This document shows, one piece after another, positions 1 to 64,000 of a stretch of 64,000 bases of DNA. How positions within the stretch are numbered: the stretch's first letter is position 1; each line of letters begins with the position of its first letter. The position numbers and the translations under genes are program-made. The stretch is from Collinsella tanakaei. Lineage in GTDB: Bacteria; Actinomycetota; Coriobacteriia; Coriobacteriales; Coriobacteriaceae. The DNA is taken from assembly GCF_021531055.1 (NCBI RefSeq), contig NZ_JADYTL010000003.1:186001-250000 (forward strand), read 5' to 3'. Below the pieces are notes generated by a model, which was given only the letters and a program-made list of their open reading frames with translations, was not told the DNA's origin and made no database searches.

Positions 1-796
1 GCGGAACCGACACGCCGCCGTAGGTGATCGTGCCGAGCTCGCCTTCGATCTGGCAGGGCAACAGATCCGTGGTGATCTTGGAATACGCCAGCTCGGCGAC
101 CATATCAGGATACCGGGCAAGGATCGTGCCCGCCCCGTCGATCACGCCGCCCGTGGTCGCGCAGTCCTCCCCGGCGATGCGCACGGCCTCGCACGCAATC
201 GCCTCGGGCTCGCCGAACAGCGCCACGCACGCCTCGACGCAGTACACGCCGATATCCATGAGAGCGCCGGTCGCCATGCGCGCGTCGAAGATGTTGGTCT
301 GACGCCCCGCCAGCACCTCGTCGTAGCGCGACGAGTACTTACCGAAGCGCAGGCTCGCCCGCCGCACGCGCCCGATGCGCGGCAGCGCGGCGCGCAGCAC
401 CTCGTAGGCGGGGTCGTGCACCGAGCGCATGGCCTCCATGACCACGACGCCGGCTGAACGACCCGCCTCGAACAGCATGCGCGCCTGCGCGGCGTTCGCA
501 CAGATCGGCTTTTCCACGAGCAGGTGCTTGCCGGCACGGATGCAGGCGAGCGCCTGCTCGGCGTGGAGCGCGTTGGGGCTCGCGATGTAGACCGCGTCGA
601 CCTCGTCGCAGGCCGCCACCTCGGCGACCGTCGTGAACGCCCGCGTGCCGCCGAACCGCGCGGACACCCGTGCGGCGCGCTCGGCGTCGCGCGACATGCT
701 GCCCACGTAGACGGCCTCGTCACTCGACGAGACGGCGTCCAGGAAACTCTCCGAGATCGAACTCGTGCCGATGACCGCGAACCTCACGCGCTCCAT
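1..796 (-). CDS. Gfo/Idh/MocA-family oxidoreductase (3' end cut by window edge)
   Basis: About 265 N-terminal residues are visible; the C-terminus lies beyond the left edge. The protein opens with a Rossmann nucleotide-binding segment (VRFAVIGTSSISESFL) and carries the family motif EKPIC near residue 97, where the lysine normally contributes to catalysis. These proteins are NAD(P)-dependent dehydrogenases or reductases of sugars, inositols or related compounds; the substrate cannot be read from sequence. The ATG at 796 is preceded by a clear GAGGAGG ribosome site. It lies 38 bases downstream of the glycyl-radical gene on the same strand, so read-through from the pfl genes is possible, but a shared function is not implied. 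Family call secure; substrate unknown. Confidence 0.85.
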   Translation of the reverse strand, partial: MERVRFAVIGTSSISESFLDAVSSSDEAVYVGSMSRDAERAARVSARFGGTRAFTTVAEVAACDEVDAVYIASPNALHAEQALACIRAGKHLLVEKPICANAAQARMLFEAGRSAGVVVMEAMRSVHDPAYEVLRAALPRIGRVRRASLRFGKYSSRYDEVLAGRQTNIFDARMATGALMDIGVYCVEACVALFGEPEAIACEAVRIAGEDCATTGGVIDGAGTILARYPDMVAELAYSKITTDLLPCQIEGELGTITYGGVSVP

Positions 797-834
797 CGCG
801 ACCTCCTCACCGTGCCGGATGAACCGGCGACAAC

Positions 835-1086
835 CTACATCTGCTCGTGGAACGTGCGCGAGATGACCTCGTCCTGCTGCTCCTTCGTGAGGTTGTGGAA
901 GTTGACCGCGTACCCGGACACACGCACAGTAAGCTGCGGATACTTCTCGGGATGGGCCTGTGCGTCGAGCAGCGTGTCGCGGTTGAACACGTTGACGTTC
1001 AGATGGTGGCCGCCCTTCTCGGCGTAGGCGTCGATCATGCTCACCAGGTTGTCGGCCTGGTTCTGGGAAACCTCGGAAACCTTCAT
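835..1086 (-). CDS. grcA: Glycyl-radical C-terminal subunit of a split pyruvate formate-lyase (GrcA/YfiD-like)
   Basis: This 83-residue protein matches only the last 80 or so residues of ordinary pyruvate formate-lyase. It contains the asparagine-rich stretch [16 protein letters not shown] and the radical loop RVSGYAVNF, in which the glycine carries the stable radical installed by the PFL-activating enzyme. GrcA/YfiD proteins elsewhere are spare parts that rescue a damaged full-length PFL. Here the adjacent large subunit has no radical loop, so this small protein is probably the obligatory second half of the enzyme. The ATG at 1086 follows AAGGAG by six bases. The 90-base gap to the large gene and the shared strand suggest one transcript. 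No activase gene is visible. Confidence 0.9.
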
Positions 1087-1176
1087 GTCATGCTCCTTCG
1101 ATAGGTCGTGGAAAACGCGTCGCGTCAGGCGCCGCCACCGGCAGGCTGGACGCCGCCGCCGGCGTGCCGGGCGCCG

Positions 1177-3258
1177 TTACTGGCAGCAGTCGCAGCTGGG
1201 CGCGGGATTCTCGAACTCGATCTCGCCCAGGTCGACGTCGCCGAAGAACACCTGGTCCTCCTTGCCGAGCGCGCCCGGGATGATCGAGAAGGTATTGGAG
1301 ATGCCGTCCTGCGCATCGCGGAACGGCAGCTTGGCCACACTCGACAGTGAAGCGATGGCGCCGTGCGAATCGCGTTGGTGCATGGGGTTGGCGCCCGGCG
1401 CGAACGGCTCGCCCGCGCGGCGACCGTCGGGCGTGGCACCGGTCTTCTTGCCGTACACCACGTTCGACGTGATGGTGAGCACCGAGGTCGTCGGCACCGA
1501 ATCGCGATAGGTCTCGTTGCGGCGCACGAACTCCATGAACTCGTGCACGACGTCGTGGGCGATCTTGTCCACGCGGTCGTCGTCGTTGCCGTACTTGGGG
1601 AAGTCGCCCTCGATCGTGAAGTCGACGATCACGCCGTTCTCGTCGCGCACCGGGTGCACCTTGGCGTACTTGATGGCGGACAGCGAGTCGGCCACGACGG
1701 ACAGACCGGCAATGCCCGTGGCGAACCAGCGGTGCACGTGATGGTCGTGCAGCGCCATCTGGATCGCCTCGTAGCAGTACTTGTCGTGCATGTAATGGAT
1801 GATGTTCAGCGTGTTCACGTACACGCCGGCGAGCCAACGCATCATCTCGCGGTACTTGCCCATGACGTCGTCGTAGTCGAGCGTGTCGCCCTCGACGGGC
1901 CGGTAGGCCGGACCGACCTGCTTTTTGGAGACCTCGTCGATACCGCCGTTGAGTGCGTAGAGCAGGCACTTGGCGAGGTTGGCGCGGGCGCCGAAGAACT
2001 GCATCTCCTTGCCCACGCGCATCGAGGACACACAGCAGGCGATCGCGTAGTCGTCGCCGTGGTAGACGCGCATCACGTCGTCGTTCTCGTACTGGATCGA
2101 CGAGCTGGCGATCGAGGTCTTGGCGCAGAACTCCTTGAACGCGTGGGGCAGACGCGTGCTCCACAGTACCGTGAGGTTGGGCTCGGGCGAGGTGCCCATG
2201 TTCTCGAGGGTGTGCAGGTAGCGGAAGCTCATCTTGGTGACGAGCGTGCGGCCGTCGACGCCCATGCCGCCGATGGACTCGGTCACCCACTGCGGGTCGC
2301 CGGAGAACAGCGCCTGGTACTCGGGGGTACGCGCGAACTTGACCATGCGCAGCTTCATGATGAAGTGGTCGACGAACTCCTGGATCTGCTCCTCGGTGAA
2401 GGTGCCGCGGCGCAGGTCGCGCTCAGCATAGATGTCGATGAACGTCGAGGTACGGCCGATGGACATAGCGGCGCCGTTTTGCTCCTTGACGGCGGCGAGG
2501 TAGGCGAAGTACATCCACTGGATGGCCTCCTGCGTGTTGGCCGCCGGGCGCGAGATGTCGAAGCCGTACGCCCCACCGAGAGCCTTGAGCTGATGCAGGG
2601 CGCGGATCTGCTCGGAGAGCTCCTCGCGATCGCGGATGACCGCCTCGGTCATGGTATCCGGCGTGGCGGCCTTCTGGGCCTCCTTGTCGCGGATGAGGAA
2701 GTCCAGGCCGTAGAGGGCCACGCGGCGGTAGTCGCCGATGATGCGGCCGCGGCCGTAACCGTCGGGCAGACCGGTGATGATGTGCGCCGAGCGGCAGGCG
2801 CGCATCTCGGGCTTGTACACGTCGAACACGCCGGCGTTATGCGTCTTGCGCTTGTTGGTGTAGATGTCGACGATCTCGGGGTCCACCTCGTAGCCGTGCT
2901 GCGCCGCCGCCTGGCAGGCGATGCGGATGCCGCCGTTGACGTGCAGGGCGCGCTTGAGCGGCTTGTCGGTCTGCAGGCCGACGATGGTCTCGAGCTCGGG
3001 ATGGTCGGGCACGATGTAGCCGGCGGGATATGCCGTGATGCCCGTCACGAGATCGGTCTCGATATCGAGGGCGCCGCCTTTCGCGCGCTCCTCCTCCAGC
3101 AGGCCGAGCACCGTGTTCCACAACTCGGTGGTGCGCTCGGTCGGCCCGGCGAGGAACGACTCGTCGCCCTCGTAGGGGGTGTAGTTGCGCTGGATGAAGT
3201 CGCGGACGTCCACCTCATCCTGCCAGATACCGCCTACAAAGTCTTCCCATGCTTTCAT
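1177..3258 (-). CDS. pflB: Pyruvate formate-lyase large subunit lacking the glycyl-radical domain
   Basis: It converts pyruvate and CoA to acetyl-CoA and formate in anaerobic fermentation. The 693 residues align with PflB from the amino end ([20 protein letters not shown]) through the active-site cysteine pair C408-C409 in [11 protein letters not shown], up to the [18 protein letters not shown] segment near the carboxyl end. The usual 760-residue enzyme would continue into the radical loop; here the chain ends in a short acidic stretch and a cysteine-rich tail, SCDCCQ. The missing piece is encoded next door at 835-1086. The start is set at the ATG 3258, which is preceded by GAGGAG; an in-frame upstream extension shows no PFL similarity. 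The protein should be cytoplasmic and oxygen sensitive once activated. Confidence 0.93.
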
Positions 3259-3562
3259 TGGTGCAACCACGCTCCTCGCGGTCGTGCGCATGCCGGTTCG
3301 GCAGGCGCCTGGTGAATGCCGTAGCGGCGGGCGACGGATGTCGTCGTGCCCGTATGCCAAGCGGGTTGTACCCGCTGTTGGATATGCTATTCACTCTGTA
3401 ACATATTTGGTGCCCGCTGACTACACGACATAGGATAGTATAAAAACACCACGGTGCCGCGGCCTTGGGCAGCTTGTCGTGGTTTTCACATTCCGGGATG
3501 TGCGAAATGTTCGGATTGGCCGTATAGAGGGCCGAGCGGATGTTGACGGATGACGGTGAAGC
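3259..3562. other. Intergenic region upstream of pflB
   Basis: No gene is seen in these 304 bases. The right part is locally AT-rich (around 3379-3445) compared with the flanking genes and is the likely place of the pfl promoter, read leftward. I could not fix -10 and -35 boxes with confidence. Confidence 0.5.
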
Positions 3563-3943
3563 CTAGAACTTGCGCAGCGAGGACAGCGAGCGGAGCGACT
3601 GCATGATGCTGTCGCGGTCGATACCCGCCTGCGACTGCACCGTCGCCTCGACCGCGCCCTCGACGAAGGGACAGTCGGCCATGCATACATCCGGGTCGTG
3701 CAGATCGGACAGGACCATCTTGACGATTGCGGCGGAGGCGCCCATGTCCATGATGACGATGACGCCGTCCGGCCCGTTGACTGCGGAGATGGCGGCGCGG
3801 ACGCGCGTATAGCTCGTACCGAACGAGCCGTCGGGCAGCCCGCCGGCAAGCGCCACCGGGGCCTTGGGGGCGATGGCCTCGGTGTAGTCATGTAGCGCCT
3901 CGACGAGCGCCTTGGAATGCGAGACGAGCACGATCCCCACCAT
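3563..3943 (-). CDS. dhaM: DhaM-like PTS phosphocarrier (EIIA-Man fold), single domain
   Basis: The 126-residue protein begins MVGIVLVSHSKALVEALHD, the characteristic start of the EIIA-Man/DhaM domain, with the phospho-accepting histidine at residue 9. DhaM passes phosphate from HPr to ADP bound on DhaL, which then phosphorylates dihydroxyacetone held by DhaK. The segment DGVIVIMDMGAS also fits the family. It is the short, single-domain form without HPr or EI-like extensions. DhaK and DhaL are absent from this window, so the partners lie elsewhere or the protein serves another acceptor. The ATG at 3943 has AAAGGAG upstream; a longer in-frame start lacks a site. It lies upstream of pflB on the same strand with a 304-base gap. 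Confidence 0.85.
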   Translation of the reverse strand: MVGIVLVSHSKALVEALHDYTEAIAPKAPVALAGGLPDGSFGTSYTRVRAAISAVNGPDGVIVIMDMGASAAIVKMVLSDLHDPDVCMADCPFVEGAVEATVQSQAGIDRDSIMQSLRSLSSLRKF

Positions 3944-4050
3944 GGCGGCCACTCCTTTCCCCTGCAAGACCGTCATACGAGCACATGGTACCCGTTTCAC
4001 ACCCTTCGAAACATTCCCTCACGGAAAGGAAAGCCTGCCCCGCCCCCTGT

Positions 4051-4083
4051 ATCCCAATTTCCTCCCGGCCCCCTTTTGGGACA
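4051..4083. repeat. REP-like palindrome, TGTCCCAA...TTGGGACA family, copy 1
   Basis: An imperfect palindrome of about 33 bases ending in CCTTTTGGGACA. Close relatives are at 5893-5925 and, in the opposite sense, at 52522-52554. All three are intergenic. The remaining bases of the 3944-4258 gap show only a C-run (about 4188-4195) and no gene. Confidence 0.75.
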
Positions 4084-4258
4084 TGGTGGAATGCCGTTCA
4101 CCGATGGGTCGAACGGCGTCTTGACGAGAAACCAATGTGATATCACAATGCAATCAACGGGACGCACGGGTCCCGTCGGGGACTGCCCCCCCCCGAAGCA
4201 ATACGGGGCAGCGTCCGGGCTGTCACGCAAACGCGGACGTCGTTCGAAAGGAACTTCC

Positions 4259-5293
4259 ATGAGCGTGGAAAAGCAGATCAAGGCCAAATCCGGTTGGGGT
4301 ATGCTCGCCGTCGTCTGCGTGGCGTTTGTCGCCATCGTCGTCGTATTCATCCTGAGCATCATCGGTCTTGCCGACGCCGAAGACGCCGGCGTTCCCATCA
4401 ACCCGCTGCACGGCTGGGGTCTGGGCTTGAGCATCGCCGCGTTCTGCCTCGTTTGGATCCCCGTCTGCGGCTTCTTTACCCTGCAGCCCGGCCAGGCGCG
4501 CGTGTGCATCCTGTTCGGCGACTATAAGGGCACGGTGCGCGACGGCGGTTTCCGCTGGGCCAACCCGTTCTACAGCCGCTCGATGGGCACGAATGCCTCT
4601 GCCGAAGAGGCGACCGCCGAGGTCCTCTCCAAGTCGAGCCTATCGCTCGGCAAGCAGATCAGCGTCGCCGCCAAGGCATCCAGCAACCTGTCGACCAAGG
4701 TGAGCGTACGCGCCCGCACCCTGAACGGCGAGATCCTGAAGGTCAACGACAAGATGGGCAACCCCATCGAAATCGCGAACGTCGTGGTGTGGCACGTCGC
4801 CGACACCGCAAAGGCCCTATTTGACGTGGACAACTACGAGCAGTTCGTCTCCACCCAAGCCGAGACGGCGTTGCGCCACGTGGCGAGCATCTACGCCTAC
4901 GACCACCTGGAGGACAACTCCGACGACGCCGGCGCCATCACGCTGCGTTCCAACATCGAGGAGGTCTCCGAGGCGCTCAAGCGCGAGCTCACCCAGCGCC
5001 TGGCACCGGCCGGCGTAACCGTGGACGACGCCCGCCTCACGCATCTGGCCTACGCGCCCGAGATCGCCCAAGCGATGCTACGCCGCCAGCAGGCCGAAGC
5101 CGTCATCGCCGCACGCAAGAAGATCGTCGAGGGCGCGGTGTCGATGGTCGATATGGCGGTGAAGGAGCTCGCCGACGGCGGCACCATCGAGCTGGACGAG
5201 GAGCGCAAGGCGCAGATGGCCTCGAACCTCATGGTCGTGCTGTGCGGCGAATCCGAAGCGCATCCGGTTCTCAACACCAGCTCCCTCTACTAG
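4259..5293 (+). CDS. SPFH/Band 7 domain membrane protein
   Basis: A 344-residue protein with two N-terminal membrane segments (about residues 16-40 and 56-78) separated by a short loop. They are followed by a Band 7/SPFH domain beginning [20 protein letters not shown] and containing the typical [21 protein letters not shown] core. The C-terminal part is a helical, alanine/glutamate-rich stretch ([21 protein letters not shown]). SPFH proteins form large oligomeric rings or cages in the membrane and organise proteases or lipid domains; the exact partner is not evident. The start is chosen at ATG 4259, preceded by GAAAGGAA, rather than an upstream in-frame extension of low-complexity character. 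A ribbon-helix-helix protein follows on the same strand. Confidence 0.9.
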
Positions 5294-5297
5294 CCCC

Positions 5298-5326
5298 GGG
5301 AAAATAGGGACAGGCACCATTTTCCC
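5298..5326. repeat. REP-like palindrome GGGAAAAT...ATTTTCCC, copy 1
   Basis: A 29-base interrupted palindrome with arms GGGAAAAT and ATTTTCCC around the core AGGGACAGGCACC, directly after the SPFH stop codon. A second copy follows 15 bases later. It may also act as a stem-loop at the transcript end. Confidence 0.8.
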
Positions 5327-5341
5327 AGTATCAGCCCCGTA

Positions 5342-5372
5342 TGGGAAAATGGGGACAGGCACCATTTTCCCA
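5342..5372. repeat. REP-like palindrome GGGAAAAT...ATTTTCCC, copy 2
   Basis: Second tandem copy (arms TGGGAAAAT and ATTTTCCCA, core GGGGACAGGCACC), one base different from the first in the shared part. It lies 26 bases before the next gene's start. Confidence 0.8.
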
Positions 5373-5398
5373 TCCCGCACGTCAAAGCAGGTGTCCGC

Positions 5399-5581
5399 AT
5401 GGCACGCAAGCAGTATCCACTCCGTATAGACCCCGCCATCTGGGAGGCCGTTCAGCGCTGGGCCGACGATGAGATGCGCAGCGCCAACGGTCAAGTCGAG
5501 TGGATACTGCGTGACGCCCTGAAGCGCGCCGGTCGTCTGCCCAAGAAAAAGCCGAGCGCTGACGAGCGCGCCGACCGGTAA
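5399..5581 (+). CDS. Arc-like ribbon-helix-helix small protein
   Basis: A 60-residue basic protein. The N-terminal strand RKQYPLRIDPAIWEAVQRWA and the following helix with NGQVEWILRDAL fit the ribbon-helix-helix fold of Arc/CopG-type DNA-binding proteins. The tail is lysine-rich and probably disordered. It follows the SPFH gene on the same strand, a pairing also seen in other bacteria, so it may be co-transcribed with it or control it. No toxin partner is adjacent. The ATG 5399 has only a weak ribosome site. DNA binding is inferred from fold resemblance. Confidence 0.7.
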   Translation: MARKQYPLRIDPAIWEAVQRWADDEMRSANGQVEWILRDALKRAGRLPKKKPSADERADR

Positions 5582-5677
5582 TGCCCCACGCCCCCACGAC
5601 CTCACGTGGGGCACGATGCGCGTGCGCGGTTTTGGAACACCTGCTTCCCGACTGCGCGCCTACCGCACGCCAAGACC

Positions 5678-5869
5678 GGGCAATTTGTTCAGATATGAAG
5701 GTTTGGACCTCCTAAAACGCCATCAAATCGGGCTGTTTTGGCAGTACCGTAACTTCTGCAGCCATGCTGTCGACCGCGCATCAGTCGATAGGCAAACTAA
5801 GATATTACGTTTTGTGAGATTCCATCATCCGCGGCAGATGCACAACCTTCATATCTGAACAAATTGCCC
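5678..5869. repeat. Inverted-repeat-bounded noncoding element (GGGCAATTTG family, copy 1)
   Basis: A 192-base element whose ends are a perfect 26-base inverted repeat beginning GGGCAATTTGTTCAGATATG. It contains no credible gene and is richer in A+T than its surroundings. A sister element of 197 bases at 46439-46635 has nearly the same ends but a mostly different interior; one internal box (GGCTGTTTTGGCA-like) sits about 26 bases inside the end in both. The rest of the 5582-6131 gap holds one more short palindrome (5893-5925) and no gene. Confidence 0.85.
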
Positions 5870-5892
5870 ACCTTCGCGACGCGCACCAGAAA

Positions 5893-5925
5893 TGTCCCAG
5901 TTTTCTCCTGGCCCTTTTTGGAATA
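5893..5925. repeat. REP-like palindrome, TGTCCCAA...TTGGGACA family, copy 2 (degenerate)
   Basis: Same family as 4051-4083: TGTCCCAGTTTTCTCCTGG followed by CCCTTTTTGGAATA. The right arm has decayed. It lies 23 bases after the inverted-repeat element. Confidence 0.6.
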
Positions 5926-6131
5926 CGCAGGACCTTTTGGAGCAGAGGCATCACAGATCGCACAGATATATGACCGCCCCCTTGTCAAAAGATGCCGTTC
6001 GCGACGGAGAACACGACTTAAGAGGTTCTTCAGACTAATCCGACGCCCCTGAGGTACATTCTTTATCGGCGCACCAATCGACCGTCGAGGCGCCCGCGGC
6101 GCCTTGGCAACGCTGAACAGGAGATGACACG

Positions 6132-6356
6132 ATGCGCATCGCAACGAAGAGAAAAGAGGACCCTCACCTCGCCGAGACGAACGCTCCCCAGGTGACAACC
6201 GCCAAACGCCCGAAACGCTCAAAGGACCAGCGACTCAACCTTAAGCGTTCATACGAAGCGTTTTTGGAAGCGACCAAGAAGGCGGGAGACTCCGCCAAGA
6301 GCGTCTGCATTCCCTCCGAGGTCTGGCCGATGCGCCCATACGCGGCATCCATCTAG
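6132..6356 (+). CDS. Small basic hypothetical protein (74 aa)
   Basis: I do not recognise this protein. It is 74 residues long, rich in lysine and arginine in its first two thirds (KRPKRSKDQRLNLKRSYEAFL), with no membrane segment. Support for expression comes from an AGGAGATG ribosome site seven bases before the ATG and from a strong hairpin with a T-run soon after the stop (6401-6440). An open frame on the opposite strand over the same bases lacks such signals. Function unknown. Confidence 0.5.
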   Translation: MRIATKRKEDPHLAETNAPQVTTAKRPKRSKDQRLNLKRSYEAFLEATKKAGDSAKSVCIPSEVWPMRPYAASI

Positions 6357-6400
6357 GCCCTCTTGCATCTGACGCCTTGCCGCACGCGCGCGAGGCACCG

Positions 6401-6440
6401 AGGCCCCGCAAGCCGGATCACACCGGTTCGCGGGGCCTTT
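6401..6440 (+). terminator. Rho-independent terminator after the 74-aa gene
   Basis: Hairpin with arms AGGCCCCGC and GCGGGGCCT, extended by an inner CCGG pair, followed by TTT. It could terminate in either direction but fits the gene ending at 6356. Confidence 0.75.
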
Positions 6441-6716
6441 CCATGGGCATGATCGACGTGTGCTGACAGGCGGTGATGAGGATGCCTAGCACGACGATAT
6501 GAAGAAATTGTGGTCGCATTGCCACAAAAGACGCCAAAAGGGGCACGCAAGGCCCCGAAATCCGCGCTCCACCACTATCCCGCAGTGCAGCATATGCTGC
6601 AAAAACAAGGTGTTTACCTGCGCATTATGTGCAACTCTTGAATCGTTTCCAAATGATTGCCAGCGACCCTTGAAACCGTCTGGGCGTCCGATTAGACTTG
6701 CCCTCGGCAAATCGGT

Positions 6717-6750
6717 GAACGGACGATTACCCACAGTAAACGGTCCGTTC
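6717..6750 (+). promoter_or_regulatory. Inverted repeat upstream of the 54-aa gene
   Basis: Perfect 8-base arms GAACGGAC and GTCCGTTC separated by 18 bases, ending 33 bases before the start codon at 6784. It could be an operator or a leader hairpin. The rest of the 6441-6716 stretch holds only a small GCAGCATATGCTGC palindrome and no gene. Confidence 0.4.
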
Positions 6751-6783
6751 AAGTCCATAGCATATCGAAGGAAAGGAAGAACT

Positions 6784-6948
6784 ATGGCCGCCATCAACCT
6801 GCTCCAGTCCACCGCCAAGGCTATTGCGAACATCTTCTCCAACGAGCTCGAGGCCGCCGTGCCCGGCATCAGCACTGGTGCCTATCTCGACCGCGCCGCT
6901 CACGTGACCCCGAAGGCATCCTCCGCCTACGGCCGTCTCGCCGCCTAG
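6784..6948 (+). CDS. Small hypothetical protein (54 aa)
   Basis: A 54-residue unrecognised protein (MAAINLLQSTAKAIANIF...). The first 20 residues could form an amphipathic helix; the rest is alanine-rich and polar with no cysteines. An AGGAAG ribosome site precedes the ATG, and an excellent terminator follows at 6989-7024, so a free-standing, well-expressed short transcript is likely. It faces a BceAB-type transporter operon, a class often used against peptide antibiotics, but the two are convergent and no link is shown. Function unknown. Confidence 0.6.
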   Translation: MAAINLLQSTAKAIANIFSNELEAAVPGISTGAYLDRAAHVTPKASSAYGRLAA

Positions 6949-6988
6949 TTCATCTGTGACATACCGTTCGCCCCGCGCGAACGGGAAA

Positions 6989-7024
6989 GACCCGCAGGAA
7001 GCGCATGCTGCCTGCGGGTCTTTT
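6989..7024 (+). terminator. Rho-independent terminator after the 54-aa gene
   Basis: Perfect 10-base arms GACCCGCAGG and CCTGCGGGTC around a 12-base loop, followed by TTTT. A smaller hairpin (6965-6983) precedes it. Confidence 0.88.
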
Positions 7025-7092
7025 GCATTGCGGCCACGGTGGACCTTCTCGAGCGACTGCCGCGTTTCTCGAAAAGCGGCCAGACCTCTCGC

Positions 7093-9342
7093 TTACGCGG
7101 CGTGACGGGTACGGATGGCGTCGCGCACGATACCCCTGCCCATGACGTACGTCACGCAGAAGTAGCCGCCGTAGGCGATCAGGAAGATGAGCGTGGTGAT
7201 GCCCACCATGCCGCCGATCGTCATGCCGCCGAACAGCGCCACGAGCTTGATGATGACCGAGAGTGCCACGATCGAGTGCGCGATACCGACCACGACGGGA
7301 AACACGAAGAAAATCGTCTGCTGCACGAACACCGAGTGATAGATTTCGCGGACCGACGTGCCGAGCTCGGAGAGGATCCGGTAGTTCCTGCTGGCGTCGG
7401 ACACGCCGGAGAGCTGCTGGATGGTGAGGATCGCCGCGCAGGCCACCACGAGCACGAAGCCGATGTAGATCGCCAGATAGCTGATCAGACCGTTCATGGA
7501 ATCGACACTTTGGTACGTGGTGGTGCGCGTGGCCTCGACGCCCCAGCCCGCCACGGATTCGCCCGCCGCATTCGTGACGTCGCCGTAGGTGCGATAAGCG
7601 CCGATATAGGCATCGCCCTCGCCGACCGAGACGTCATCGGCGTAGTCCACCATGAGGTAGCTTATGTAGGGCGACAGATCGAGAGCGGCCACCAGATCGT
7701 CCGGCAACACGATGGTGCCCGAGTTCATGCCCATCATGGCGTTTTGGAACGTGCTCGCGTCCTCGGGCACGCGGTCCTGCACGGGACGGAGTGCCCGGCC
7801 GCCGATCGTGAGCTCGACGCCCTCGGCGAGCACCTTGTTGTAGATGTCGTTTACCGTGGCGCCCATGTCGGAGGTGATCGTGTAGCCGTTCTCGCCGAGC
7901 TCGATAGTTTCCATGCCCCGGAAGCGCAGGTACTCGTTGTAGTTCGACTCCGTCATGACCGCAAGGCCGAGCGTGGTCATATCGGAGGTCTCGGTGCCGG
8001 CGGGCAGGTCCATGTGCACGAGCCGACAAAGATCCCACAGCGTCACCACGGGCTTATCCGCGTCGCGCGGGATGGAGTCGTAGGTGTCAACCTGCACGGA
8101 AGCACCGGCGATGGATGCGAGGTCGAAGGGACGGGCATCGGCGGTGTCGGGATCCACGGTGTCGCCCGCGCTCGCCTGCATCATGTCGATCGGGTCGTCC
8201 GCCACGGCGTAGCGCGAAGCATCCGAACGGTCGGCAACCGCCTCCGCATCGCTCGGTGCGCCCGCATCGTGCGCCTCCTGCGCCTGCACCTCGGCGTTCA
8301 TCTCGTCCACCACGTCGGCGCTCCAATAGACAAGGCAGCGCGTGTAGTCCACCGGCGTACCGCGCTCCACCGTGCTGTTCATCGTGCTCGCGAGCGACAT
8401 GCCCGTCGTCACGGACGTGATGGCCAAAAACAGGATCATCGCGATGACAGCCATGGACAGGCTCACCGTGTTGACCTTGGCGGACAGCTGCCGCAGCGTG
8501 ACCATGTTGAGGCCGCGCCAATACAGGCCGCGCGCGCTCTGCAGCGCCTTGAGCAAAAAGCCCGACAGTCCGTAGAAGAACAGGATGGTGCCGACCACCA
8601 CGATGGCGGTCGTGATGCCGAATGTCTGCATCCCTTCGGGCGTGCCGTCATACGGCAGGCCGTCGTGCAGCAGCCGCACGTACGCGACGACGATGGCGGC
8701 AAGGCCCACAAGGAAGATGACCGCCGAGACCCACGGGTTACGGGTCTTGATCGCCTCGTTTTGCCGTCCGGCGCTCATGAGGTCGATGATCTTGGCGCGC
8801 GCCACCACGCGCAGGTTGAACACAAGCGTGACGAGGAAGATCGCCGCCAAGCAGCCCACGGTCATCGCGAAGGCACCGAGCGAGAAGAAGAAGTGGAAGT
8901 CGGCGATCTGCGTCTTGAACAGCGAGGCGGTGAAGAACACCATGAGCTGCGAGAGCGCGAGCCCGCAGACGATGCCGAGCGCGAGCGCCGCCATCGACAC
9001 GAACAGGGTCTCGAACGTCATGATGCGCGCGACCTGCCCCTTGCTCATGCCGAGCACCTGATAGAGACCGAACTCCTTCTTGCGGCGCTTCATGATGAAG
9101 TTGTTGGCGTAGACCATGAGAAAGCCCATCACCACGGCGAGGAAGACCGTGAGGCCGCTGATGATGCCACCGAGCGTTTCGCCCATGCCGGCGTTCTGCG
9201 CGGTTACGCCGGCGAGGTCGACCTGCACCGAGATCGTGTTGAACGCGTAGAACACGGTGACGGCGAGCGTGAGGGTGAGTAGGTAGACGAGGTAGTCCCT
9301 GCCGGCGCGGCGCACGTTGCCCCAAGCGAGCTTACAGAGCAT
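7093..9342 (-). CDS. BceB-type ABC transporter permease (FtsX-like)
   Basis: A 749-residue membrane protein with the layout of BceB/FtsX-type permeases: one N-terminal membrane helix (YLVYLLTLTLAVTVFYAF), a block of three helices from about 60 to 175, a further group around 215-300, a large extracellular domain of roughly 300 residues, and a final group of three helices. BceAB transporters protect against cell-wall-active peptides or sense them. The ATG at 9342 overlaps the ATPase stop by 11 bases, so the two genes are translationally coupled. A GTG twelve bases upstream is an alternative start. No two-component genes lie next to this pair, unlike many Bce modules. Confidence 0.88.
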   Translation of the reverse strand: MLCKLAWGNVRRAGRDYLVYLLTLTLAVTVFYAFNTISVQVDLAGVTAQNAGMGETLGGIISGLTVFLAVVMGFLMVYANNFIMKRRKKEFGLYQVLGMSKGQVARIMTFETLFVSMAALALGIVCGLALSQLMVFFTASLFKTQIADFHFFFSLGAFAMTVGCLAAIFLVTLVFNLRVVARAKIIDLMSAGRQNEAIKTRNPWVSAVIFLVGLAAIVVAYVRLLHDGLPYDGTPEGMQTFGITTAIVVVGTILFFYGLSGFLLKALQSARGLYWRGLNMVTLRQLSAKVNTVSLSMAVIAMILFLAITSVTTGMSLASTMNSTVERGTPVDYTRCLVYWSADVVDEMNAEVQAQEAHDAGAPSDAEAVADRSDASRYAVADDPIDMMQASAGDTVDPDTADARPFDLASIAGASVQVDTYDSIPRDADKPVVTLWDLCRLVHMDLPAGTETSDMTTLGLAVMTESNYNEYLRFRGMETIELGENGYTITSDMGATVNDIYNKVLAEGVELTIGGRALRPVQDRVPEDASTFQNAMMGMNSGTIVLPDDLVAALDLSPYISYLMVDYADDVSVGEGDAYIGAYRTYGDVTNAAGESVAGWGVEATRTTTYQSVDSMNGLISYLAIYIGFVLVVACAAILTIQQLSGVSDASRNYRILSELGTSVREIYHSVFVQQTIFFVFPVVVGIAHSIVALSVIIKLVALFGGMTIGGMVGITTLIFLIAYGGYFCVTYVMGRGIVRDAIRTRHAA

Positions 9343-10141
9343 CGGAACCCTCACCGCCCATCATCGCCACGACCTCCATGATGCGGTTGAAGAACTCCTG
9401 GCGGCTCGCGGCTCCACGGCGCAGCTCGGTGAAGATGCGGCCGTCGCGGATGAACAGTACGCGATTGGTGTAACTCGCGGCGAAGCTGTCATGCGTGACC
9501 ATGAGGACGGTCGCCCGATAGGTGCGGTTCATGGTCTCGAAGCACTCGAGCAGCAGACGCGCGTTCTTGGAGTCCAGCGCGCCCGTAGGCTCGTCGGCCA
9601 TGATGATCGCGGGATCGCCGACCAGCGCGCGAGCCGCGGCGACGCGCTGCTGCTGGCCGCCGGACATCTGGTAGGGGTACTTGTCGAGCACGCCGGTGAT
9701 CGACAGGCGCGAGGCCACCGCCTCGACGCGGACCTGCACCTCGCGCGCGGGCACGCGGCTGATGGTGAGCGGCAGGGCGATGTTCTCGCGCGCGGTCAGG
9801 GTGTCGAGCAGGTTGGAATCCTGGAAGATGAAGCCGAGCTGCTCGCGACGAAAGCGCGTGAGCTTGGCAGGTTTCATGCCGGTCACGTCGACCCCGTCGA
9901 TGAAGACGTGGCCGCTCGTCACGGCGTCGATGGTGGATACGCAGTTGAGCAGGGTCGACTTACCCGAACCCGATGCGCCCATGATGCCCACGAACTCGCC
10001 GCGCTGCACGGTGAACGAGACGTCGGCGAGCGCGCGGGTCACGTTGTTGCGCGACCCGTAGACCTTCTCGACGTGCCGGACGTCGAGCACGGGCGGCTGC
10101 GCGGCAGCCCCGGTCGTATCGGTGAGATGTTGCATCTGCAT
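9332..10141 (-). CDS. BceA-type ABC transporter ATP-binding protein
   Basis: A 269-residue ATPase with Walker [11 protein letters not shown], the signature [15 protein letters not shown] and Walker [14 protein letters not shown], closest in style to LolD/MacB/BceA proteins. It powers the permease encoded immediately downstream. The ATG at 10141 is preceded by AGGAAAGGAA; an in-frame upstream extension does not resemble the family and is rejected. The C-terminus includes the usual [20 protein letters not shown]. Confidence 0.92.
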
Positions 10142-10197
10142 AGCTCGTGTTTCCTTTCCTGTAGTAACCATAGCAAGACGAAGGGCCGGCGCGGCCC

Positions 10198-10371
10198 TTA
10201 TCGGGAATTCGTCCACAGCAGCCAGATCATGCCGAGCGACAGCACGGCCATGATCAGCAGCCACAGGAGCATCTCGAGTGCGCTCATGCCGACGCCCTGC
10301 GGCTCCTCGCGCACGTCGTAGGGATTGCGACGCGGGATGTCGGACTTCGTGTTCATATCGATCGCCTCCAT
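10198..10371 (-). CDS. Small single-span membrane protein upstream of the Bce-type transporter
   Basis: A 57-residue protein with a polar N-terminus and one hydrophobic helix near the C-terminus (MLLWLLIMAVLSLGMIWLLW). A strong AGGAGGTG lies six bases before the ATG at 10371. The stop is 56 bases before the ATPase start, so it is probably the first gene of the transporter operon. Small single-span proteins of this kind can regulate ABC transporters; I recognise no specific family. Confidence 0.65.
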   Translation of the reverse strand: MEAIDMNTKSDIPRRNPYDVREEPQGVGMSALEMLLWLLIMAVLSLGMIWLLWTNSR

Positions 10372-10583
10372 GACGACCACCTCCTGAGGATATGGTCGCG
10401 CAGGTAGCAGAGCGTATCCATCGATTTGGCTTACATCTGGATTGCGCTTTTGTAAGGTTGGTTAAGGCGGGCTTAAGGCCGGGGCGCCTGCACGGTGCGC
10501 CTCGGCGCGACGGGCAATAGCGCACTTTCAGCACGGCGAAATATAACCGCGGCGCAGCATGCCGACGCCTTACGAACGTCCAT

Positions 10584-10742
10584 CTTGCTGGATTTGCACT
10601 TTTCGGGGGTTTTGACGACGCTATTTTGGAATTCGGCAGTTTTCCAGCCTTTGCGCAAAAACGCTAAGCTTCTGACCTGCGCTTTTGCTACCAGCCAAAA
10701 CGGACAAGAACGAAAACCCCCGAAAAGTGCAAATTCAGCAAG
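10584..10742. repeat. Inverted-repeat-bounded noncoding element (CTTGCTGGATTTGCAC ends)
   Basis: A 159-base element with 30-base ends, one mismatch, beginning CTTGCTGGATTTGCACTTTT and ending in its reverse complement. The interior has no gene. It lies alone between the divergent transporter operon and the Nudix-Vsr gene (gap 10372-10931). Confidence 0.85.
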
Positions 10743-10917
10743 TTGGGCAACCGGAAACGGTTTTCATGCGCAGAGAATCGAGCGGTTACCTAGCCGCGAA
10801 AGGGGTCACGCCGTTCAATCTAGGCCGATCGTGCGCTCGGGGGCGTTGATGCGGTCCGGCTCTAGTCCATCCCGCGCGCAGGCGCACCCGCGCCGCTCGA
10901 TCAGGTCCCATCCCGTG

Positions 10918-10923
10918 TAGAAT
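10918..10923 (+). promoter_or_regulatory. Possible -10 box placed for a leaderless Nudix-Vsr transcript
   Basis: TAGAAT ends 8 bases before the ATG at 10932, and there is no good ribosome site. That spacing would put the transcript start at or next to the start codon. No convincing -35 box is seen. Confidence 0.3.
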
Positions 10924-10931
10924 GGTGTGCC

Positions 10932-11930
10932 ATGAAGACGATACATGTGGCAGCAGGCATCATACGCAGAGACGGCGATGGCGACGAAGTGCTCGCCGTT
11001 CAGCGCGGCTATGGCGATATGCAGGGACTTTGGGAGTTTCCGGGCGGCAAGGTGGAGCGCGGCGAATCGCCGGAGGACGCCTGCGTGCGCGAACTTGCCG
11101 AAGAGCTGCAGATCCGCGTGACGGACCTGCGGGATTTCTATACGGTCGAATACGATTACGAGGACTTCCATCTCTCGATGGAATGCTTTTTCTGCCGTAT
11201 CGACGCGAGTGAGGGCAGCGCGGAGCCGCAGCGCAGCGACCGACAGCTGGATATCCGTTGGGTCAGCCGCCGGTCGCTGGCAAGCCTGGAGTGGATGCCA
11301 GCGGACAAGGGCCTCGTCGAGGCGCTCGCCCTCGATGGCACCGAGGCGAACGGACGCGGGATCGATGATGCGGCAGCTGGCGATGGCGGTCCATCGCCAG
11401 CAGCGGACGCTGCCCCGAAGCCGCGGCCGCGTCGGAAATCCCGCACGACGAGGAAGAAACCCTCGCTACTCGACGGCATCGACACGAGCGACCTGACCGC
11501 CGCCGAGACCGAACTCGTGCGCCGCCGCGCCGCCATCCGCAAATCGATGCGCGGCAACAAGCGAGCCGACACCAAACCCGAGATGCTCGTACGGCAGCGC
11601 CTGCGCGAGGCGGGGCTCACCGGTTACCGCCTGCAATGGAAGAAGGCGCCCGGCCGTCCCGACATCGCGTTTCCGGGTCGGCGCATCGCGATCTTCGTAA
11701 ACGGGTGCTTTTGGCATCGTTGCCCGAACTGCCACCCCAGCATGCCCAAGCGAAACACCGAGTTTTGGGAGGCCAAGTTCCGCCGCAACATGGAGCGCGA
11801 CGCCCGCGCCCTCGCCGAGCTCGAAGAGCTGGGCTGGACCGCCATCACCATCTGGGAATGCGAGCTCAAGCGCGACCGCATCGACGAGACCATGGCGCGC
11901 GTCATCGACCAGATCCGCGCTGTCGGCTAG
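10932..11930 (+). CDS. Nudix hydrolase fused to Vsr-type mismatch endonuclease
   Basis: A 332-residue two-domain protein. Residues 1-130 form a MutT/NudG-like Nudix domain; the Nudix box spans 39-61 with E45, R53, E54, E57 and E58 in place, while the usual glycine near its end is Q60. Residues 140-200 are a proline-, lysine- and arginine-rich linker. Residues 206-332 form a very-short-patch-repair endonuclease: PGRPD with D244, NGCFWHRCPNC (257-267) with H262 and zinc-type cysteines, then TEFW and IWECEL. Vsr nicks beside T:G mismatches left by 5-methylcytosine deamination; MutT-type enzymes remove oxidised nucleotides. No cytosine methyltransferase is adjacent. Each domain call is strong; joint function is inference. 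Confidence 0.9.
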   Translation: MKTIHVAAGIIRRDGDGDEVLAVQRGYGDMQGLWEFPGGKVERGESPEDACVRELAEELQIRVTDLRDFYTVEYDYEDFHLSMECFFCRIDASEGSAEPQRSDRQLDIRWVSRRSLASLEWMPADKGLVEALALDGTEANGRGIDDAAAGDGGPSPAADAAPKPRPRRKSRTTRKKPSLLDGIDTSDLTAAETELVRRRAAIRKSMRGNKRADTKPEMLVRQRLREAGLTGYRLQWKKAPGRPDIAFPGRRIAIFVNGCFWHRCPNCHPSMPKRNTEFWEAKFRRNMERDARALAELEELGWTAITIWECELKRDRIDETMARVIDQIRAVG

Positions 11931-11959
11931 CGTGGGAGCACCCCGGGCTGGCACACGAA

Positions 11960-11992
11960 GAGAGCCGGGGGCGAACGCCGTCCCCGGCTCTC
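11960..11992 (+). terminator. Strong hairpin after the Nudix-Vsr gene
   Basis: Arms GAGAGCCGGGG and CCCCGGCTCTC with a short loop, 30 bases after the stop. No T-run follows on the + strand, so termination strength is uncertain. Confidence 0.5.
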
Positions 11993-12383
11993 CGACCTCC
12001 CCGCCTCTCGAAGGCTCTCACCGGATATCTCGGTGGGGAGGACCCTTTCTCTATTCTCTTTATTGCCGCGCCGCGGTGGGATATGCACGCAACCCGCCAA
12101 GTCGGCAGCACATGTCGGCAGACGGCCGTTCTCGCACCGCGAACGGCTCACACCGTACCCCACACATTTACGACACACGCACCGGGTGCCCGAACGCACC
12201 GCCCGTTCGCGTAAATACGCCTGTTCACCACTATCTACCTGCAGCATCACGAAACGTTCAAACAGGCGTAAGCAAGGCTTAAACAGGGGTTGCACCGTAG
12301 CGCGGGCATAATGGGGTCAGCGCACGGAAAGAAAAGCGACACCTGATGTGCGCGGTATCTGGCGGATGAGCGAGGAGGCCGGC
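11993..12383. other. Intergenic stretch without recognised genes
   Basis: About 390 bases with no open frame that shows a ribosome site plus plausible protein composition. A locally T-rich run (12046-12063) is the only notable feature. Confidence 0.4.
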
Positions 12384-12641
12384 ATGCATCCTTCCCAACA
12401 TGCAGCAAGCACATGGTCGCCATTGCAGCCATCCCAACGTGCAGACCGATTCTCCTTCCCCCCGACACAGAGAAACGGCCTCCTCGTCTCCCCCGCCGAT
12501 CTTCACGACGACACCTCACCAGATGCCGACCATGACGACGAGCCGCATCGGTCGACGAATCAGCAGAAGAACCTGCAGCATTCGCTCGATCGTCTGCTCG
12601 ACAGCATCGATCATCTGAATCCCCGTGCCGTGGCGGTCTAG
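12384..12641 (+). CDS. Possible small hypothetical protein (85 aa)
   Basis: Open frame with a good GAGGAGG six bases before the ATG, giving an 85-residue polar protein rich in Ser, Pro, His and Asp in the middle (LHDDTSPDADHDDEPHRST), then a helical stretch (QKNLQHSLDRLLDSIDHL). No similarity is recognised. The htpG terminator follows 43 bases later. The composition is unusual for a folded protein, so the gene may be spurious. Confidence 0.35.
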   Translation: MHPSQHAASTWSPLQPSQRADRFSFPPTQRNGLLVSPADLHDDTSPDADHDDEPHRSTNQQKNLQHSLDRLLDSIDHLNPRAVAV

Positions 12642-12683
12642 CCGCCGCACCCATCCCGCGGCAATTCCATCTGCGTACGCAGC

Positions 12684-12715
12684 AAAAAGGGCACCGACGC
12701 GCGTCGGTGCCCTTT
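12684..12715 (-). terminator. Terminator of htpG (bidirectional)
   Basis: Perfect palindrome with arms GGGCACCGACGC and GCGTCGGTGCCC. On the - strand it is followed by TTTTT, 39 bases after the htpG stop; on the + strand by TTT. Confidence 0.85.
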
Positions 12716-12754
12716 CCATGTACGGACCCTGCGGACCCGCCTCGTCGCCGTACC

Positions 12755-14788
12755 CTACATCAGCGCGCACACGCTTGCCGCGAAGGCAACGGGGTCCTCG
12801 GGCAGGATGCCCTCGACCAGCAGCGCCTGGTCGTACAGCAGACCGGCATAGCGCTCGACCTTCTCGGTGTCGCCGTCCTTCTGCGCGGCGACGAGCTTGG
12901 CGAACACCGGGTGCTTGGCGTTGAGCTCCAGCACGCGCTGCGACTTGGGCAGCCCCTCCATATCGCCCTCCGGACCGCGCTGCAGGACCTTCTCCATCTC
13001 GAGCGACAGCATGCCCTCGGTGGTGATGCAGGCCGGAGACTCGTCCTCGCCCACCAGACGCGCCGACACCGCGACCTTCTCGACCTTGTCGCCCAACGCG
13101 CTCTTCATCGCCTCGAACAGGTCCTCGTTTTCCTTGGTCGCCTCCTCGGCGTCCTTCTTCTCGTCCTCGGTGGCAAGATCCAGATCGCCGGCGGCGACGT
13201 TCTTGAGCTCCAGATGGCGATCCTCGACCTCGGGCTCGGCGCCGTCGGCCACGGCCTTGGCCGCCGCCTCGCGAGCGGCCTCGTCCTCGTAGATCTTGGG
13301 CAGGTCGTGCGCCACGTACTCGCGCATAGCTTGGAACGTGAACTCGTCGATGTCGGACGTAAGCAGCAGCACATCGTAGCCGCGCGCGAGCACACCGGTC
13401 ACCACCGGCATCTTGGACAGGCGATCACGGTCGTCGCCTGCGGCGTAGTAGATGGCCTTCTGGTCGTCGGGCATGGCCTTCGCGTACTCGGCGAGCGTGA
13501 CCATCTTGCGCTCCTTGGCGCTCCAGAACAGCAGCAGGTCGGCCAACTCGTCGGCCTTCATGCCGTAGCTCGAGTAGATACCGTACTTGAGGCCGCGACC
13601 GAAGTTCTCGAAGAACGTCTCGTAGGTCTCGCGATCGTTGTCACGCATGTCCTCGAGCTCGCTGGTGATCTTCTTTTCCACGCGACGCGCGATGGCGCGC
13701 AGTTGGCGGTCGTGCTGCAGCGTCTCGCGGCTGATGTTGAGCGACACGTCAGCCGAGTCGATCACGCCGCGCACGAAGTTGTAGTAGTCGGGCAGCAGGT
13801 CGGCGCACTTTTCCATGATGAGGACGTTGGAGCTGTAGAGCGCCAGGCCCTTCTCGTAGTCCTTGCTGTACAGGTCGAACGGCGCTCGGCCGGGCACGAA
13901 CAGCAGAGCGTCGTACTCGAGCGTGCCCTCGGCGTGGAAGCTGATGGTGCGTGCGGGATCTTCGAAATCGTGGAACGTCGACTTGTAGAACTCGTTGTAG
14001 TCGGACTGCTCGACATCGGAGCTGCGCTTTTTCCAGATGGGTGTCATCGAGTTGATGGTCTCGAGCTCCTCGTAGCTCTCGTACTCGGGCTTGTAGTCGT
14101 CGCCTGCGTCCTCGGGCTTGGGCTTCTGGCGACTCTTGGAAACCATCATCTGGATCGGGTAGCGCACGTAGTTGCTATAGCGCTTGATGAGGTCGCGCAG
14201 GCCCCACTCGGTCAGGAAGCGATCGTAGTCCTCGCCAGCCTCGCCATTGGCGTCGGCGTCGGAATCGCGCATGGTCAGGATGACGTCGGTGCCGTGACCG
14301 GCGCGCTCGCCAGGCTCGATCGTGTAGCCCTCCAGGCCGTCGCTTTCCCACACGTTCGCCTCGTCGGAACCGTAGGCGCGGCTCACGACGCGCACGTGCT
14401 TGGCCACCATGAACGCCGAATAGAAGCCGACGCCGAACTGGCCGATGATGTCGACGGCGTCGCCCTGGCTGTCGGCGTTCTCGGTCTTGAACTCCTGGCT
14501 GCCGGAATGGGCGATCGTGCCGAGGTTCTTCTCGAGCTCATCGGCCGTCATGCCGATGCCGTTGTCCGAGATGGTGAGCGTGCGGGCATCGTGGTCAAAC
14601 GACACGCGGATGGCAAGGTCGTCCTCGCCGAGCTTCACGCTGTCGTCCGACAGGCTCTTGAAATTGAGCTTGTCGACGGCATCCGACGCGTTGGAGATCA
14701 GCTCGCGCAGGAAGATCTCCTTATTGGTGTAGATGGAATTGATCATCAGGTCGAGCAGTTTTTTGCTCTCCGTCTTGAACTGGCGCAT
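12755..14788 (-). CDS. htpG: Hsp90-family chaperone HtpG
   Basis: A 677-residue cytoplasmic ATP-dependent chaperone. The GHKL ATPase domain is complete: ELISNASDAVDKL, DNGIGMT, and GQFGVGFYSAFMV. The middle domain carries LYSSNVLIMEKCADLLPDYYNFVRGVIDS and the conserved LNISRETLQHD. A charged insert of 50 or so residues (EAAREAAAKAVADGAEPEVED...) makes it longer than the 624-residue E. coli protein. The start ATG 14788 has GGAAGGAAG upstream; a 22-residue in-frame extension is not Hsp90-like. Transcribed alone, with its own terminator. Confidence 0.96.
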   Translation of the reverse strand: MRQFKTESKKLLDLMINSIYTNKEIFLRELISNASDAVDKLNFKSLSDDSVKLGEDDLAIRVSFDHDARTLTISDNGIGMTADELEKNLGTIAHSGSQEFKTENADSQGDAVDIIGQFGVGFYSAFMVAKHVRVVSRAYGSDEANVWESDGLEGYTIEPGERAGHGTDVILTMRDSDADANGEAGEDYDRFLTEWGLRDLIKRYSNYVRYPIQMMVSKSRQKPKPEDAGDDYKPEYESYEELETINSMTPIWKKRSSDVEQSDYNEFYKSTFHDFEDPARTISFHAEGTLEYDALLFVPGRAPFDLYSKDYEKGLALYSSNVLIMEKCADLLPDYYNFVRGVIDSADVSLNISRETLQHDRQLRAIARRVEKKITSELEDMRDNDRETYETFFENFGRGLKYGIYSSYGMKADELADLLLFWSAKERKMVTLAEYAKAMPDDQKAIYYAAGDDRDRLSKMPVVTGVLARGYDVLLLTSDIDEFTFQAMREYVAHDLPKIYEDEAAREAAAKAVADGAEPEVEDRHLELKNVAAGDLDLATEDEKKDAEEATKENEDLFEAMKSALGDKVEKVAVSARLVGEDESPACITTEGMLSLEMEKVLQRGPEGDMEGLPKSQRVLELNAKHPVFAKLVAAQKDGDTEKVERYAGLLYDQALLVEGILPEDPVAFAASVCALM

Positions 14789-14859
14789 GGGCGTACGACT
14801 TCCTTCCTTGCTCCGTTTTGCAAATGCTGGCAAACCGGATCTGCCATTTTTCAACAGTG

Positions 14860-14897
14860 ACTATACTACCCATAACAGCGCTCATAAAACCTGAGCG
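14860..14897 (-). promoter_or_regulatory. Putative htpG promoter with overlapping operator
   Basis: Read leftward, an inverted repeat CGCTCA-N7-TGAGCG (14879-14897) is followed by a TATAGT -10-like box (14860-14865), about 70 bases before the start codon. The repeat would cover the -35 region. It does not match CIRCE. Regulator unknown. Confidence 0.4.
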
Positions 14898-14978
14898 TTA
14901 AAGACTTAGATTTATCTCCAGATGACTAGGCTTCGGCTGCCGCCCTCCTGCCGGCGCGTGACGCATGCCGGAGTAAGC

Positions 14979-15228
14979 GTTCGTTTCCGTTATCGTGGTC
15001 ACGATGACACGATTCCTGTCAGTCCGCCGCTGAATCACCCCTCAGAAACGCCTTGAAAAGCGCGCTAAAATGTACAATGCAGCGCTCTGCGGCGAAAAAC
15101 AGCAGAAGTGAGCCGCGTCAACGTCCCATGCCACGAGAAGTGAACTGCGCCACAGACTCCAACCGCCTCCTCATGGACGTCGCAACGACAGTAATCGTGC
15201 TCTCGTGACCATAATCGCGATCACGAAC
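14979..15228. repeat. Inverted-repeat-bounded element, left of the nuclease gene
   Basis: A 250-base element with 42-base ends (about 30 of 42 matching) of the GACAGTAATCGTGCTCTCG family. The right end is well preserved, the left decayed. The same family bounds 16349-16605. The interior has no gene. Between it and the start at 15374 lies an AT-rich stretch. Confidence 0.75.
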
Positions 15229-15373
15229 AAAAAACTCACCACAACAGTGCGCACCAGCCGAGCACTATCTTACTGCGTACTTCTTAGTGTTTTATGTATT
15301 TACAATCTTCTCTTTATATATAGTCGTATATTTAGTATTGTGCACTTCATCTTGCAATACGGAAAGGTGTAGC

Positions 15374-16336
15374 ATGTCTCGCAAAGAAACATTCTGCCTG
15401 TGCGGAAAGACAGCGCTCGAAGTGTATCGAGCTAGCAAGCGTGTTGCCCCCACCGTTCTTGAGAAACCTCGTACAGGCAAGATCGACAACCTGATCATCC
15501 CGTTACCTCAAGCAATAGAGGACGAGATGGAGCGTCTAAATGCCTCGAAGCCATACCACATACTGGTAAACAAAAGAATTCCTAAGACACGCAAAGATGT
15601 TGTCGGTCACTTTAGAACCAAACAGCTCCCCCGACGTGCACTCATTAAGCTATCCAGATATGTCTACATCGTGAGCCCCGAATTACTGTTCATTGATTTA
15701 GCACGAGACGACAGCATCGGCATTGAAGACCTCGCCATCATAGGATTCGAGCTCTGCGGAACGTACCTACTCGATGACTCATGGGACGGACTGACGCAAA
15801 CCGAAGCGGCTCTGACCTCGACAGTAAAGCTGGAGCGCTTCATCCGTGCGAATAAAGGCTTTAGTGGCGCGAAACGCGCCGCCCGCGCGCTTCGCCTCAT
15901 CTACGATGGGTCGAACTCTCCGATGGAGACCGCACTTGCCGCACTCGTAACCTTTCCACGAAAGATGGGCGGATTCGGAATCGGTCCGGTTGCCTTGAAT
16001 CAGGAGGTCGAAACGGCAGATGGCCCGAAGTGGGTAGACCTTCTGATTAAGGGTGCAAATGTGGGCCTAGAGTATAAGGGTCGGGACTCTCATCCGCCGG
16101 AGCAGACTCAGCGCGACGATCGTCGCCAAAACAGATTGGTTGGCTCTGGGATCACGATCCTCAACGTGTGGTACGAAGACCTTGCCGAGTTGCATCTCCT
16201 CAACAAGCTGCACGCCGATATTGTAAAGGCAATCGGAAAACGCCTGAGAATCCGCGATGAACATTTCGCAGACCGTCAGCACATCTTGCAGGCGCAACTT
16301 TTGCCCACCATCAAGAGGTACGGTAAGAGCAAATGA
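15374..16336 (+). CDS. PD-(D/E)xK-like (DUF559-type) nuclease-domain protein
   Basis: A 320-residue protein of an unnamed family. The C-terminal third carries VDLLIKGANVGLEYKGRDSH followed by QTQRDDRRQNRL and GITILNVWYEDL. This D...ExK arrangement with trailing H, D and R residues matches the DUF559 branch of restriction-endonuclease-like folds. The N-terminal two thirds, beginning with a CLCGKTALEVYR motif, is of unknown role and may bind DNA. The ATG 15374 has GGAAAGGTG before it. The promoter region is much richer in A+T than the neighbours, and the gene is bracketed by two inverted-repeat elements of one family, suggesting acquisition. Nuclease activity is inferred from motifs only. Confidence 0.7.
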   Translation: MSRKETFCLCGKTALEVYRASKRVAPTVLEKPRTGKIDNLIIPLPQAIEDEMERLNASKPYHILVNKRIPKTRKDVVGHFRTKQLPRRALIKLSRYVYIVSPELLFIDLARDDSIGIEDLAIIGFELCGTYLLDDSWDGLTQTEAALTSTVKLERFIRANKGFSGAKRAARALRLIYDGSNSPMETALAALVTFPRKMGGFGIGPVALNQEVETADGPKWVDLLIKGANVGLEYKGRDSHPPEQTQRDDRRQNRLVGSGITILNVWYEDLAELHLLNKLHADIVKAIGKRLRIRDEHFADRQHILQAQLLPTIKRYGKSK

Positions 16337-16348
16337 CACCAGCGGCGC

Positions 16349-16605
16349 TTCATGATCGCGATTACGGTCGCGAGAGCACGATTACTGTCAATCTGAACCC
16401 AAAAAAGGCGCGCAGCAACAGACGAAGATGGTGAATCAGTAGCTTGCAGCATAAAAGTCATCTCGGAGCATGCCCGAATGGCATGTTTTGTGGTTCCGTA
16501 TGCGGCATGCGACGAATCATAGTCCTTCCGACAGGACCAGCCTTCCGTTTACATGCGGTCGATTGACAGTAATCGTGCTCTCGTGACCGTAATCGCGATC
16601 ATGAA
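16349..16605. repeat. Inverted-repeat-bounded element, right of the nuclease gene
   Basis: A 257-base element with 45-base ends differing at one position. The right end reads GATTGACAGTAATCGTGCTC onward. Same family and nearly the same length as 14979-15228, but the interiors do not match. It fills most of the gap between the nuclease gene and the convergent GNAT gene. Confidence 0.9.
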
Positions 16606-16638
16606 CGATACGGAAGCCCGAAAGACGGCGAACAAGGC

Positions 16639-17133
16639 CTACGAAAGACGCTTGGCCATCCAGAGGTGCGGCTGGCCCTCGTCCTCGTAATCGACGTCGG
16701 AGATCTGGACGTAACCGAGCTTGGCGTACAGGTCGCGCACGTACTCCTGGGCGTGCAGCTTGCAAACCTCGGCGCCGGCGTCGCGCGCCGCCTCATCGCT
16801 CGCCTTCACGAGCAGGCTTGCGATGCCGCGACCGCGGTACTTGGGCAGCACCGCCACACGACCGAGCAGGTAGATCGCATCGGGGGCAACGCCGTCATCG
16901 AACGGGCTCACGAGAGATTGCGGCGCCTCGGGTGCCTGCGCGCGCTCCAAGGGCTCGGGGAACACACGTGCGCAGCCGGCGAGCTCACCGTCGGCATAGG
17001 CAGTCAAATGCAGGCAGGCGGCATCGTCGTCGATGCCGTCGAACTCGTTTTCGTAGCCCTGTTCTTCCATGAACACGCACCGGCGAACCTCGAACGCATC
17101 GTCGCGAGCACCCAAACGAACGGCGTATTCCAT
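16639..17133 (-). CDS. GNAT-family N-acetyltransferase (ElaA-like)
   Basis: A 164-residue acetyl-CoA-dependent acetyltransferase. The acetyl-CoA-binding motif is VAVLPKYRGRGIASLLV, and the C-terminal part HAQEYVRDLYAKLGYVQ is typical. The N-terminal VRRCVFMEEQGYENEFDGIDDDA resembles the ElaA/YjdJ group. The substrate is unknown. The ATG 17133 has AGGAGCC upstream. It lies ten bases downstream of cpsB on the same strand, so it may be transcribed with the cps control genes without sharing their role. Confidence 0.85.
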   Translation of the reverse strand: MEYAVRLGARDDAFEVRRCVFMEEQGYENEFDGIDDDAACLHLTAYADGELAGCARVFPEPLERAQAPEAPQSLVSPFDDGVAPDAIYLLGRVAVLPKYRGRGIASLLVKASDEAARDAGAEVCKLHAQEYVRDLYAKLGYVQISDVDYEDEGQPHLWMAKRLS

Positions 17134-17142
17134 GGTCGGCTC

Positions 17143-17796
17143 CTAAACTCGCATGTGCTTGCCGCGAACGCGGAACTTCTCGCGCGCCTCGGCAAGATAC
17201 CGATAATGCTCGGGAATATGCGCGTCACTCGCGATGTAGGTGTACATCATCCGGTCGAACATCAGCTTGGCCGGACGACGCTCGCGCCCCAAGCGGCCGC
17301 CGGCGATGAAATCGGCCGACGCCTGGAGCTTGCACCCCATGCGCATCAGGCGAACCGCCACGTCGACATCGTCCTGAATGGCCCGATAGCGCTCCGGATG
17401 CGCGATGATCACCTCGTAGCCACGCCCTTGCAGCTCGAAGATCGTGCGCTCGTATTCCTGGAACTCAAGTTTACCGGCATGGGTCGACAGCTCGAGCAAA
17501 AACTCGTTGCCTCCGTCGAAATGAAGATAGTCGGCCCACTCCATACCGAGGTCCATAAGCTTGGCATGGTTGACCTCGAAACCCATCTGCAGCGGAAAAC
17601 CGCCGGCATGGGCTTGCAGCAGCTCGAACGCATCCCACATGGCGTCGTAGTCGAAATACGGGTCGCGGCAATGCGGGGTGCACACGATGCTCGTCACACC
17701 CGCGGCCTTGGCGGCCTCGAGCATGGCGAGGCTCTCCTCCAGGTTAGCGGCGCCGTCGTCGACGCCCGGCAGGATGTGGGCATGGATATCGCGCAT
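17143..17796 (-). CDS. cpsB: CpsB/CapC-type PHP-domain protein-tyrosine phosphatase
   Basis: A 217-residue metal-dependent phosphatase of the PHP fold. The metal-binding start is DIHAHILPGVDDGA; further ligands lie in CTPHCRDPYF, IIAHPERY and SDAHIPEHY. In capsule and exopolysaccharide systems this enzyme removes phosphate from the tyrosine cluster of the CpsD kinase encoded immediately upstream. There is a 15-base gap and no strong ribosome site, so translation is probably coupled to cpsD. Confidence 0.9.
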   Translation of the reverse strand: MRDIHAHILPGVDDGAANLEESLAMLEAAKAAGVTSIVCTPHCRDPYFDYDAMWDAFELLQAHAGGFPLQMGFEVNHAKLMDLGMEWADYLHFDGGNEFLLELSTHAGKLEFQEYERTIFELQGRGYEVIIAHPERYRAIQDDVDVAVRLMRMGCKLQASADFIAGGRLGRERRPAKLMFDRMMYTYIASDAHIPEHYRYLAEAREKFRVRGKHMRV

Positions 17797-17811
17797 CGCG
17801 AATCGATCGGC

Positions 17812-18627
17812 TTACCTGCGGTTGGCGAAGCGCTTGCCAGCGGGGGCGTCCGACACGGGAGCCGTCACATGCGAAGCCGCATGCTCGCCGGCACCGACGA
17901 CGGAGCTTGAGCCGTCGCCGCGCGCAACGTCGGGAACGCCGACGCTTCCAGCGGTCCTCCGCGAGCCGTCCTTCGAGTAATAGGAGTAGTAATGCTCGCT
18001 GGTATCGACCTCACAGCAGTTCACCACAGCGCCGATGATGTGCACCTCGGCCTTCTTGAGCTGATCGAACGCCTCGACGATCTCGTTGCGCTTGGAGTAG
18101 TTCTCGCGGATGACGAACAGCACGCCATCCGAAAGGCGCCCGACCTCGGCGGCGTCGACGAACGCGCCCACGGGGGGCGTGTCGAAGATGACGTACTCGA
18201 ACTTATCGGCGAGCTCCTCGACCATCCGCGCGAAGCTCTTGGACGCGATGACGTCCGACGGGTTGATGATGTGCGGCTCGGCGAGCAGCACGTACATGTT
18301 CTTCTGGCTGGTCTTGGCGACCGCCTCGTCGAGGGTCATCTGGTTGGAGAGCACGGCATAGATACCGCCCTGGCTCCTCGCGCCGGTCATCGACGCGATG
18401 CTCTGGCGGCGCATGTCGCACTCGACGAGCACGACGGACTTGCCGCTCGTCGCGATGGCCTGGGCCAGGTTGAGCGCCACGGTCGACTTGCCCTCATTCG
18501 GAATCGCCGACGTGACCGTGATGGTGCGGATAGGTCCGTCGATGCCGGCGAAGCGGATGTTGGCGAGCAGGGTCTTCGCGGCGTTCTGGACGACGAGCTT
18601 GGTGGATTTCGCGTTCTTGCGGGGCAT
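17812..18627 (-). CDS. cpsD: CpsD/CapB-type bacterial tyrosine kinase
   Basis: A 271-residue BY-kinase. Walker A is SAIPNEGKST, Walker A' is VLVECDMRR, and Walker B is YVIFDTPPVGAFVDA. The autophosphorylated tyrosine cluster is HYYSYYSKDG near residue 215. It is not at the very end: about 50 disordered residues follow, which is longer than usual. It needs the cytoplasmic end of the membrane partner encoded upstream (3-base gap) for activation. It controls chain length and export of surface polysaccharide. Confidence 0.92.
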   Translation of the reverse strand: MPRKNAKSTKLVVQNAAKTLLANIRFAGIDGPIRTITVTSAIPNEGKSTVALNLAQAIATSGKSVVLVECDMRRQSIASMTGARSQGGIYAVLSNQMTLDEAVAKTSQKNMYVLLAEPHIINPSDVIASKSFARMVEELADKFEYVIFDTPPVGAFVDAAEVGRLSDGVLFVIRENYSKRNEIVEAFDQLKKAEVHIIGAVVNCCEVDTSEHYYSYYSKDGSRRTAGSVGVPDVARGDGSSSVVGAGEHAASHVTAPVSDAPAGKRFANRR

Positions 18628-18630
18628 GGA

Positions 18631-19293
18631 TTACCGGCCCTCCTTCATCGTGGGGAAACGGCCGATAACCGAGACGTCGAGCAGCTCCTCGACTTCCTCG
18701 GTGCTGCGGACCCGCGTGTTGAGCATGTCCATGAGCACGACGATGGCAACAGCGAGGAACAGACCGGCGAGGAACGCCACCGCGACGTAGAGGGTGCGGT
18801 TCGGGCCGCTCGGTGCATCGGGGGACACCGCCTCGTCGATGACGTTGATACTGTCGGCCATCTCGATCTCCTGGGCGACGATCGAGACCTGGCGCGCCAT
18901 CTCGTTGGCGACGGCGGCGGTCTCATCCGGATCGGGGCCCGTCACGGCGAGGGAGACCACGCGGGTGGTCGTCTCGCTCGTGACGCTCGCATCGTAGTCG
19001 GCGAGGCTCTCGAGCCCCAGCGCCTTGGCGGCATCCGCGCTCACGCGATCGCTGTTCAGAAGCGTGGCGATGTCGTTTGCCAGCAACTGGCTCGCGTTGA
19101 GGTCGTTGTAGTAGGTGCTTTGACCTTGGGAGGTGTCCTCATTCGCCAGGATGTACATGCTCGTCTGCGCGGTGTACACATCGTCCATGGCGACGAAGCT
19201 GAAGACGCCCATGGCGACCGCGCAGACCAACGGCAGTGCGACCACCAGCTTTACATGCCTTTTTAGCAGCTGAAACAGCTCTAGCAACGTCAT
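18631..19293 (-). CDS. cpsC: Wzz/CpsC-type polysaccharide chain-length modulator
   Basis: A 220-residue membrane protein with a helix at each end (LVVALPLVCAVAMGVFSFVA near residue 20 and LYVAVAFLAGLFLAVAIVVLM near 175) and an extracellular middle, the layout of Wzz/CpsC proteins. The C-terminal cytoplasmic tail (RVRSTEEVEELLDVSVIGRF) is the activator contact for CpsD. The ATG 19293 follows GGAGGGG; an upstream in-frame extension is rejected. It is the first gene of the CpsC-CpsD-CpsB unit. No glycosyltransferases lie in the window. Confidence 0.9.
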   Translation of the reverse strand: MTLLELFQLLKRHVKLVVALPLVCAVAMGVFSFVAMDDVYTAQTSMYILANEDTSQGQSTYYNDLNASQLLANDIATLLNSDRVSADAAKALGLESLADYDASVTSETTTRVVSLAVTGPDPDETAAVANEMARQVSIVAQEIEMADSINVIDEAVSPDAPSGPNRTLYVAVAFLAGLFLAVAIVVLMDMLNTRVRSTEEVEELLDVSVIGRFPTMKEGR

Positions 19294-19616
19294 AGAGACG
19301 CCCCTCCGAATCTGATATTTCACCCTTCCGACCGAATCAGGACCCAAGGGCGAAGGTACATCCGATTCGAGCGTATCCGCGGCACGTCACCCGACCAAAG
19401 ATGAGCGTGCCGCACGCAAAAGCTCCGTTAATGATATCCAAACGCATACGGCAAAACAACGAGGTGGGCAGTCCAGCACCGACGCCGCGAAAAACCCAAA
19501 AGAACACGCCGGAAACCCCGCAGGAGCGCACACCTCCCGATGCGGGACGCCGCTCGGCCGCCCCGATACGGAGCGCGCGCCAGGGCGTCCCCTGAGCCCC
19601 ACCCCCTATCGGGCCC
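19294..19616. other. Intergenic region upstream of cpsC
   Basis: 323 bases between the phoR-like stop and the cpsC start, both genes on the - strand. No gene is supported. It must hold the cps promoter, but I could not define boxes. Confidence 0.4.
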
Positions 19617-21041
19617 CTAGAACAGCTCGCCGAGCTCCTGGTCGCCGGCGGGGAACCGCACGGTGATGGTCGTCCCCTCGCCCAGAGCACTGTCCACCGA
19701 GATCGTGGCGTCGTGGAACACCGCCGCGTGCTTGACGATCGCCAGGCCGAGTCCCGTGCCGCCGCGCTCCTTGGAGCGGCTCTTGTCCACGCGGTAGAAC
19801 CGCTCGAACACCTTCTCCTGCTCCTCGGGCGCGATGCCGATGCCGGTGTCCTCCACGCTGATGAACGGCGCGCCGTCCTCCATGCCGCAGCGCATGGTCA
19901 CCGAGCCGTCGGGCTTGTTGTAGCGGATGGCGTTGCTCGCCAGGTTGTACACCAGCTCGTCGAGCAGGCGCGGCACGCCGAGCACGATCGCGCGCTGCGG
20001 TTTGACCGACAGGGTGACCCCGTTCACGTCGGCCACGGTCTCCAGGCGATGGTAGACCGTGTCGAGCGTGCGGGGCAGATCGACCGGCTCGCGGGTCCCC
20101 AGCACGCTGTCGGAGGACGACCCGGCTTCGTCGCGCTCGGCCTCGTCGAGGTTCGACAACGTGAGGATGTCGTTGACCAGCGCGGTCAGACGACCCGCCT
20201 CGTTGAAGATCCGATGGGCGAAGTCGCGCTGGTCCGCCTCGTCGGACACCATGCCGCTCGAGATAAGCTCCGCATAGCCGGAGATGGCGGTGAGCGGCGT
20301 TTTGAGCTCGTGGGTGATGTTGGCCGTGAACTCACGGCGCATGCGGTCGTTGTCGGCGAGCACGCGCACCTGGCGCTTGAGCTCCTGGCGCTGCGTCTCG
20401 ATGCGCTCGAGCATGGGGACCATCTCCGTATAGGCGTTCTCGACGTTGCGGACGGGGTGGTCGAGGTCGACCTCGAGCAGCGGCTCGATGATCGCGCGCG
20501 ACTCACGGCGGGCGGCGACCAGCGACACGATGGCGCACAGCGCGACGAGCACGGCGAGCGGCGGCAGCATGCCCACCAGGATGGACAGGTAACCGGCCTG
20601 CTCCTGCGCCAGACGCACGACCGTGCCGTTTTCGAGCAGCACCGCCTCGTAGAGCATGACCTCGCCGAGCGTGGTGCTTGCGCGCTCCGCGTCGCCGCGT
20701 CCGTTGGCGAAGGCGCTCGCGACCTCGGGGCGGCTCGCGTGGTTGGGCATCGTGTCGGCTTCGGCCTCGGTGTCGTAGAGCACCGTGCCGTCGGTATCGA
20801 TCAGGGTGATGCGCGTGTTGCCCAGCTCGAGGTTGCGCAGGATGAACTTGTCGTCGGGCATGCTGTCGAGCGCAGCGCGCACGACGTCGGCCTGGCTGTC
20901 GAGCTCCTCGTGCGCAAGCGACACCAGACGGCTTTGGACGTAGGCGGTCCCGGCGAGGGAGAACACGGCCACCACGACCATCGCCACGGCGAACACGGTG
21001 GCGAACACGCGGTGGGACAGCGAACGGCGAACGGCGCTCAT
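19617..21041 (-). CDS. phoR: PhoR-like sensor histidine kinase
   Basis: A 474-residue membrane kinase. It has a helix at about 13-35 (VFATVFAVAMVVVAVFSLAG), an extracytoplasmic domain of about 130 residues, a second helix near 165-190, then HisKA with FTANITHELKTPLTAISGYAEL (phospho-accepting histidine in THELKTP), and a HATPase domain with N, G1 (VEDTGIGIAPEEQ) and GGTGLGLAIVKH. Together with the regulator upstream and the neighbouring pstB it most likely senses phosphate limitation. The ATG 21041 has GAGGTG upstream; a GTG nine bases before it is an alternative. It follows the regulator by 30 bases. Confidence 0.9.
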   Translation of the reverse strand: MSAVRRSLSHRVFATVFAVAMVVVAVFSLAGTAYVQSRLVSLAHEELDSQADVVRAALDSMPDDKFILRNLELGNTRITLIDTDGTVLYDTEAEADTMPNHASRPEVASAFANGRGDAERASTTLGEVMLYEAVLLENGTVVRLAQEQAGYLSILVGMLPPLAVLVALCAIVSLVAARRESRAIIEPLLEVDLDHPVRNVENAYTEMVPMLERIETQRQELKRQVRVLADNDRMRREFTANITHELKTPLTAISGYAELISSGMVSDEADQRDFAHRIFNEAGRLTALVNDILTLSNLDEAERDEAGSSSDSVLGTREPVDLPRTLDTVYHRLETVADVNGVTLSVKPQRAIVLGVPRLLDELVYNLASNAIRYNKPDGSVTMRCGMEDGAPFISVEDTGIGIAPEEQEKVFERFYRVDKSRSKERGGTGLGLAIVKHAAVFHDATISVDSALGEGTTITVRFPAGDQELGELF

Positions 21042-21071
21042 CGGGCGCACCTCGAGCGGCGGCGCATGGCG

Positions 21072-21752
21072 TTAGGACTCCTTGCCGGCAAAGCGGTAAC
21101 CCACGCCGCGCACCGTCTCGATGCTGCCCGCGTGGTCGCCGAGCTTTTGGCGAAGGGTCTGCACGTGCACGTCGACCGTGCGCGAGCCGCCGTCGAAGTC
21201 CCAGCCCCAGACGCTTTGCAGCAGCGCCTCGCGGCTGAACACGATGCCGGGCTTGCGCATGAGGTACTCGAGCAGGTCGAACTCGCGCAGCGTGAGCTTG
21301 ACCTCCTCGCCGTCGACCGTCACGCGGCGATGGCTGGGCGACAGCACGATGCCGTCGGCGGACAGCACGTCGCTCACCTGCTTGGTCATGCCGCCGCGGC
21401 GCAGCAGGGCGCGGCAACGGCTCGTGAGCTCCATGAGGGAGAACGGCTTGGTGAGGTAGTCGTCCGCGCCGCCGTCGAGCGCGACGACCTTGTCGAGCTC
21501 GGTATCCTTGGCGGTGAGCATCATGATGGGGACGGTCGCGGTCTCGGGCATGGCGCGCAGGCGGCGCATGATCTGCAGGCCGTCGGTGTCGGGCAGCATG
21601 ATGTCGAGCAGGACGGCATCGGGCACGCGACGGGCGACCGCCGCCTTGAACTCGCTGTCGCTTGCGAAGCCCTCGGCCTCGATACCCTGCTGACGCAGGG
21701 CGTACAGCGTCAAACCCCTGATGTTATCGTCATCCTCGACGTAGTAGATCAT
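21072..21752 (-). CDS. phoB: PhoB/PhoP-like OmpR-family response regulator
   Basis: A 226-residue two-domain regulator. The receiver domain begins MIYYVEDDDNIRGL, with the phospho-accepting aspartate in DAVLLDIMLPDTDG and lysine in MLTAKD. The C-terminal winged helix has LTLREFDLLEYLMRKPG and GGSRTVDVHVQTLRQKLGD. It pairs with the kinase encoded 30 bases downstream and lies next to pstB, which supports a phosphate-response role. The ATG 21752 is preceded by AAGGAAGG. Confidence 0.92.
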   Translation of the reverse strand: MIYYVEDDDNIRGLTLYALRQQGIEAEGFASDSEFKAAVARRVPDAVLLDIMLPDTDGLQIMRRLRAMPETATVPIMMLTAKDTELDKVVALDGGADDYLTKPFSLMELTSRCRALLRRGGMTKQVSDVLSADGIVLSPSHRRVTVDGEEVKLTLREFDLLEYLMRKPGIVFSREALLQSVWGWDFDGGSRTVDVHVQTLRQKLGDHAGSIETVRGVGYRFAGKES

Positions 21753-21885
21753 CGCTGACCGCCTTCCTTGCAACCGCCCCTATCTTACCCCGTCATCGAA
21801 GCGAACGGGGGACGGCCCCACCGTTGCACACAACGGAAAAGAAGCTGCCCCCGATCCGTCTGCCACCGGCTCGATCAGGACGCCA

Positions 21886-22761
21886 TCAGCCAAAGCGACC
21901 GGTCAGGTAGTCGGCCGTGCGGCTATCCTTGGGGTTGGTGAACAGCTCGGCGGTGGGCGCGTGCTCCACGAGCTCGCCGAGCAGGAAATACGCGACCGAA
22001 TCGGAGATGCGCGACGCCTGCTGCATGTTGTGCGTCACGACGACGAGTGTGTAGTCGCGCTTGAGTTCCATGCAGAGCTGCTCGACCTGGACGGTCGAGA
22101 TGGGGTCGAGGGCGCTCGTGGGCTCGTCCATGAGCAGGACCTGCGGCTTGACCGCGATGGCACGGGCGATGCACAGGCGCTGCTGCTGGCCGCCCGAAAG
22201 CCCCAGGCCGGACTGCTTGAGCTTGTCTTTGACCTCGTCCCACAGGCCGGCGCCGGTCAGGGACTCCTCGACGATCTGCTCGAGCTCGGAGCGGTTCTTG
22301 ATACCGAGGCCGCGCGGGCCGTAGGCGACGTTGTCGAAGATGCTCATGGGGAACGGGTTGGGCCGCTGGAAGACCATACCGACCTGCTGACGCAGGCGCG
22401 TCACGTTGTAGTCGCGATAGATATCCTGGCCGTCGAGGGTGATCGTGCCCTCGATGCGGCAGTCCTTGACCATGTCGTTCATGCGGTTCAGGCAGCGCAG
22501 CAGGGTGGACTTGCCGCAGCCCGACGGGCCGATGAACGAGGTGATCTCGCGGTCGCGGATATCGATCGAGACATCCTTCAGGGCCTGGTGGTCGCCGTAG
22601 TACAGATCGAGGTGCTCGACGGACATGCGCACCGGGCGCTCCTCGGGCGTCTGCTGCTGTCGAGGCGTCACGCCCAGTTCGCGGTCATGGGCGTCCTTCA
22701 CGGCTGCCGCGATGGCATCGGCCGATGCGCTCGCCTTGCTCGCTTGCTCCATCTCGTTCAC
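21886..22761 (-). CDS. pstB: Phosphate ABC transporter ATP-binding protein PstB
   Basis: A 291-residue ATPase with the PstB-specific features: Walker [20 protein letters not shown], the segment [24 protein letters not shown], and signature [16 protein letters not shown]. It drives high-affinity phosphate uptake with PstS, PstC and PstA. The 45-residue N-terminal extension is alanine-rich and longer than usual. The start is a GTG at 22761 with GAGGAGG upstream. pstS, pstC, pstA and phoU are not adjacent, so the locus is split or the other genes lie outside the window. PhoB/PhoR-like genes follow. Confidence 0.93.
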
Positions 22762-22887
22762 CCTGATACCTCCTCGGGCACGCTGTCATAGCTCGCTCTA
22801 CATTACGAGCTGCGTTTCATGCGGCCGAAAAGGTATTGTCAGGAGAATGTAAAGCGGTATGGCGGGAGGCCGGCGTAAAAACACCCC

Positions 22888-23001
22888 GGCGAGGGGGCGG
22901 CGGCGTAAAAACACCCCAGGGGTTATTCTACATGGGGCGATGCTGACATCGCCCCATGTAGAATAACCCCTGGGGTGTTTTTACGCCGCCGCCCCCTCGC
23001 C
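22888..23001. repeat. Large perfect palindrome (55-base arms, 4-base loop)
   Basis: Arms 22888-22942 and 22947-23001 are exact reverse complements, with loop CTGA. The outer arm reads GGCGAGGGGGCGGCGGCG, then a TAAAAACACCCC stretch, then AGGGGTTATTCTACATGGGG. A partial extra copy of the GGCGTAAAAACACCCC unit precedes it at about 22872-22887. Read leftward it could terminate the sensor kinase transcript, but the length far exceeds a normal terminator. Confidence 0.93.
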
Positions 23002-23924
23002 TACTCGGGCAGGGTGATGGTGAAGACGGTGTGCTCGGGCGAAGACTCGCAGGTGATCTGGCCGCCGTGGGCGACCACGATCTCCTTGGCGATAGCAAGG
23101 CCCAGACCCGCACCGCCGCGATTCGTGGTGCGCGCGGCATCGAGACGGTAGAACTTCTCGAAGATCACCTTGAGCTTGGGCTCGGGAATCGGATCGCCAT
23201 GGTTCTCGAAGCGGATATGCACCGCACCGTCGGAGCGATCCGCCGAAATGCGGATCGTCGTCCCCTCGTAGCTGTACGCGATGGCGTTCTTCATCACGTT
23301 GTTGAACACGCGCGCCATCTTGTCGCCATCGACCAGCGCGATCAGACCGTTGGGAATCTCGATGTCGGCGGTCTTATCCTGCTCGGCAAGGGTCGGGTAG
23401 AACTCGTCGACCACCTGTGCCATCATGAGGTTCAAGTCCACGTACCCGCGCGTGAGCACGATATCGTGGAAGTCGAAGCGCGTGATGTCGAAGAACTCCT
23501 CGATCAACGCGTCGAGCCGATGCGCCTTCTCGAGCGCCACGCCCGTGAAGCGCACACGCTGCTCCTCGGGCAGATCGGGTGCCTCGTGCAGCAGCGACAG
23601 GTAGCCGACCACACTCGCCAGCGGCGTCTTGAGGTCGTGCGCGAGATAGGTGACCAGATCGTCCTTGCGGCTCGATTCGTCGCGCAGCGCCTGCTCGGCG
23701 GCACGCTGACGGTCGCGCACCCGGTTCAAGGCGCCTTCGACCTCGAGGTAATCGCCGTCGACCGTCCCCCAGTCGTCCGGATGCTCGATCAGGCGGTCGA
23801 CCATATGCTCCGCCACCGCACGATCCGCGTCGATCTGGCCGCGCTCGTAGCCGTAGCCGTAGAGCAACTGGCCGATGAAGAACACGCCACACACCGAGAC
23901 CGCGAGCATGAAGCCGCAGAACAT
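23001..23924 (-). CDS. VanS-like sensor histidine kinase, catalytic part (follows an in-frame stop)
   Basis: A 307-residue frame. It starts with one hydrophobic helix (MFCGFMLAVSVCGVFFIGQLLYG), then a HAMP-like stretch, HisKA with TYLAHDLKTPLASVVGYL, and a HATPase domain ending GGAGLGLAIAKEIVVAHGG. The frame continues upstream, without shift, into the membrane protein at 23931-24515, interrupted by one TAA codon seven bases before this ATG. The intact gene was probably one kinase of about 500 residues with several membrane helices. Reinitiation at the ATG could yield a working kinase lacking most of the sensor. No ribosome site is seen. Partner: the VanR-like regulator at 24550-25248. Confidence 0.85.
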   Translation of the reverse strand: MFCGFMLAVSVCGVFFIGQLLYGYGYERGQIDADRAVAEHMVDRLIEHPDDWGTVDGDYLEVEGALNRVRDRQRAAEQALRDESSRKDDLVTYLAHDLKTPLASVVGYLSLLHEAPDLPEEQRVRFTGVALEKAHRLDALIEEFFDITRFDFHDIVLTRGYVDLNLMMAQVVDEFYPTLAEQDKTADIEIPNGLIALVDGDKMARVFNNVMKNAIAYSYEGTTIRISADRSDGAVHIRFENHGDPIPEPKLKVIFEKFYRLDAARTTNRGGAGLGLAIAKEIVVAHGGQITCESSPEHTVFTITLPE

Positions 23925-23930
23925 GAACAG

Positions 23931-24515
23931 TTAGTCGATGCCCACCGCGATGTAGCCCACGCGGTCGGCGAGCAGCAGACCGACGGCCAGCATGGCCAAC
24001 CAGGGTATGCCGCCGAGCGCGATGACACGGCGCACGTTCGCGACGCGGTCGAGCAGCACGAACCCGGCGAACAGCACGGCCACGAACAGCAAAAAGCTGT
24101 CGAGGCCCACCACCGCGAAGTCGAGCAGGATGAGGATGACCGTGGCGAGCACGCGGTTGTCGAGGATCGCCATCAGCTTGTCGTACATCGACATGAACTG
24201 GGCATGCTCCTCGTCGGCAGGCGTCACCGGGGCCTCCACCGCCCGGGCGGACGCCGAGGACGGCGCCGCGACTTGCGGTGCGGCAGCAGGGGTGTCGGCG
24301 CCCTGCCGCGCTTCATCGGGTGTGCGGCCATGACCGACCTGCGCACCGGTGGTCATCGTCGAGCCGGAGACGGTCGCAAAGGTCGTGTCCGCCGCGTCAG
24401 GAGTCGTCGCTTCGGCGACCATGTCGGAATCGCCCGCGGCATCGTCGGTCTGCGCGGGAATCGGCTCCCACGCGGTGCCTCCGGCGACATTCGGCAACCC
24501 GGTGGCCGGGTTCAC
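23931..24515 (-). CDS. Membrane sensor part of the VanS-like kinase, cut off by an in-frame TAA
   Basis: About 194 residues from a GTG at 24515 (or 163 from ATG 24422). The first 100 residues are polar and low-complexity (Ala, Thr, Pro, Asp). They are followed by hydrophobic segments VLATVILILLDFAVVGL, FLLFVAVLFAGFVLLD and WLAMLAVGLLLADRVGYIAV. The frame ends in a TAA (23931-23933) and resumes in phase with the kinase. I infer a nonsense change in one sensor kinase gene; a genuine two-gene arrangement with reinitiation cannot be excluded. The start codon is uncertain because no good ribosome site is visible after the regulator's stop. Confidence 0.6.
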   Translation of the reverse strand: MNPATGLPNVAGGTAWEPIPAQTDDAAGDSDMVAEATTPDAADTTFATVSGSTMTTGAQVGHGRTPDEARQGADTPAAAPQVAAPSSASARAVEAPVTPADEEHAQFMSMYDKLMAILDNRVLATVILILLDFAVVGLDSFLLFVAVLFAGFVLLDRVANVRRVIALGGIPWLAMLAVGLLLADRVGYIAVGID

Positions 24516-24549
24516 GGGCGCATGCTCGCCGCGCCGCCCGTGGTGCTCG

Positions 24550-25248
24550 CTAGCCCTCAATCGTGTACCCCACTCCCCAGATGTTCTTGATGAAACGCGG
24601 GTTGCTCGCGTCGTCGCCGATCTTCTCGCGCAGGTGGCGGATGTGGACCATGACGGTGTTGGACGAGCTCGCCATGAACTCCTCGCCCCACACCGCGCGG
24701 AACAGATCCTCGACCGACACGACCTTGCCGCGGTGCTCGACCAGGTACAGCAGGATCGAATATTCGAGCGGCGTGCAGCGCACGGGTCGCTCATCGACCG
24801 TCACGACGCGGGAATCCTTGTTGATCGTGAGCCCGTCGACCGTGAGCTCCACGTCGTCCGCCTCGCCCGAGCGGCTCCCGTAACTGGTGTAGCGACGCAA
24901 CTGCGCCTTGCAGCGCGCCACGAGCTCCAGCGGACGGAACGGCTTGACCACGTAGTCGTCGGCGCCCATGGACAGGCCCTCGATCTTGTCGGCCTGCGAC
25001 CCGCGCGCCGTGAGCATGATGACCGGATAGGTGTGCTCGGCGCGGATGGTGCGCAACAACTCGAATCCATCGATGTCGGGGAGCATGATATCGAGGACCG
25101 CGAGGTCGAAATCCTGTTCGAGGATCGCCTTGGCGGCGTCGGCGCCGTTATAGGCGAGCGTCACCCGGTATCCTTCGTTTTGCAAATAGATGCCCACCAA
25201 ATCGGTGATGGCTTTCTCGTCGTCGACGATGAGGATATGCGTATCCAT
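24550..25248 (-). CDS. VanR-like OmpR-family response regulator
   Basis: A 232-residue regulator. The receiver starts MDTHILIVDDEKAITDLVGIYL, with the phospho-accepting aspartate in LAVLDIMLPDIDGFELL. The DNA-binding winged helix contains CTPLEYSILLYLVEHRGKVVSVEDLFRAVW (seen in parts) and NTVMVHIRHLREKIGDD. The sequence style is that of VanR/PhoP-type regulators. The ATG 25248 is preceded by GGAGGGAG. It is the first gene of the unit with the broken sensor kinase and is divergent from a D,D-carboxypeptidase, which suggests a cell-envelope signal. Confidence 0.92.
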   Translation of the reverse strand: MDTHILIVDDEKAITDLVGIYLQNEGYRVTLAYNGADAAKAILEQDFDLAVLDIMLPDIDGFELLRTIRAEHTYPVIMLTARGSQADKIEGLSMGADDYVVKPFRPLELVARCKAQLRRYTSYGSRSGEADDVELTVDGLTINKDSRVVTVDERPVRCTPLEYSILLYLVEHRGKVVSVEDLFRAVWGEEFMASSSNTVMVHIRHLREKIGDDASNPRFIKNIWGVGYTIEG

Positions 25249-25486
25249 CCGGTCTCCCTCCGACACCCCTCCATTATGCCCAACGCGCCGCGCGACCATC
25301 GTTTTGCCACGCGAGATTAAGTCGCGCTTAAGGGGTGCGTCGTCGCCCGCATCGACCCGGCGTGCGCGATGCGCGGATTATCGTTTGAACCGAACGCGAA
25401 CCTGCGGCATATACCCGCCCGTACCGGTATACTTTCCTAAACGACATCACGAGAACCGACACCCGTCGCAACGAAAGCGAACCGCC

Positions 25487-26857
25487 ATGAAACCCTTCCG
25501 CGCCTGCGTCCTTGCCTCCCGCCGTGCGGCGGCCGTCACCGCAAGCCTCATGTTCGGCATCTGCCTCGCCACCGCCCCTGCGCCCGCCTTGGCCGACCAG
25601 CCCGATACGGACATCATCTGCGGCATCGCCGAGTCCGAGCGCCAAGATCCCGCCGAGGACCGCCCGGACATCGACGCGCGCAACGCCATCGTCGTCGGCA
25701 AGGACGGCACCGTCTACTACGAGCGCGACGCCGACGCGCAGATCGAGATCGGCTCCATCACCAAGGTCATGACCGCCATCGTGGCGCTCGAGAACTCCGA
25801 GCTCGACGATACCGTCGTGGTCGACCGTGCGGCCGCGACGGTGGGACAGTCGTCTGCCAACCTGCGCGAAGGCGACGTCCTGACCATGGAGGAGGCGCTC
25901 CGCGGCCTGCTCATCCCCTCGGGCAACGACGCCGCCATGGCCATCGCCACCACCGTCGGCGCGAAGCTCGACCCCGAAAGCGACGACCCGCTGGCCACGT
26001 TCGTGCAGGCCATGAACGACAAGGCGGACGAGATCGGCATGGACGAGGCCGTGTTCTCCAATCCCCACGGCCTTGACTTCGATGAATGGGAGGGCGAGCT
26101 GCACGCGTCGGCGCGCGACGTGGCCAAGATGTTCGCCTACGCCATGCAAAACGAGGACTTCCGCGCGCTCACCTCGAGCACCGACACCAGCATCACCGTC
26201 ACGGGCGAGGACGGCGAGGAGCGCACCATCGATATGACGGAGTACAACATCCTGCTGGGCAAGGACGGCAACATCGGCGGCAAGACCGGCTGGACCGACG
26301 ATGCGGGTCACTGCTTCGTCGGCGCGTTCCTGCGCGACGAAGGCGGCGAGATCTACACGGTCGTGCTGGGCTGCGAGGACGACGAGGCGCGCTTCGACCA
26401 GACCGAGACGCTGGCGAACTGGTACTACGGACACGTCGTGTCCTATCCGGTCGCCAACACCGATAGGACGGCGCTCAATGGTCAGCCGCTCGTGGCGCGC
26501 GCCCCGCATGCCGACTGGACGGACAAGACGGTCGATGTGACCCTCGCCGATCCCGAGCAGACGGTCTCCGTGTTCAGCATGGGCGGCGACGTCGAGCAGG
26601 AGGTTGCCTTCGACACCATCACGGGCAACGTCGAAGCCGGTCAGAAGGTGGGAACCCTCACGCTCTCCCAGCAGGGCAAGGATATCGCCACCGTCGATCT
26701 GGTGAGTGCCGAGGATGTGAGCGCCCCCGATCCGATCAGCTGGGTGCTTGTGCAGCTCGATCGCATCGTGCGCACGGTAACCGGCCAGCCGACCTGCGCT
26801 GAAGGCACGGTCGTGAGCGAGCCCCTCACGATGTCGGAGCTCGACGAAGCGGCATAG
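25487..26857 (+). CDS. Serine-type D-Ala-D-Ala carboxypeptidase (peptidase S11)
   Basis: A 456-residue exported penicillin-binding protein. The signal peptide covers about residues 1-36 (basic start, VTASLMFGICLATAPAPALA, cleavage after ALA). The three catalytic motifs are present: SITK (nucleophile serine and lysine) in IGSITKVMTAIV, SGN in LIPSGNDAAMA, and KTG in IGGKTGWTDDAGHC. It trims the terminal D-alanine from peptidoglycan stem peptides. The C-terminal PBP5-like beta region (VTLADPEQTVSVF...) follows, with no obvious membrane anchor. It is divergent from the VanR-like regulator over a 238-base gap, a likely shared promoter region. Confidence 0.93.
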   Translation: MKPFRACVLASRRAAAVTASLMFGICLATAPAPALADQPDTDIICGIAESERQDPAEDRPDIDARNAIVVGKDGTVYYERDADAQIEIGSITKVMTAIVALENSELDDTVVVDRAAATVGQSSANLREGDVLTMEEALRGLLIPSGNDAAMAIATTVGAKLDPESDDPLATFVQAMNDKADEIGMDEAVFSNPHGLDFDEWEGELHASARDVAKMFAYAMQNEDFRALTSSTDTSITVTGEDGEERTIDMTEYNILLGKDGNIGGKTGWTDDAGHCFVGAFLRDEGGEIYTVVLGCEDDEARFDQTETLANWYYGHVVSYPVANTDRTALNGQPLVARAPHADWTDKTVDVTLADPEQTVSVFSMGGDVEQEVAFDTITGNVEAGQKVGTLTLSQQGKDIATVDLVSAEDVSAPDPISWVLVQLDRIVRTVTGQPTCAEGTVVSEPLTMSELDEAA

Positions 26858-26873
26858 CGAAACATACCTGCCG

Positions 26874-26906
26874 GCGACAAGATGGTGCCAGGTACAATCT
26901 TGTCGC
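26874..26906. repeat. REP-like palindrome GCGACAAGAT...ATCTTGTCGC, copy 1
   Basis: Arms GCGACAAGAT and ATCTTGTCGC around GGTGCCAGGTACA, 16 bases after the carboxypeptidase stop. Further copies at 28456-28486 and 53715-53745. A second CTTGTCGCGG follows at about 26913. Confidence 0.85.
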
Positions 26907-26991
26907 TATAACCTTGTCGCGGATGTGAGAGGTGTGGAATCAGGTCGGACGTATGTTCACGCCGGTCCGATTCCGAGCCGACCCGATTGGA

Positions 26992-27366
26992 CTATCGTTG
27001 CTCCGCGCGACGTTGGGCCGTGCGGCGCTTACCCTGCACGCGGCCGATGACCAGCAGCACGAACGAGATCGCGAACAGCGCGTAACTCGCGATGTGGAAC
27101 ACCTGCTGCATCTGCCCGATTCCCAGGGCCTCGCCGAAATACGACAGCACGTAGCAGACGATGCCCACGGCCAACGCGGCGAGCATCGCCTTGATGGCGG
27201 GCAGGGAGAAAAGGATGTCGTTGTCGACCGAGCGCTCGCGTACCGGCTGGTCGCGAAGCTCCTTGACGCGACGGACCTGGGCGGTGTTGCCCTCACGCCG
27301 CGACGAGGTCTTCGTCTCACCCTGAACCTGCTGCGGCGTGCGCTGCTTCTTCTTTTTCTTGGCCAT
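26992..27366 (-). CDS. Two-span membrane protein, paralogue of the next gene
   Basis: A 124-residue protein: a very basic N-terminus (MAKKKKKQRTPQQ), the motif RSVDNDILFSLPAIKAM, then two membrane helices (AALAVGIVCYVLSYFGEAL and IASYALFAISFVLLVIG) and a basic tail. The same layout, including the VDxDILxxLPxxKAM motif, is found in the upstream neighbour at 27432-27788, so the pair arose by tandem duplication. No function is recognised. The ATG has GGGAGCG upstream. Confidence 0.75.
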   Translation of the reverse strand: MAKKKKKQRTPQQVQGETKTSSRREGNTAQVRRVKELRDQPVRERSVDNDILFSLPAIKAMLAALAVGIVCYVLSYFGEALGIGQMQQVFHIASYALFAISFVLLVIGRVQGKRRTAQRRAEQR

Positions 27367-27431
27367 GTTCGCTCCCGCGTATCACCGTCGCGACGCCCGC
27401 AGACGACGCGCCATCTCGATGTCCGGCGTCC

Positions 27432-27788
27432 TTACTGCTGCTCTTCCTGCTCGCGGCGCTCGCGCGTCAGCTTCTTGGCGATGCCGTATGAATGGAAGTA
27501 CATGAGGCCGCCCATGATGAGCAGGCTGAAGCACACCATGGTGCCACCGCGGAAGAGCACATCGATATCGAAGTACGCGCCCACGCGGGACAGCACGTAG
27601 GCGATGATCGCCGCGACGATCACGACGAACATGGCCTTGGTACCGGGCAGGTTGTGCAGGATATCGCGGTCGACGGCACGCCGGTTGGTCGTGGCGGTGC
27701 TCTTTACCTCGGCCTTCGCGGCGCTATCGGCATCCGCCTGCGAAACCTGCTCGATCGATGCGTCCGTCTGTTTGTCGGCCTTTGCCAT
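27432..27788 (-). CDS. Two-span membrane protein, tandem paralogue
   Basis: A 118-residue protein with a polar N-terminus, the motif [18 protein letters not shown] and two helices ([20 protein letters not shown] and [19 protein letters not shown]), ending in a basic, glutamine-rich tail. It resembles the downstream gene at 26992-27366 through the motif and both helices, but the ends differ. An AGGGGCGG ribosome site is present. Function unknown; probably co-transcribed with its paralogue (65-base gap). Confidence 0.75.
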
Positions 27789-27951
27789 GTGTTCCGCCCC
27801 TCGCCATCGTGTTGCGTCACCGAGACGCGCACGCCTCGGTCATAGCTGTGTATCGTACCTGTTCGTCGCCATCGACGCTACCGCAAGCCGGTGCGCCCGG
27901 CGTGCACGGAACGTGCTCACGCAACATTTTCATGAACACCTCCATCGTCGG

Positions 27952-28446
27952 CGTACGCTGCTTTCGACCTATAGCACGCACCCGGAGTACCTCAAGGACC
28001 TCGAGCAGGGCGCCGGCCTCATCAACCCGTGGGACCTGGGTCCCGAGCTCACACGGCCCGCACGCGGTCTCAAGCTGTGGTTCACGCTGCAAGCGATGGG
28101 TGCGAACGGGCTCGGCTCGGCGGTGGAGCACGGCTTCACGCTCGCGCGCTGGGCGGAGGACGAGGCCCGCAAGAACCCGGATATCCAGATCGTCTCGCCG
28201 GCTCAGATGGCCATGGTGAACTTCCGCTACGCGCCCGCGGGCCTCGACGACGCGGCATGCGACGCGTTGAACACCGAGATCTCGCGCCGCATCGTGGAAA
28301 GCGGCTACGCGGGCGTGTTCACCACCGTGCTCAACGGGCGGACGTGCCTGCGCATCTGCGCCATCCACCCCGAGGCCAAAGAGGAGGACATGCGCGGCAC
28401 GATTCGAAAGCTGAACGCCTGCTGCACGGAAGTGCTCGCGGAGTAG
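27952..28446 (+). pseudogene. C-terminal remnant of a group II PLP-dependent decarboxylase
   Basis: About 165 residues match the C-terminal third of aromatic-L-amino-acid/tyrosine-type decarboxylases: [56 protein letters not shown] and [18 protein letters not shown]. The pyridoxal-lysine domain that should precede it is absent; the bases upstream encode the oppositely oriented membrane protein at 27432-27788. There is no plausible start codon or ribosome site in this frame. I therefore call it a deletion remnant. The left boundary is approximate. A REP-like palindrome follows directly. Confidence 0.75.
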
Positions 28447-28455
28447 CATCCCTGC

Positions 28456-28486
28456 CGACAAGATGGTGCCAGGTACAACCTTGTCG
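28456..28486. repeat. REP-like palindrome CGACAAG...CTTGTCG, copy 2
   Basis: CGACAAGATGGTGCCAGG, then TACAACCTTGTCG; differs by one base in the right arm from the copy at 26874. It lies ten bases after the decarboxylase remnant. Confidence 0.85.
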
Positions 28487-28560
28487 CTTTTGCATCCGGC
28501 GGCGCAGGATAACGCGTGGCCCGCTTTCAGTCCCGGTGCGATTTTTCGTCCCAGCTGGAG

Positions 28561-29586
28561 TTAACCGAACAGGCGGAGCGAGTTCTCGCGCGCGGCGGCA
28601 AGGATCTCGTCGACCTTCTCGCCCGTGCGCTGGGCGCGGTCCTCGGACAGCAGCTTGGCCGTCTGGCAGATCATCGCCGGCTCGCACTCGATACCGCGGA
28701 TGGGCTCGGGCGCCATGTAGGGACAGTCGGTCTCGAAGACGATGCGGTCGAGTGGGCACGCCGCAAACGCCTCGCGCACCTCGTCGTTGCGCTTGAACGT
28801 CGCCGCCCCACCGAACGCGATGTAACAGCCGAGCTCGACGAAACGCTCGGCCGTCGCCCGATCCTCGCCAAAGCAGTGGAGCACGCACCCCGCCGACGGC
28901 ACGCCGACCTCGCACAACACCCGATAGGCGTCCTCATGCGACGTCCGCGCGGCATCGTCGTTCTCGTGGCGCAAGTGCAACTCGACCGGCATGTTGCGTT
29001 CGCAGGCAAGGGCGAGCTGACGGGACATCGCCGCGATCTGCACGTCGTGGGGCGCCGCCTCGATGTCGTCGTCGGCATCGAAATGGTAATCCAGACCGAT
29101 CTCGCCCACGCCCAGGCACAGCGGGTCGTCGAGTGCCGCTGCGACAAGGCCATGCACCTCGTCGGTGTAATCGGGCGCACCGTACGGATGCACGCCGGCA
29201 AGGTAACCCACATGGTCGAACAGCTGCGGCGTCGCACGGGCGGTGTCGACGGCACCATCGCGGAGACCCTGCTCGTACAAGGCGCGCGCCTCGGCGATCC
29301 ACTCACACAGCAGCTCATGATAGGCCGCGGCCGTCGGTGCGTAACGGACATCGGACAGCGGATCCCATATGGTCACCATGCGCTCCACCCCCGCCGCCGC
29401 GGCACGGGCGAGCGCGCCCGCCGGGTTCGCGCGCCAAAAGCTCATCAGGTGTGCATGCGTATCGACCACCGGCGCGCCGAGCGCGGGCAGCTCGAAGCGC
29501 TTCGTTTTCTTGGTGTACGTCAGCGACAGGAGGGCGGCGGTGTCCGCCGGCCCCCGGTTTTCGGAATGCTCCTTCACGTCGCCCAT
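28561..29586 (-). CDS. tatD: TatD-family metal-dependent deoxyribonuclease
   Basis: A 341-residue hydrolase of the TatD/YcfH group. Metal ligands are visible in VVDTHAHLMSFW, in GVGEIGLDYHFD (catalytic glutamate), in VELHLRHENDD, in CVLHCFGED and in IVFETDCPYMAPEPIRG. Members act as 3'-5' exonucleases in DNA repair and RNA turnover. The N-terminal extension of about 40 residues (TAALLSLTYTKKTKRFELPAL) is longer than in E. coli TatD. The ATG 29586 overlaps the rsmA stop (TGATG), so translation is coupled. metG-rsmA-tatD neighbourhoods are common in Gram-positive bacteria. Confidence 0.92.
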   Translation of the reverse strand: MGDVKEHSENRGPADTAALLSLTYTKKTKRFELPALGAPVVDTHAHLMSFWRANPAGALARAAAAGVERMVTIWDPLSDVRYAPTAAAYHELLCEWIAEARALYEQGLRDGAVDTARATPQLFDHVGYLAGVHPYGAPDYTDEVHGLVAAALDDPLCLGVGEIGLDYHFDADDDIEAAPHDVQIAAMSRQLALACERNMPVELHLRHENDDAARTSHEDAYRVLCEVGVPSAGCVLHCFGEDRATAERFVELGCYIAFGGAATFKRNDEVREAFAACPLDRIVFETDCPYMAPEPIRGIECEPAMICQTAKLLSEDRAQRTGEKVDEILAAARENSLRLFG

Positions 29587-30455
29587 CACGCCTCGCCCTC
29601 CCGGGAATCGGCGAGCGCGCAGGCCAGACGCACGAAGGTTGTCGTATCGAGCGTTTCGGCACGCGCCGTCGGTGCGATGTCGCACGCGGCAAACGCCGCG
29701 TCAAGCGCGGCCTTGTCAAAGCCCGAGGACGACATCGAGTTGCGGATCGTCTTACGGCGCTGCGTGAACGCGGCGTCTACCACCTGGGCGACGAACGCGC
29801 GCGAAACCGCCAGCTCCTCGCCTGCCACACGCTCCAGCCGAACGACCGCCGAGTCAACATGCGGCGCCGGGCTAAAGCAGCGCGGCGGCACCTCGAAGCG
29901 ACCGGTTACTTGCGCAAGCAGCGACAACTTGACCGTATAGGCGCCGTAGGCCTTGGTACCCGGGTGCGCCGCGATGCGGTCCGCGACCTCCTTCTGCACC
30001 ATGACGACCGCCCGCTCAAGCTCGGGCATCGTCTGGAAGAACTGCAAGATGATCGTGGCGGCCACGTTGTAGGGCAGGTTGGCGACCATGACGGTCGGCG
30101 CACCGCCCGACACCTCGGCGATCCGCTCGGGCTCGACCCGCAACGCATCATCCATGATGTAGGAGAACGAATCGTGATGCAGCGCGTGCGTCCGCAGCAC
30201 GGGCTCAAGCTCGGCATCCGCCTCGATCGAGGTCACGTGCGCCGCCTCCTGCAGCAGCGCGAGCGTGAGCGTTCCGATGCCGGGGCCCACCTCCAGCACG
30301 CGCTCATCGCCGGAAAGCGACGCGAGCTCCATGATCTTCTCGATCACATGGTTGTCGATCAGGAAGTTCTGACCCAGGCGATGCTTGGTCGCCAGCCCGT
30401 AGGTCTCCAGCAGCGCGCGCGTCGCGCCGGGGCTTGCCAACGGCGATGTCGTCAT
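29586..30455 (-). CDS. rsmA: 16S rRNA dimethyladenosine transferase RsmA (KsgA)
   Basis: A 289-residue SAM-dependent methyltransferase that dimethylates two adjacent adenines near the 3' end of 16S rRNA. The diagnostic start LGQNFLIDNHVIEKI, the SAM loop VLEVGPGIGTLTLALL and the catalytic NLPYNVA are present. The ATG 30455 follows AGAGGAGCG. It lies between metG and tatD on the same strand. Confidence 0.95.
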   Translation of the reverse strand: MTTSPLASPGATRALLETYGLATKHRLGQNFLIDNHVIEKIMELASLSGDERVLEVGPGIGTLTLALLQEAAHVTSIEADAELEPVLRTHALHHDSFSYIMDDALRVEPERIAEVSGGAPTVMVANLPYNVAATIILQFFQTMPELERAVVMVQKEVADRIAAHPGTKAYGAYTVKLSLLAQVTGRFEVPPRCFSPAPHVDSAVVRLERVAGEELAVSRAFVAQVVDAAFTQRRKTIRNSMSSSGFDKAALDAAFAACDIAPTARAETLDTTTFVRLACALADSREGEA

Positions 30456-30553
30456 GTCGCTCCTCTCGCGGCAACCGCGTGCCGAATACGCCGCATACCG
30501 CAGGCGACGGAGCCTCCAGCATGCGGCGGTCGATTCCTTCGCGCCGTGCGTGA

Positions 30554-32158
30554 CTAGTCCATCAGGCGCGGGAACAGGGCGTCGCCCTTCTCCACCGGGG
30601 CGCCGCCGGCAAGGCCGCCCCAGGTACAGGCGGCGGCAAGGTCATCGGTCGCGGCCTCGTCGGCGCACGAGATGCGGCGCAGCGCCTCGGCGCTCGTGGC
30701 GGGCATGAACGGCGCGAGCAGGTGAGCGCAGATGCGGATGGCCTCGAGCAGGTTGTAGATCACGAACGCGAGCTCGTCGGCGCGCGCCGGATCCTTGGCG
30801 AGCGCCCAGGGCTCGGAGTCCTCGATGTAGTGGTTGGCGGCATGGATGAGCTCCATGACCTCGGCGGCCGCCTCGCCGTAGGCGAAGGCGCCCATCTTGT
30901 CGGCGTAGCGCACGACCAGACCGTCGGCCACCTCGGCCAGCGGATTCGCGAACGCATCGGTCGCGGCGGGCTTGGCCGGCGCGCAGCCGTCGAAGTACTT
31001 GGCGCTCATGTTGAGCGAACGCGAGATCAGGTTGCCCCAGCTATTGGCCAGATCGGCGTTGTAGACCTGCTTCATGCGGCCGAAGGAGATGGCGCCGTCG
31101 GAGCCGGGCACCACGTCGGTCATGAAGTAGTAGCGGTAACCCTCGACACCCATGAGGTCGATGACCTCGCGCGGGGCGATGGCGTTGCCGCGCGACTTGG
31201 ACATCTTCTCGGCCTTGCCGGTCTCCTCGTTGCGCACGGTGAGGAAGCCGTGGGCGAACACGTGCTCCGGCAGAGCCTCACCGATCGCCATGAGCATCGC
31301 CGGCCAGATGACGCAGTGGAAGCGGATGATGTCCTTGCCCACGATGTGCGTCTGCGCAGGCCAGCGATACGCGAGCTCGGCGCGCGCCTCGTCGGAGTCC
31401 ACACCGTACCCCACGGCGGTCATGTAGTTGAGCAGCGCGTCGAACCACACGTAGGTCACATGCCCGTCGCCGAAGGGCAGCGGGATGCCCCAGTCGATGT
31501 TGTTACGCGACACAGACAGATCCTGCAGGCCGCCGGCGACGAAGGTGCGCACCTCGTTCATGCGGAAGTCGGGCTGCACGAAGTCCGGGTGCTCGTCATA
31601 CAGTTTGAGCAGGCGATCCTGGAACTCGGAGAGCTTGAAGAACCAACTCTCCTCCTTGATACGCTGCAGCGGACGGCCGCAATCCGGGCAGAGGTGCTCG
31701 CCCTTGGTGCCGCGCTCCTCGTCGGCCTTCTCGACCTGGGTCTCGGTGAAGTAGGTCTCGTCGGGCACGCAGTACCAGCCGTCGTAGTTGCCCTTGTAGA
31801 TGTAGCCGGCTTCCTTCATGCGCTCCCACAGGTACTGGACCGCATGCTCCTGGCGCTTCTCCGTGGTGCGGATGAAGTCGTCGTTGGAGATCTCGAGCTC
31901 CTCCCACAGCGCGTGGAACAGCGGCGCCTGGGAGTCGCACCACTCCTGCGGGGTCATGCCGTGGGCTTCGGCGGCCTCGGCGACCTTCTGGCCGTGCTCG
32001 TCCATGCCGGTCAGGAACATGACGTCATAGCCCATCGAGCGGCGGAAACGCGCCTGGACGTCAGCCATGATCGTCGAGTACGCCGTGCCCAGATGCGGTG
32101 CGGCGTTCACGTAGTAGATCGGCGTGGTGATGTAATAGGACGGCTTGGTGTGCTCCAT
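30554..32158 (-). CDS. metG: Methionyl-tRNA synthetase
   Basis: A 534-residue class I synthetase. The HIGH-type motif is PHLGTAYSTIMADV, the zinc knuckle has CPDCGRPL, and KMSKS is intact (KMSKSRGNAI). It ends after the anticodon-binding helices and lacks the C-terminal tRNA-binding domain found in longer forms. The ATG 32158 is preceded at 12 bases by GAGGAGAGG; an upstream in-frame stretch is rejected. First gene of the metG-rsmA-tatD unit. Confidence 0.96.
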   Translation of the reverse strand: MEHTKPSYYITTPIYYVNAAPHLGTAYSTIMADVQARFRRSMGYDVMFLTGMDEHGQKVAEAAEAHGMTPQEWCDSQAPLFHALWEELEISNDDFIRTTEKRQEHAVQYLWERMKEAGYIYKGNYDGWYCVPDETYFTETQVEKADEERGTKGEHLCPDCGRPLQRIKEESWFFKLSEFQDRLLKLYDEHPDFVQPDFRMNEVRTFVAGGLQDLSVSRNNIDWGIPLPFGDGHVTYVWFDALLNYMTAVGYGVDSDEARAELAYRWPAQTHIVGKDIIRFHCVIWPAMLMAIGEALPEHVFAHGFLTVRNEETGKAEKMSKSRGNAIAPREVIDLMGVEGYRYYFMTDVVPGSDGAISFGRMKQVYNADLANSWGNLISRSLNMSAKYFDGCAPAKPAATDAFANPLAEVADGLVVRYADKMGAFAYGEAAAEVMELIHAANHYIEDSEPWALAKDPARADELAFVIYNLLEAIRICAHLLAPFMPATSAEALRRISCADEAATDDLAAACTWGGLAGGAPVEKGDALFPRLMD

Positions 32159-32305
32159 GGTGGCGCTGCCTCTCCTCGTCGGTAGTGGATACGCAAAATA
32201 GTCAATCAAGTTGCCATTCTAGCGCAATCGCAGCTTAGGGGCGTCCATTGCCGTGCGCGCCACGCTTTCTAGACGGCTGTTTTCGGTTCACCCGCGCTGC
32301 GAGTT

Positions 32306-32504
32306 ACAAAAACGGGCACTTTCTAGTTACATGAGCGGGGTACGCAGGGCTATACATTTTCAAGACGGCCATATCGGACTTTTTTTATGCCCGTTTTGAA
32401 CGCTATGCGCACAATATACGAACTTGCCGGGCTTTCCGACATGTCGCTGGATCGAATCCGAGGGTATTGCGGCACGATTTCAACTAGAAAAGGCGCGATT
32501 TTGT
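32306..32504. repeat. Inverted-repeat-bounded noncoding element (ACAAAAACGGGC ends)
   Basis: A 199-base element with 23-base ends matching at 19 positions: ACAAAAACGGGCACTTTC at the left and TAGAAAAGGCGCGATTTTGT at the right. It is AT-richer than the flanking genes and has no open frame of note. It lies in the 431-base gap between rsmI and metG; the rest of the gap shows nothing further. Confidence 0.7.
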
Positions 32505-32589
32505 CACCACGGCGGAAAACGAACGATCCGGCGCGCGAAACACGCCGACGCGGATGAATAAAACAGCCACATCGAGCGCCAAGAATGAA

Positions 32590-33459
32590 TCAAGCGTCTT
32601 GAAGCTCGAGCACGAGGTCGTACACCTCGCGCTTGCGACGCGAATAGCGCTGCGACAGATGCTTGGCGATCGCCGAAGCGGGCTCGCCGGCGGCAAGCGC
32701 CTCGCGGATGTCGCCGCGCAGCGCCTCGTCGGGATCCGTCTCGCACGCATCGACGGGTATCGAGGTCCTAGATGCAAGCTCATCGGCCGTAGGGGGCGCA
32801 ACCACCACGACCATCTCGCCGCGCAGCTCCCCGCGCGCACGGACCGTCTCGAGCAGCTCGGGCGCGCGATCGCGCAGCACCTCCTCGTGCAGCTTGGTGA
32901 GTTCGCGGCACAACGCGACGCAGCGCGCCGGGAACACCTCGGCGATGGCGACGAGCGTCGCCTCGATACGATGCGGGGATTCGTAGAACAGCAGGGCGCC
33001 GGGAATGGCGGCGAGCTCACGAAGCCGTCGCACCCGCTCCCCGTGCCTGCGCGGCAAAAAGCCCTCGAAGAAGAAATGCTCGCACGGGATCCCGCTCGCG
33101 ACGAGCGCCGTCACGCAGGCAGACGGACCGGGTACGACCTCGACGTCGACACCCGCCTCGCGCGCCGCGTCGACGAGCACCTGGCCGGGATCGGACACGC
33201 TCGGCATGCCGGCATCGGACGCGAACGCGATCGTCTCCCCCGCAAGCATACGCTCCACGAGCTGCGGCGCCCGCGTGGCGATCACGTTCTCGTCGCAGCG
33301 CACGAGCGGACGCGAGATATCCAAGTGGGCGAGCAACTTGGAGGTCACACGCGTGTCCTCGCAACACACGGCATCGGCCGTGCGAAACGCCTCGGCGGCG
33401 CGCGGGGTCAAATCCCCCAGATTGCCGATCGGGGTCCCCACCACGTACAGGCGTCCCAT
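32590..33459 (-). CDS. rsmI: 16S rRNA 2'-O-ribose C1402 methyltransferase RsmI
   Basis: A 289-residue tetrapyrrole-methylase-fold enzyme. It begins MGRLYVVGTPIGNLGDLTPRA, has the conserved CEDTRVTSKLL and AFASDAGMPSVSDPG, and FFFEGFLPRR. It methylates the ribose of C1402 in 16S rRNA. The ATG 33459 has GGGGGAGAT upstream and fits the family start better than an ATG six codons earlier. It lies 21 bases downstream of the GH5-like gene on the same strand. Confidence 0.95.
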   Translation of the reverse strand: MGRLYVVGTPIGNLGDLTPRAAEAFRTADAVCCEDTRVTSKLLAHLDISRPLVRCDENVIATRAPQLVERMLAGETIAFASDAGMPSVSDPGQVLVDAAREAGVDVEVVPGPSACVTALVASGIPCEHFFFEGFLPRRHGERVRRLRELAAIPGALLFYESPHRIEATLVAIAEVFPARCVALCRELTKLHEEVLRDRAPELLETVRARGELRGEMVVVVAPPTADELASRTSIPVDACETDPDEALRGDIREALAAGEPASAIAKHLSQRYSRRKREVYDLVLELQDA

Positions 33460-33480
33460 GCGCTTTATCTCCCCCATGGA

Positions 33481-34545
33481 CTAATCGATCATCGCGCGCT
33501 CGAGCGGCGCCAGCGCCACGCGCGCATCCCACGACGGAATGCGCTTCTCGGTCTTCCAGGTCTGGAAGTACCAGCCCGCCGCCTCGGAGAAGCTCGCGAG
33601 CTCGCTCGAGATGAACACGCGCTCGTACGCGGAACGGCCCTCCGGCGTCACCGTCGAGCTCGACAGCACGGCGGCGGCGGACCATTCGCCCACGATCACG
33701 GGGAATCCGCAATCCTTGGCGGCGCTGATGAGCTTGCGGTTGCGCGCGACCGCGCGGGTGATGCCCTTGGGCGAGGTGATATCGATGGCGTTGTCGTCGC
33801 GGTAATGGTACAGATGCAGGTCCATGTACACGTTTTGGTACTTGGACCCGCTCATGAAGCGCTTCCACATCTCGGGGTATCCGGACGCGGAGAACACGAT
33901 CAGCTTGTCCTCGGACAGATAGGTCCGAAGCAGATCGTACGCATCGCGGTAGTAGTTGCGCAGATAGTGGGCGGGAATGCCCTCGGTCACGTTGAACAGG
34001 CTCGTCCGCACGCTCATGACCGGGGAGTCGAGCAACTCGATACCGAGCAGCGCCGAGCTCGACGCGTAGCGCTCGGCCAGCCTGCCGAGCACGTCGAGCG
34101 CGATCGCACGCCCGTTGGTGGTCGAATGCCAGTCCGCCGTGGTCTCCGGCGTCGTCGCGCGATCGTTGGAATCACCCTGGCCGCCAGGCACGTTGGCCAA
34201 GTCGAGCAGGATGGTCATGTCGTACTTCTCGGCCCACTCCATCGCACGGTCGACATAGTCGATCGCGGGGATGTGTGCCAGCGAGTCTCCCTGCGAACCG
34301 AACACGTACCACGGCACCGGCAGGCGCACCGAGTTGAACCCGATGGCGGACATGCGGTTGAAGTCGAATTCGCTCACGAACGTCTCGTAATGGCGGCGAA
34401 GGCGCTCGCTGTAAACGGTCGATCCCAGCGCCTGCTGCAGCTCGACCTCGTTCGCCGCACCCGTCGCGGCATACAGCGAAGGCGTCACCCAGGGTTCCGG
34501 AATAAACCAACCGGACAGGTTCACACCGCGGATTCTCTCTGGCAT
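33481..34545 (-). CDS. GH5-like (glucanase-type) protein with altered acid/base motif
   Basis: A 354-residue cytoplasmic protein (no signal peptide) of the glycoside hydrolase 5 fold, closest in style to exo-beta-1,3-glucanases. Family features include RIRGVNLSGWFIPEPWVTPSL, GFNSVRLPVPWYVF and the nucleophile segment VIVGEWSAA (E288). The acid/base motif, normally N-E-P at the end of beta-strand 4, reads D-S-P here (D173-S174-P175 in LGIELLDSPVM), so the expected acid/base glutamate is absent. The protein may be inactive, use another residue, or only bind glycans. The ATG 34545 follows AGGAAAGGGG. It lies between tRNA-Phe and rsmI. Confidence 0.8.
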   Translation of the reverse strand: MPERIRGVNLSGWFIPEPWVTPSLYAATGAANEVELQQALGSTVYSERLRRHYETFVSEFDFNRMSAIGFNSVRLPVPWYVFGSQGDSLAHIPAIDYVDRAMEWAEKYDMTILLDLANVPGGQGDSNDRATTPETTADWHSTTNGRAIALDVLGRLAERYASSSALLGIELLDSPVMSVRTSLFNVTEGIPAHYLRNYYRDAYDLLRTYLSEDKLIVFSASGYPEMWKRFMSGSKYQNVYMDLHLYHYRDDNAIDITSPKGITRAVARNRKLISAAKDCGFPVIVGEWSAAAVLSSSTVTPEGRSAYERVFISSELASFSEAAGWYFQTWKTEKRIPSWDARVALAPLERAMID

Positions 34546-34614
34546 ACCGGCCCCTTTCCTGGCGACTATGAAAAAAGCGCCCGACGCATGCACGCCGGAC
34601 GCTTTCACATCGTA

Positions 34615-34690
<76 letters not shown>

Positions 34691-34839
34691 AAGTCTGCCG
34701 CGAACGACAGCTCGTTTAGTATACCGAAACCAGCAAGCCGGTCAAGCCCGATTTCGGTCTTTTTTGAAACCGCCTGCAAAACCGCCCACACGAACCCATT
34801 GCCGGCACCGAAGTCGAAAGATCCCCGGACACAGGAGTG

Positions 34840-35196
34840 CTACGCTTGCTCCTCGGCGTCGTCTCGCTGCGGCCCTGCGGTGCGCTTCGCCATGGATTGC
34901 ATGCGCACACGTGCACGAGCGCGCTCGACCTCGATCTTCGCGCGGCGGTCGTCGTCGGCATCCAGACAATCGGTGAGCCACATCTTGATCAGCGACTGGC
35001 GCGTGACACCACGCCGTTCCGCAGCGGCATCGAGACGAAGTTGCAACGAGAGCGGAACGTCCACGCTGATGCGGCGTGTCTGCTTGTAGCGAGGGTCGAG
35101 TTCCTCGAACGCCGGCCAATCGATGAATGCCGTCGTATCCATACCGTTATCGACCAGCTCGTCGAATTCCTCACCGCTCAAAACGATATCGGTCAT
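34840..35196 (-). CDS. brnA: BrnA-type antitoxin (probable)
   Basis: A 118-residue protein. The central part RRISVDVPLSLQLRLDAAAERRGVTRQSLIKMWLTDCL is a ribbon-helix-helix-like DNA-binding unit, as in BrnA antitoxins. The N-terminus is acidic and the C-terminus charged and helical. It overlaps the upstream toxin gene by 26 bases, the usual toxin-first order of brnTA. The pair should repress its own promoter and neutralise BrnT. The antitoxin is longer than typical BrnA, so the name rests mainly on its partner. Confidence 0.75.
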   Translation of the reverse strand: MTDIVLSGEEFDELVDNGMDTTAFIDWPAFEELDPRYKQTRRISVDVPLSLQLRLDAAAERRGVTRQSLIKMWLTDCLDADDDRRAKIEVERARARVRMQSMAKRTAGPQRDDAEEQA

Positions 35197-35449
35197 ATTC
35201 GGCCGCCTCCCACCTTGTCGCCCTGTGCACCGTGATAACCCGGATAATGTCCCCTCGCATCGTATACGCCGCCGTCCATACCACACCGGAATGCCGCGCA
35301 TAGAGGGAATACCGCCGCTCGCCCCGCCTATTGGAAGGCATGACGAGCCCATACGGATCGGACCAGAGCGCCGTCGCCTCGGCGAAATCGATCCCGTGCT
35401 TGACGAGATTCGCTTCGCTCTTGTTTTGACTCCATTCGAATCTCAGCAC
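35171..35449 (-). CDS. brnT: BrnT-type ribonuclease toxin
   Basis: A 92-residue protein beginning MLRFEWSQNKSEANLVKHGIDF, the diagnostic BrnT start, followed by EATALWSDP, GERRYSLYARHSGVVWTAAYT and RVITVHRATRWEAAEYDRY. BrnT is a RelE-fold ribonuclease that stops translation when free of its antitoxin, encoded immediately downstream. The ribosome site is weak. The only toxin-antitoxin pair I can support here. Confidence 0.9.
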   Translation of the reverse strand: MLRFEWSQNKSEANLVKHGIDFAEATALWSDPYGLVMPSNRRGERRYSLYARHSGVVWTAAYTMRGDIIRVITVHRATRWEAAEYDRYRFER

Positions 35450-35504
35450 AAGTATATCCGTTTCTCATCCGTTATTAATCTGTTTTTGAACTGATTTGTA
35501 CTAC

Positions 35505-35885
35505 CTAAGAGGCACGTGAACCGCAAACGTCACATGGCCCCTGCCGGCGATAGGAAGAAGCCGCCGATATCGCCGCACGCTCCAGCACCGCGTCGGCGTC
35601 GACACAGCACAGCACGCGACCGGGACCGACGTTTCGGCACAAGCGCACGACGTTGCCCGCACGATCGATGAACACGACATCGAGCGGATAGTGCATGCCC
35701 CACGTATGGACCGACCGGCACGCGGGAAAGCACATGACCGCACGCTCGTCGGGCGGTATGCGCATGGCCATCCCCAGCAGCCGGTCCACGAAACGGCGGG
35801 CGACCACGATGTCGACCTGCGCCCAGCCCAACGTGCGGGCGGCGATCGCTGCCGCCCGCTCCCAATCCGGACAGGGACCCCTCAC
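35505..35885 (-). CDS. DUF192-family protein at the end of the Tad operon
   Basis: A 126-residue protein of the DUF192 family: RFVDRLLGMAMRIPPDERAVMCFPACRSVHTWGMHYPLDVVFIDRAGNVVRL (seen in parts) holds the GL/GM, W-M and PLD(V/I)VFID features. Its role is unknown. The GTG at 35885 overlaps the stop of the upstream pseudopilin gene (GTGA), so translation is coupled to the pilus genes. No signal peptide is seen. DUF192 genes accompany other tad loci, suggesting an accessory role. Confidence 0.8.
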   Translation of the reverse strand: MRGPCPDWERAAAIAARTLGWAQVDIVVARRFVDRLLGMAMRIPPDERAVMCFPACRSVHTWGMHYPLDVVFIDRAGNVVRLCRNVGPGRVLCCVDADAVLERAAISAASSYRRQGPCDVCGSRAS

Positions 35886-36340
35886 AGCACCACCCCCGGC
35901 CTCCACGGATCGACCACCACGCTGCGCACGTGCTCCAAGTGCGCCGGCGCCCCGAGATTCACGCCCGCGATGGACAGGCCGCTCGGCCACGGCGCATACC
36001 GCATCGTGCAGCGATAGGTCCGTGGAGCGCCCACAAGCGTCAGCATCGAGCCGCCGGAAGCGTCATCGGCATCGCAGGTCACCTCGACCTCCACCTCGTA
36101 GCCCTCCATCGCGCGTTCGAGCTGCTCGGCCACCTGCCCGGCCACACCCAAGCCGCCGGACCCCGCCGGCGAGACCGCGTGTGCGATCACCACGTCCGGT
36201 GCGACGCGGTCGAAGCGCGCTGTCGCCGATGCGAACATCATCACGTTGTAGACGATCAACGCCAGCACGATCAACACGGGCGCGACGACGACCATCTCCA
36301 CGGTCGCCTGCGCGCGCGTCTCCACGACAAGCGAGCGCAT
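35882..36340 (-). CDS. TadE-like pseudopilin (second)
   Basis: A 152-residue protein with a TadE-type start, RAQATVEMVVVAPVLIVLALIVYNVMMF: a hydrophobic helix carrying the pilin glutamate after QAT. The rest is extracellular with two cysteines. It would be processed by a prepilin peptidase and help assemble the Flp pilus. The ATG 36340 has GGGAGG upstream; a GTG nine bases before it overlaps the preceding stop. Linked to TadG and DUF192 by overlaps. Confidence 0.8.
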   Translation of the reverse strand: MRSLVVETRAQATVEMVVVAPVLIVLALIVYNVMMFASATARFDRVAPDVVIAHAVSPAGSGGLGVAGQVAEQLERAMEGYEVEVEVTCDADDASGGSMLTLVGAPRTYRCTMRYAPWPSGLSIAGVNLGAPAHLEHVRSVVVDPWRPGVVL

Positions 36341-36345
36341 GGGCC

Positions 36346-38469
36346 TCACCTCCCACCGGACGTGCCGAGCACGTCGCGCAGGCGGATCGTCAGCGGGATG
36401 CTCCCTCCGGCAGGCAGGGGGATCTCGGCTATCGTGAACTCCGCCGATACGATGTAATCGCCCACCTGATAGCCGACCGCCTGGAGCAGCGCCCCGGGAT
36501 CGGTCGTGCCCAACGGGATGGAACGCAACAGGCCCTGTGCATCGCCGAGCGACGCCATGCCGGAACGCGCGATCACGTTCGAGGTATCCGTGAGCACCGG
36601 CTTTTTGAGTCGTAGATCGACCGGCTCCAAGTCGAGCGCGTGAACGGCATCGCCGAGCCGGTCGCGCAGCCAGCTCGCAATCGGCCCCGCGCCCATCCCA
36701 TCGAGCGAACCGAGCAGATCATCGGCCATATCGGAGAGTCCCTGGCTCAAATCCCCATACGATACGAGCAGGCGACCCCACAGGTCCATCACGCTCCCGA
36801 CCAAACCGACCACCCCATCGGACGAGGACCGCTCCTCGATCGTGGCGAAAAACGACGAGAGCACGTTGCTCTGCTCCGTCTCGGCCTCCGGTGCGAGCAC
36901 GGCCGCCGATATCGCGCCGCGCCGATCGAGCGTCGCCGCCTCCGAGAACGCCGTGTCCAGCTCCCTGGGAGATACGACCTCCCCCGACACCACCAACGAC
37001 AGACAGCCGTAGCGTCCGGGCGGTGCGATGCGCGGCCGCTTCGACCCGAGCACGCTGAGCGCCTCCTCGAACGCATCACCCGCCACGTCGGCCTGGTCGC
37101 GAGCCTCGCGCTCGAGCGCCAGCTCGCGGTTGCGGCATTCGACGTACTCATCGAGCGCCAGCGTGAACTCGCGCAGGTGATATTCGAACCCGTTGTCGAT
37201 CGAGGTCGATGCCGCCGGCGTCTTGCCCAGGTCGCCCACGTCGAAGTGGCAGACCTCGCATTCGCGAGCCCCGCCGCCGGCAAGCGTCGCCAGCGAGATC
37301 AGACTGCCCAACGGACCGGTGATACCCGGACAATCCGCCCCATAGTGCAGCGTCGTGCCCCCGGGCTCCTCGCTCGATTGCCACACGGGATCGGTGTACA
37401 GGGAGGTGCGACGGACCTCTGAGGTGTTTTTCGGCAGCAGCGGTACCGTCGAGATGACGCGCCCGTCGCGTTCCTCGATCGTCGCACGGTCCATCTGCTT
37501 CGATGCGTACCGGTAAAATGCGCGACGCGCAGCGGAATCGGCACGCGCCTCGGCACTCGACCCCTCGGCCTGTTCGTGCTCGGCGCGCCAGCGATAGTAC
37601 GCCCGAGCGCGTCGAAGCCCCACGATAGGGTCCCATGTGATACTCGATGCGTAATCGGGGTTCTCGCTCGCACTGAGTCCGCTCAGCCGGGCGGCACGTT
37701 CCTGCATGTTCATGCCATCACGCCCGCAGTCCGCGATCCACGCCCGTTCCTTTGCGGCAGCGGTCGCCTCGCTCGCCTTCTCCAGCTCGTCGGCCACTTC
37801 CTCCAAGTCGTCGGCAACATCCGACAGGCCCTCGGTATCGATCTTCGCGCCCTCGATCGCCGGAAACTCCGAGGCGGAGTCGCGGGGCACCGCCAAAGCG
37901 ACACCGGAATAGCTCAACGAGCCGGTTGACTGCGCAGCGCACAGACGCGCAGCGTTCGCGCCCACCAGGTAGGGCAGCGAGGACTCCAGTTTTTGCAACC
38001 CCTCGGACGCCGACGCGGCGAATCGGTTCCGCGCGTCCAAGATGCGCACCCCGGCGTCCACCACCTCGCTCGCCGCGGCGCTCACAGGCGGAATCAACAG
38101 GCCGACCAGCCCGACGCCGGTCGTCAGGAGCCCCGCGAACCCAAGGCTCGCCACGCTCGCATCGACGACCGTCGCCGCGGTCGTATACGACGAGACCACA
38201 TTCGCACCGGCCAACGCGGCGCTGTCGGCGCTCACCTGGACGTCACCCGCCCGCGACAGGCTCCACACCGCCGTCACGGACGAGAACACGAGCGTCAACA
38301 CCACCAAGATGGTGACCGCCGAGGCGAGCGTCGTGTACGCCCCGTCCTCTATGAACAGGTCGATTCCCCACCGTGGTCCACGAACGCGATGGCGGCTCCG
38401 TATCCTACCCTTCCCACATGGCGACCCATGTCCTATAATCGCCCGACAGCCAAGACGGTCTTCCCTCAT
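36346..38469 (-). CDS. TadG-like membrane-anchored Tad protein
   Basis: About 707 residues. A single N-terminal helix (TLASAVTILVVLTLVFSSVTAVW) is followed by the Tad-type segment AGDVQVSADSAALAGANVV, as in TadG-like pilus proteins. The large extracellular part has a coiled-coil-like stretch (LSDVADDLEEVADELEKASEATAAAKERA) and a cysteine cluster, CPGITG and CEVCHFD. The start is uncertain: the ATG at 38469 has GGAGGTG upstream but overlaps the preceding gene by 65 bases. No later start in this frame is convincing. Much longer than usual TadE/G proteins in Gram-positive loci. Confidence 0.75.
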   Translation of the reverse strand: MREDRLGCRAIIGHGSPCGKGRIRSRHRVRGPRWGIDLFIEDGAYTTLASAVTILVVLTLVFSSVTAVWSLSRAGDVQVSADSAALAGANVVSSYTTAATVVDASVASLGFAGLLTTGVGLVGLLIPPVSAAASEVVDAGVRILDARNRFAASASEGLQKLESSLPYLVGANAARLCAAQSTGSLSYSGVALAVPRDSASEFPAIEGAKIDTEGLSDVADDLEEVADELEKASEATAAAKERAWIADCGRDGMNMQERAARLSGLSASENPDYASSITWDPIVGLRRARAYYRWRAEHEQAEGSSAEARADSAARRAFYRYASKQMDRATIEERDGRVISTVPLLPKNTSEVRRTSLYTDPVWQSSEEPGGTTLHYGADCPGITGPLGSLISLATLAGGGARECEVCHFDVGDLGKTPAASTSIDNGFEYHLREFTLALDEYVECRNRELALEREARDQADVAGDAFEEALSVLGSKRPRIAPPGRYGCLSLVVSGEVVSPRELDTAFSEAATLDRRGAISAAVLAPEAETEQSNVLSSFFATIEERSSSDGVVGLVGSVMDLWGRLLVSYGDLSQGLSDMADDLLGSLDGMGAGPIASWLRDRLGDAVHALDLEPVDLRLKKPVLTDTSNVIARSGMASLGDAQGLLRSIPLGTTDPGALLQAVGYQVGDYIVSAEFTIAEIPLPAGGSIPLTIRLRDVLGTSGGR

Positions 38470-38869
38470 AATCCACCGACACCTCCAACGCCACGTCCCC
38501 CGATGCGTTCGTCTCACCGAGCAGATGCGCAAACGCCCCGATTACCGGCAACGGCCGCGCGAACCCCTCGATCGACACCGAAACGGCACCGCCCGACGTA
38601 GCGGCACGCCTCAGCTCGATGTCCCACGACAAGGGTCCGCCCACATGGAAGATCGAGACGTTCGGAACCGCGGCCAGGCGCCGCTGCGCGAAGGCGACGT
38701 AGGCATCATCGTCCCCGTCGGGTGCCGTGATCATGAGCCGCGCCGTCTCGGCCGCCGCCGATTCCATCACGCTGCGGGTGTATAGCAGACAGACCGGTTG
38801 CAACGCGATGAGCAGCAGCGTGAGAAAGGCGGGGAGCAGCATCGCCGCCTCGACCGTCGCCTGCGCCAT
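38405..38869 (-). CDS. TadE-like pseudopilin (first)
   Basis: A 154-residue protein starting MAQATVEAAMLLPAFLTLLLIALQPVCLLYTRSVMESAAAETARL, the canonical TadE pattern with hydrophobic helix and pilin glutamate. The C-terminal half is beta-rich and extracellular. The ATG 38869 has GGACGGGAG upstream. It is expected to be cleaved by the prepilin peptidase and to join the pilus base or tip. Confidence 0.85.
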   Translation of the reverse strand: MAQATVEAAMLLPAFLTLLLIALQPVCLLYTRSVMESAAAETARLMITAPDGDDDAYVAFAQRRLAAVPNVSIFHVGGPLSWDIELRRAATSGGAVSVSIEGFARPLPVIGAFAHLLGETNASGDVALEVSVDYEGRPSWLSGDYRTWVAMWEG

Positions 38870-38885
38870 ACTCCCGTCCACTTGC

Positions 38886-39149
38886 TCAATACAACGCGAT
38901 ATCCAACGCGCCCAACGCCCCGAGCACATGCGAGGCGGCTCGCTCGACGAGTCGCGCGAACACGCCGCGCTCGCCCGCATGCCACAGCGCACCCAAGCCG
39001 ACGATAACCGCCAAAAGCGCCGAGAACGTGATCGCGTACTCGAGCGTTCCCTGCGCGCGGCCCTCTCGCCAAAACCCGCTTCCGTCCCTCGGCTCCTCCG
39101 TTCGGCACGTCCTGCTACCCCATCTCCTCATCACGCCCTCCCGCTTCAT
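38886..39149 (-). CDS. Second Flp-like prepilin (87 aa)
   Basis: An 87-residue protein with a basic N-terminus, then RAQGTLEYAITFSALLAVIVGLGALWHAG: the prepilin peptidase site (after QG), the glutamate at +3 and a hydrophobic helix, as in the Flp pilin encoded at 39622-39846 (RAQGTTEYAILVG). The tail is longer. The ATG 39149 overlaps the preceding stop; ATG 39131 has a better ribosome site and is an equal choice. Could be a minor pilin. Confidence 0.75.
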   Translation of the reverse strand: MKREGVMRRWGSRTCRTEEPRDGSGFWREGRAQGTLEYAITFSALLAVIVGLGALWHAGERGVFARLVERAASHVLGALGALDIALY

Positions 39150-39625
39150 CCGTCATCGGCGCGAAGACGCGCCACGCGCACCGTCGTCTCACCGCCGTCC
39201 TCCGTCGTCGTGACGACGACCATGTCGACCCAATCGGTCCCGCCCTGCACGAGCGCTCCCCACACGTTGCCTTTCAGATCAAGATATCCGCTGGTCACCA
39301 ACGTCGCCGTCCCCATATCCCGATACGCGCGGATCACGTCGGAAGCAGGTTCGACCAGATCGCCCGAGACGCTCCACGTAACCGACGCGTCACCGTCGTC
39401 TGCCTCATCCAAGTCATCCAAGAACCGCTCGGGCGATGACGCACGTGCATCGTGCGTCATCGCCTCGATATCGATGCCGAGTTCCTGGGCGACCTCCACG
39501 ACCTCGTCCGGTACATCCGCGGCCGATGGGGAGCGGACGCATCGGACCGCGCCCACTGCGATGACCAAACACGCCGCTCCGAGCGTGAAGAAGCCCCATC
39601 GGCCGCCAACACGCCTGCGCGTCAC
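39146..39625 (-). CDS. Membrane-anchored hypothetical protein of the Tad operon
   Basis: A 159-residue protein with one N-terminal helix (WGFFTLGAACLVIAVGAV) and an acidic extracellular domain (DEVVEVAQELGIDIEAMTHD... ending VRVARLRADDG). I recognise no family. The GTG start 39625 overlaps the flp stop and its own stop overlaps the next start, so it is part of the pilus operon. It may be an assembly factor placed between the two pilin genes. Confidence 0.7.
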   Translation of the reverse strand: MTRRRVGGRWGFFTLGAACLVIAVGAVRCVRSPSAADVPDEVVEVAQELGIDIEAMTHDARASSPERFLDDLDEADDGDASVTWSVSGDLVEPASDVIRAYRDMGTATLVTSGYLDLKGNVWGALVQGGTDWVDMVVVTTTEDGGETTVRVARLRADDG

Positions 39626-39846
39626 AGGCTGTTGATGCCCGACGAGATCGCATCCCACAACTCACTCACCCGGTCGCGGAATGCGATGATCGCCAAGATG
39701 GCGATCACAACGAGGACGCCGACCAAGATCGCGTATTCGGTCGTGCCCTGCGCACGCGCCTCATGCGCAAGCGCCCGAACATCGTGTACCAGCTCCGTGG
39801 CCATCCGTGAGCATCGGTCACGTACCAGAGATTTCGCCTTCATCAT
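39622..39846 (-). CDS. flp: Flp-type pilin precursor
   Basis: A 74-residue prepilin: a basic leader of about 33 residues, the cleavage site QG before TTEYAILVGVLVVIAILAIIAF, then a short tail WDAISSGINSL. The glutamate three residues after the cut and the hydrophobic helix are those of type IVb Flp pilins, the main subunit of the Tad pilus. The leader is long for this class. It lies just downstream of tadC by 12 bases. Confidence 0.9.
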   Translation of the reverse strand: MMKAKSLVRDRCSRMATELVHDVRALAHEARAQGTTEYAILVGVLVVIAILAIIAFRDRVSELWDAISSGINSL

Positions 39847-39858
39847 CCAGATACCTCC

Positions 39859-40494
39859 TCACACCATGCCGCCCGCCGCCAACAGCGGGCCGACGATCGA
39901 CAACAACAACGCCGGAAGAATCAGCGTCCCCGTCGGGACGAGCATCTTGACGGGCGCACGCTCGATCTCGCGCTCGACGGCCGCACGATGCGCCGCGCGC
40001 ATCTCGCGACCCTGCCGCGCGAGCGTATCGGACAGCGGCGCGCCCAACGCATGCGCCTGGGCGACGGCAGCTGCAAACGACTCGAGCTGGCGGACGCCGA
40101 GCTCGCGCGCAGCCGCCATCAACCCCTCCTCACGCGACGCCATACCCGTCTGCCAACTCATGCGCGCACGCATCATGCTCTCGGAGAGCAATCCCGTGCA
40201 CTGCTCGCAATACAGCCCGAGCGCAGCGTCGAACGAGAGCCCTGCGGATAGGCCCAGCCGCACGATATCGACCATCTCGGACGCCTCGCCGAGCGTCACC
40301 CGGGAGGGTTCGGCCACGCCGGAAACCGCACGCAACCTTTCCCGAATCCCATCGGCCGCCTCGCTCATGCGCGTCACAAGATCGCTTACCGCCACCACGA
40401 CCGCGCTCGCGCGCACCTCGCACGCACCCCACGCCGCCACGGCCGCAAAACCGCCCACGGCCATCGCCATCGCAACGAGCTCCATCACCATCAC
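39859..40494 (-). CDS. tadC: TadC-like inner membrane platform protein
   Basis: A 211-residue protein of the type II/IV secretion F-family: an N-terminal helix (LVAMAMAVGGFAAVAAWGAC), the cytoplasmic core SEMVDIVRLGLSAGLSFDAAL and SFAAAVAQAHALGAPLSDTL, and a C-terminal helix (LILPALLLSIVGPLLAAGGM). It works with TadB as the platform on which the TadA motor assembles pilin. It starts 3 bases after the tadB stop. Confidence 0.88.
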   Translation of the reverse strand: MMVMELVAMAMAVGGFAAVAAWGACEVRASAVVVAVSDLVTRMSEAADGIRERLRAVSGVAEPSRVTLGEASEMVDIVRLGLSAGLSFDAALGLYCEQCTGLLSESMMRARMSWQTGMASREEGLMAAARELGVRQLESFAAAVAQAHALGAPLSDTLARQGREMRAAHRAAVEREIERAPVKMLVPTGTLILPALLLSIVGPLLAAGGMV

Positions 40495-40497
40495 GCC

Positions 40498-41436
40498 CTA
40501 CAACTCGACATCCATGATCTTCCTGATAACAGACCAGGCGATGACGTTCAGCACGAGCGCCACGACGACCGCAGCGGCACCGGCAGGCCTGGTCACCCCC
40601 GTCCGAAAATCGCTCGAAAGCAGCGAGAGCAACAGCACCATCGCCATCGGCATACACGCCACCATGCGGGCAGACATGCGCGCCTGCGACGTCTTGACAT
40701 CCAGCCTTCGCCTCAGCTCGATACGGTCACTCACCAGCTGCGTCGCCTGGGCGAACAGTTCCTTGAGCGGAGCCCCCGTCCGCTGCGAGACCTTGAGGGC
40801 GAGCACCACGAGCTCCAATCCGGGTGCACGCAGACGACCGAGCATCCCGTCGAGCGCCTCGACCATGGGAACCCCGCAGTCGACGGCGAAGGAAACCCGC
40901 ATGAACTCGGACCGCAACGGCTCGGCGACATGCCCGCTCACGTAGCGCATGGCCTGCGCGAGCGAATAGCCGGATCCCAGCGAGATCGACAGCGCCCCGA
41001 ACGCCTCGGGCATGATCTCCTCGAGCCGGCGCTCCTCCCCCGCCTTCCGGCGCATGTGCAACACGGCGAGCGATGCCGCCGGCGCCACCGCACCGATCGC
41101 GACACCCACGATGGATCCCGAGAGCATACCGAGCACCACGCTCGCGAGCACGCATGCGGCTACCGTAGAGCCGACCGCCATATGCCGGTCGAACGCCGCG
41201 CCGCACCATCTCCCCTCCGTATCGAGCAGACGCATCTCCCGCTCCAGGGCCCGCGCCGCATCCGCGCGCACGATACCCGCCGCCTCCAGCCAGGCACCGA
41301 TCGTCTGCATCCCTGCCCACACGACCTCGTCGGGCCTTCGGTGCGACGCGGAATCGTCCGTCGCGTCGCCGCTCCCACAGTCGGGAATCGCGCAGGCTAT
41401 GCACACGGCGACGGCTCCCCCGATGCCGCAGGACAC
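40498..41436 (-). CDS. tadB: TadB-like inner membrane platform protein
   Basis: A 312-residue F-family protein. An N-terminal helix is followed by two helices (STVAACVLASVVLGMLSGSIVGVAIGAVAPAASLAVL), the cytoplasmic GALSISLGSGYSLAQAMRYVSG core and VVLALKVSQRTGAPLKELF, then C-terminal helices. The start is taken as GTG 41436 with TTGGAGA upstream; it overlaps tadA by 40 bases. A TTG at 41448 is possible. Partner of TadC. Confidence 0.88.
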   Translation of the reverse strand: MSCGIGGAVAVCIACAIPDCGSGDATDDSASHRRPDEVVWAGMQTIGAWLEAAGIVRADAARALEREMRLLDTEGRWCGAAFDRHMAVGSTVAACVLASVVLGMLSGSIVGVAIGAVAPAASLAVLHMRRKAGEERRLEEIMPEAFGALSISLGSGYSLAQAMRYVSGHVAEPLRSEFMRVSFAVDCGVPMVEALDGMLGRLRAPGLELVVLALKVSQRTGAPLKELFAQATQLVSDRIELRRRLDVKTSQARMSARMVACMPMAMVLLLSLLSSDFRTGVTRPAGAAAVVVALVLNVIAWSVIRKIMDVEL

Positions 41437-42755
41437 AGCGATCTCCAACTTTCCACCTCCTCCTCGCTCAACGCGCCGGAGCGCAGCCCCTCCTCGATGA
41501 ACGGCGGTTCCGCGACCAGCTCCCAGCTGCGCGTCGCCATATCGAACGCCACGTAATCCGTCAGTTCGACCGTGCCTTCCGCCCCGCGCGACACGCCGGT
41601 GTAGGATGACACGTAGCGACGCCCGTCCGGCATGCGCACCGACATGACGATCGCGTCGAGCGCCATCGCGATCTGCTCCTCGATCAGGTCGCCCGGTAGG
41701 TCGATGCCGTAACGGGCGAGCAGCGTCAAGCGGACGATCGCCTCGCGGGCGCTACCGGCATGCAGCGTCGTCAACGACCCATCGTGTCCGGTGTTCATGG
41801 CCTGCAACATGTCGATGCACTCTGCGCCGCGCACTTCGCCCACCACGATGCGGTCGGGCCGCATGCGCAACGCGTTGGTCACCAGGTCGCGGATGGTTAC
41901 CGCGCCCTCGCCCTCGATCGACGCCTCGCGCGCCTCGAGCCTCACCACATGCGGATGACGGGAGAACTTGAGCTCGGCGGAATCCTCGATCGTCACGATG
42001 CGCTCGCCGAGGGCGATTTCGCAGGACAGCGCGTTGAGCAGCGTGGTCTTTCCCGATCCCGTGCCCCCAGCGACCGCCAGGTCCTGCCGGAGCGCCACCG
42101 CGCACGACAGCAGGCGCGCGTACCAATCGGGCAGCGACCCCATCTCGACGAGCCGCGCCAGCGAACTGATGCGGTCCGAGAACTTCCTGATCGTGACCGT
42201 CGTCCCATCGATGGCGATCGGCGGAATCACCGCGTTCACGCGGTACCCGCTCGGCAGACGCGCGTTCACGATGGGACTGCGCTCGTCGAGACGCCTGCCG
42301 AGCGGCGAGATGATGCGATCGGCGATGATGCGGATCTGCTCATCGTTCTCAAACACGCTCGGCAGCTCATGCAGCACACCCGCCCGCTCGAAAAACGTCG
42401 AGGCACATCCGTTGACCATGATCTCGCTCACCGTGTCGTCCTCGAGCAGCGGCTGCAGGGGCCCGAGCCCCACCACGTCGTTCAGCACCTCGTCGACGAT
42501 GCGTGCGCGCCCCTCGGCATCGATCCCGTCGGGATTCTCCGCGTTCATGACCGCCTCGATTGCCGGGCGCAGCTCCTCGCGGGACCGACGCACGTCGGAA
42601 AACCCTGCGATCCGTGCGACCTCGGCAAAGCCGACGCGCTCCATCATCTCGCACTTTATCCGGCGTTTGACCAGCTGGGTACGCCTGCCTTCCGTCCCGT
42701 CGGACAGCTCCACGTCGTAGCGCTCCGCTCGACGAACGCGTTCCAGCACGCTCAT
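41397..42755 (-). CDS. tadA: TadA/CpaF-type pilus assembly ATPase
   Basis: A 452-residue hexameric secretion ATPase. Walker A is AGGTGSGKTTLLNALS, the Asp box ERIVTIEDSAELKF, Walker B MRPDRIVVGEVRGAEC, and the His-box segment MLQAMNTGHDGSLTTLHAGSA; all are intact. It powers extension of the Flp pilus, taking positions under TadB/TadC. The ATG 42755 overlaps the tadZ stop (ATGA). Confidence 0.95.
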   Translation of the reverse strand: MSVLERVRRAERYDVELSDGTEGRRTQLVKRRIKCEMMERVGFAEVARIAGFSDVRRSREELRPAIEAVMNAENPDGIDAEGRARIVDEVLNDVVGLGPLQPLLEDDTVSEIMVNGCASTFFERAGVLHELPSVFENDEQIRIIADRIISPLGRRLDERSPIVNARLPSGYRVNAVIPPIAIDGTTVTIRKFSDRISSLARLVEMGSLPDWYARLLSCAVALRQDLAVAGGTGSGKTTLLNALSCEIALGERIVTIEDSAELKFSRHPHVVRLEAREASIEGEGAVTIRDLVTNALRMRPDRIVVGEVRGAECIDMLQAMNTGHDGSLTTLHAGSAREAIVRLTLLARYGIDLPGDLIEEQIAMALDAIVMSVRMPDGRRYVSSYTGVSRGAEGTVELTDYVAFDMATRSWELVAEPPFIEEGLRSGALSEEEVESWRSLCPAASGEPSPCA

Positions 42756-44173
42756 CGTCCACCTCCTTCCAGCTTATGCCATGGCAGCTTGATGCGCGGA
42801 CGGTGCGGATCGCCCTGGTTCTGCACGCGCTGCTGCTCGTCCCATGCCTCGAGCGGACACCCGAGCTCTTTCAGCAAGTCATAGGTGCACGCCTGCACAT
42901 CGCGCGCGAACGCGCCCGGCACCACCATCAGGTCACCCAACCTGCCGAACGACAGCAGGTCGCCCACGAACGACCCGCCGTCGGCGATGCGCACCCGCGA
43001 GCGCAGGGCGACCGCCATCTCGAAGCGCATCGCCTGCTCCTCGCCGCACCCCGGAGCCCCGAACCGATTGAACACGCTCGTCATGCGCGTCTTCGGCACC
43101 CCGATACGCGAGGCGAGCGACACCGCCCGAGACGCCGAGTCTCCCCCGGACACGCCACCGCTGCCGACGACCAGGCATCGGTCGCAGCGCGAGACTGCCG
43201 ATGCGGCGGCGTCGCCCCAAAAGACCGAAGTGTCCGCAAAGATGACATCGGCTTCCCGGCGCAATGCCTCGATGAGCTGCTCGCTGGGAAGCGACAGCAG
43301 CTCCGCCTGCTCAGGCAGTGAGCAGGGACCCCACAACGTCAGACCCGGCGCGATCTTCATGGCCGTCGCCTCGATAGCCTCCTGCGTGCACGCAGGCTTC
43401 CCCTTGGCGTCGACAAGGCCCGCCAAGTCGCAGACACGCTCGACCCCCATCACATCGCAGAGGTTCCCGAACATCAGGTCCAGGTCGACCACGGCGGCCT
43501 TCAGCCCCATATGGGCCGCCCACCATGCCATTGCGGCGACGATCGTCGACTTGCCGCATCCTCCTCGTCCCGATATGGCGACGACCAACGGTGAGCGCGG
43601 TCTGCCGTCGTCCTCGGATGTGCCCCAGAACCGCTCGCACGCGTTCCGCTCCGCCAGAAGGTCCTCAGCACGCTCACGCGCCGCGGCGATCGACCCCGTC
43701 GTCTCAGGCGACCGCACCGGCTCTGCCGCCCCGTTCCACGGCGGCTTTTCCAAATCCTCATCGCGAGCAGGGGGTCCGGGAGAATACTCGGGTCTTCGGT
43801 CCTCCTCCAAGCACGCTCCACTATCTCGTAGCTGACATGCAGGAGATCCCCCTGCCGCGATGACCTCGGTTGCCCCCGCATGGAACAGGCGTGCGACGAT
43901 GCCGGAGTCCACGCGCTCGACGAACGCGAGCAGCGCGACATCTTTCCTATCCTCGGCAAACGAGGCGATCGCCGCCTCCACCTCATCGGTCACGCCATCC
44001 ACGCACACGACCACGCCGCCGAGCGAATCCGCCAACGACTCCGCGAGGACCCCCAGCGTTGTCACATCACCGAAACGCACGACCTGCGCCGACGGACAGC
44101 GCGCGGCGATCTCGGCGCGCACGTCGGTCCCGACCGTCCGCGCGCAGCACACCAACCAAATGGGAGCCATCAT
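42752..44173 (-). CDS. tadZ: TadZ/CpaE-like ParA-type ATPase
   Basis: A 473-residue protein. The N-terminal half is an atypical receiver-like domain (VCCARTVGTDVRAEIAARC... VVVCVDGVTDEVEAAIASF). The C-terminal half is a MinD/ParA ATPase with a deviant Walker A, ISGRGGCGKSTIVAAM, then AAVVDLDLMFGNLCDVMG. TadZ proteins position the pilus machine at the pole or septum. The ATG 44173 overlaps the cpaB-like stop. Confidence 0.9.
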   Translation of the reverse strand: MMAPIWLVCCARTVGTDVRAEIAARCPSAQVVRFGDVTTLGVLAESLADSLGGVVVCVDGVTDEVEAAIASFAEDRKDVALLAFVERVDSGIVARLFHAGATEVIAAGGSPACQLRDSGACLEEDRRPEYSPGPPARDEDLEKPPWNGAAEPVRSPETTGSIAAARERAEDLLAERNACERFWGTSEDDGRPRSPLVVAISGRGGCGKSTIVAAMAWWAAHMGLKAAVVDLDLMFGNLCDVMGVERVCDLAGLVDAKGKPACTQEAIEATAMKIAPGLTLWGPCSLPEQAELLSLPSEQLIEALRREADVIFADTSVFWGDAAASAVSRCDRCLVVGSGGVSGGDSASRAVSLASRIGVPKTRMTSVFNRFGAPGCGEEQAMRFEMAVALRSRVRIADGGSFVGDLLSFGRLGDLMVVPGAFARDVQACTYDLLKELGCPLEAWDEQQRVQNQGDPHRPRIKLPWHKLEGGGR

Positions 44174-44826
44174 GCATCCCCTTTCTCTTGATCGTCCGCG
44201 ACCGGCTCGCCCGGTACGGCGAGCGTCACCTGACCTCGGGACATCGCCGCAAGGAGTTCCTGCACGACCTTCGGCTCGACGGCAAGCGTCGCCCAGCTCA
44301 GCTCACCGCCGCCCGTCGCGATCACGCTCGTATCGAGCACCCGCGCCTGGGTCAGTCGATCGGCCACCGCGTCTTTCGACACATAGACGTCGACGGCGTC
44401 CCCGCTCGCCAAGGCGCCACCGACGGCATGCTCCTCATCGACCCCGACGCTCACCGCCACGGACCCATCCGGTACCTCCAGCGCATCGCCGCGCGCCTCG
44501 GTGTACGCCGGGCACAACACCGCCCGTTGCGGGATGCGCGACGTCGCGACCTTCCCGGCCACATCCGACAGCGACGTGCACGCATCGCTCGGCAGCAGGC
44601 TCGCCACCCATTCCTCGATCGCCACGTTGCTTTCGTCCAGCTGGTCTCCCGGTTCGATATCGCGTGTCGCCACGCATACCTCCACCAGATCGCCGCCATA
44701 GCGCTCAAGCGTCTCGCGCTGCGCACGCTCGGCTTCGGCGCGCACCGACGAGGCGTACGTCAGCGAGAGCGCCACGGCGGCGATTCCGCACACCGCACTG
44801 ATCAATAACCTGTATCTCCGCTTCAC
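44170..44826 (-). CDS. cpaB: CpaB/RcpC-like SAF-domain pilus protein
   Basis: A 218-residue protein with an N-terminal membrane helix (YRLLISAVCGIAAVALSLTY) and a SAF domain: VCVATRDIEPGDQLDESNVAIEEW, PQRAVLCPAYTEARG and VSVGVDEEHAVGGALASGDAVDVYVS. CpaB/RcpC proteins accompany Flp pili on the outer face. The start is GTG 44826 with GGAGGGG upstream; an earlier ATG (44841) lacks a ribosome site. First gene of the pilus operon; the 289-base gap to rsgA should hold its promoter, but no boxes are clear. Confidence 0.85.
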   Translation of the reverse strand: MKRRYRLLISAVCGIAAVALSLTYASSVRAEAERAQRETLERYGGDLVEVCVATRDIEPGDQLDESNVAIEEWVASLLPSDACTSLSDVAGKVATSRIPQRAVLCPAYTEARGDALEVPDGSVAVSVGVDEEHAVGGALASGDAVDVYVSKDAVADRLTQARVLDTSVIATGGGELSWATLAVEPKVVQELLAAMSRGQVTLAVPGEPVADDQEKGDA

Positions 44827-45115
44827 CGCGCACCCCTCCATCGATGTCGCACCATCAAGAAGGCTCGTCCGACGCACCGCGTCGTGGCACTCGCCTGCTC
44901 GTATTTCATTGTGCGAAGGGGTATCGGCGCTCAGCCGATCAAAGAAGATTTGTCGGTCGCGACCTTACGGATCGACTCTCCCGACCAAACACTGCGGTTG
45001 GATGTGCGTCGGACAGCTTCGACGACAAGCATGGCAGCCGGTCGGATCCTCCAGCCAAAACGGACGCACCGCAACGCCGCTTAACGCCCTATCAGCGCCC
45101 GCACCTGCAGATTCT

Positions 45116-46279
45116 TTAGAGTTTCACATCGGGATCGAGGCTCTGGGCGCTCACACGCATCTCGGCGGCAAGCGCCAAAAACGCCTCCAGACGCACCTCG
45201 TCTATCCACCGATTTTCGACCGCTTCGCGCACTGCGCAGCCGGGCTCGTGCGTATGCGTGCAGTCGTTGAAACGACAGGCGCGCGACGCCTCCACGATCT
45301 CGGGGAACGTACGCGCCAAGCCCCGCTCATGGCCCACGAGCGGCAGGCTCCGCAGACCGGGCGCATCGGCGATCACGCCGCACGGCTCGGGCAGCGACAC
45401 CATCACGCGCGCGACCGTGGTATGGCGGCCCATGTCGTCGCGCTCTCGGACCTCGCCGGTCGCCAGCGCCTCGTGACCGAGCAGGGCGTTGAGCAGCGTC
45501 GACTTACCCGCACCCGATTCGCCGAGAATCATGCCGCAGGTACCAGCGGGAATACAGGCGCGCACCTCGTCGAGACCCTCGCCCGTGGCAGAGGAGGTCA
45601 CCACGACGCGGGCCTGCTCGCCCGCGATCCGCTCCGCATCGGTGCGCACCTCGGTAAGTTCGTCTTCCGTGCAGCGGTCGGCCTTGGTGAGCACGATGAC
45701 GGGACGGGCGCCGCAATCGTTGGTAAGCACGAGGCTTCGGGCGATGCGGTCGCGTATGAGCGCACGCGTATCGCGCGTGGAACCCAACGGCTGGACGATC
45801 AGGATCGTATCCACGTTCGCGGCGAGCACCTGTCGCTCGCCGCGGTTCTTGCCGCGCCAGCGCTCGAACGCCGTCCGACGGGGCAGCACGCACTCGATGA
45901 CACCCATGTCATGACCTGCGGCGACGCGCACCGCCACGCAGTCGCCCACCGCAGGGAGCATCCGTTCGACGTCGCTGCGGCCCTTGGCGAAGTTGACGGA
46001 ATGCTCCGCGCGAAACGTCGAGGATGCCGTTGCGATCAGCGGGAATCCGCGATCGAGTCGCACGACCCATCCGAGTCGCAGCTCGGCCGCCGCCGTCTCG
46101 TCCTCGCGCGCACGGTCGGTGCGAAACGCCTCGAATGCGGAGCGCTGCGCGTCATCGATATGCAAATCGTCGAACGAGGGTACGTCGTGAAGCGCGTCGA
46201 TACGCGGCAGCGCGGCAGTCAACGCCGAGATATCCCCAGCATTCCGACGCTTTTTGCCCTTCGCCCTCGCTTTTCCCAC
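45116..46279 (-). CDS. rsgA: Ribosome small-subunit-dependent GTPase RsgA
   Basis: A circularly permuted GTPase of about 387 residues that helps mature the 30S subunit. The OB-fold precedes motifs in the permuted order: LTKADR, GESGAGKSTLLNALL, DDMGRHTT and DAPGLRSL. The C-terminal zinc knuckle is CRFNDCTHTHEPGCAV. The start is placed at GTG 46279 (AAGGGG five bases upstream); ATG 46336 would add 19 residues. Genes on the right are separated by repeats. Confidence 0.9.
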   Translation of the reverse strand: MGKARAKGKKRRNAGDISALTAALPRIDALHDVPSFDDLHIDDAQRSAFEAFRTDRAREDETAAAELRLGWVVRLDRGFPLIATASSTFRAEHSVNFAKGRSDVERMLPAVGDCVAVRVAAGHDMGVIECVLPRRTAFERWRGKNRGERQVLAANVDTILIVQPLGSTRDTRALIRDRIARSLVLTNDCGARPVIVLTKADRCTEDELTEVRTDAERIAGEQARVVVTSSATGEGLDEVRACIPAGTCGMILGESGAGKSTLLNALLGHEALATGEVRERDDMGRHTTVARVMVSLPEPCGVIADAPGLRSLPLVGHERGLARTFPEIVEASRACRFNDCTHTHEPGCAVREAVENRWIDEVRLEAFLALAAEMRVSAQSLDPDVKL

Positions 46280-46366
46280 ACGTACCCCTTCATCATGGGT
46301 TATCCCCAGCGTTTTCCAGAGCCAAGTGTACCCCATGTCACCCCAGAGCGCCGCTTGCGAGATCGC

Positions 46367-46402
46367 ATGTAAAAATACCCCAGGGGTTTTTTGACATCGA
46401 CG
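46367..46402. repeat. AT-flanked palindromic repeat, copy 1
   Basis: CATGTAAAAATACCCCAGGG, then GTTTTTTGACATCGAC. The core AAAAATACCCCAGGGGTTTTT is nearly palindromic and could terminate. The same unit recurs at 46745-46800, so the two flank the element at 46439-46635. A related core lies in the large palindrome at 22888-23001. Confidence 0.75.
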
Positions 46403-46438
46403 CGCGCGAACCCCTGCGGCCCCACGGCACGTCTTAGT

Positions 46439-46635
46439 GGTGGGCAATTTGTTCAGATATGAAGGTATGCAGGGGCGAAATCACGTGGGACCCGACGCAT
46501 CCGACCTCCCGCATAGCCGCCCCACGCCAAATCTCCTCTGTCGAGGCCACTCCATATAGGCCAGATATGCCAAGACAGCCTAAATGGACGCATCTGTTCG
46601 GGCGCAAACCTTCATATCTGAACAAATTGTCCACC
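46439..46635. repeat. Inverted-repeat-bounded noncoding element (GGGCAATTTG family, copy 2)
   Basis: A 197-base element with 29-base ends, two mismatches, of the same family as 5678-5869. Interiors differ except for a GGCTGTCTTGGCA box at the same distance from one end (in reverse orientation). No gene. It occupies much of the 639-base gap between rsgA and the GltD-like gene. Confidence 0.85.
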
Positions 46636-46744
46636 CGGCACCGGAGTGTAGGCTTCCTCCATCAACTCATGCATAAAAGAGAACCCAATACCTGCCATTC
46701 TGCATACCGGCGCTCCGCACGCCCGCACCAGCCGCTGCAATCCC

Positions 46745-46800
46745 CATGTAAAAATACCCCAGGGGTTTTTTAACATACCCCAGGGTTTTTTGACATCGAC
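46745..46800. repeat. AT-flanked palindromic repeat, copy 2 (with a partial second unit)
   Basis: Repeats CATGTAAAAATACCCCAGGG from 46745, then a shortened unit ACATACCCCAGGGTTTTTT running into GACATCGAC. On the - strand it is positioned after the GltD-like gene, where it could terminate. Confidence 0.75.
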
Positions 46801-46918
46801 ACGTGCACACAGAAGGGCGGGCGGGCATCAGCCTTTTCACCGTGAAAGGAGTAAACCGGCAAAAAAGCTGATGCCCGCCCGCCCTTACGGCACGCGAACA
46901 GCAGAGACCGCGCGAGAG

Positions 46919-48154
46919 CTACTTCTCCTCGCCCTCGCTTGCCCCGGACATGTAGCGCATCATCGCGGCGGCAACATTCTTGGCCACGGCGACGGCGCTC
47001 ACCACGTTCTTGGAACCCGTCACCACGTCGCCTGCGGCGAACACACCGGGCACCGTCGTCATGCCGTCGTCGTCGGTCAGCAAAAGACCCGTCGCGGAGC
47101 ACTCCAGACCCGGCGTCGTAAGCAGCAGCTTGTTCTTGGGGCCCTGGCTGATCGCGATGATGGTGGAGTCGGCGTGCACCTGATCGAGCTCCTCCTCGCA
47201 CCCCACGATGTTGCCCTCGTCGTCGAGGATGTTCGTGCGGAACAGCGGGCCTTCCTCGGTGATCTTGACGACGTCCTTGCAGTACACGAGCTCGGCACCC
47301 TCGAGCTGGGCGTACGACAACTCGTCGGAGCTCGCCGTCACGTGGCGGGCGCGCGCGTACATGCGCACATGGCGCGCGCCGTGGCGCAGCGCGGTACGGG
47401 CGACGTCCATGCCGGAGTTGCCCACGCCGATGATCGCGACGTTCTCGCCCAGGTTGAAGGCGGACGGATCGCTCAGATAGTCCACCGAGAAATGCACGTT
47501 GGGCAGCGACTCGCCCTCGAGGCCGAGCGTGCGCGGACGCCACACGCCCGTGCCGATGAAGACCGTCTCGTAGCCGTCGCGCAGGAGGTCGCCGATCTCG
47601 AGCGCGCCGCCGATCGTGGTGCATGCGCGGAACTTCACGCCCATCTCCTCGATGCGCTTGGCGTAGCGGTCAAGGATGGTGCGCGGCAGGCGGAACTCGG
47701 GGATGCCGTAGCGCATGACGCCGCCGATGCGGTCCTTGGAGTCGAAGACCGTCACGGCGTAACCCTCGCGCGCGAGCTCGATGGCGACCGTCAGGCCGGC
47801 GGGGCCGGCGCCGATCACGGCGGCACGATGCCCGTTGGCGGGCTTGCGCTCGATCACCATACGGTCGAGGTACAGATCGGAGATGAACGTCTCGATGGCG
47901 CTGAAATGCACCGGGGTCTCCTTGCGACCGCGGATGCAATGGCCCTCGCACTGGCCTTCGTGGTTGCACACCATGGAGCAGACGAGCGAGAACGGGTTGT
48001 TCTCGAACAGCATCTCACCGGCAGCGTTGATCTCGCCCTCCTTGAACAGGCGGATCACCTCGGGGATATTCGTCGAGATCGGGCAGCCCTTCTGGCACAG
48101 GGGCTTCTTGCACTGCAAGCAACGATTGGCTTCCTCAACGATACGAACGGCCAT
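46919..48154 (-). CDS. GltD-like NAD(P)H-dependent flavoprotein oxidoreductase
   Basis: A 411-residue protein of the glutamate synthase small-subunit family. The N-terminal iron-sulfur domain has CLQCKKPLCQKGCPI and CNHEGQCEGHCI. It is followed by an FAD site AAVIGAGPAGLTVAIELAREG and an NAD(P) site VAIIGVGNSGMDVARTAL, with a second FAD contact GVFAAGDVVTGS. The large glutamate synthase subunit is not adjacent, so it may reduce another partner or serve as a ferredoxin/NAD(P)H oxidoreductase-like module. The ATG 48154 has GAAAGGAGG upstream; an in-frame extension is not homologous. Precedes no other gene on its strand before the repeats. Confidence 0.88.
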   Translation of the reverse strand: MAVRIVEEANRCLQCKKPLCQKGCPISTNIPEVIRLFKEGEINAAGEMLFENNPFSLVCSMVCNHEGQCEGHCIRGRKETPVHFSAIETFISDLYLDRMVIERKPANGHRAAVIGAGPAGLTVAIELAREGYAVTVFDSKDRIGGVMRYGIPEFRLPRTILDRYAKRIEEMGVKFRACTTIGGALEIGDLLRDGYETVFIGTGVWRPRTLGLEGESLPNVHFSVDYLSDPSAFNLGENVAIIGVGNSGMDVARTALRHGARHVRMYARARHVTASSDELSYAQLEGAELVYCKDVVKITEEGPLFRTNILDDEGNIVGCEEELDQVHADSTIIAISQGPKNKLLLTTPGLECSATGLLLTDDDGMTTVPGVFAAGDVVTGSKNVVSAVAVAKNVAAAMMRYMSGASEGEEK

Positions 48155-48609
48155 GCCGTCCTCCTTTCGCCCGACCGCCTGCGCTGGCGGCTCGATCGAA
48201 TCCGCGAGCATGCGATGACCGCACCCTACGGTTGCGCACGCTGCCTCTGCTCTCGGATTGTTCTTCATGCTAGCAGCGCCGGTATGCACTGCCGTGTACT
48301 TGTGGTGTACACCTGATATGACTATATGCGCGCAGCTCAGGCCGTCCCATGGTCCATCGACCAGTTTGTGGGCGCAAATCGGCGCCGCGTTTTGGTCGTG
48401 CCCAAAGCTAAATCGTTTCACCATCCAAAGCGATAGAAGGCTTGGTGCGCGGCCGGTGAAAAACGCCAGACGCAAAACGAACGCACAACCCGTGAAAACC
48501 CGTCGGGCGTCATTTCGCATCGCACGGGGACGAATTCGCGGGCTAAAGCGCATCAACCGACACGGCATCCCCGTTCGCCAACAAACGTCAGACGTAACTA
48601 CGCATCGGC
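48155..48609. other. Intergenic stretch without recognised genes
   Basis: About 455 bases between the GltD-like start and the nifJ terminator. An open - strand frame crosses it but lacks a ribosome site and resembles no protein. The promoter of the GltD-like gene must lie here. Confidence 0.4.
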
Positions 48610-48642
48610 AAAAAAAGGACCCCGAGGCGAACCTCGGGGTCC
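48610..48642 (-). terminator. Terminator of nifJ
   Basis: Read leftward, arms GGACCCCGAGG and CCTCGGGGTCC with a short loop are followed by TTTTTTT, 38 bases after the nifJ stop. Confidence 0.93.
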
Positions 48643-48679
48643 CGGCACTGAATCCGATCAGCGTGCGCTACCGCAAGCC

Positions 48680-52216
<3,537 letters not shown>

Positions 52217-52521
52217 ATACCCCTCTCCTCTCAAATTGGGTGTACATGTTCCGAGGACCTGTGCCCCCGGGGATTACCGCGCATGGATGCCGCCGGCGAT
52301 TGGCTGGCATCGATGGATCGTGAAAATCCACATGCACGATTATTGTACTCCGAACGCGGTGTGGGACAGCCGAAATCTGCAGCGGAATTTACCATGATGC
52401 ATTGTTATGGATACCAGCGATTTATGTGGTGCGCTGCGGTATTCGGCGCGCTGTGGGGCTGCGAAAAAGAACAGAGGCGGCACACGGCGGCGGGGCGGGG
52501 CGGGGCGGCGGACGCTCCCCG

Positions 52522-52554
52522 TGTCCCAAAAGGGGCCAGGAGAAAATTGGGACA
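52522..52554. repeat. REP-like palindrome, TGTCCCAA...TTGGGACA family, copy 3
   Basis: The best-preserved copy: TGTCCCAAAAGGGGCCAGG, then AGAAAATTGGGACA. It is the reverse complement of copies at 4051 and 5893. The remaining gap (52217-52649) shows a GC-rich GGGGCGGGGCGG run and no gene. Confidence 0.8.
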
Positions 52555-52649
52555 CACCGGCCGCTGGCGACGCAACCGTCGGTTCATGATGGCGCCTGCG
52601 GGGCTGCGCTGCACTACAAAGGGGCTGCTCCAAATTGAAAGAACACCCA

Positions 52650-53385
52650 TGAACGGAACGATTCTGCAAGGATTCTCGTGGTACCTGCCGGCGGACGGAT
52701 CGCACCGCTGTTCGACGTGCTGCTGCACTACAACCTCCGGGCGGCATCGTGCTCGAACGGCGACGTCGACCTGTCGAAGATCTTTGCCGGCACGCTTGTC
52801 GAGCGCGATCCGATGCACGCGGTGACCTTTGCCGAGAACCATGACACGCAGCCTGGCCTGGCACTATAGTCGTTCGTGCAGACGCGATTCAAGCCCGCCG
52901 CGTACGCGCTGATCCTGATGCGCGAGGCAGGCTACCCCTGCGTGTTTTACGGCGACCTGTACGGCATGCCCAATGACGGCAACATCCCTGCCGTGCGTGA
53001 ACTGCCGCTGCTCATGGAGATCCGCCAGCGCTTTGCCTACGGCGTGCAGCACGATCACCTCGATGCGCCGGACGTGATCGGCTGGACGCGCGAAGGCGAT
53101 ACCGAGCACGAGGGCAGCGGCGTAGCAGTGGTGATCACCGACCGCGACGGCGGCGAGAAGCATATGTTCGTGGGCGCGGCGCATGCCGGCGAGACCTGGA
53201 GCTGCGTTATCGACGAGCAGGATGACGTCGTGGTGGACGCCGAGGGTTGGGCCACGTTCCGCACGCTCGACGGGCGCATCTCGGTCTACCTGCCCGAAAG
53301 CGCCGCCGACGCGCTCGAACATGACCGCGAACTGCACCGCATCGTCCGCGAGACGGCCGAAGACACCGAGGAACTGCGGGCGTAG
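52650..53385 (+). pseudogene. Broken GH13 alpha-amylase (cytoplasmic type)
   Basis: The first codons encode MNGTILQGFSWYLPADGS, the amino end of AmyA-type alpha-amylases. After about 52690 the reading frame shifts and continues with LFDVLLHYNLRAAS, IFAGTLVERDPMHAVTFAENHDTQPG: the part after the catalytic residues, including the conserved NHD. A TAG at 52867-52869 then interrupts, and the same frame continues with FKPAAYALILMREAGYPCVFYGDLYG to the normal C-terminus. Most of the catalytic barrel is deleted. Three lesions (large deletion, frameshift, stop) make this a dead gene. Confidence 0.85.
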
Positions 53386-53500
53386 CCGGCGGTTTTCGCC
53401 GATAAATACCTATTTGCTGTCTGCGGATGTCTTGGCATTGTGGGCGACACCGCCTTTGCCGCCCTGACGGGTGGGGCTAGGGCAGACCCGACGCGCGTTT

Positions 53501-53674
53501 CTGCAGGTTTTTACAAGTTGTGTACCGCTCTTTTTCCGCCCCAGCGGTTTCGGTACCGCTGGCGAGCTGCCCGGCCGACGTTTTCGCAGGTCGGACGCTT
53601 CAGGCACCCTGTCCGTTTGTGCTGTTTCCCCGGGTATCGAAATCAAGCAGTACACAACTTGTAATAAACTGCAA
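53501..53674. repeat. Inverted-repeat-bounded noncoding element (TTACAAGTTGTGTAC ends)
   Basis: A 174-base element with 25-base ends, 22 matching, of the form CTGCAGGTTTTTACAAGTTG. The interior holds two small hairpins (CCAGCGG...CCGCTGG and CCGAC...GTCGG-like) and no gene. It lies after the broken amylase. Confidence 0.8.
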
Positions 53675-53714
53675 AAAGCGACCCTCCGCCTGCCGCCGGG
53701 CGTGGCGAACGCAG

Positions 53715-53745
53715 GCGACAAGATGGTGCCAGGTTCAAACTTGTC
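53715..53745. repeat. REP-like palindrome CGACAAG family, copy 3
   Basis: GCGACAAGATGGTGCCAGG, then TTCAAACTTGTC; same family as 26874 and 28456 with two changes. The following stretch 53746-54133 has no recognised gene. Confidence 0.75.
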
Positions 53746-54133
53746 CATGAAGCTGCAGCTCATAGCAGGACCTTGCTGCAATGAGGCCAGCAACTGTCTG
53801 CGGCCGGAGTCCTAGACGGCGCCGCTTGATTTGGATGGGGCTGGCTACCGCTTAGCGGTGGGCGGCCTTTCCTCCCCTTCTCACGTATGTTTGTAGCCTC
53901 GAGCCTTGGATACGAGCTTGATTGCCGCGATGGCGTGGCGAGCAAATCGAATGAGAAGAAGGCGCCGGAATCAAATCGCAGAAAAGCCAGGTTGCGCGCT
54001 TCGTCGCCTTCTCCATTAGGGGGTTATAGCACGTTCCCCCGTACCGGAGAGATCCCCGGCCCTTGGAAGCTCGCACTTACGGTCGGGCCATATCAGGTGT
54101 GCCTACGGTGTCTCGGCCTTGCTGCCCGTCGGC

Positions 54134-54808
54134 TTACAGCAGCTTCCTTCGGATCTTTTTGAGATAGTCCTTCGTGAAGCTATGCTTCGGGAAAGCGCTC
54201 AGAACAACAAAGTCGTCAAACCTCAGTTTGTCGACCTGGGTAACGAAGTCTTCGAATCCGAGCTGAGACGACATTTCTGGTATTGGAATTTCAAAAGACT
54301 TGAACGCCCTCAGGTCAATTCGAGGCATCTTTGCTCCCGCAACATGCTGCGAAATGAACCGCACAAATGAATCGCTGCGCAGTGTATAAGCAAGATACAC
54401 CTGAGTTAAATAATCCTTGTTAGGAAGTAGTGGAAGCAGCTCAGAAGTGCATATGCCTGCAGAATGGGGTATTACCACCTTATTCAAGTACGGCCGCAAC
54501 TTAGAAATTAGGACGTGACGTTCGCTAAATGCAATAATTGATGACTTAGTATCTTGAGCTTCAGTCATCTCATTACGAAGTATCCTGCCGGTCCCAGACT
54601 CAATAGCATCCAGGTTTAACAGCCAAACTGCTCCCGATTTCGGCATTGAATCGCCCTCGATTGGCGCGACGGATGCCAGCGTTTGAGTGGGCAACGCCTT
54701 AGAGTTGCTTACAGGGTCGCCAAACAACTCGATAAACCGGGATTTGACAAAACAGGTTGACCTAAGATGAGGGGGGCTAGCAAGCCATCTCTTTCGAACG
54801 GCACACAT
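54134..54808 (-). pseudogene. Partial type I restriction specificity subunit (hsdS fragment)
   Basis: From about 54755 leftward the frame encodes SRFIELFGDPVSNSKALPTQ, the linker that starts the second half of many HsdS proteins. It is followed by one target-recognition domain (VAPIEGDSMPKSGAVWLLNLD... VLISKLRPYLNKVVIPH) and the conserved end RAFKSFEIPIPEMSSQLGFEDFV. The N-terminal recognition domain is missing and the last 25 residues diverge. The upstream start (ATG 54808) is arbitrary. It is oriented opposite to hsdR. It may be dead, or a silent cassette that recombines with an active hsdS beyond the right edge. Confidence 0.75.
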
Positions 54809-54945
54809 GAACCGCCCCCACACAGGTAACGCTGCCGGCCGTCGGCGCTTAAAAGCGCTTCGTGCCACCTTTCACCTGAAAAAGCTCTTTCCTCAACAGC
54901 AGGGCCTTATAATTGGCTCACTGTACTCTAATCGACGGGAATGTT

Positions 54946-57900
54946 ATGAACTTCGAATTCCTTAAGAAGGCAACGGGGCTCGAGACCCTTTACGAATGCT
55001 GCAACAAAGCGGAGCAACTCGCGCTTTCTTTTCCCGATATGAGCTGCACTTCCGCACGCACCGCGCTTGAATACTTGGTCTCCATCGTCTATGGGTCGAT
55101 CAGCAATTTCGACGATTCGTCTCGTACGCTCTTTGAGAAGGTCACCGACCCCGTCTTCGTCAACTATATTAACGATGAGACCATACTCACCGCGATTCAC
55201 ACCGTTCGAATGAATGGCAACAACGGCGCGCACGGAAACATGGTTACTCCGCTCGTTGCATGCAAAACACTAGAGCAGCTCCAGTACGCCGTTGGGGAGA
55301 TCTGTATCAACATGGGAGCTGTCGACGATTATCCACCTTTTGTCTCACCGCTTAACCGAGCACAAAAAGCAGCAAAGGCACCTTCATCGCCCAAAACCCC
55401 CGCAACGCCCGAATCGCCCTCGGCATCAAGCGCCACTCCTGCGCCAACGAAAGAACAGATTGCTTACTTCGCGCCAAAACTGCGCAGAGCAAAATTCAAT
55501 GTCTCACGCCGTCGAGACGAGAGCGAAAACAGAAAACTATTCGTCGAGGCATCGCTGCGCGAGTCACATTGGCCAATCGCCAACAGCAGTAACCGAGCAG
55601 TTCCCTCTACCGCCTCGATTAACATGTCGTTGGACGATGGGTCCGAGATTGACTACATCCTCTATGGTAAAGACGGCAAGCCTCTTGCTGTTATCGACTT
55701 TTCCCATTCCGGAAGCAATCCCATTGAGGGAAGGGCATCGGCACAACACGCCGCGGAAGTCCTCAAGACACGCTATGGCTACCTGCCCACGGCATACTAT
55801 GTCTCCGGATATCATATTTATTGCATTGATTGCCTGGGCTTTCCCGTGCGACGCGTATTCGGCTTTCATTCGATTGATGAGCTCGACCTTCTCAAGCAAC
55901 GCGCCTCTGGACGTAAAGACATCGTCAACCCCACCATCGATGACGAAATCACTAACCGTCCCTATCAGAAAGCCGCCATTACGGCTATCTGCCGTGCCTT
56001 TAGCGATAAACGCCGTCGAAGCCTTGTGGTCATGGCAACGGGAACCGGCAAGACGCGTGTCTCCATTTCCGCAGTCGATGTGCTGCTTCGCGCTGGATGG
56101 ATTAAAAACGTGCTCTTTCTCGCAGACCGCACAAGTCTTGTCCGCCAAGCGCACCGGAACTTCAACAAGCTACTTCCAGATGTCACGACGTCGGTGTTCA
56201 CGGGAACGAGCGATAACCGGGACAAAAACGCCCGCATCGTCTTTGCCACGTATCAAACCATGATTCGCATGGTCGATGGAGACACCCGGGAGTTCGGCAT
56301 CGGTCGATTCGACCTCATCATCGTTGACGAGGCACATCGCTCCTTGTTCTCTAAGTTTGGCAGGCTTTTCAACTATTTCGATGCACTTATGATCGGCCTT
56401 ACGGCGACTCCGCGCAGTGACCAGGATAAGAGCACCTATGACGTCTTTCAGCTGCCGGAGGCAGAACCCGACTTCGCCTACGAGCTTGAAGATGCAATCC
56501 GGGACAAGTATCTCGTAGGCTTCGAGATTCGCGACCGTACGACCGAAGGGCTTCGTCGCGGAATAAGCTATGACGACCTTTCTGATGAAGAAAAGGCGCA
56601 AATTGAAGAAGAGTTCGGGGAGGATATCGATACCATACTCAAGGTCTCCGACGAATCCGGTAGGGTCGTCATCAAGCCCGATAGCAGAACCATCAATATT
56701 CCAACCATCGACCTCATGCTTGCCGACCTCATGCAGGAAGGTCTCAAGATCAACGCAAACGACACACTGGGCAAAACCATCATCTTCGCCAAGAGCCACA
56801 AGGAAGCAGAGGTGATCACCCAGCGCTTCAGCGTGCTCTACCCCAACCTGGGTGCAGATTTCTGCAAGCTCATTGACAGCCAAGTTGAAGATGCCCTCAA
56901 ACTCGTAGACTCATTCGGAGAGCGAGATAAGCTTCCCCAAATTGCCGTGAGCGTCGATATGCTCGATACCGGAATCGATGTCCCCGACGCGCTCAACCTG
57001 GTCTTTTTCAAAGCAGTGCGTTCCAAAATCAAGTTCCTTCAGATGGTCGGCCGCGGTACGCGTCTGTCAAAGGACATTTTCGGTCCCGGCAACGACAAGA
57101 AGGGTTTCCTCGTTTTCGACTATTACGATAACTTCCGGTATTTCGGAACCCATGACACATGGTCGACTGTTAAGGGCAGTGGAATGGGGCAGAAAGCAAC
57201 TTCGCAAAACGTCGTTCGCGATGAGCTCATGCTCGACGTTCTCGCTCAACTTCAGGGAAATAAGCACCGCACACCCTTTGAAACCACACATATGCATGCA
57301 CTGAAAGATTACTTCGAGTCCGGTGTTCACGCGCTCAACAACGATGCCATCGAGGTCGACCGAAACATCGCCTTTGTAAACAAGTATCGAACCGATGGGG
57401 CATGGGACGCTCTTACCGAGAGCCAAACAACCGAAATCGAGGAGCGCATCCTCCCGCTCCTACCCCACGAACCGGAACCTGCCAAGGTAAAGAGCTTTGA
57501 CATTCTCATCTACACCGTCGAGGCACAATACGACGAGTACATCGAAAGCGGCAAGGATCCGCGTGCCATCAGGCGCGGTTTCCAATGCCTAGGAAACGAT
57601 TTTACGAGGCGCATGAACGAACTGCTCAAGCTCAAAAGCATCCCTGAGATTCTTGAAAAGGAGAAGCTTATCATCGACATGATAGATGGAGCGTATCTCC
57701 TTGACGATTACTCGCTCGAGCGTGCGGAGCAGGTACGGAATGAGCTGCGCGGCCTCATGCAATACATCCCCGATCGACAGGAGTACTACATCGTCAACGT
57801 GCCGGACTCCCTCATCAAAGGCGAAGATGTAGATGGGCTGCAGGGCAAGACCTACGTCGATCGCTACGAAGAATATCTGCGAGATGACGACAACATCGCG

Positions 57901-58290
57901 CTTTCCAAGCTACGCATGCTCGAACCTCTTACAAGCGAAGAGAAAAATGAGCTCAAAGATGCGTTCACCAAAAGGCTTGGCACCGAAACAGAGTATGCCG
58001 CCTGGTCGGATAACACGCCGCTGCTCTCCTACCTGCGCAAGCGAGTGGGCATTTCGGAACAGGCGATTGAATCGAAGCTTGGACATATCTTGAATAACCC
58101 CTCCCTCAGCAGCGAACAGCTCGCCTTTATCGAGCAAGTCGTGGAATATGCTCGTGCTAACGGCGACGTTGAGTCAAAGACGCTTCTCCAGACGAGCCCC
58201 TTTAACAGCTACGATTTCCATACGCTCTTCGGAGAGAAATTCCCCTTGCTGAGAGACCTGCTGGACACTCTGCATAAGCCGGTGGTCTAG
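54946..58290 (+). CDS. hsdR: HsdR-like type I restriction helicase with degenerate nuclease motif
   Basis: A 1114-residue protein. The N-terminus (about 5-120) resembles the DUF4145 module found on some HsdR proteins, followed by a Pro/Ala/Ser-rich linker (about 140-170). The nuclease-like domain has EIDYILYGKDGKPLAVID with D236 and D251, but the usual E-x-K reads D251-F-S253, so the catalytic lysine is not in place. The motor is intact: MATGTGKT (K369), DEAH (461-464), LTATP, and QMVGRGTRL. The C-terminal region fits the EcoEI-type HsdR end. It should translocate DNA; cutting by its own site is doubtful. The ATG 54946 has a weak ribosome site (GGGAA). First gene of the island operon. Confidence 0.9.
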   Translation: MNFEFLKKATGLETLYECCNKAEQLALSFPDMSCTSARTALEYLVSIVYGSISNFDDSSRTLFEKVTDPVFVNYINDETILTAIHTVRMNGNNGAHGNMVTPLVACKTLEQLQYAVGEICINMGAVDDYPPFVSPLNRAQKAAKAPSSPKTPATPESPSASSATPAPTKEQIAYFAPKLRRAKFNVSRRRDESENRKLFVEASLRESHWPIANSSNRAVPSTASINMSLDDGSEIDYILYGKDGKPLAVIDFSHSGSNPIEGRASAQHAAEVLKTRYGYLPTAYYVSGYHIYCIDCLGFPVRRVFGFHSIDELDLLKQRASGRKDIVNPTIDDEITNRPYQKAAITAICRAFSDKRRRSLVVMATGTGKTRVSISAVDVLLRAGWIKNVLFLADRTSLVRQAHRNFNKLLPDVTTSVFTGTSDNRDKNARIVFATYQTMIRMVDGDTREFGIGRFDLIIVDEAHRSLFSKFGRLFNYFDALMIGLTATPRSDQDKSTYDVFQLPEAEPDFAYELEDAIRDKYLVGFEIRDRTTEGLRRGISYDDLSDEEKAQIEEEFGEDIDTILKVSDESGRVVIKPDSRTINIPTIDLMLADLMQEGLKINANDTLGKTIIFAKSHKEAEVITQRFSVLYPNLGADFCKLIDSQVEDALKLVDSFGERDKLPQIAVSVDMLDTGIDVPDALNLVFFKAVRSKIKFLQMVGRGTRLSKDIFGPGNDKKGFLVFDYYDNFRYFGTHDTWSTVKGSGMGQKATSQNVVRDELMLDVLAQLQGNKHRTPFETTHMHALKDYFESGVHALNNDAIEVDRNIAFVNKYRTDGAWDALTESQTTEIEERILPLLPHEPEPAKVKSFDILIYTVEAQYDEYIESGKDPRAIRRGFQCLGNDFTRRMNELLKLKSIPEILEKEKLIIDMIDGAYLLDDYSLERAEQVRNELRGLMQYIPDRQEYYIVNVPDSLIKGEDVDGLQGKTYVDRYEEYLRDDDNIALSKLRMLEPLTSEEKNELKDAFTKRLGTETEYAAWSDNTPLLSYLRKRVGISEQAIESKLGHILNNPSLSSEQLAFIEQVVEYARANGDVESKTLLQTSPFNSYDFHTLFGEKFPLLRDLLDTLHKPVV

Positions 58291-58292
58291 TA

Positions 58293-58949
58293 ATGGCAAT
58301 GGACGTAAAGCGTATTCTAGACAACCAGGGGACACAGCTGCTCGATGTCGACCTTGACGTACTCGAAGAGGAGCTGCAGACTGGCGGATACGACGCCACC
58401 TACATTCGGTACTGCCAAGAGCTCATCGACGATTTCCGAACCTTGCATAAAGGAAGCGCTAAAGAGCGGAAAACGGTCCCCAACGAGATGCCGATGGCGT
58501 CCAATATCGCGAACGGGAACAGCCTCTCGCCATTCAACGAGGCCTTCGAAACGACCACCATATCGAATCGAAGCAGGTTCGCGCGAGACCTTCTCACAAT
58601 CCGGGATGCAGGTAGACCGACAGGGGCCTTCCGCAAACTCCTGTCCAGCTCCCCTTATGTCGACGAGAAGTTTATCGACGACAATATCGATCTCTTCACC
58701 CCGGACGAGCTCAAAGAACTGCTTAAGTTCATGCCTCTCAGCGAGCGTTTCCTTGAAAAATACTTTGCCTCTCTCGACCACGAGGCGTTGGCAAAGAACC
58801 AAGAGTTCTCTGAGGAATTCTTTATCTCCCACTACAGCGAGCTCGACGCTCAAACGGTCCTGAAAAAAGGCGTTAATGCCTGGAGGGTAAAGGGCCGACG
58901 CTCCCCCAAACTCGACATGTTCCTTCGCATCAAGGGAGTTCGATTTTGA
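58293..58949 (+). CDS. Helical-repeat protein of the island (unknown function)
   Basis: A 218-residue protein I do not recognise. Residues 125-200 contain three related helical repeats of about 23-26 residues: YVDEKFIDDNIDLFTPDEL, LSERFLEKYFASLDHEAL and FSEEFFISHYSELDAQTVL. Such repeats usually form a curved protein-binding scaffold. The N-terminal 60 residues are acidic and helical. There are no nuclease motifs. It starts two bases after the hsdR stop and its own stop overlaps the AAA+ gene, so it belongs to the operon. It may be an adaptor between HsdR and the MoxR-VWA pair; this is inference. Confidence 0.75.
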   Translation: MAMDVKRILDNQGTQLLDVDLDVLEEELQTGGYDATYIRYCQELIDDFRTLHKGSAKERKTVPNEMPMASNIANGNSLSPFNEAFETTTISNRSRFARDLLTIRDAGRPTGAFRKLLSSSPYVDEKFIDDNIDLFTPDELKELLKFMPLSERFLEKYFASLDHEALAKNQEFSEEFFISHYSELDAQTVLKKGVNAWRVKGRRSPKLDMFLRIKGVRF

Positions 58950-60292
58950 TATCCATCAACATCGCGAAGCGCCTCGTTAAGCGCGCTCTTCTGGCGAATA
59001 TCGCCACCGAGAAAAAGGGTCTTGCCATCACTCCCCTCATTTCAGGCAAGCACGGAATCGGCAAGTCTGCCATCGTGGAAAGCATTGCCGAGGAACTCGG
59101 AGGCGTGTGCATGACCATTGAGGGTGGTACGCTCAAAGAGGGCGAGATAACGGGCCTGCCTTACCAATACGACTCTGGCAACGGCCATATCGGCTTCCGC
59201 TTCCTTCCGTATTACGCCGTCGAACGCATCCAAGAAGCAGAGAAGGCGATCTTCAAGAGGGCGCATGCAAGCGACTCGTCTCTTGGCGCAGGCGACTCCC
59301 CAGAAGCCACGCTTTCGGGGGATGTCAACCGCTTCGCCATGAACAACATTTCACCGGCAGAGAAGGTTCGGCTGCTCTCTACGGGCAAAATCGCACCGGT
59401 AATCGTTTTCATCGATGAGATAAACCGTACGGAGAACACCGTCTACAAAGAACTCATGAATATCCTTCTCACCAGGACGGTTAACGGCTACCGCTTCCCC
59501 TGGTGGGTGTTCTTTGTTGGCGCAATGAATCCGAGCACGCAGAACAGTGTCTATGCCACCAACGAAATGGATCCGGCGCAGCTCGATCGTTTTCTTAAAC
59601 TCAAAGTCACCAGCAATAGCGGGGAATGGCTACGCTACGGCAAGGAGTCGGGAATCTCGCCCTCAATACTCCGATTCATAAAAGACCATCCCAAGTGCCT
59701 CTCCGAATCTTCTGCGGAGCTCGAGGACGAGGAGAAACCAACACCCTCTCCTCGAGGGTGGGACATGGTCGACACCATCCTTTCGAGCGAACCCTTACTC
59801 CGTCCGTTCTTCACTGAAGCGGAAAACAGCGAAAGAACCGTTTCGCGCGATATGAAGGCGCTCGTTTCGGCAAAGTTGGGATCCACCGTCGCCACCATGT
59901 ACTTTGCAAGCCTAGCCGAGACGACCCCTGCGCTTAGCGCAGAGCAGGCACTCGGCCTTGTCGACAAAGACATCGATGTCGCCGATAAGATTGGCGCCAT
60001 GACGGTTGCCAAGCGCGTTCAGACATGCGACGCCGTCCTGTCCTATCTTGCCGACAATATCGAATTTCTCATGCTCGATAAGATGGGATTCAGCACGGCG
60101 AAAGCGTCTCTCTCCAATTTCATGGACGCCTTGGATCCCTCGACGAAACTGCTTTTCGCTCAGAAGGTCGCTGCAACGGTGACATCGGACGGAAACAACC
60201 TAATCGAGTTCCTCTTCGACATCTTTGAAGGGGATTTGACGGATATGCTCGACCTCTCTGACGAGACGAGGGCGCTCATAGAGAAGAGCTGA
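58946..60292 (+). CDS. MoxR-like AAA+ ATPase
   Basis: A 448-residue ATPase. Walker A is GKHGIGKS (K40), Walker B VIVFIDEINR (D157-E158), sensor-1 region VGAMNPS, and LDRF before the arginine-containing segment, as in MoxR/dynein-like AAA+ proteins. These work as hexamers with VWA partners to remodel or insert cofactors into a target. The start is a TTG at 58946 overlapping the previous stop (TTGA), with AAGGGAG upstream. The C-terminal 180 residues are helical and specific to this subgroup. The VWA-metallopeptidase gene follows directly. Confidence 0.88.
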   Translation: MISINIAKRLVKRALLANIATEKKGLAITPLISGKHGIGKSAIVESIAEELGGVCMTIEGGTLKEGEITGLPYQYDSGNGHIGFRFLPYYAVERIQEAEKAIFKRAHASDSSLGAGDSPEATLSGDVNRFAMNNISPAEKVRLLSTGKIAPVIVFIDEINRTENTVYKELMNILLTRTVNGYRFPWWVFFVGAMNPSTQNSVYATNEMDPAQLDRFLKLKVTSNSGEWLRYGKESGISPSILRFIKDHPKCLSESSAELEDEEKPTPSPRGWDMVDTILSSEPLLRPFFTEAENSERTVSRDMKALVSAKLGSTVATMYFASLAETTPALSAEQALGLVDKDIDVADKIGAMTVAKRVQTCDAVLSYLADNIEFLMLDKMGFSTAKASLSNFMDALDPSTKLLFAQKVAATVTSDGNNLIEFLFDIFEGDLTDMLDLSDETRALIEKS

Positions 60293-60293
60293 T

Positions 60294-61694
60294 GTGGCTA
60301 GAATGGAAAGCATAGCAACGATTCACCAGGAGATGCGCGAGCTGGTTGAGGGCTACCAGAGGGAGCCGCAACCACAAATCCTGCAGCGACTTGATAGAGG
60401 CTTCCAGCGATTCACTCAGCTCGCCACATTGTTCCTGGTATCGGAGCGCGATACCTATTACGGGTACTTCTTTATGTCCATGTCCTTCAGGACCAACTAC
60501 TCAACGGATGCCATCGCCGGCATTCTCCTCGATGTCTACCCTCCCGTCTTTGAGGCGAATCCCCTTCTCCTGTTCATGCTCTCGCTCAAAGAAGTCATGT
60601 ACGCGTTCTGCCATGAGGTCGACCATGTCGTTTTCAACCATCCGGCGGAGATGGTCCGCACCAATCCAGAAAGGGACCCTGGTCTGTTCAAGCTCTTCAA
60701 CTACGCTGCCGATGCCTCGGTAAACGATCAACTCAACTACGAGATCGCCCAAGGGAAGAAGTTTCTCTCCCCTCCCAAGGGAGTCATCACTTCAGAATTA
60801 CTCGCAAAGCGATTCGGTCTTTCGAAACTGGCACCGCGCCAAGACTATCTCTACTACTTCAACCGAATCAAAGACAGAGTCAATGCAAGCGATGACAGCG
60901 AAGAAGCCTCGAGGCGGTCCGGGACAGCTCAGAAGAACGCCGCCCCCGACGGTCGCCAAGGTCAAAAGGGCTTCAGCATAGGCAACCACACCTGGGAATC
61001 AGCCTCCGGAGAAGACGGCGGCGACACGGGAGCTCTTGACGAGATGCTTGAATCGGCAACAAAAGAGCTGCTCAACAATGTCAACGATCTCATGGATGAG
61101 GAGGCGCGCAGCATGATGCCAGCACGCTTCACCGAGAGAATCGCACAAATCAATGAACCGCCGAGGCTCAATTGGAAACAGCTCCTCAAGCAGTATGTCG
61201 GAACTATCTCTGCAGAAAAGCTCAAGACCAGATCCCGTCTCAATAGACGTCAGCCCATGCGCTACGACCTGTCGGGCACGAAAGAAAGCAAGACGCTCAA
61301 GATTGCTGTTGCCATAGATACCTCCGCTTCCATGGACACCGAGCAGCTGAAATCGGTCTTTACCGAAATCTTCGCCATCGTCGCGCACCGCCGCTATGAA
61401 ATAACCGTCATCGAGTGCGACGACTCGGTACAAAACGTATACCGCATCAAATCGCCTGAGGACGTGAAACTCGACGTGACCGGTAGAGGAGGAACCCTCT
61501 TCTCGCCGACTATCTCATACATAAATGATAATCGCTATTTCAGGGATGCCCTACTCATCTACTTCACGGATGGCTTCGGAGAGCGGCGAATCCCGCGTCC
61601 GCGAACATACCGAAATCTCTGGATCATCCTCGGTCCAATAAAACATCTGTCCGTCGAGAACCCCTATGGCATCGTGCTTCCTATGGAGGACTGA
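60294..61694 (+). CDS. DUF2201-like metallopeptidase-VWA protein
   Basis: A 466-residue protein. The N-terminal domain holds a zinc-protease-type HEVDH motif (H107-H111) in FCHEVDHVVFNH, followed by ADASVND, as in DUF2201/COG3864 proteins. A charged, low-complexity linker (about 205-260) follows. The C-terminal VWA-like domain has the metal-site motif AIDTSASM and later YFTDG. Such proteins pair with MoxR ATPases. Whether the HExxH is proteolytically active is untested. The start is GTG 60294, overlapping region with the upstream stop by one base of spacing; ATG 60303 is an alternative. Its stop overlaps the HNH gene. Confidence 0.85.
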   Translation: MARMESIATIHQEMRELVEGYQREPQPQILQRLDRGFQRFTQLATLFLVSERDTYYGYFFMSMSFRTNYSTDAIAGILLDVYPPVFEANPLLLFMLSLKEVMYAFCHEVDHVVFNHPAEMVRTNPERDPGLFKLFNYAADASVNDQLNYEIAQGKKFLSPPKGVITSELLAKRFGLSKLAPRQDYLYYFNRIKDRVNASDDSEEASRRSGTAQKNAAPDGRQGQKGFSIGNHTWESASGEDGGDTGALDEMLESATKELLNNVNDLMDEEARSMMPARFTERIAQINEPPRLNWKQLLKQYVGTISAEKLKTRSRLNRRQPMRYDLSGTKESKTLKIAVAIDTSASMDTEQLKSVFTEIFAIVAHRRYEITVIECDDSVQNVYRIKSPEDVKLDVTGRGGTLFSPTISYINDNRYFRDALLIYFTDGFGERRIPRPRTYRNLWIILGPIKHLSVENPYGIVLPMED

Positions 61695-62341
61695 TGGAGC
61701 GTGTAAGCAGAGATAGCTACATCCAACGAAAACTCTATGCGAACGCTGCCCGAGACTGGTGCCGGTCTCTCGAGAACAATCGTTCTGGCGTCGAGTTTAA
61801 CGAGGCGGACTGTCGCGGTGATGCACTTGTTCGCTGCCTCATCCAGAAGGTCGGACCGCTGGACATCAAAATCGGCTACGACGATGTAACTGCTGAATGT
61901 GGCGACATCACCAGATTCTTAGCGATATACGCCAATGAGCAGTTCAACCAGCTTGCATTCCAATCGCGACTCGACACTTTGCTCTTCGACATCTTGGCTG
62001 GGACAACACCTTCCAACCAAGAAGATATCCTTCTAGAGGGAGCGCGTACGGAGGTCCCGCTCGATCGCTACGAGCGGAGCAACGCCGCGCGAAAAGCGTG
62101 CCTTGCTGCCCATGGAACCTCTTGCGCGATCTGTGGCTTTGACTTTGCGCGCGCATACGGTCCGCAATTCGCCGGAATCATCCAAGTGCACCACATAACG
62201 CCCCTCTCTGCTTCCGGGGGCGAACATGAAGTCAACCCGGTAAAGGACCTTATCCCCGTGTGTCCAAACTGCCATGTCGCGCTTCATTCAAAGCCGGGCG
62301 GCACATATCTTCCCGAAGAATTGCGCGCGTTGATGAGATAA
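61694..62341 (+). CDS. HNH endonuclease (McrA-like)
   Basis: A 215-residue protein with a C-terminal HNH domain: CAICGFDFARAYGP, IIQVHHITPLSASGG, NPVKDLIPVCPNCHVALH. The two cysteine pairs would hold zinc, and the H-H-N-H set forms the beta-beta-alpha-metal site. This arrangement is typical of restriction-associated HNH nucleases. The N-terminal 120 residues are unassigned and could contact DNA or other subunits. The ATG overlaps the VWA gene stop by one base. It is the only intact nuclease motif seen in the operon. Confidence 0.92.
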   Translation: MERVSRDSYIQRKLYANAARDWCRSLENNRSGVEFNEADCRGDALVRCLIQKVGPLDIKIGYDDVTAECGDITRFLAIYANEQFNQLAFQSRLDTLLFDILAGTTPSNQEDILLEGARTEVPLDRYERSNAARKACLAAHGTSCAICGFDFARAYGPQFAGIIQVHHITPLSASGGEHEVNPVKDLIPVCPNCHVALHSKPGGTYLPEELRALMR

Positions 62342-62374
62342 TGAAACGGTTGAAACTCGGCGAACGGAGCGTCC

Positions 62375-63832
62375 ATGATCACTGGTGAACTCAAGACCAA
62401 GGTCGACGGCATCTGGGACATTTTCTGGTCCAACGGCGTGAGCAACCCGCTCACCGTCATCGAGCAGCTCACCTATCTCATGTTCATCAAGATTCTCGAT
62501 GACAACGAGACGCGTCGCGAGAGGAATGCGGAACTCTTGGGCGAGCCCGTCACTGATTCCATCTTTGATGCCGAGCACCAGAACTGTCGGTGGCATATCT
62601 TCCGCAACTACGAGCCTGATGCTATGTACGAAAACATGGTTCAGAACGTGTTCCCCTTCATCAAGGGTGAGCTTGGCTCAAACAAGGACACCGCCTTCGC
62701 AAAGTACATGAAGGATGCCATTCTCGTGGTGAGCAACGCGCGCACGCTCACCCGAATCGTGGACAAGCTCGAAGAGATCGACCTCTCCAACAAGGACATC
62801 ATGGGCGATGTCTACGAATATCTTCTCTCCAAGCTCGCCACCAGCGGGCAGAACGGTCAGTTCCGCACGCCGCGCCACATCATCAAGATGATGGTCGAAC
62901 TCATGCAGCCCGCCCCCGAGGACGCCATCTGCGATCCGGCAATGGGCAGCGCAGGCTTCATCTGCATGGCGGCCCAGTACATCAAGGACCACTACAAGAC
63001 CGAGCTCATGCGCTCCGACGTCCAGCAGCGTTTCCAAACGACCATGTTCGCCGGTCACGATACGGATTCCACCATGATGCGCATCGGCGCCATGAACATG
63101 ATGCTGCACGGCGTCGAAGCGCCCAACATCTCCCAACTTGACTCGCTTTCCGAGGACAACGAGGAGCGCGACGCCTACACCCTCATCATGGCCAACCCGC
63201 CTTTCAAGGGCAGCCTCGACAAGGAGACCATCGCCAAGGATCTGCGCAGCACGGTGTCGACAACCAAGACCGAGCTCCTGTTTCTGGCGCTTTTCCTCAA
63301 GAGCCTAAAGGTCGGCGGCCGCTGTGCCTCCATCGTCCCCGACGGCGTGCTCTTTGGCTCCCAAAAGGCGCACAAGGCAATCCGAAAGGAGCTCATCGAG
63401 AACAACCGCCTCGTCGCGGTGATTTCCATGCCCTCCGGCGTGTTCAAACCTTATGCCGGCGTGTCCACCGCCATCCTCATCTTCACCCGAACCGACAACG
63501 GCGGCACGGACAACGTCTGGTTCTACGACATGCAGGCGGACGGCTTCAGCCTGGACGACAAGCGAGAGCCCATCAAGGACAACGACATCCCCGACATCAT
63601 CGAGCGCTTTCACAACCTCAACGCTGAGAAGGACCGTGCCCGTACCGAGAAGAGCTTCATGGTGCCGGTGCAGGAGATTATCGACAACGACTACGACCTC
63701 TCAATCAACAAGTACAAGGAGATCGTCTACGAGAAGGTCGAGTACCCGCCCACAAGCGAGCTAATTGCAGAAATCAAAGATCTCAACGAACAGATTGCCA
63801 AGGGCATCGCCGAGCTGGAGGCGATGCTGTGA
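62375..63832 (+). CDS. hsdM: Type I restriction-modification DNA methyltransferase HsdM
   Basis: A 485-residue adenine methyltransferase. The helical N-terminal domain (WDIFWSNGVSNPLTVIEQLTYLMFIK) precedes GQFRTPRHIIKMMVELM, the SAM motif ICDPAMGSAGF and the catalytic IMANPPFKG. It would form M2S with an HsdS and protect host DNA. Starts 33 bases after the HNH stop. G+C looks higher than in the preceding four genes, so the modification gene may have a separate history. The stop overlaps the next gene (TGATG). Confidence 0.95.
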   Translation: MITGELKTKVDGIWDIFWSNGVSNPLTVIEQLTYLMFIKILDDNETRRERNAELLGEPVTDSIFDAEHQNCRWHIFRNYEPDAMYENMVQNVFPFIKGELGSNKDTAFAKYMKDAILVVSNARTLTRIVDKLEEIDLSNKDIMGDVYEYLLSKLATSGQNGQFRTPRHIIKMMVELMQPAPEDAICDPAMGSAGFICMAAQYIKDHYKTELMRSDVQQRFQTTMFAGHDTDSTMMRIGAMNMMLHGVEAPNISQLDSLSEDNEERDAYTLIMANPPFKGSLDKETIAKDLRSTVSTTKTELLFLALFLKSLKVGGRCASIVPDGVLFGSQKAHKAIRKELIENNRLVAVISMPSGVFKPYAGVSTAILIFTRTDNGGTDNVWFYDMQADGFSLDDKREPIKDNDIPDIIERFHNLNAEKDRARTEKSFMVPVQEIIDNDYDLSINKYKEIVYEKVEYPPTSELIAEIKDLNEQIAKGIAELEAML

Positions 63833-64000
63833 TGGCAACCGCAAAAGAGATGGCAAGAAAATGGGGCTGCTCGGAAAGCACGGTAAGAAATTACTGCGCA
63901 TCTGGAATAATCCCACCAGCTGAGAAAAGCGGAGTTCCGCGAAAGTGGGCCATTCCGGATGACTGGCCCAAGCCGCCAATGGGCCGTCACGGACTTTGCT
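63832..64000 (+). CDS. HTH-domain protein, cut by the right edge
   Basis: The first 56 residues are visible: MATAKEMARKWGCSESTVRN, then YCASGIIPPAEKSG and RKWAIPDDWPKPPM. This is a MerR/excisionase-like winged helix-turn-helix start. The ATG overlaps the hsdM stop, so it is translated with the operon. It is not the start of a typical HsdS. Its function cannot be decided from the visible part; it may be a regulator or the first domain of a larger protein. Confidence 0.7.
   Translation, partial: MATAKEMARKWGCSESTVRNYCASGIIPPAEKSGVPRKWAIPDDWPKPPMGRHGLC

Follow-up and report, generated by a model that had tools for sequence, protein, structure and literature searches.

A Nudix hydrolase fused to a Vsr mismatch endonuclease is conserved in Collinsella and its relatives, with a possible role in limiting C:G-to-T:A mutation

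Why should a nucleotide-pool hydrolase and a mismatch endonuclease be encoded on one chain, away from any cytosine methyltransferase? The question is raised by a gene at 10932-11930 on the forward strand of the window, a 64,000-nucleotide stretch of a Collinsella tanakaei contig. Our answer, reached from the domains, their distribution, their genomic setting and the selection acting on them, is given below with the readings that compete with it.

Two intact domains on one chain

The gene is a single uninterrupted open reading frame of 332 aa, from an ATG start to a TAG stop, and no stop or frameshift separates its two domains, so the single fused chain proposed in the first-pass annotation is real. 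An N-terminal Nudix domain of the MutT/NudG type (aa 1-133, 10932-11330), delimited using PF00293, alignment to MutT and NudG, and AlphaFold2 with Foldseek, is followed by a variable and partly disordered linker (approximately aa 134-190, 11331-11501; from pLDDT, length spread and dN/dS) and by a C-terminal, full-length Vsr mismatch endonuclease domain (approximately aa 195-326, 11514-11909; from TIGR00632, PF03852 and a residue check). Both domains were modeled confidently by AlphaFold2 (mean pLDDT 87), and linker residues 141-159 were disordered (pLDDT < 50). Since the linker spans approximately 0 to 108 residues among the fused relatives, the tether appears merely to keep the domains together. 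In the region immediately upstream (10918-10931) no ribosome-binding site is visible and a -10-like hexamer, TAGAAT, lies 8 nt 5' of the ATG (10918-10923, forward strand). The upstream comparison found TACAAT at approximately the same place in the nearest relative (L004) and GGAGG-type ribosome sites in most other relatives; the mRNA may be leaderless in the window's clade.

The Nudix half matches PF00293 over aa 5-130 (E = 1.1e-22, 80.9 bits against a curated cut-off of 21.1). Its Nudix box (aa 39-61, G39-x5-E45-x7-R53-E54-L-x-E57-E58) conforms to the superfamily signature GX5EX7REUXEEXGU, except that the second (penultimate) Gly is replaced by Gln. When the domain was aligned to the MutT and NudG sequences of E. 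coli MG1655, Asp125 fell at MutT N119 and NudG D118, the position that we take to read the base. Among 72 fused copies this residue is Asp in 69 and Asn in two, with one copy unscored. One version of the earlier proposal, in which the fusion deals with oxidised bases as MutT does, is thus less favored, since the recognition residue is the Asp of NudG rather than the Asn119 of MutT. The two copies with the MutT-like Asn (L048 in G058, 5605-6498; L140 in G034, 3592-4539) offer a natural comparison for Nudix substrate specificity.

Sequence matches of the Nudix half in the PDB include several MutT/NudG structures, and its Foldseek neighbors include 3r03, 3gwy (a putative CTP pyrophosphohydrolase) and Mycobacterium smegmatis MutT2 with 5-methyl-dCTP. 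Whole-domain scores slightly favor MutT models (80 bits) over NudG (66 bits), and all fell below their NCBIfam cut-offs: 65.6 bits against 156 for the NudG model NF007834, and 79.9 against 97.9 and 80.2 against 148 for the two MutT models. The Nudix half is therefore only provisionally described as a probable pyrimidine-dNTP hydrolase, an assignment that rests mainly on one residue because neither the MutT nor the NudG cut-off is reached and the MutT scores are higher.

The second half is a recognizable Vsr. It matches TIGR00632 (vsr; NCBIfam) over aa 200-311 with 111.4 bits against a cut-off of 97.85, and PF03852 (Vsr; Pfam) over aa 203-263 with 65.8 bits against a cut-off of 27 (E = 3.2e-18); its nearest solved structure in the PDB is E. 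coli Vsr (E = 1e-22). NucS_C (PF01939) was absent from the Pfam matches of the fused protein. Alignment to the MG1655 protein indicated that equivalents of E. coli M14, E25, D51, C66, F67, W68, H69, C73, N93, D97 and C117 are retained, and the Vsr residues of the window protein include E217, D244, C259-F-W-H262, C264, C267, D290 and C310. The catalytic, zinc and wedge residues of Vsr and the catalytic residues of Nudix are all present, in line with what had first been read from the sequence. Across 39 distinct fused sequences the key Vsr positions are invariant or nearly so, apart from a single Tyr in place of F67 and a single Ser in place of C73. Zinc ligand 71 is Cys in the fused proteins (His in one) versus His in E. 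coli Vsr, while Val (or Ile) stands in place of E. coli Thr63 and Asn in place of His64. The latter changes do not represent degeneration, because all 74 standalone relatives carry Val and Asn there as well. The Vsr half would nick T:G mismatches, this mismatch specificity and any sequence specificity being putative, and action on deaminated bases (T:G), another option raised at the outset, is possible.

A core gene in a group without canonical mismatch repair

The fusion was found in 62 of the 67 genomes of the family that comprises Collinsella and its relatives, in five genera and in species such as C. aerofaciens, C. tanakaei and C. phocaeensis. Because of this conservation the fusion is neither chance nor artefact: its absence from relatives, which would have cast doubt on it, was not what we found, and an assembly error or frameshift is ruled out by the occurrence of the identical fusion in these genomes. 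The exceptions are four genomes of the sister genus g2, which have a standalone Vsr, and one genome (G031) with no Vsr. In both g2 genomes where a NudG-like Nudix was found, it lies on a different contig from Vsr. In most genomes of the family the fusion locus is syntenic, adjoining an ABC transporter ATPase/permease and often lying near htpG. A mobile or defence-island gene was considered and ruled out for the family on the basis of this fixed position by the ABC transporter. The best reading of these data is that the fusion is a core housekeeping gene of the family.

Elsewhere in Coriobacteriales a standalone Vsr is common, being present in approximately 218 of 299 genomes when a match at E <= 1e-44 is taken as Vsr. 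A genome from another family of the order (G286) carries the single actinomycetotal fusion seen outside the window's family, in a different genomic context, and reflects either transfer or misbinning; apart from it, no fusion was seen elsewhere in the sample of the phylum Actinomycetota.

The hosts lack the usual mismatch repair genes. Neither MutS (no match above cut-off) nor MutL was found in any of the 67 family genomes, and across the class MutS was detected in 5 of 398 genomes, all of them f6 MAGs with a completeness of at most 82%. For NucS, which makes double-strand cuts, there was no convincing candidate, since NucS_C gave just short partial matches among the family genomes and none in the window genome. 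All Coriobacteriia analyzed in an earlier survey were likewise without NucS and without MutS-MutL (Castaneda-Garcia et al. 2017, PMC5290159), though its authors noted that further mismatch-repair pathways could not be excluded (PMC5290159). Other routes for deaminated bases do exist, since UDG-superfamily glycosylases are encoded in all 67 family genomes. In a host lineage without MutS, MutL and NucS the fusion matters more, and it is a candidate for C-to-T error correction in a group that is without the usual mismatch repair.

Mutational signatures were compared between genomes with and without Vsr. A k-mer test, in which CTAG and CCWGG served as traces of Vsr specificity and a Vsr-less relative was set against Vsr-bearing ones, gave no significant support. 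In a 400-kb sample of the Vsr-less G031 (L156-L175), log2 observed/expected values were -2.2 for GATC, -1.0 for GGCC and -0.8 for CCWGG, a pattern of avoidance that suggests restriction systems. Since GATC and GGCC are also avoided in G031, resembling restriction avoidance, the k-mer contrast is uninformative. GC3 was compared between G031 (L033, L156-L175) and G023 and between G090, G112, G235 and others and their congeners; of 11 pairs, two were excluded owing to masking or insufficient length of the contigs. Among the nine usable pairs, GC3 of the Vsr-lacking member was 14 to 29 points lower in four and did not differ in five, a contrast that was not significant (signed-rank p of approximately 0.3, computed by hand), with no pair strongly reversed.

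Methyltransferases, partners and competing readings

The explanation that we favor, at a probability of roughly one half, is that the fusion acts as a bifunctional housekeeping enzyme against C:G-to-T:A mutation and that its Vsr has been freed from a Dcm-type methyltransferase. The N-terminal Nudix domain would hydrolyse pyrimidine deoxynucleotides that are unwanted, the likeliest substrates being dCTP analogues, for example 5-methyl-dCTP, in the manner of NudG and MutT2. The C-terminal Vsr domain would nick 5' of the T in T:G, after which repair synthesis would restore the C, and a flexible tether, rather than a rigid interface, would hold both domains together in a single chain, with any functional coupling between them being presumptive. 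The Coriobacteriales Vsr would then be an orphan, parted from its Dcm-type methyltransferase and widely retained without MutS, MutL or NucS. We count against this explanation the higher scores of the Nudix half with MutT models, the presence of a C5 methyltransferase in the window genome, the UDG-superfamily glycosylases of the family, the viability of G031 without Vsr and the lack of significant support from GC3 and k-mers.

Linkage to a methyltransferase is the usual state of Vsr, as had been noted when the gene was first read, and the fusion departs from it. Among 59 Vsr loci on viral contigs, 50 had a C5 methyltransferase within 3 kb, whereas a METHYLTRANSFERASE partner beside the fusion was found in none of the flanks of the family loci examined, with the exception of G048. 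At the G048 locus (L136, 5171-8144), the fusion is followed directly, on the same strand, by a C5 methyltransferase (5787-6938) and a 211-aa ORF, which look like a restriction-modification system that was inserted next to the fusion. In the window genome the single C5 methyltransferase is encoded on a different contig from the fusion. On that contig (C15; L002, 255-1466 and 1480-2892) it faces a 403-aa ORF without a Pfam match, which may be its restriction enzyme.

Neither is a C5 methyltransferase obligatory in the genome. The gene (PF00145) is present in 46 of the 67 family genomes and absent from 21, of which 18 carry the fusion. In eight close fused genomes without it, dN/dS was 0.031 for Nudix and 0.032 for Vsr; values in the window's clade were 0.13 for Nudix, 0.09 for Vsr and 0.67 for the linker. 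Strong purifying selection thus acts on both domains, also in genomes without a C5 methyltransferase gene, and the low dN/dS in these genomes implies that both are maintained without a resident methyltransferase gene. Past or transient methyltransferases are a possible cause of Vsr upkeep, while the selection data lean to a general Vsr rather than one restricted to sites derived from 5-methylcytosine.

These data bear directly on a narrower reading, which we regard as possible but the less probable of the two, that the fusion serves 5-methylcytosine hygiene only. Vsr would mend the T:G mismatches left by deamination where passing restriction-modification C5 methyltransferases modify the DNA, and Nudix would clear 5-methyl-dCTP salvaged from degraded methylated DNA. 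The frequency of C5 methyltransferases in the family and the arrangement in G048 are consistent with it, as is the action of NudG and MutT2 on 5-methyl-dCTP reported in the literature. The equally strong selection on both domains in fused genomes that have no such gene, together with the methyltransferase-free flanks of the other family loci examined, argues against it. Further points in its favor come from Bacteroidales, where Vsr and a NudG-like Nudix occur as adjacent separate genes in either order. In one such pair (L123) the genes immediately upstream encode a C5 methyltransferase and an HpaII endonuclease, and another (L113) lies beside McrBC genes. A locus of Lentisphaerota (L103) combines Vsr with a C5 methyltransferase, HpaII and a more distantly related Nudix.

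The Vsr and Nudix genes of L066, L080, L113, L123 and L129 overlap or are at most 10 bp apart, and those of L104 and L126 are close by; because a query with both domains was used to rank the loci, the frequency of such neighbors is inflated. Even so, chance would not be expected to place single genes at most 10 bp apart in several lineages and in both orders. In a Vsr tree built by a quick method from a short alignment (143 columns), the family fusions form one clade (SH-aLRT 99) whose sister, with weaker support (86), is the standalone Vsr of Eggerthellaceae. A true fusion in Prevotella (L078) falls far off among Bacteroidota, which indicates two independent origins of the fusion. Since g2 keeps the two genes unlinked, convergence with the Bacteroidales pairs seems a better account of the Collinsella fusion than inheritance from them. 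In the Vsr proteins of L066, L078 and L123 the zinc-loop region contains an insertion of some 20 residues or more, placed between the FWHGH motif and the cysteines that follow it. That Vsr and a NudG-like Nudix have been linked repeatedly and independently suggests an unrecognized partner of Vsr and fits the coordinated prevention and repair of mispairs that was initially put forward.

This recurrence also weighs against the view that the two activities exist without coupling, the fusion being a chance event that was never lost and serves no joint function. The range of linker lengths, which indicates that a rigid interface is not kept, the separate Vsr and Nudix genes in g2 and the many Coriobacteriales that keep a standalone Vsr would all accord with such a history. 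We consider it unlikely given the persistence of the fusion in five genera, its independent counterpart in Prevotella and the immediate Vsr/Nudix neighbors in several Bacteroidales. Least probable is a phage-defence protein, in which Vsr would nick invading DNA and Nudix would act on phage nucleotides or signals: the Nudix half matches PADLOC PDC-S07 (E = 6e-38), the second half matches PADLOC Vsr, and HpaII and McrBC are neighbors in Bacteroidales, but PDC-S07 is a candidate label in PADLOC and no tested system, within the family the gene belongs to the core, keeps its synteny and is not mobile, and no Nudix-Vsr fusion was found in the phage, plasmid and viral collections except in a Collinsella record of 900 kb that had been submitted as a plasmid.

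Returning to the bifunctional housekeeping enzyme, a broader version may be offered as speculation: the orphan Coriobacteriales Vsr, fused to Nudix in Collinsella, might be the missing mismatch-repair nuclease of a class without MutS, MutL and NucS. It would provide a third route of mismatch correction that does not depend on cytosine methylation and is linked, within a single protein, to the cleaning of the nucleotide pool. We hold this extension to be rather improbable.

Comparison with known systems

Both parts of the protein belong to known families, and a Collinsella copy is labeled 'DNA mismatch endonuclease Vsr' in RefSeq. What is new is that they are joined, that the joined gene is core and that it occurs in hosts without canonical mismatch repair; our literature search found no paper describing a Nudix-Vsr fusion. 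A core, selected and methyltransferase-free mismatch nuclease joined to a nucleotide-pool hydrolase provides a concrete gene and enzyme in common human gut bacteria.

The C-terminal half shares with E. coli Vsr (TIGR00632/PF03852) its fold family and its catalytic, zinc and intercalating residues. It differs in being joined to Nudix, unlinked to a C5 methyltransferase and equipped with Cys as ligand 71, and MutL, the helper of E. coli Vsr, is absent from the family that bears the fusion. NucS/EndoMS of other Actinobacteria (PMC5290159) would occupy the same niche, that of a mismatch endonuclease without MutS/MutL, but belongs to a different protein family, and a full NucS match is absent from the family of the fusion. 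With NudG (Orf135) and mycobacterial MutT2, which are pyrimidine (d)NTP pyrophosphohydrolases, the fusion has in common the Nudix box, the recognition Asp and a place among Foldseek neighbors, whereas its Nudix half scores well short of the NudG model and is tethered to a nuclease. With the 8-oxo-dGTP diphosphatase MutT it shares the overall Nudix domain, at 80 bits with MutT models, but it lies below both MutT cut-offs and has Asp in place of Asn119. The closest parallel in composition is provided by the Bacteroidales neighbors, which are usually separate genes in a restriction context and of independent origin, yet pair a Vsr with a Nudix as neighbors and, in L078, as a true fusion.
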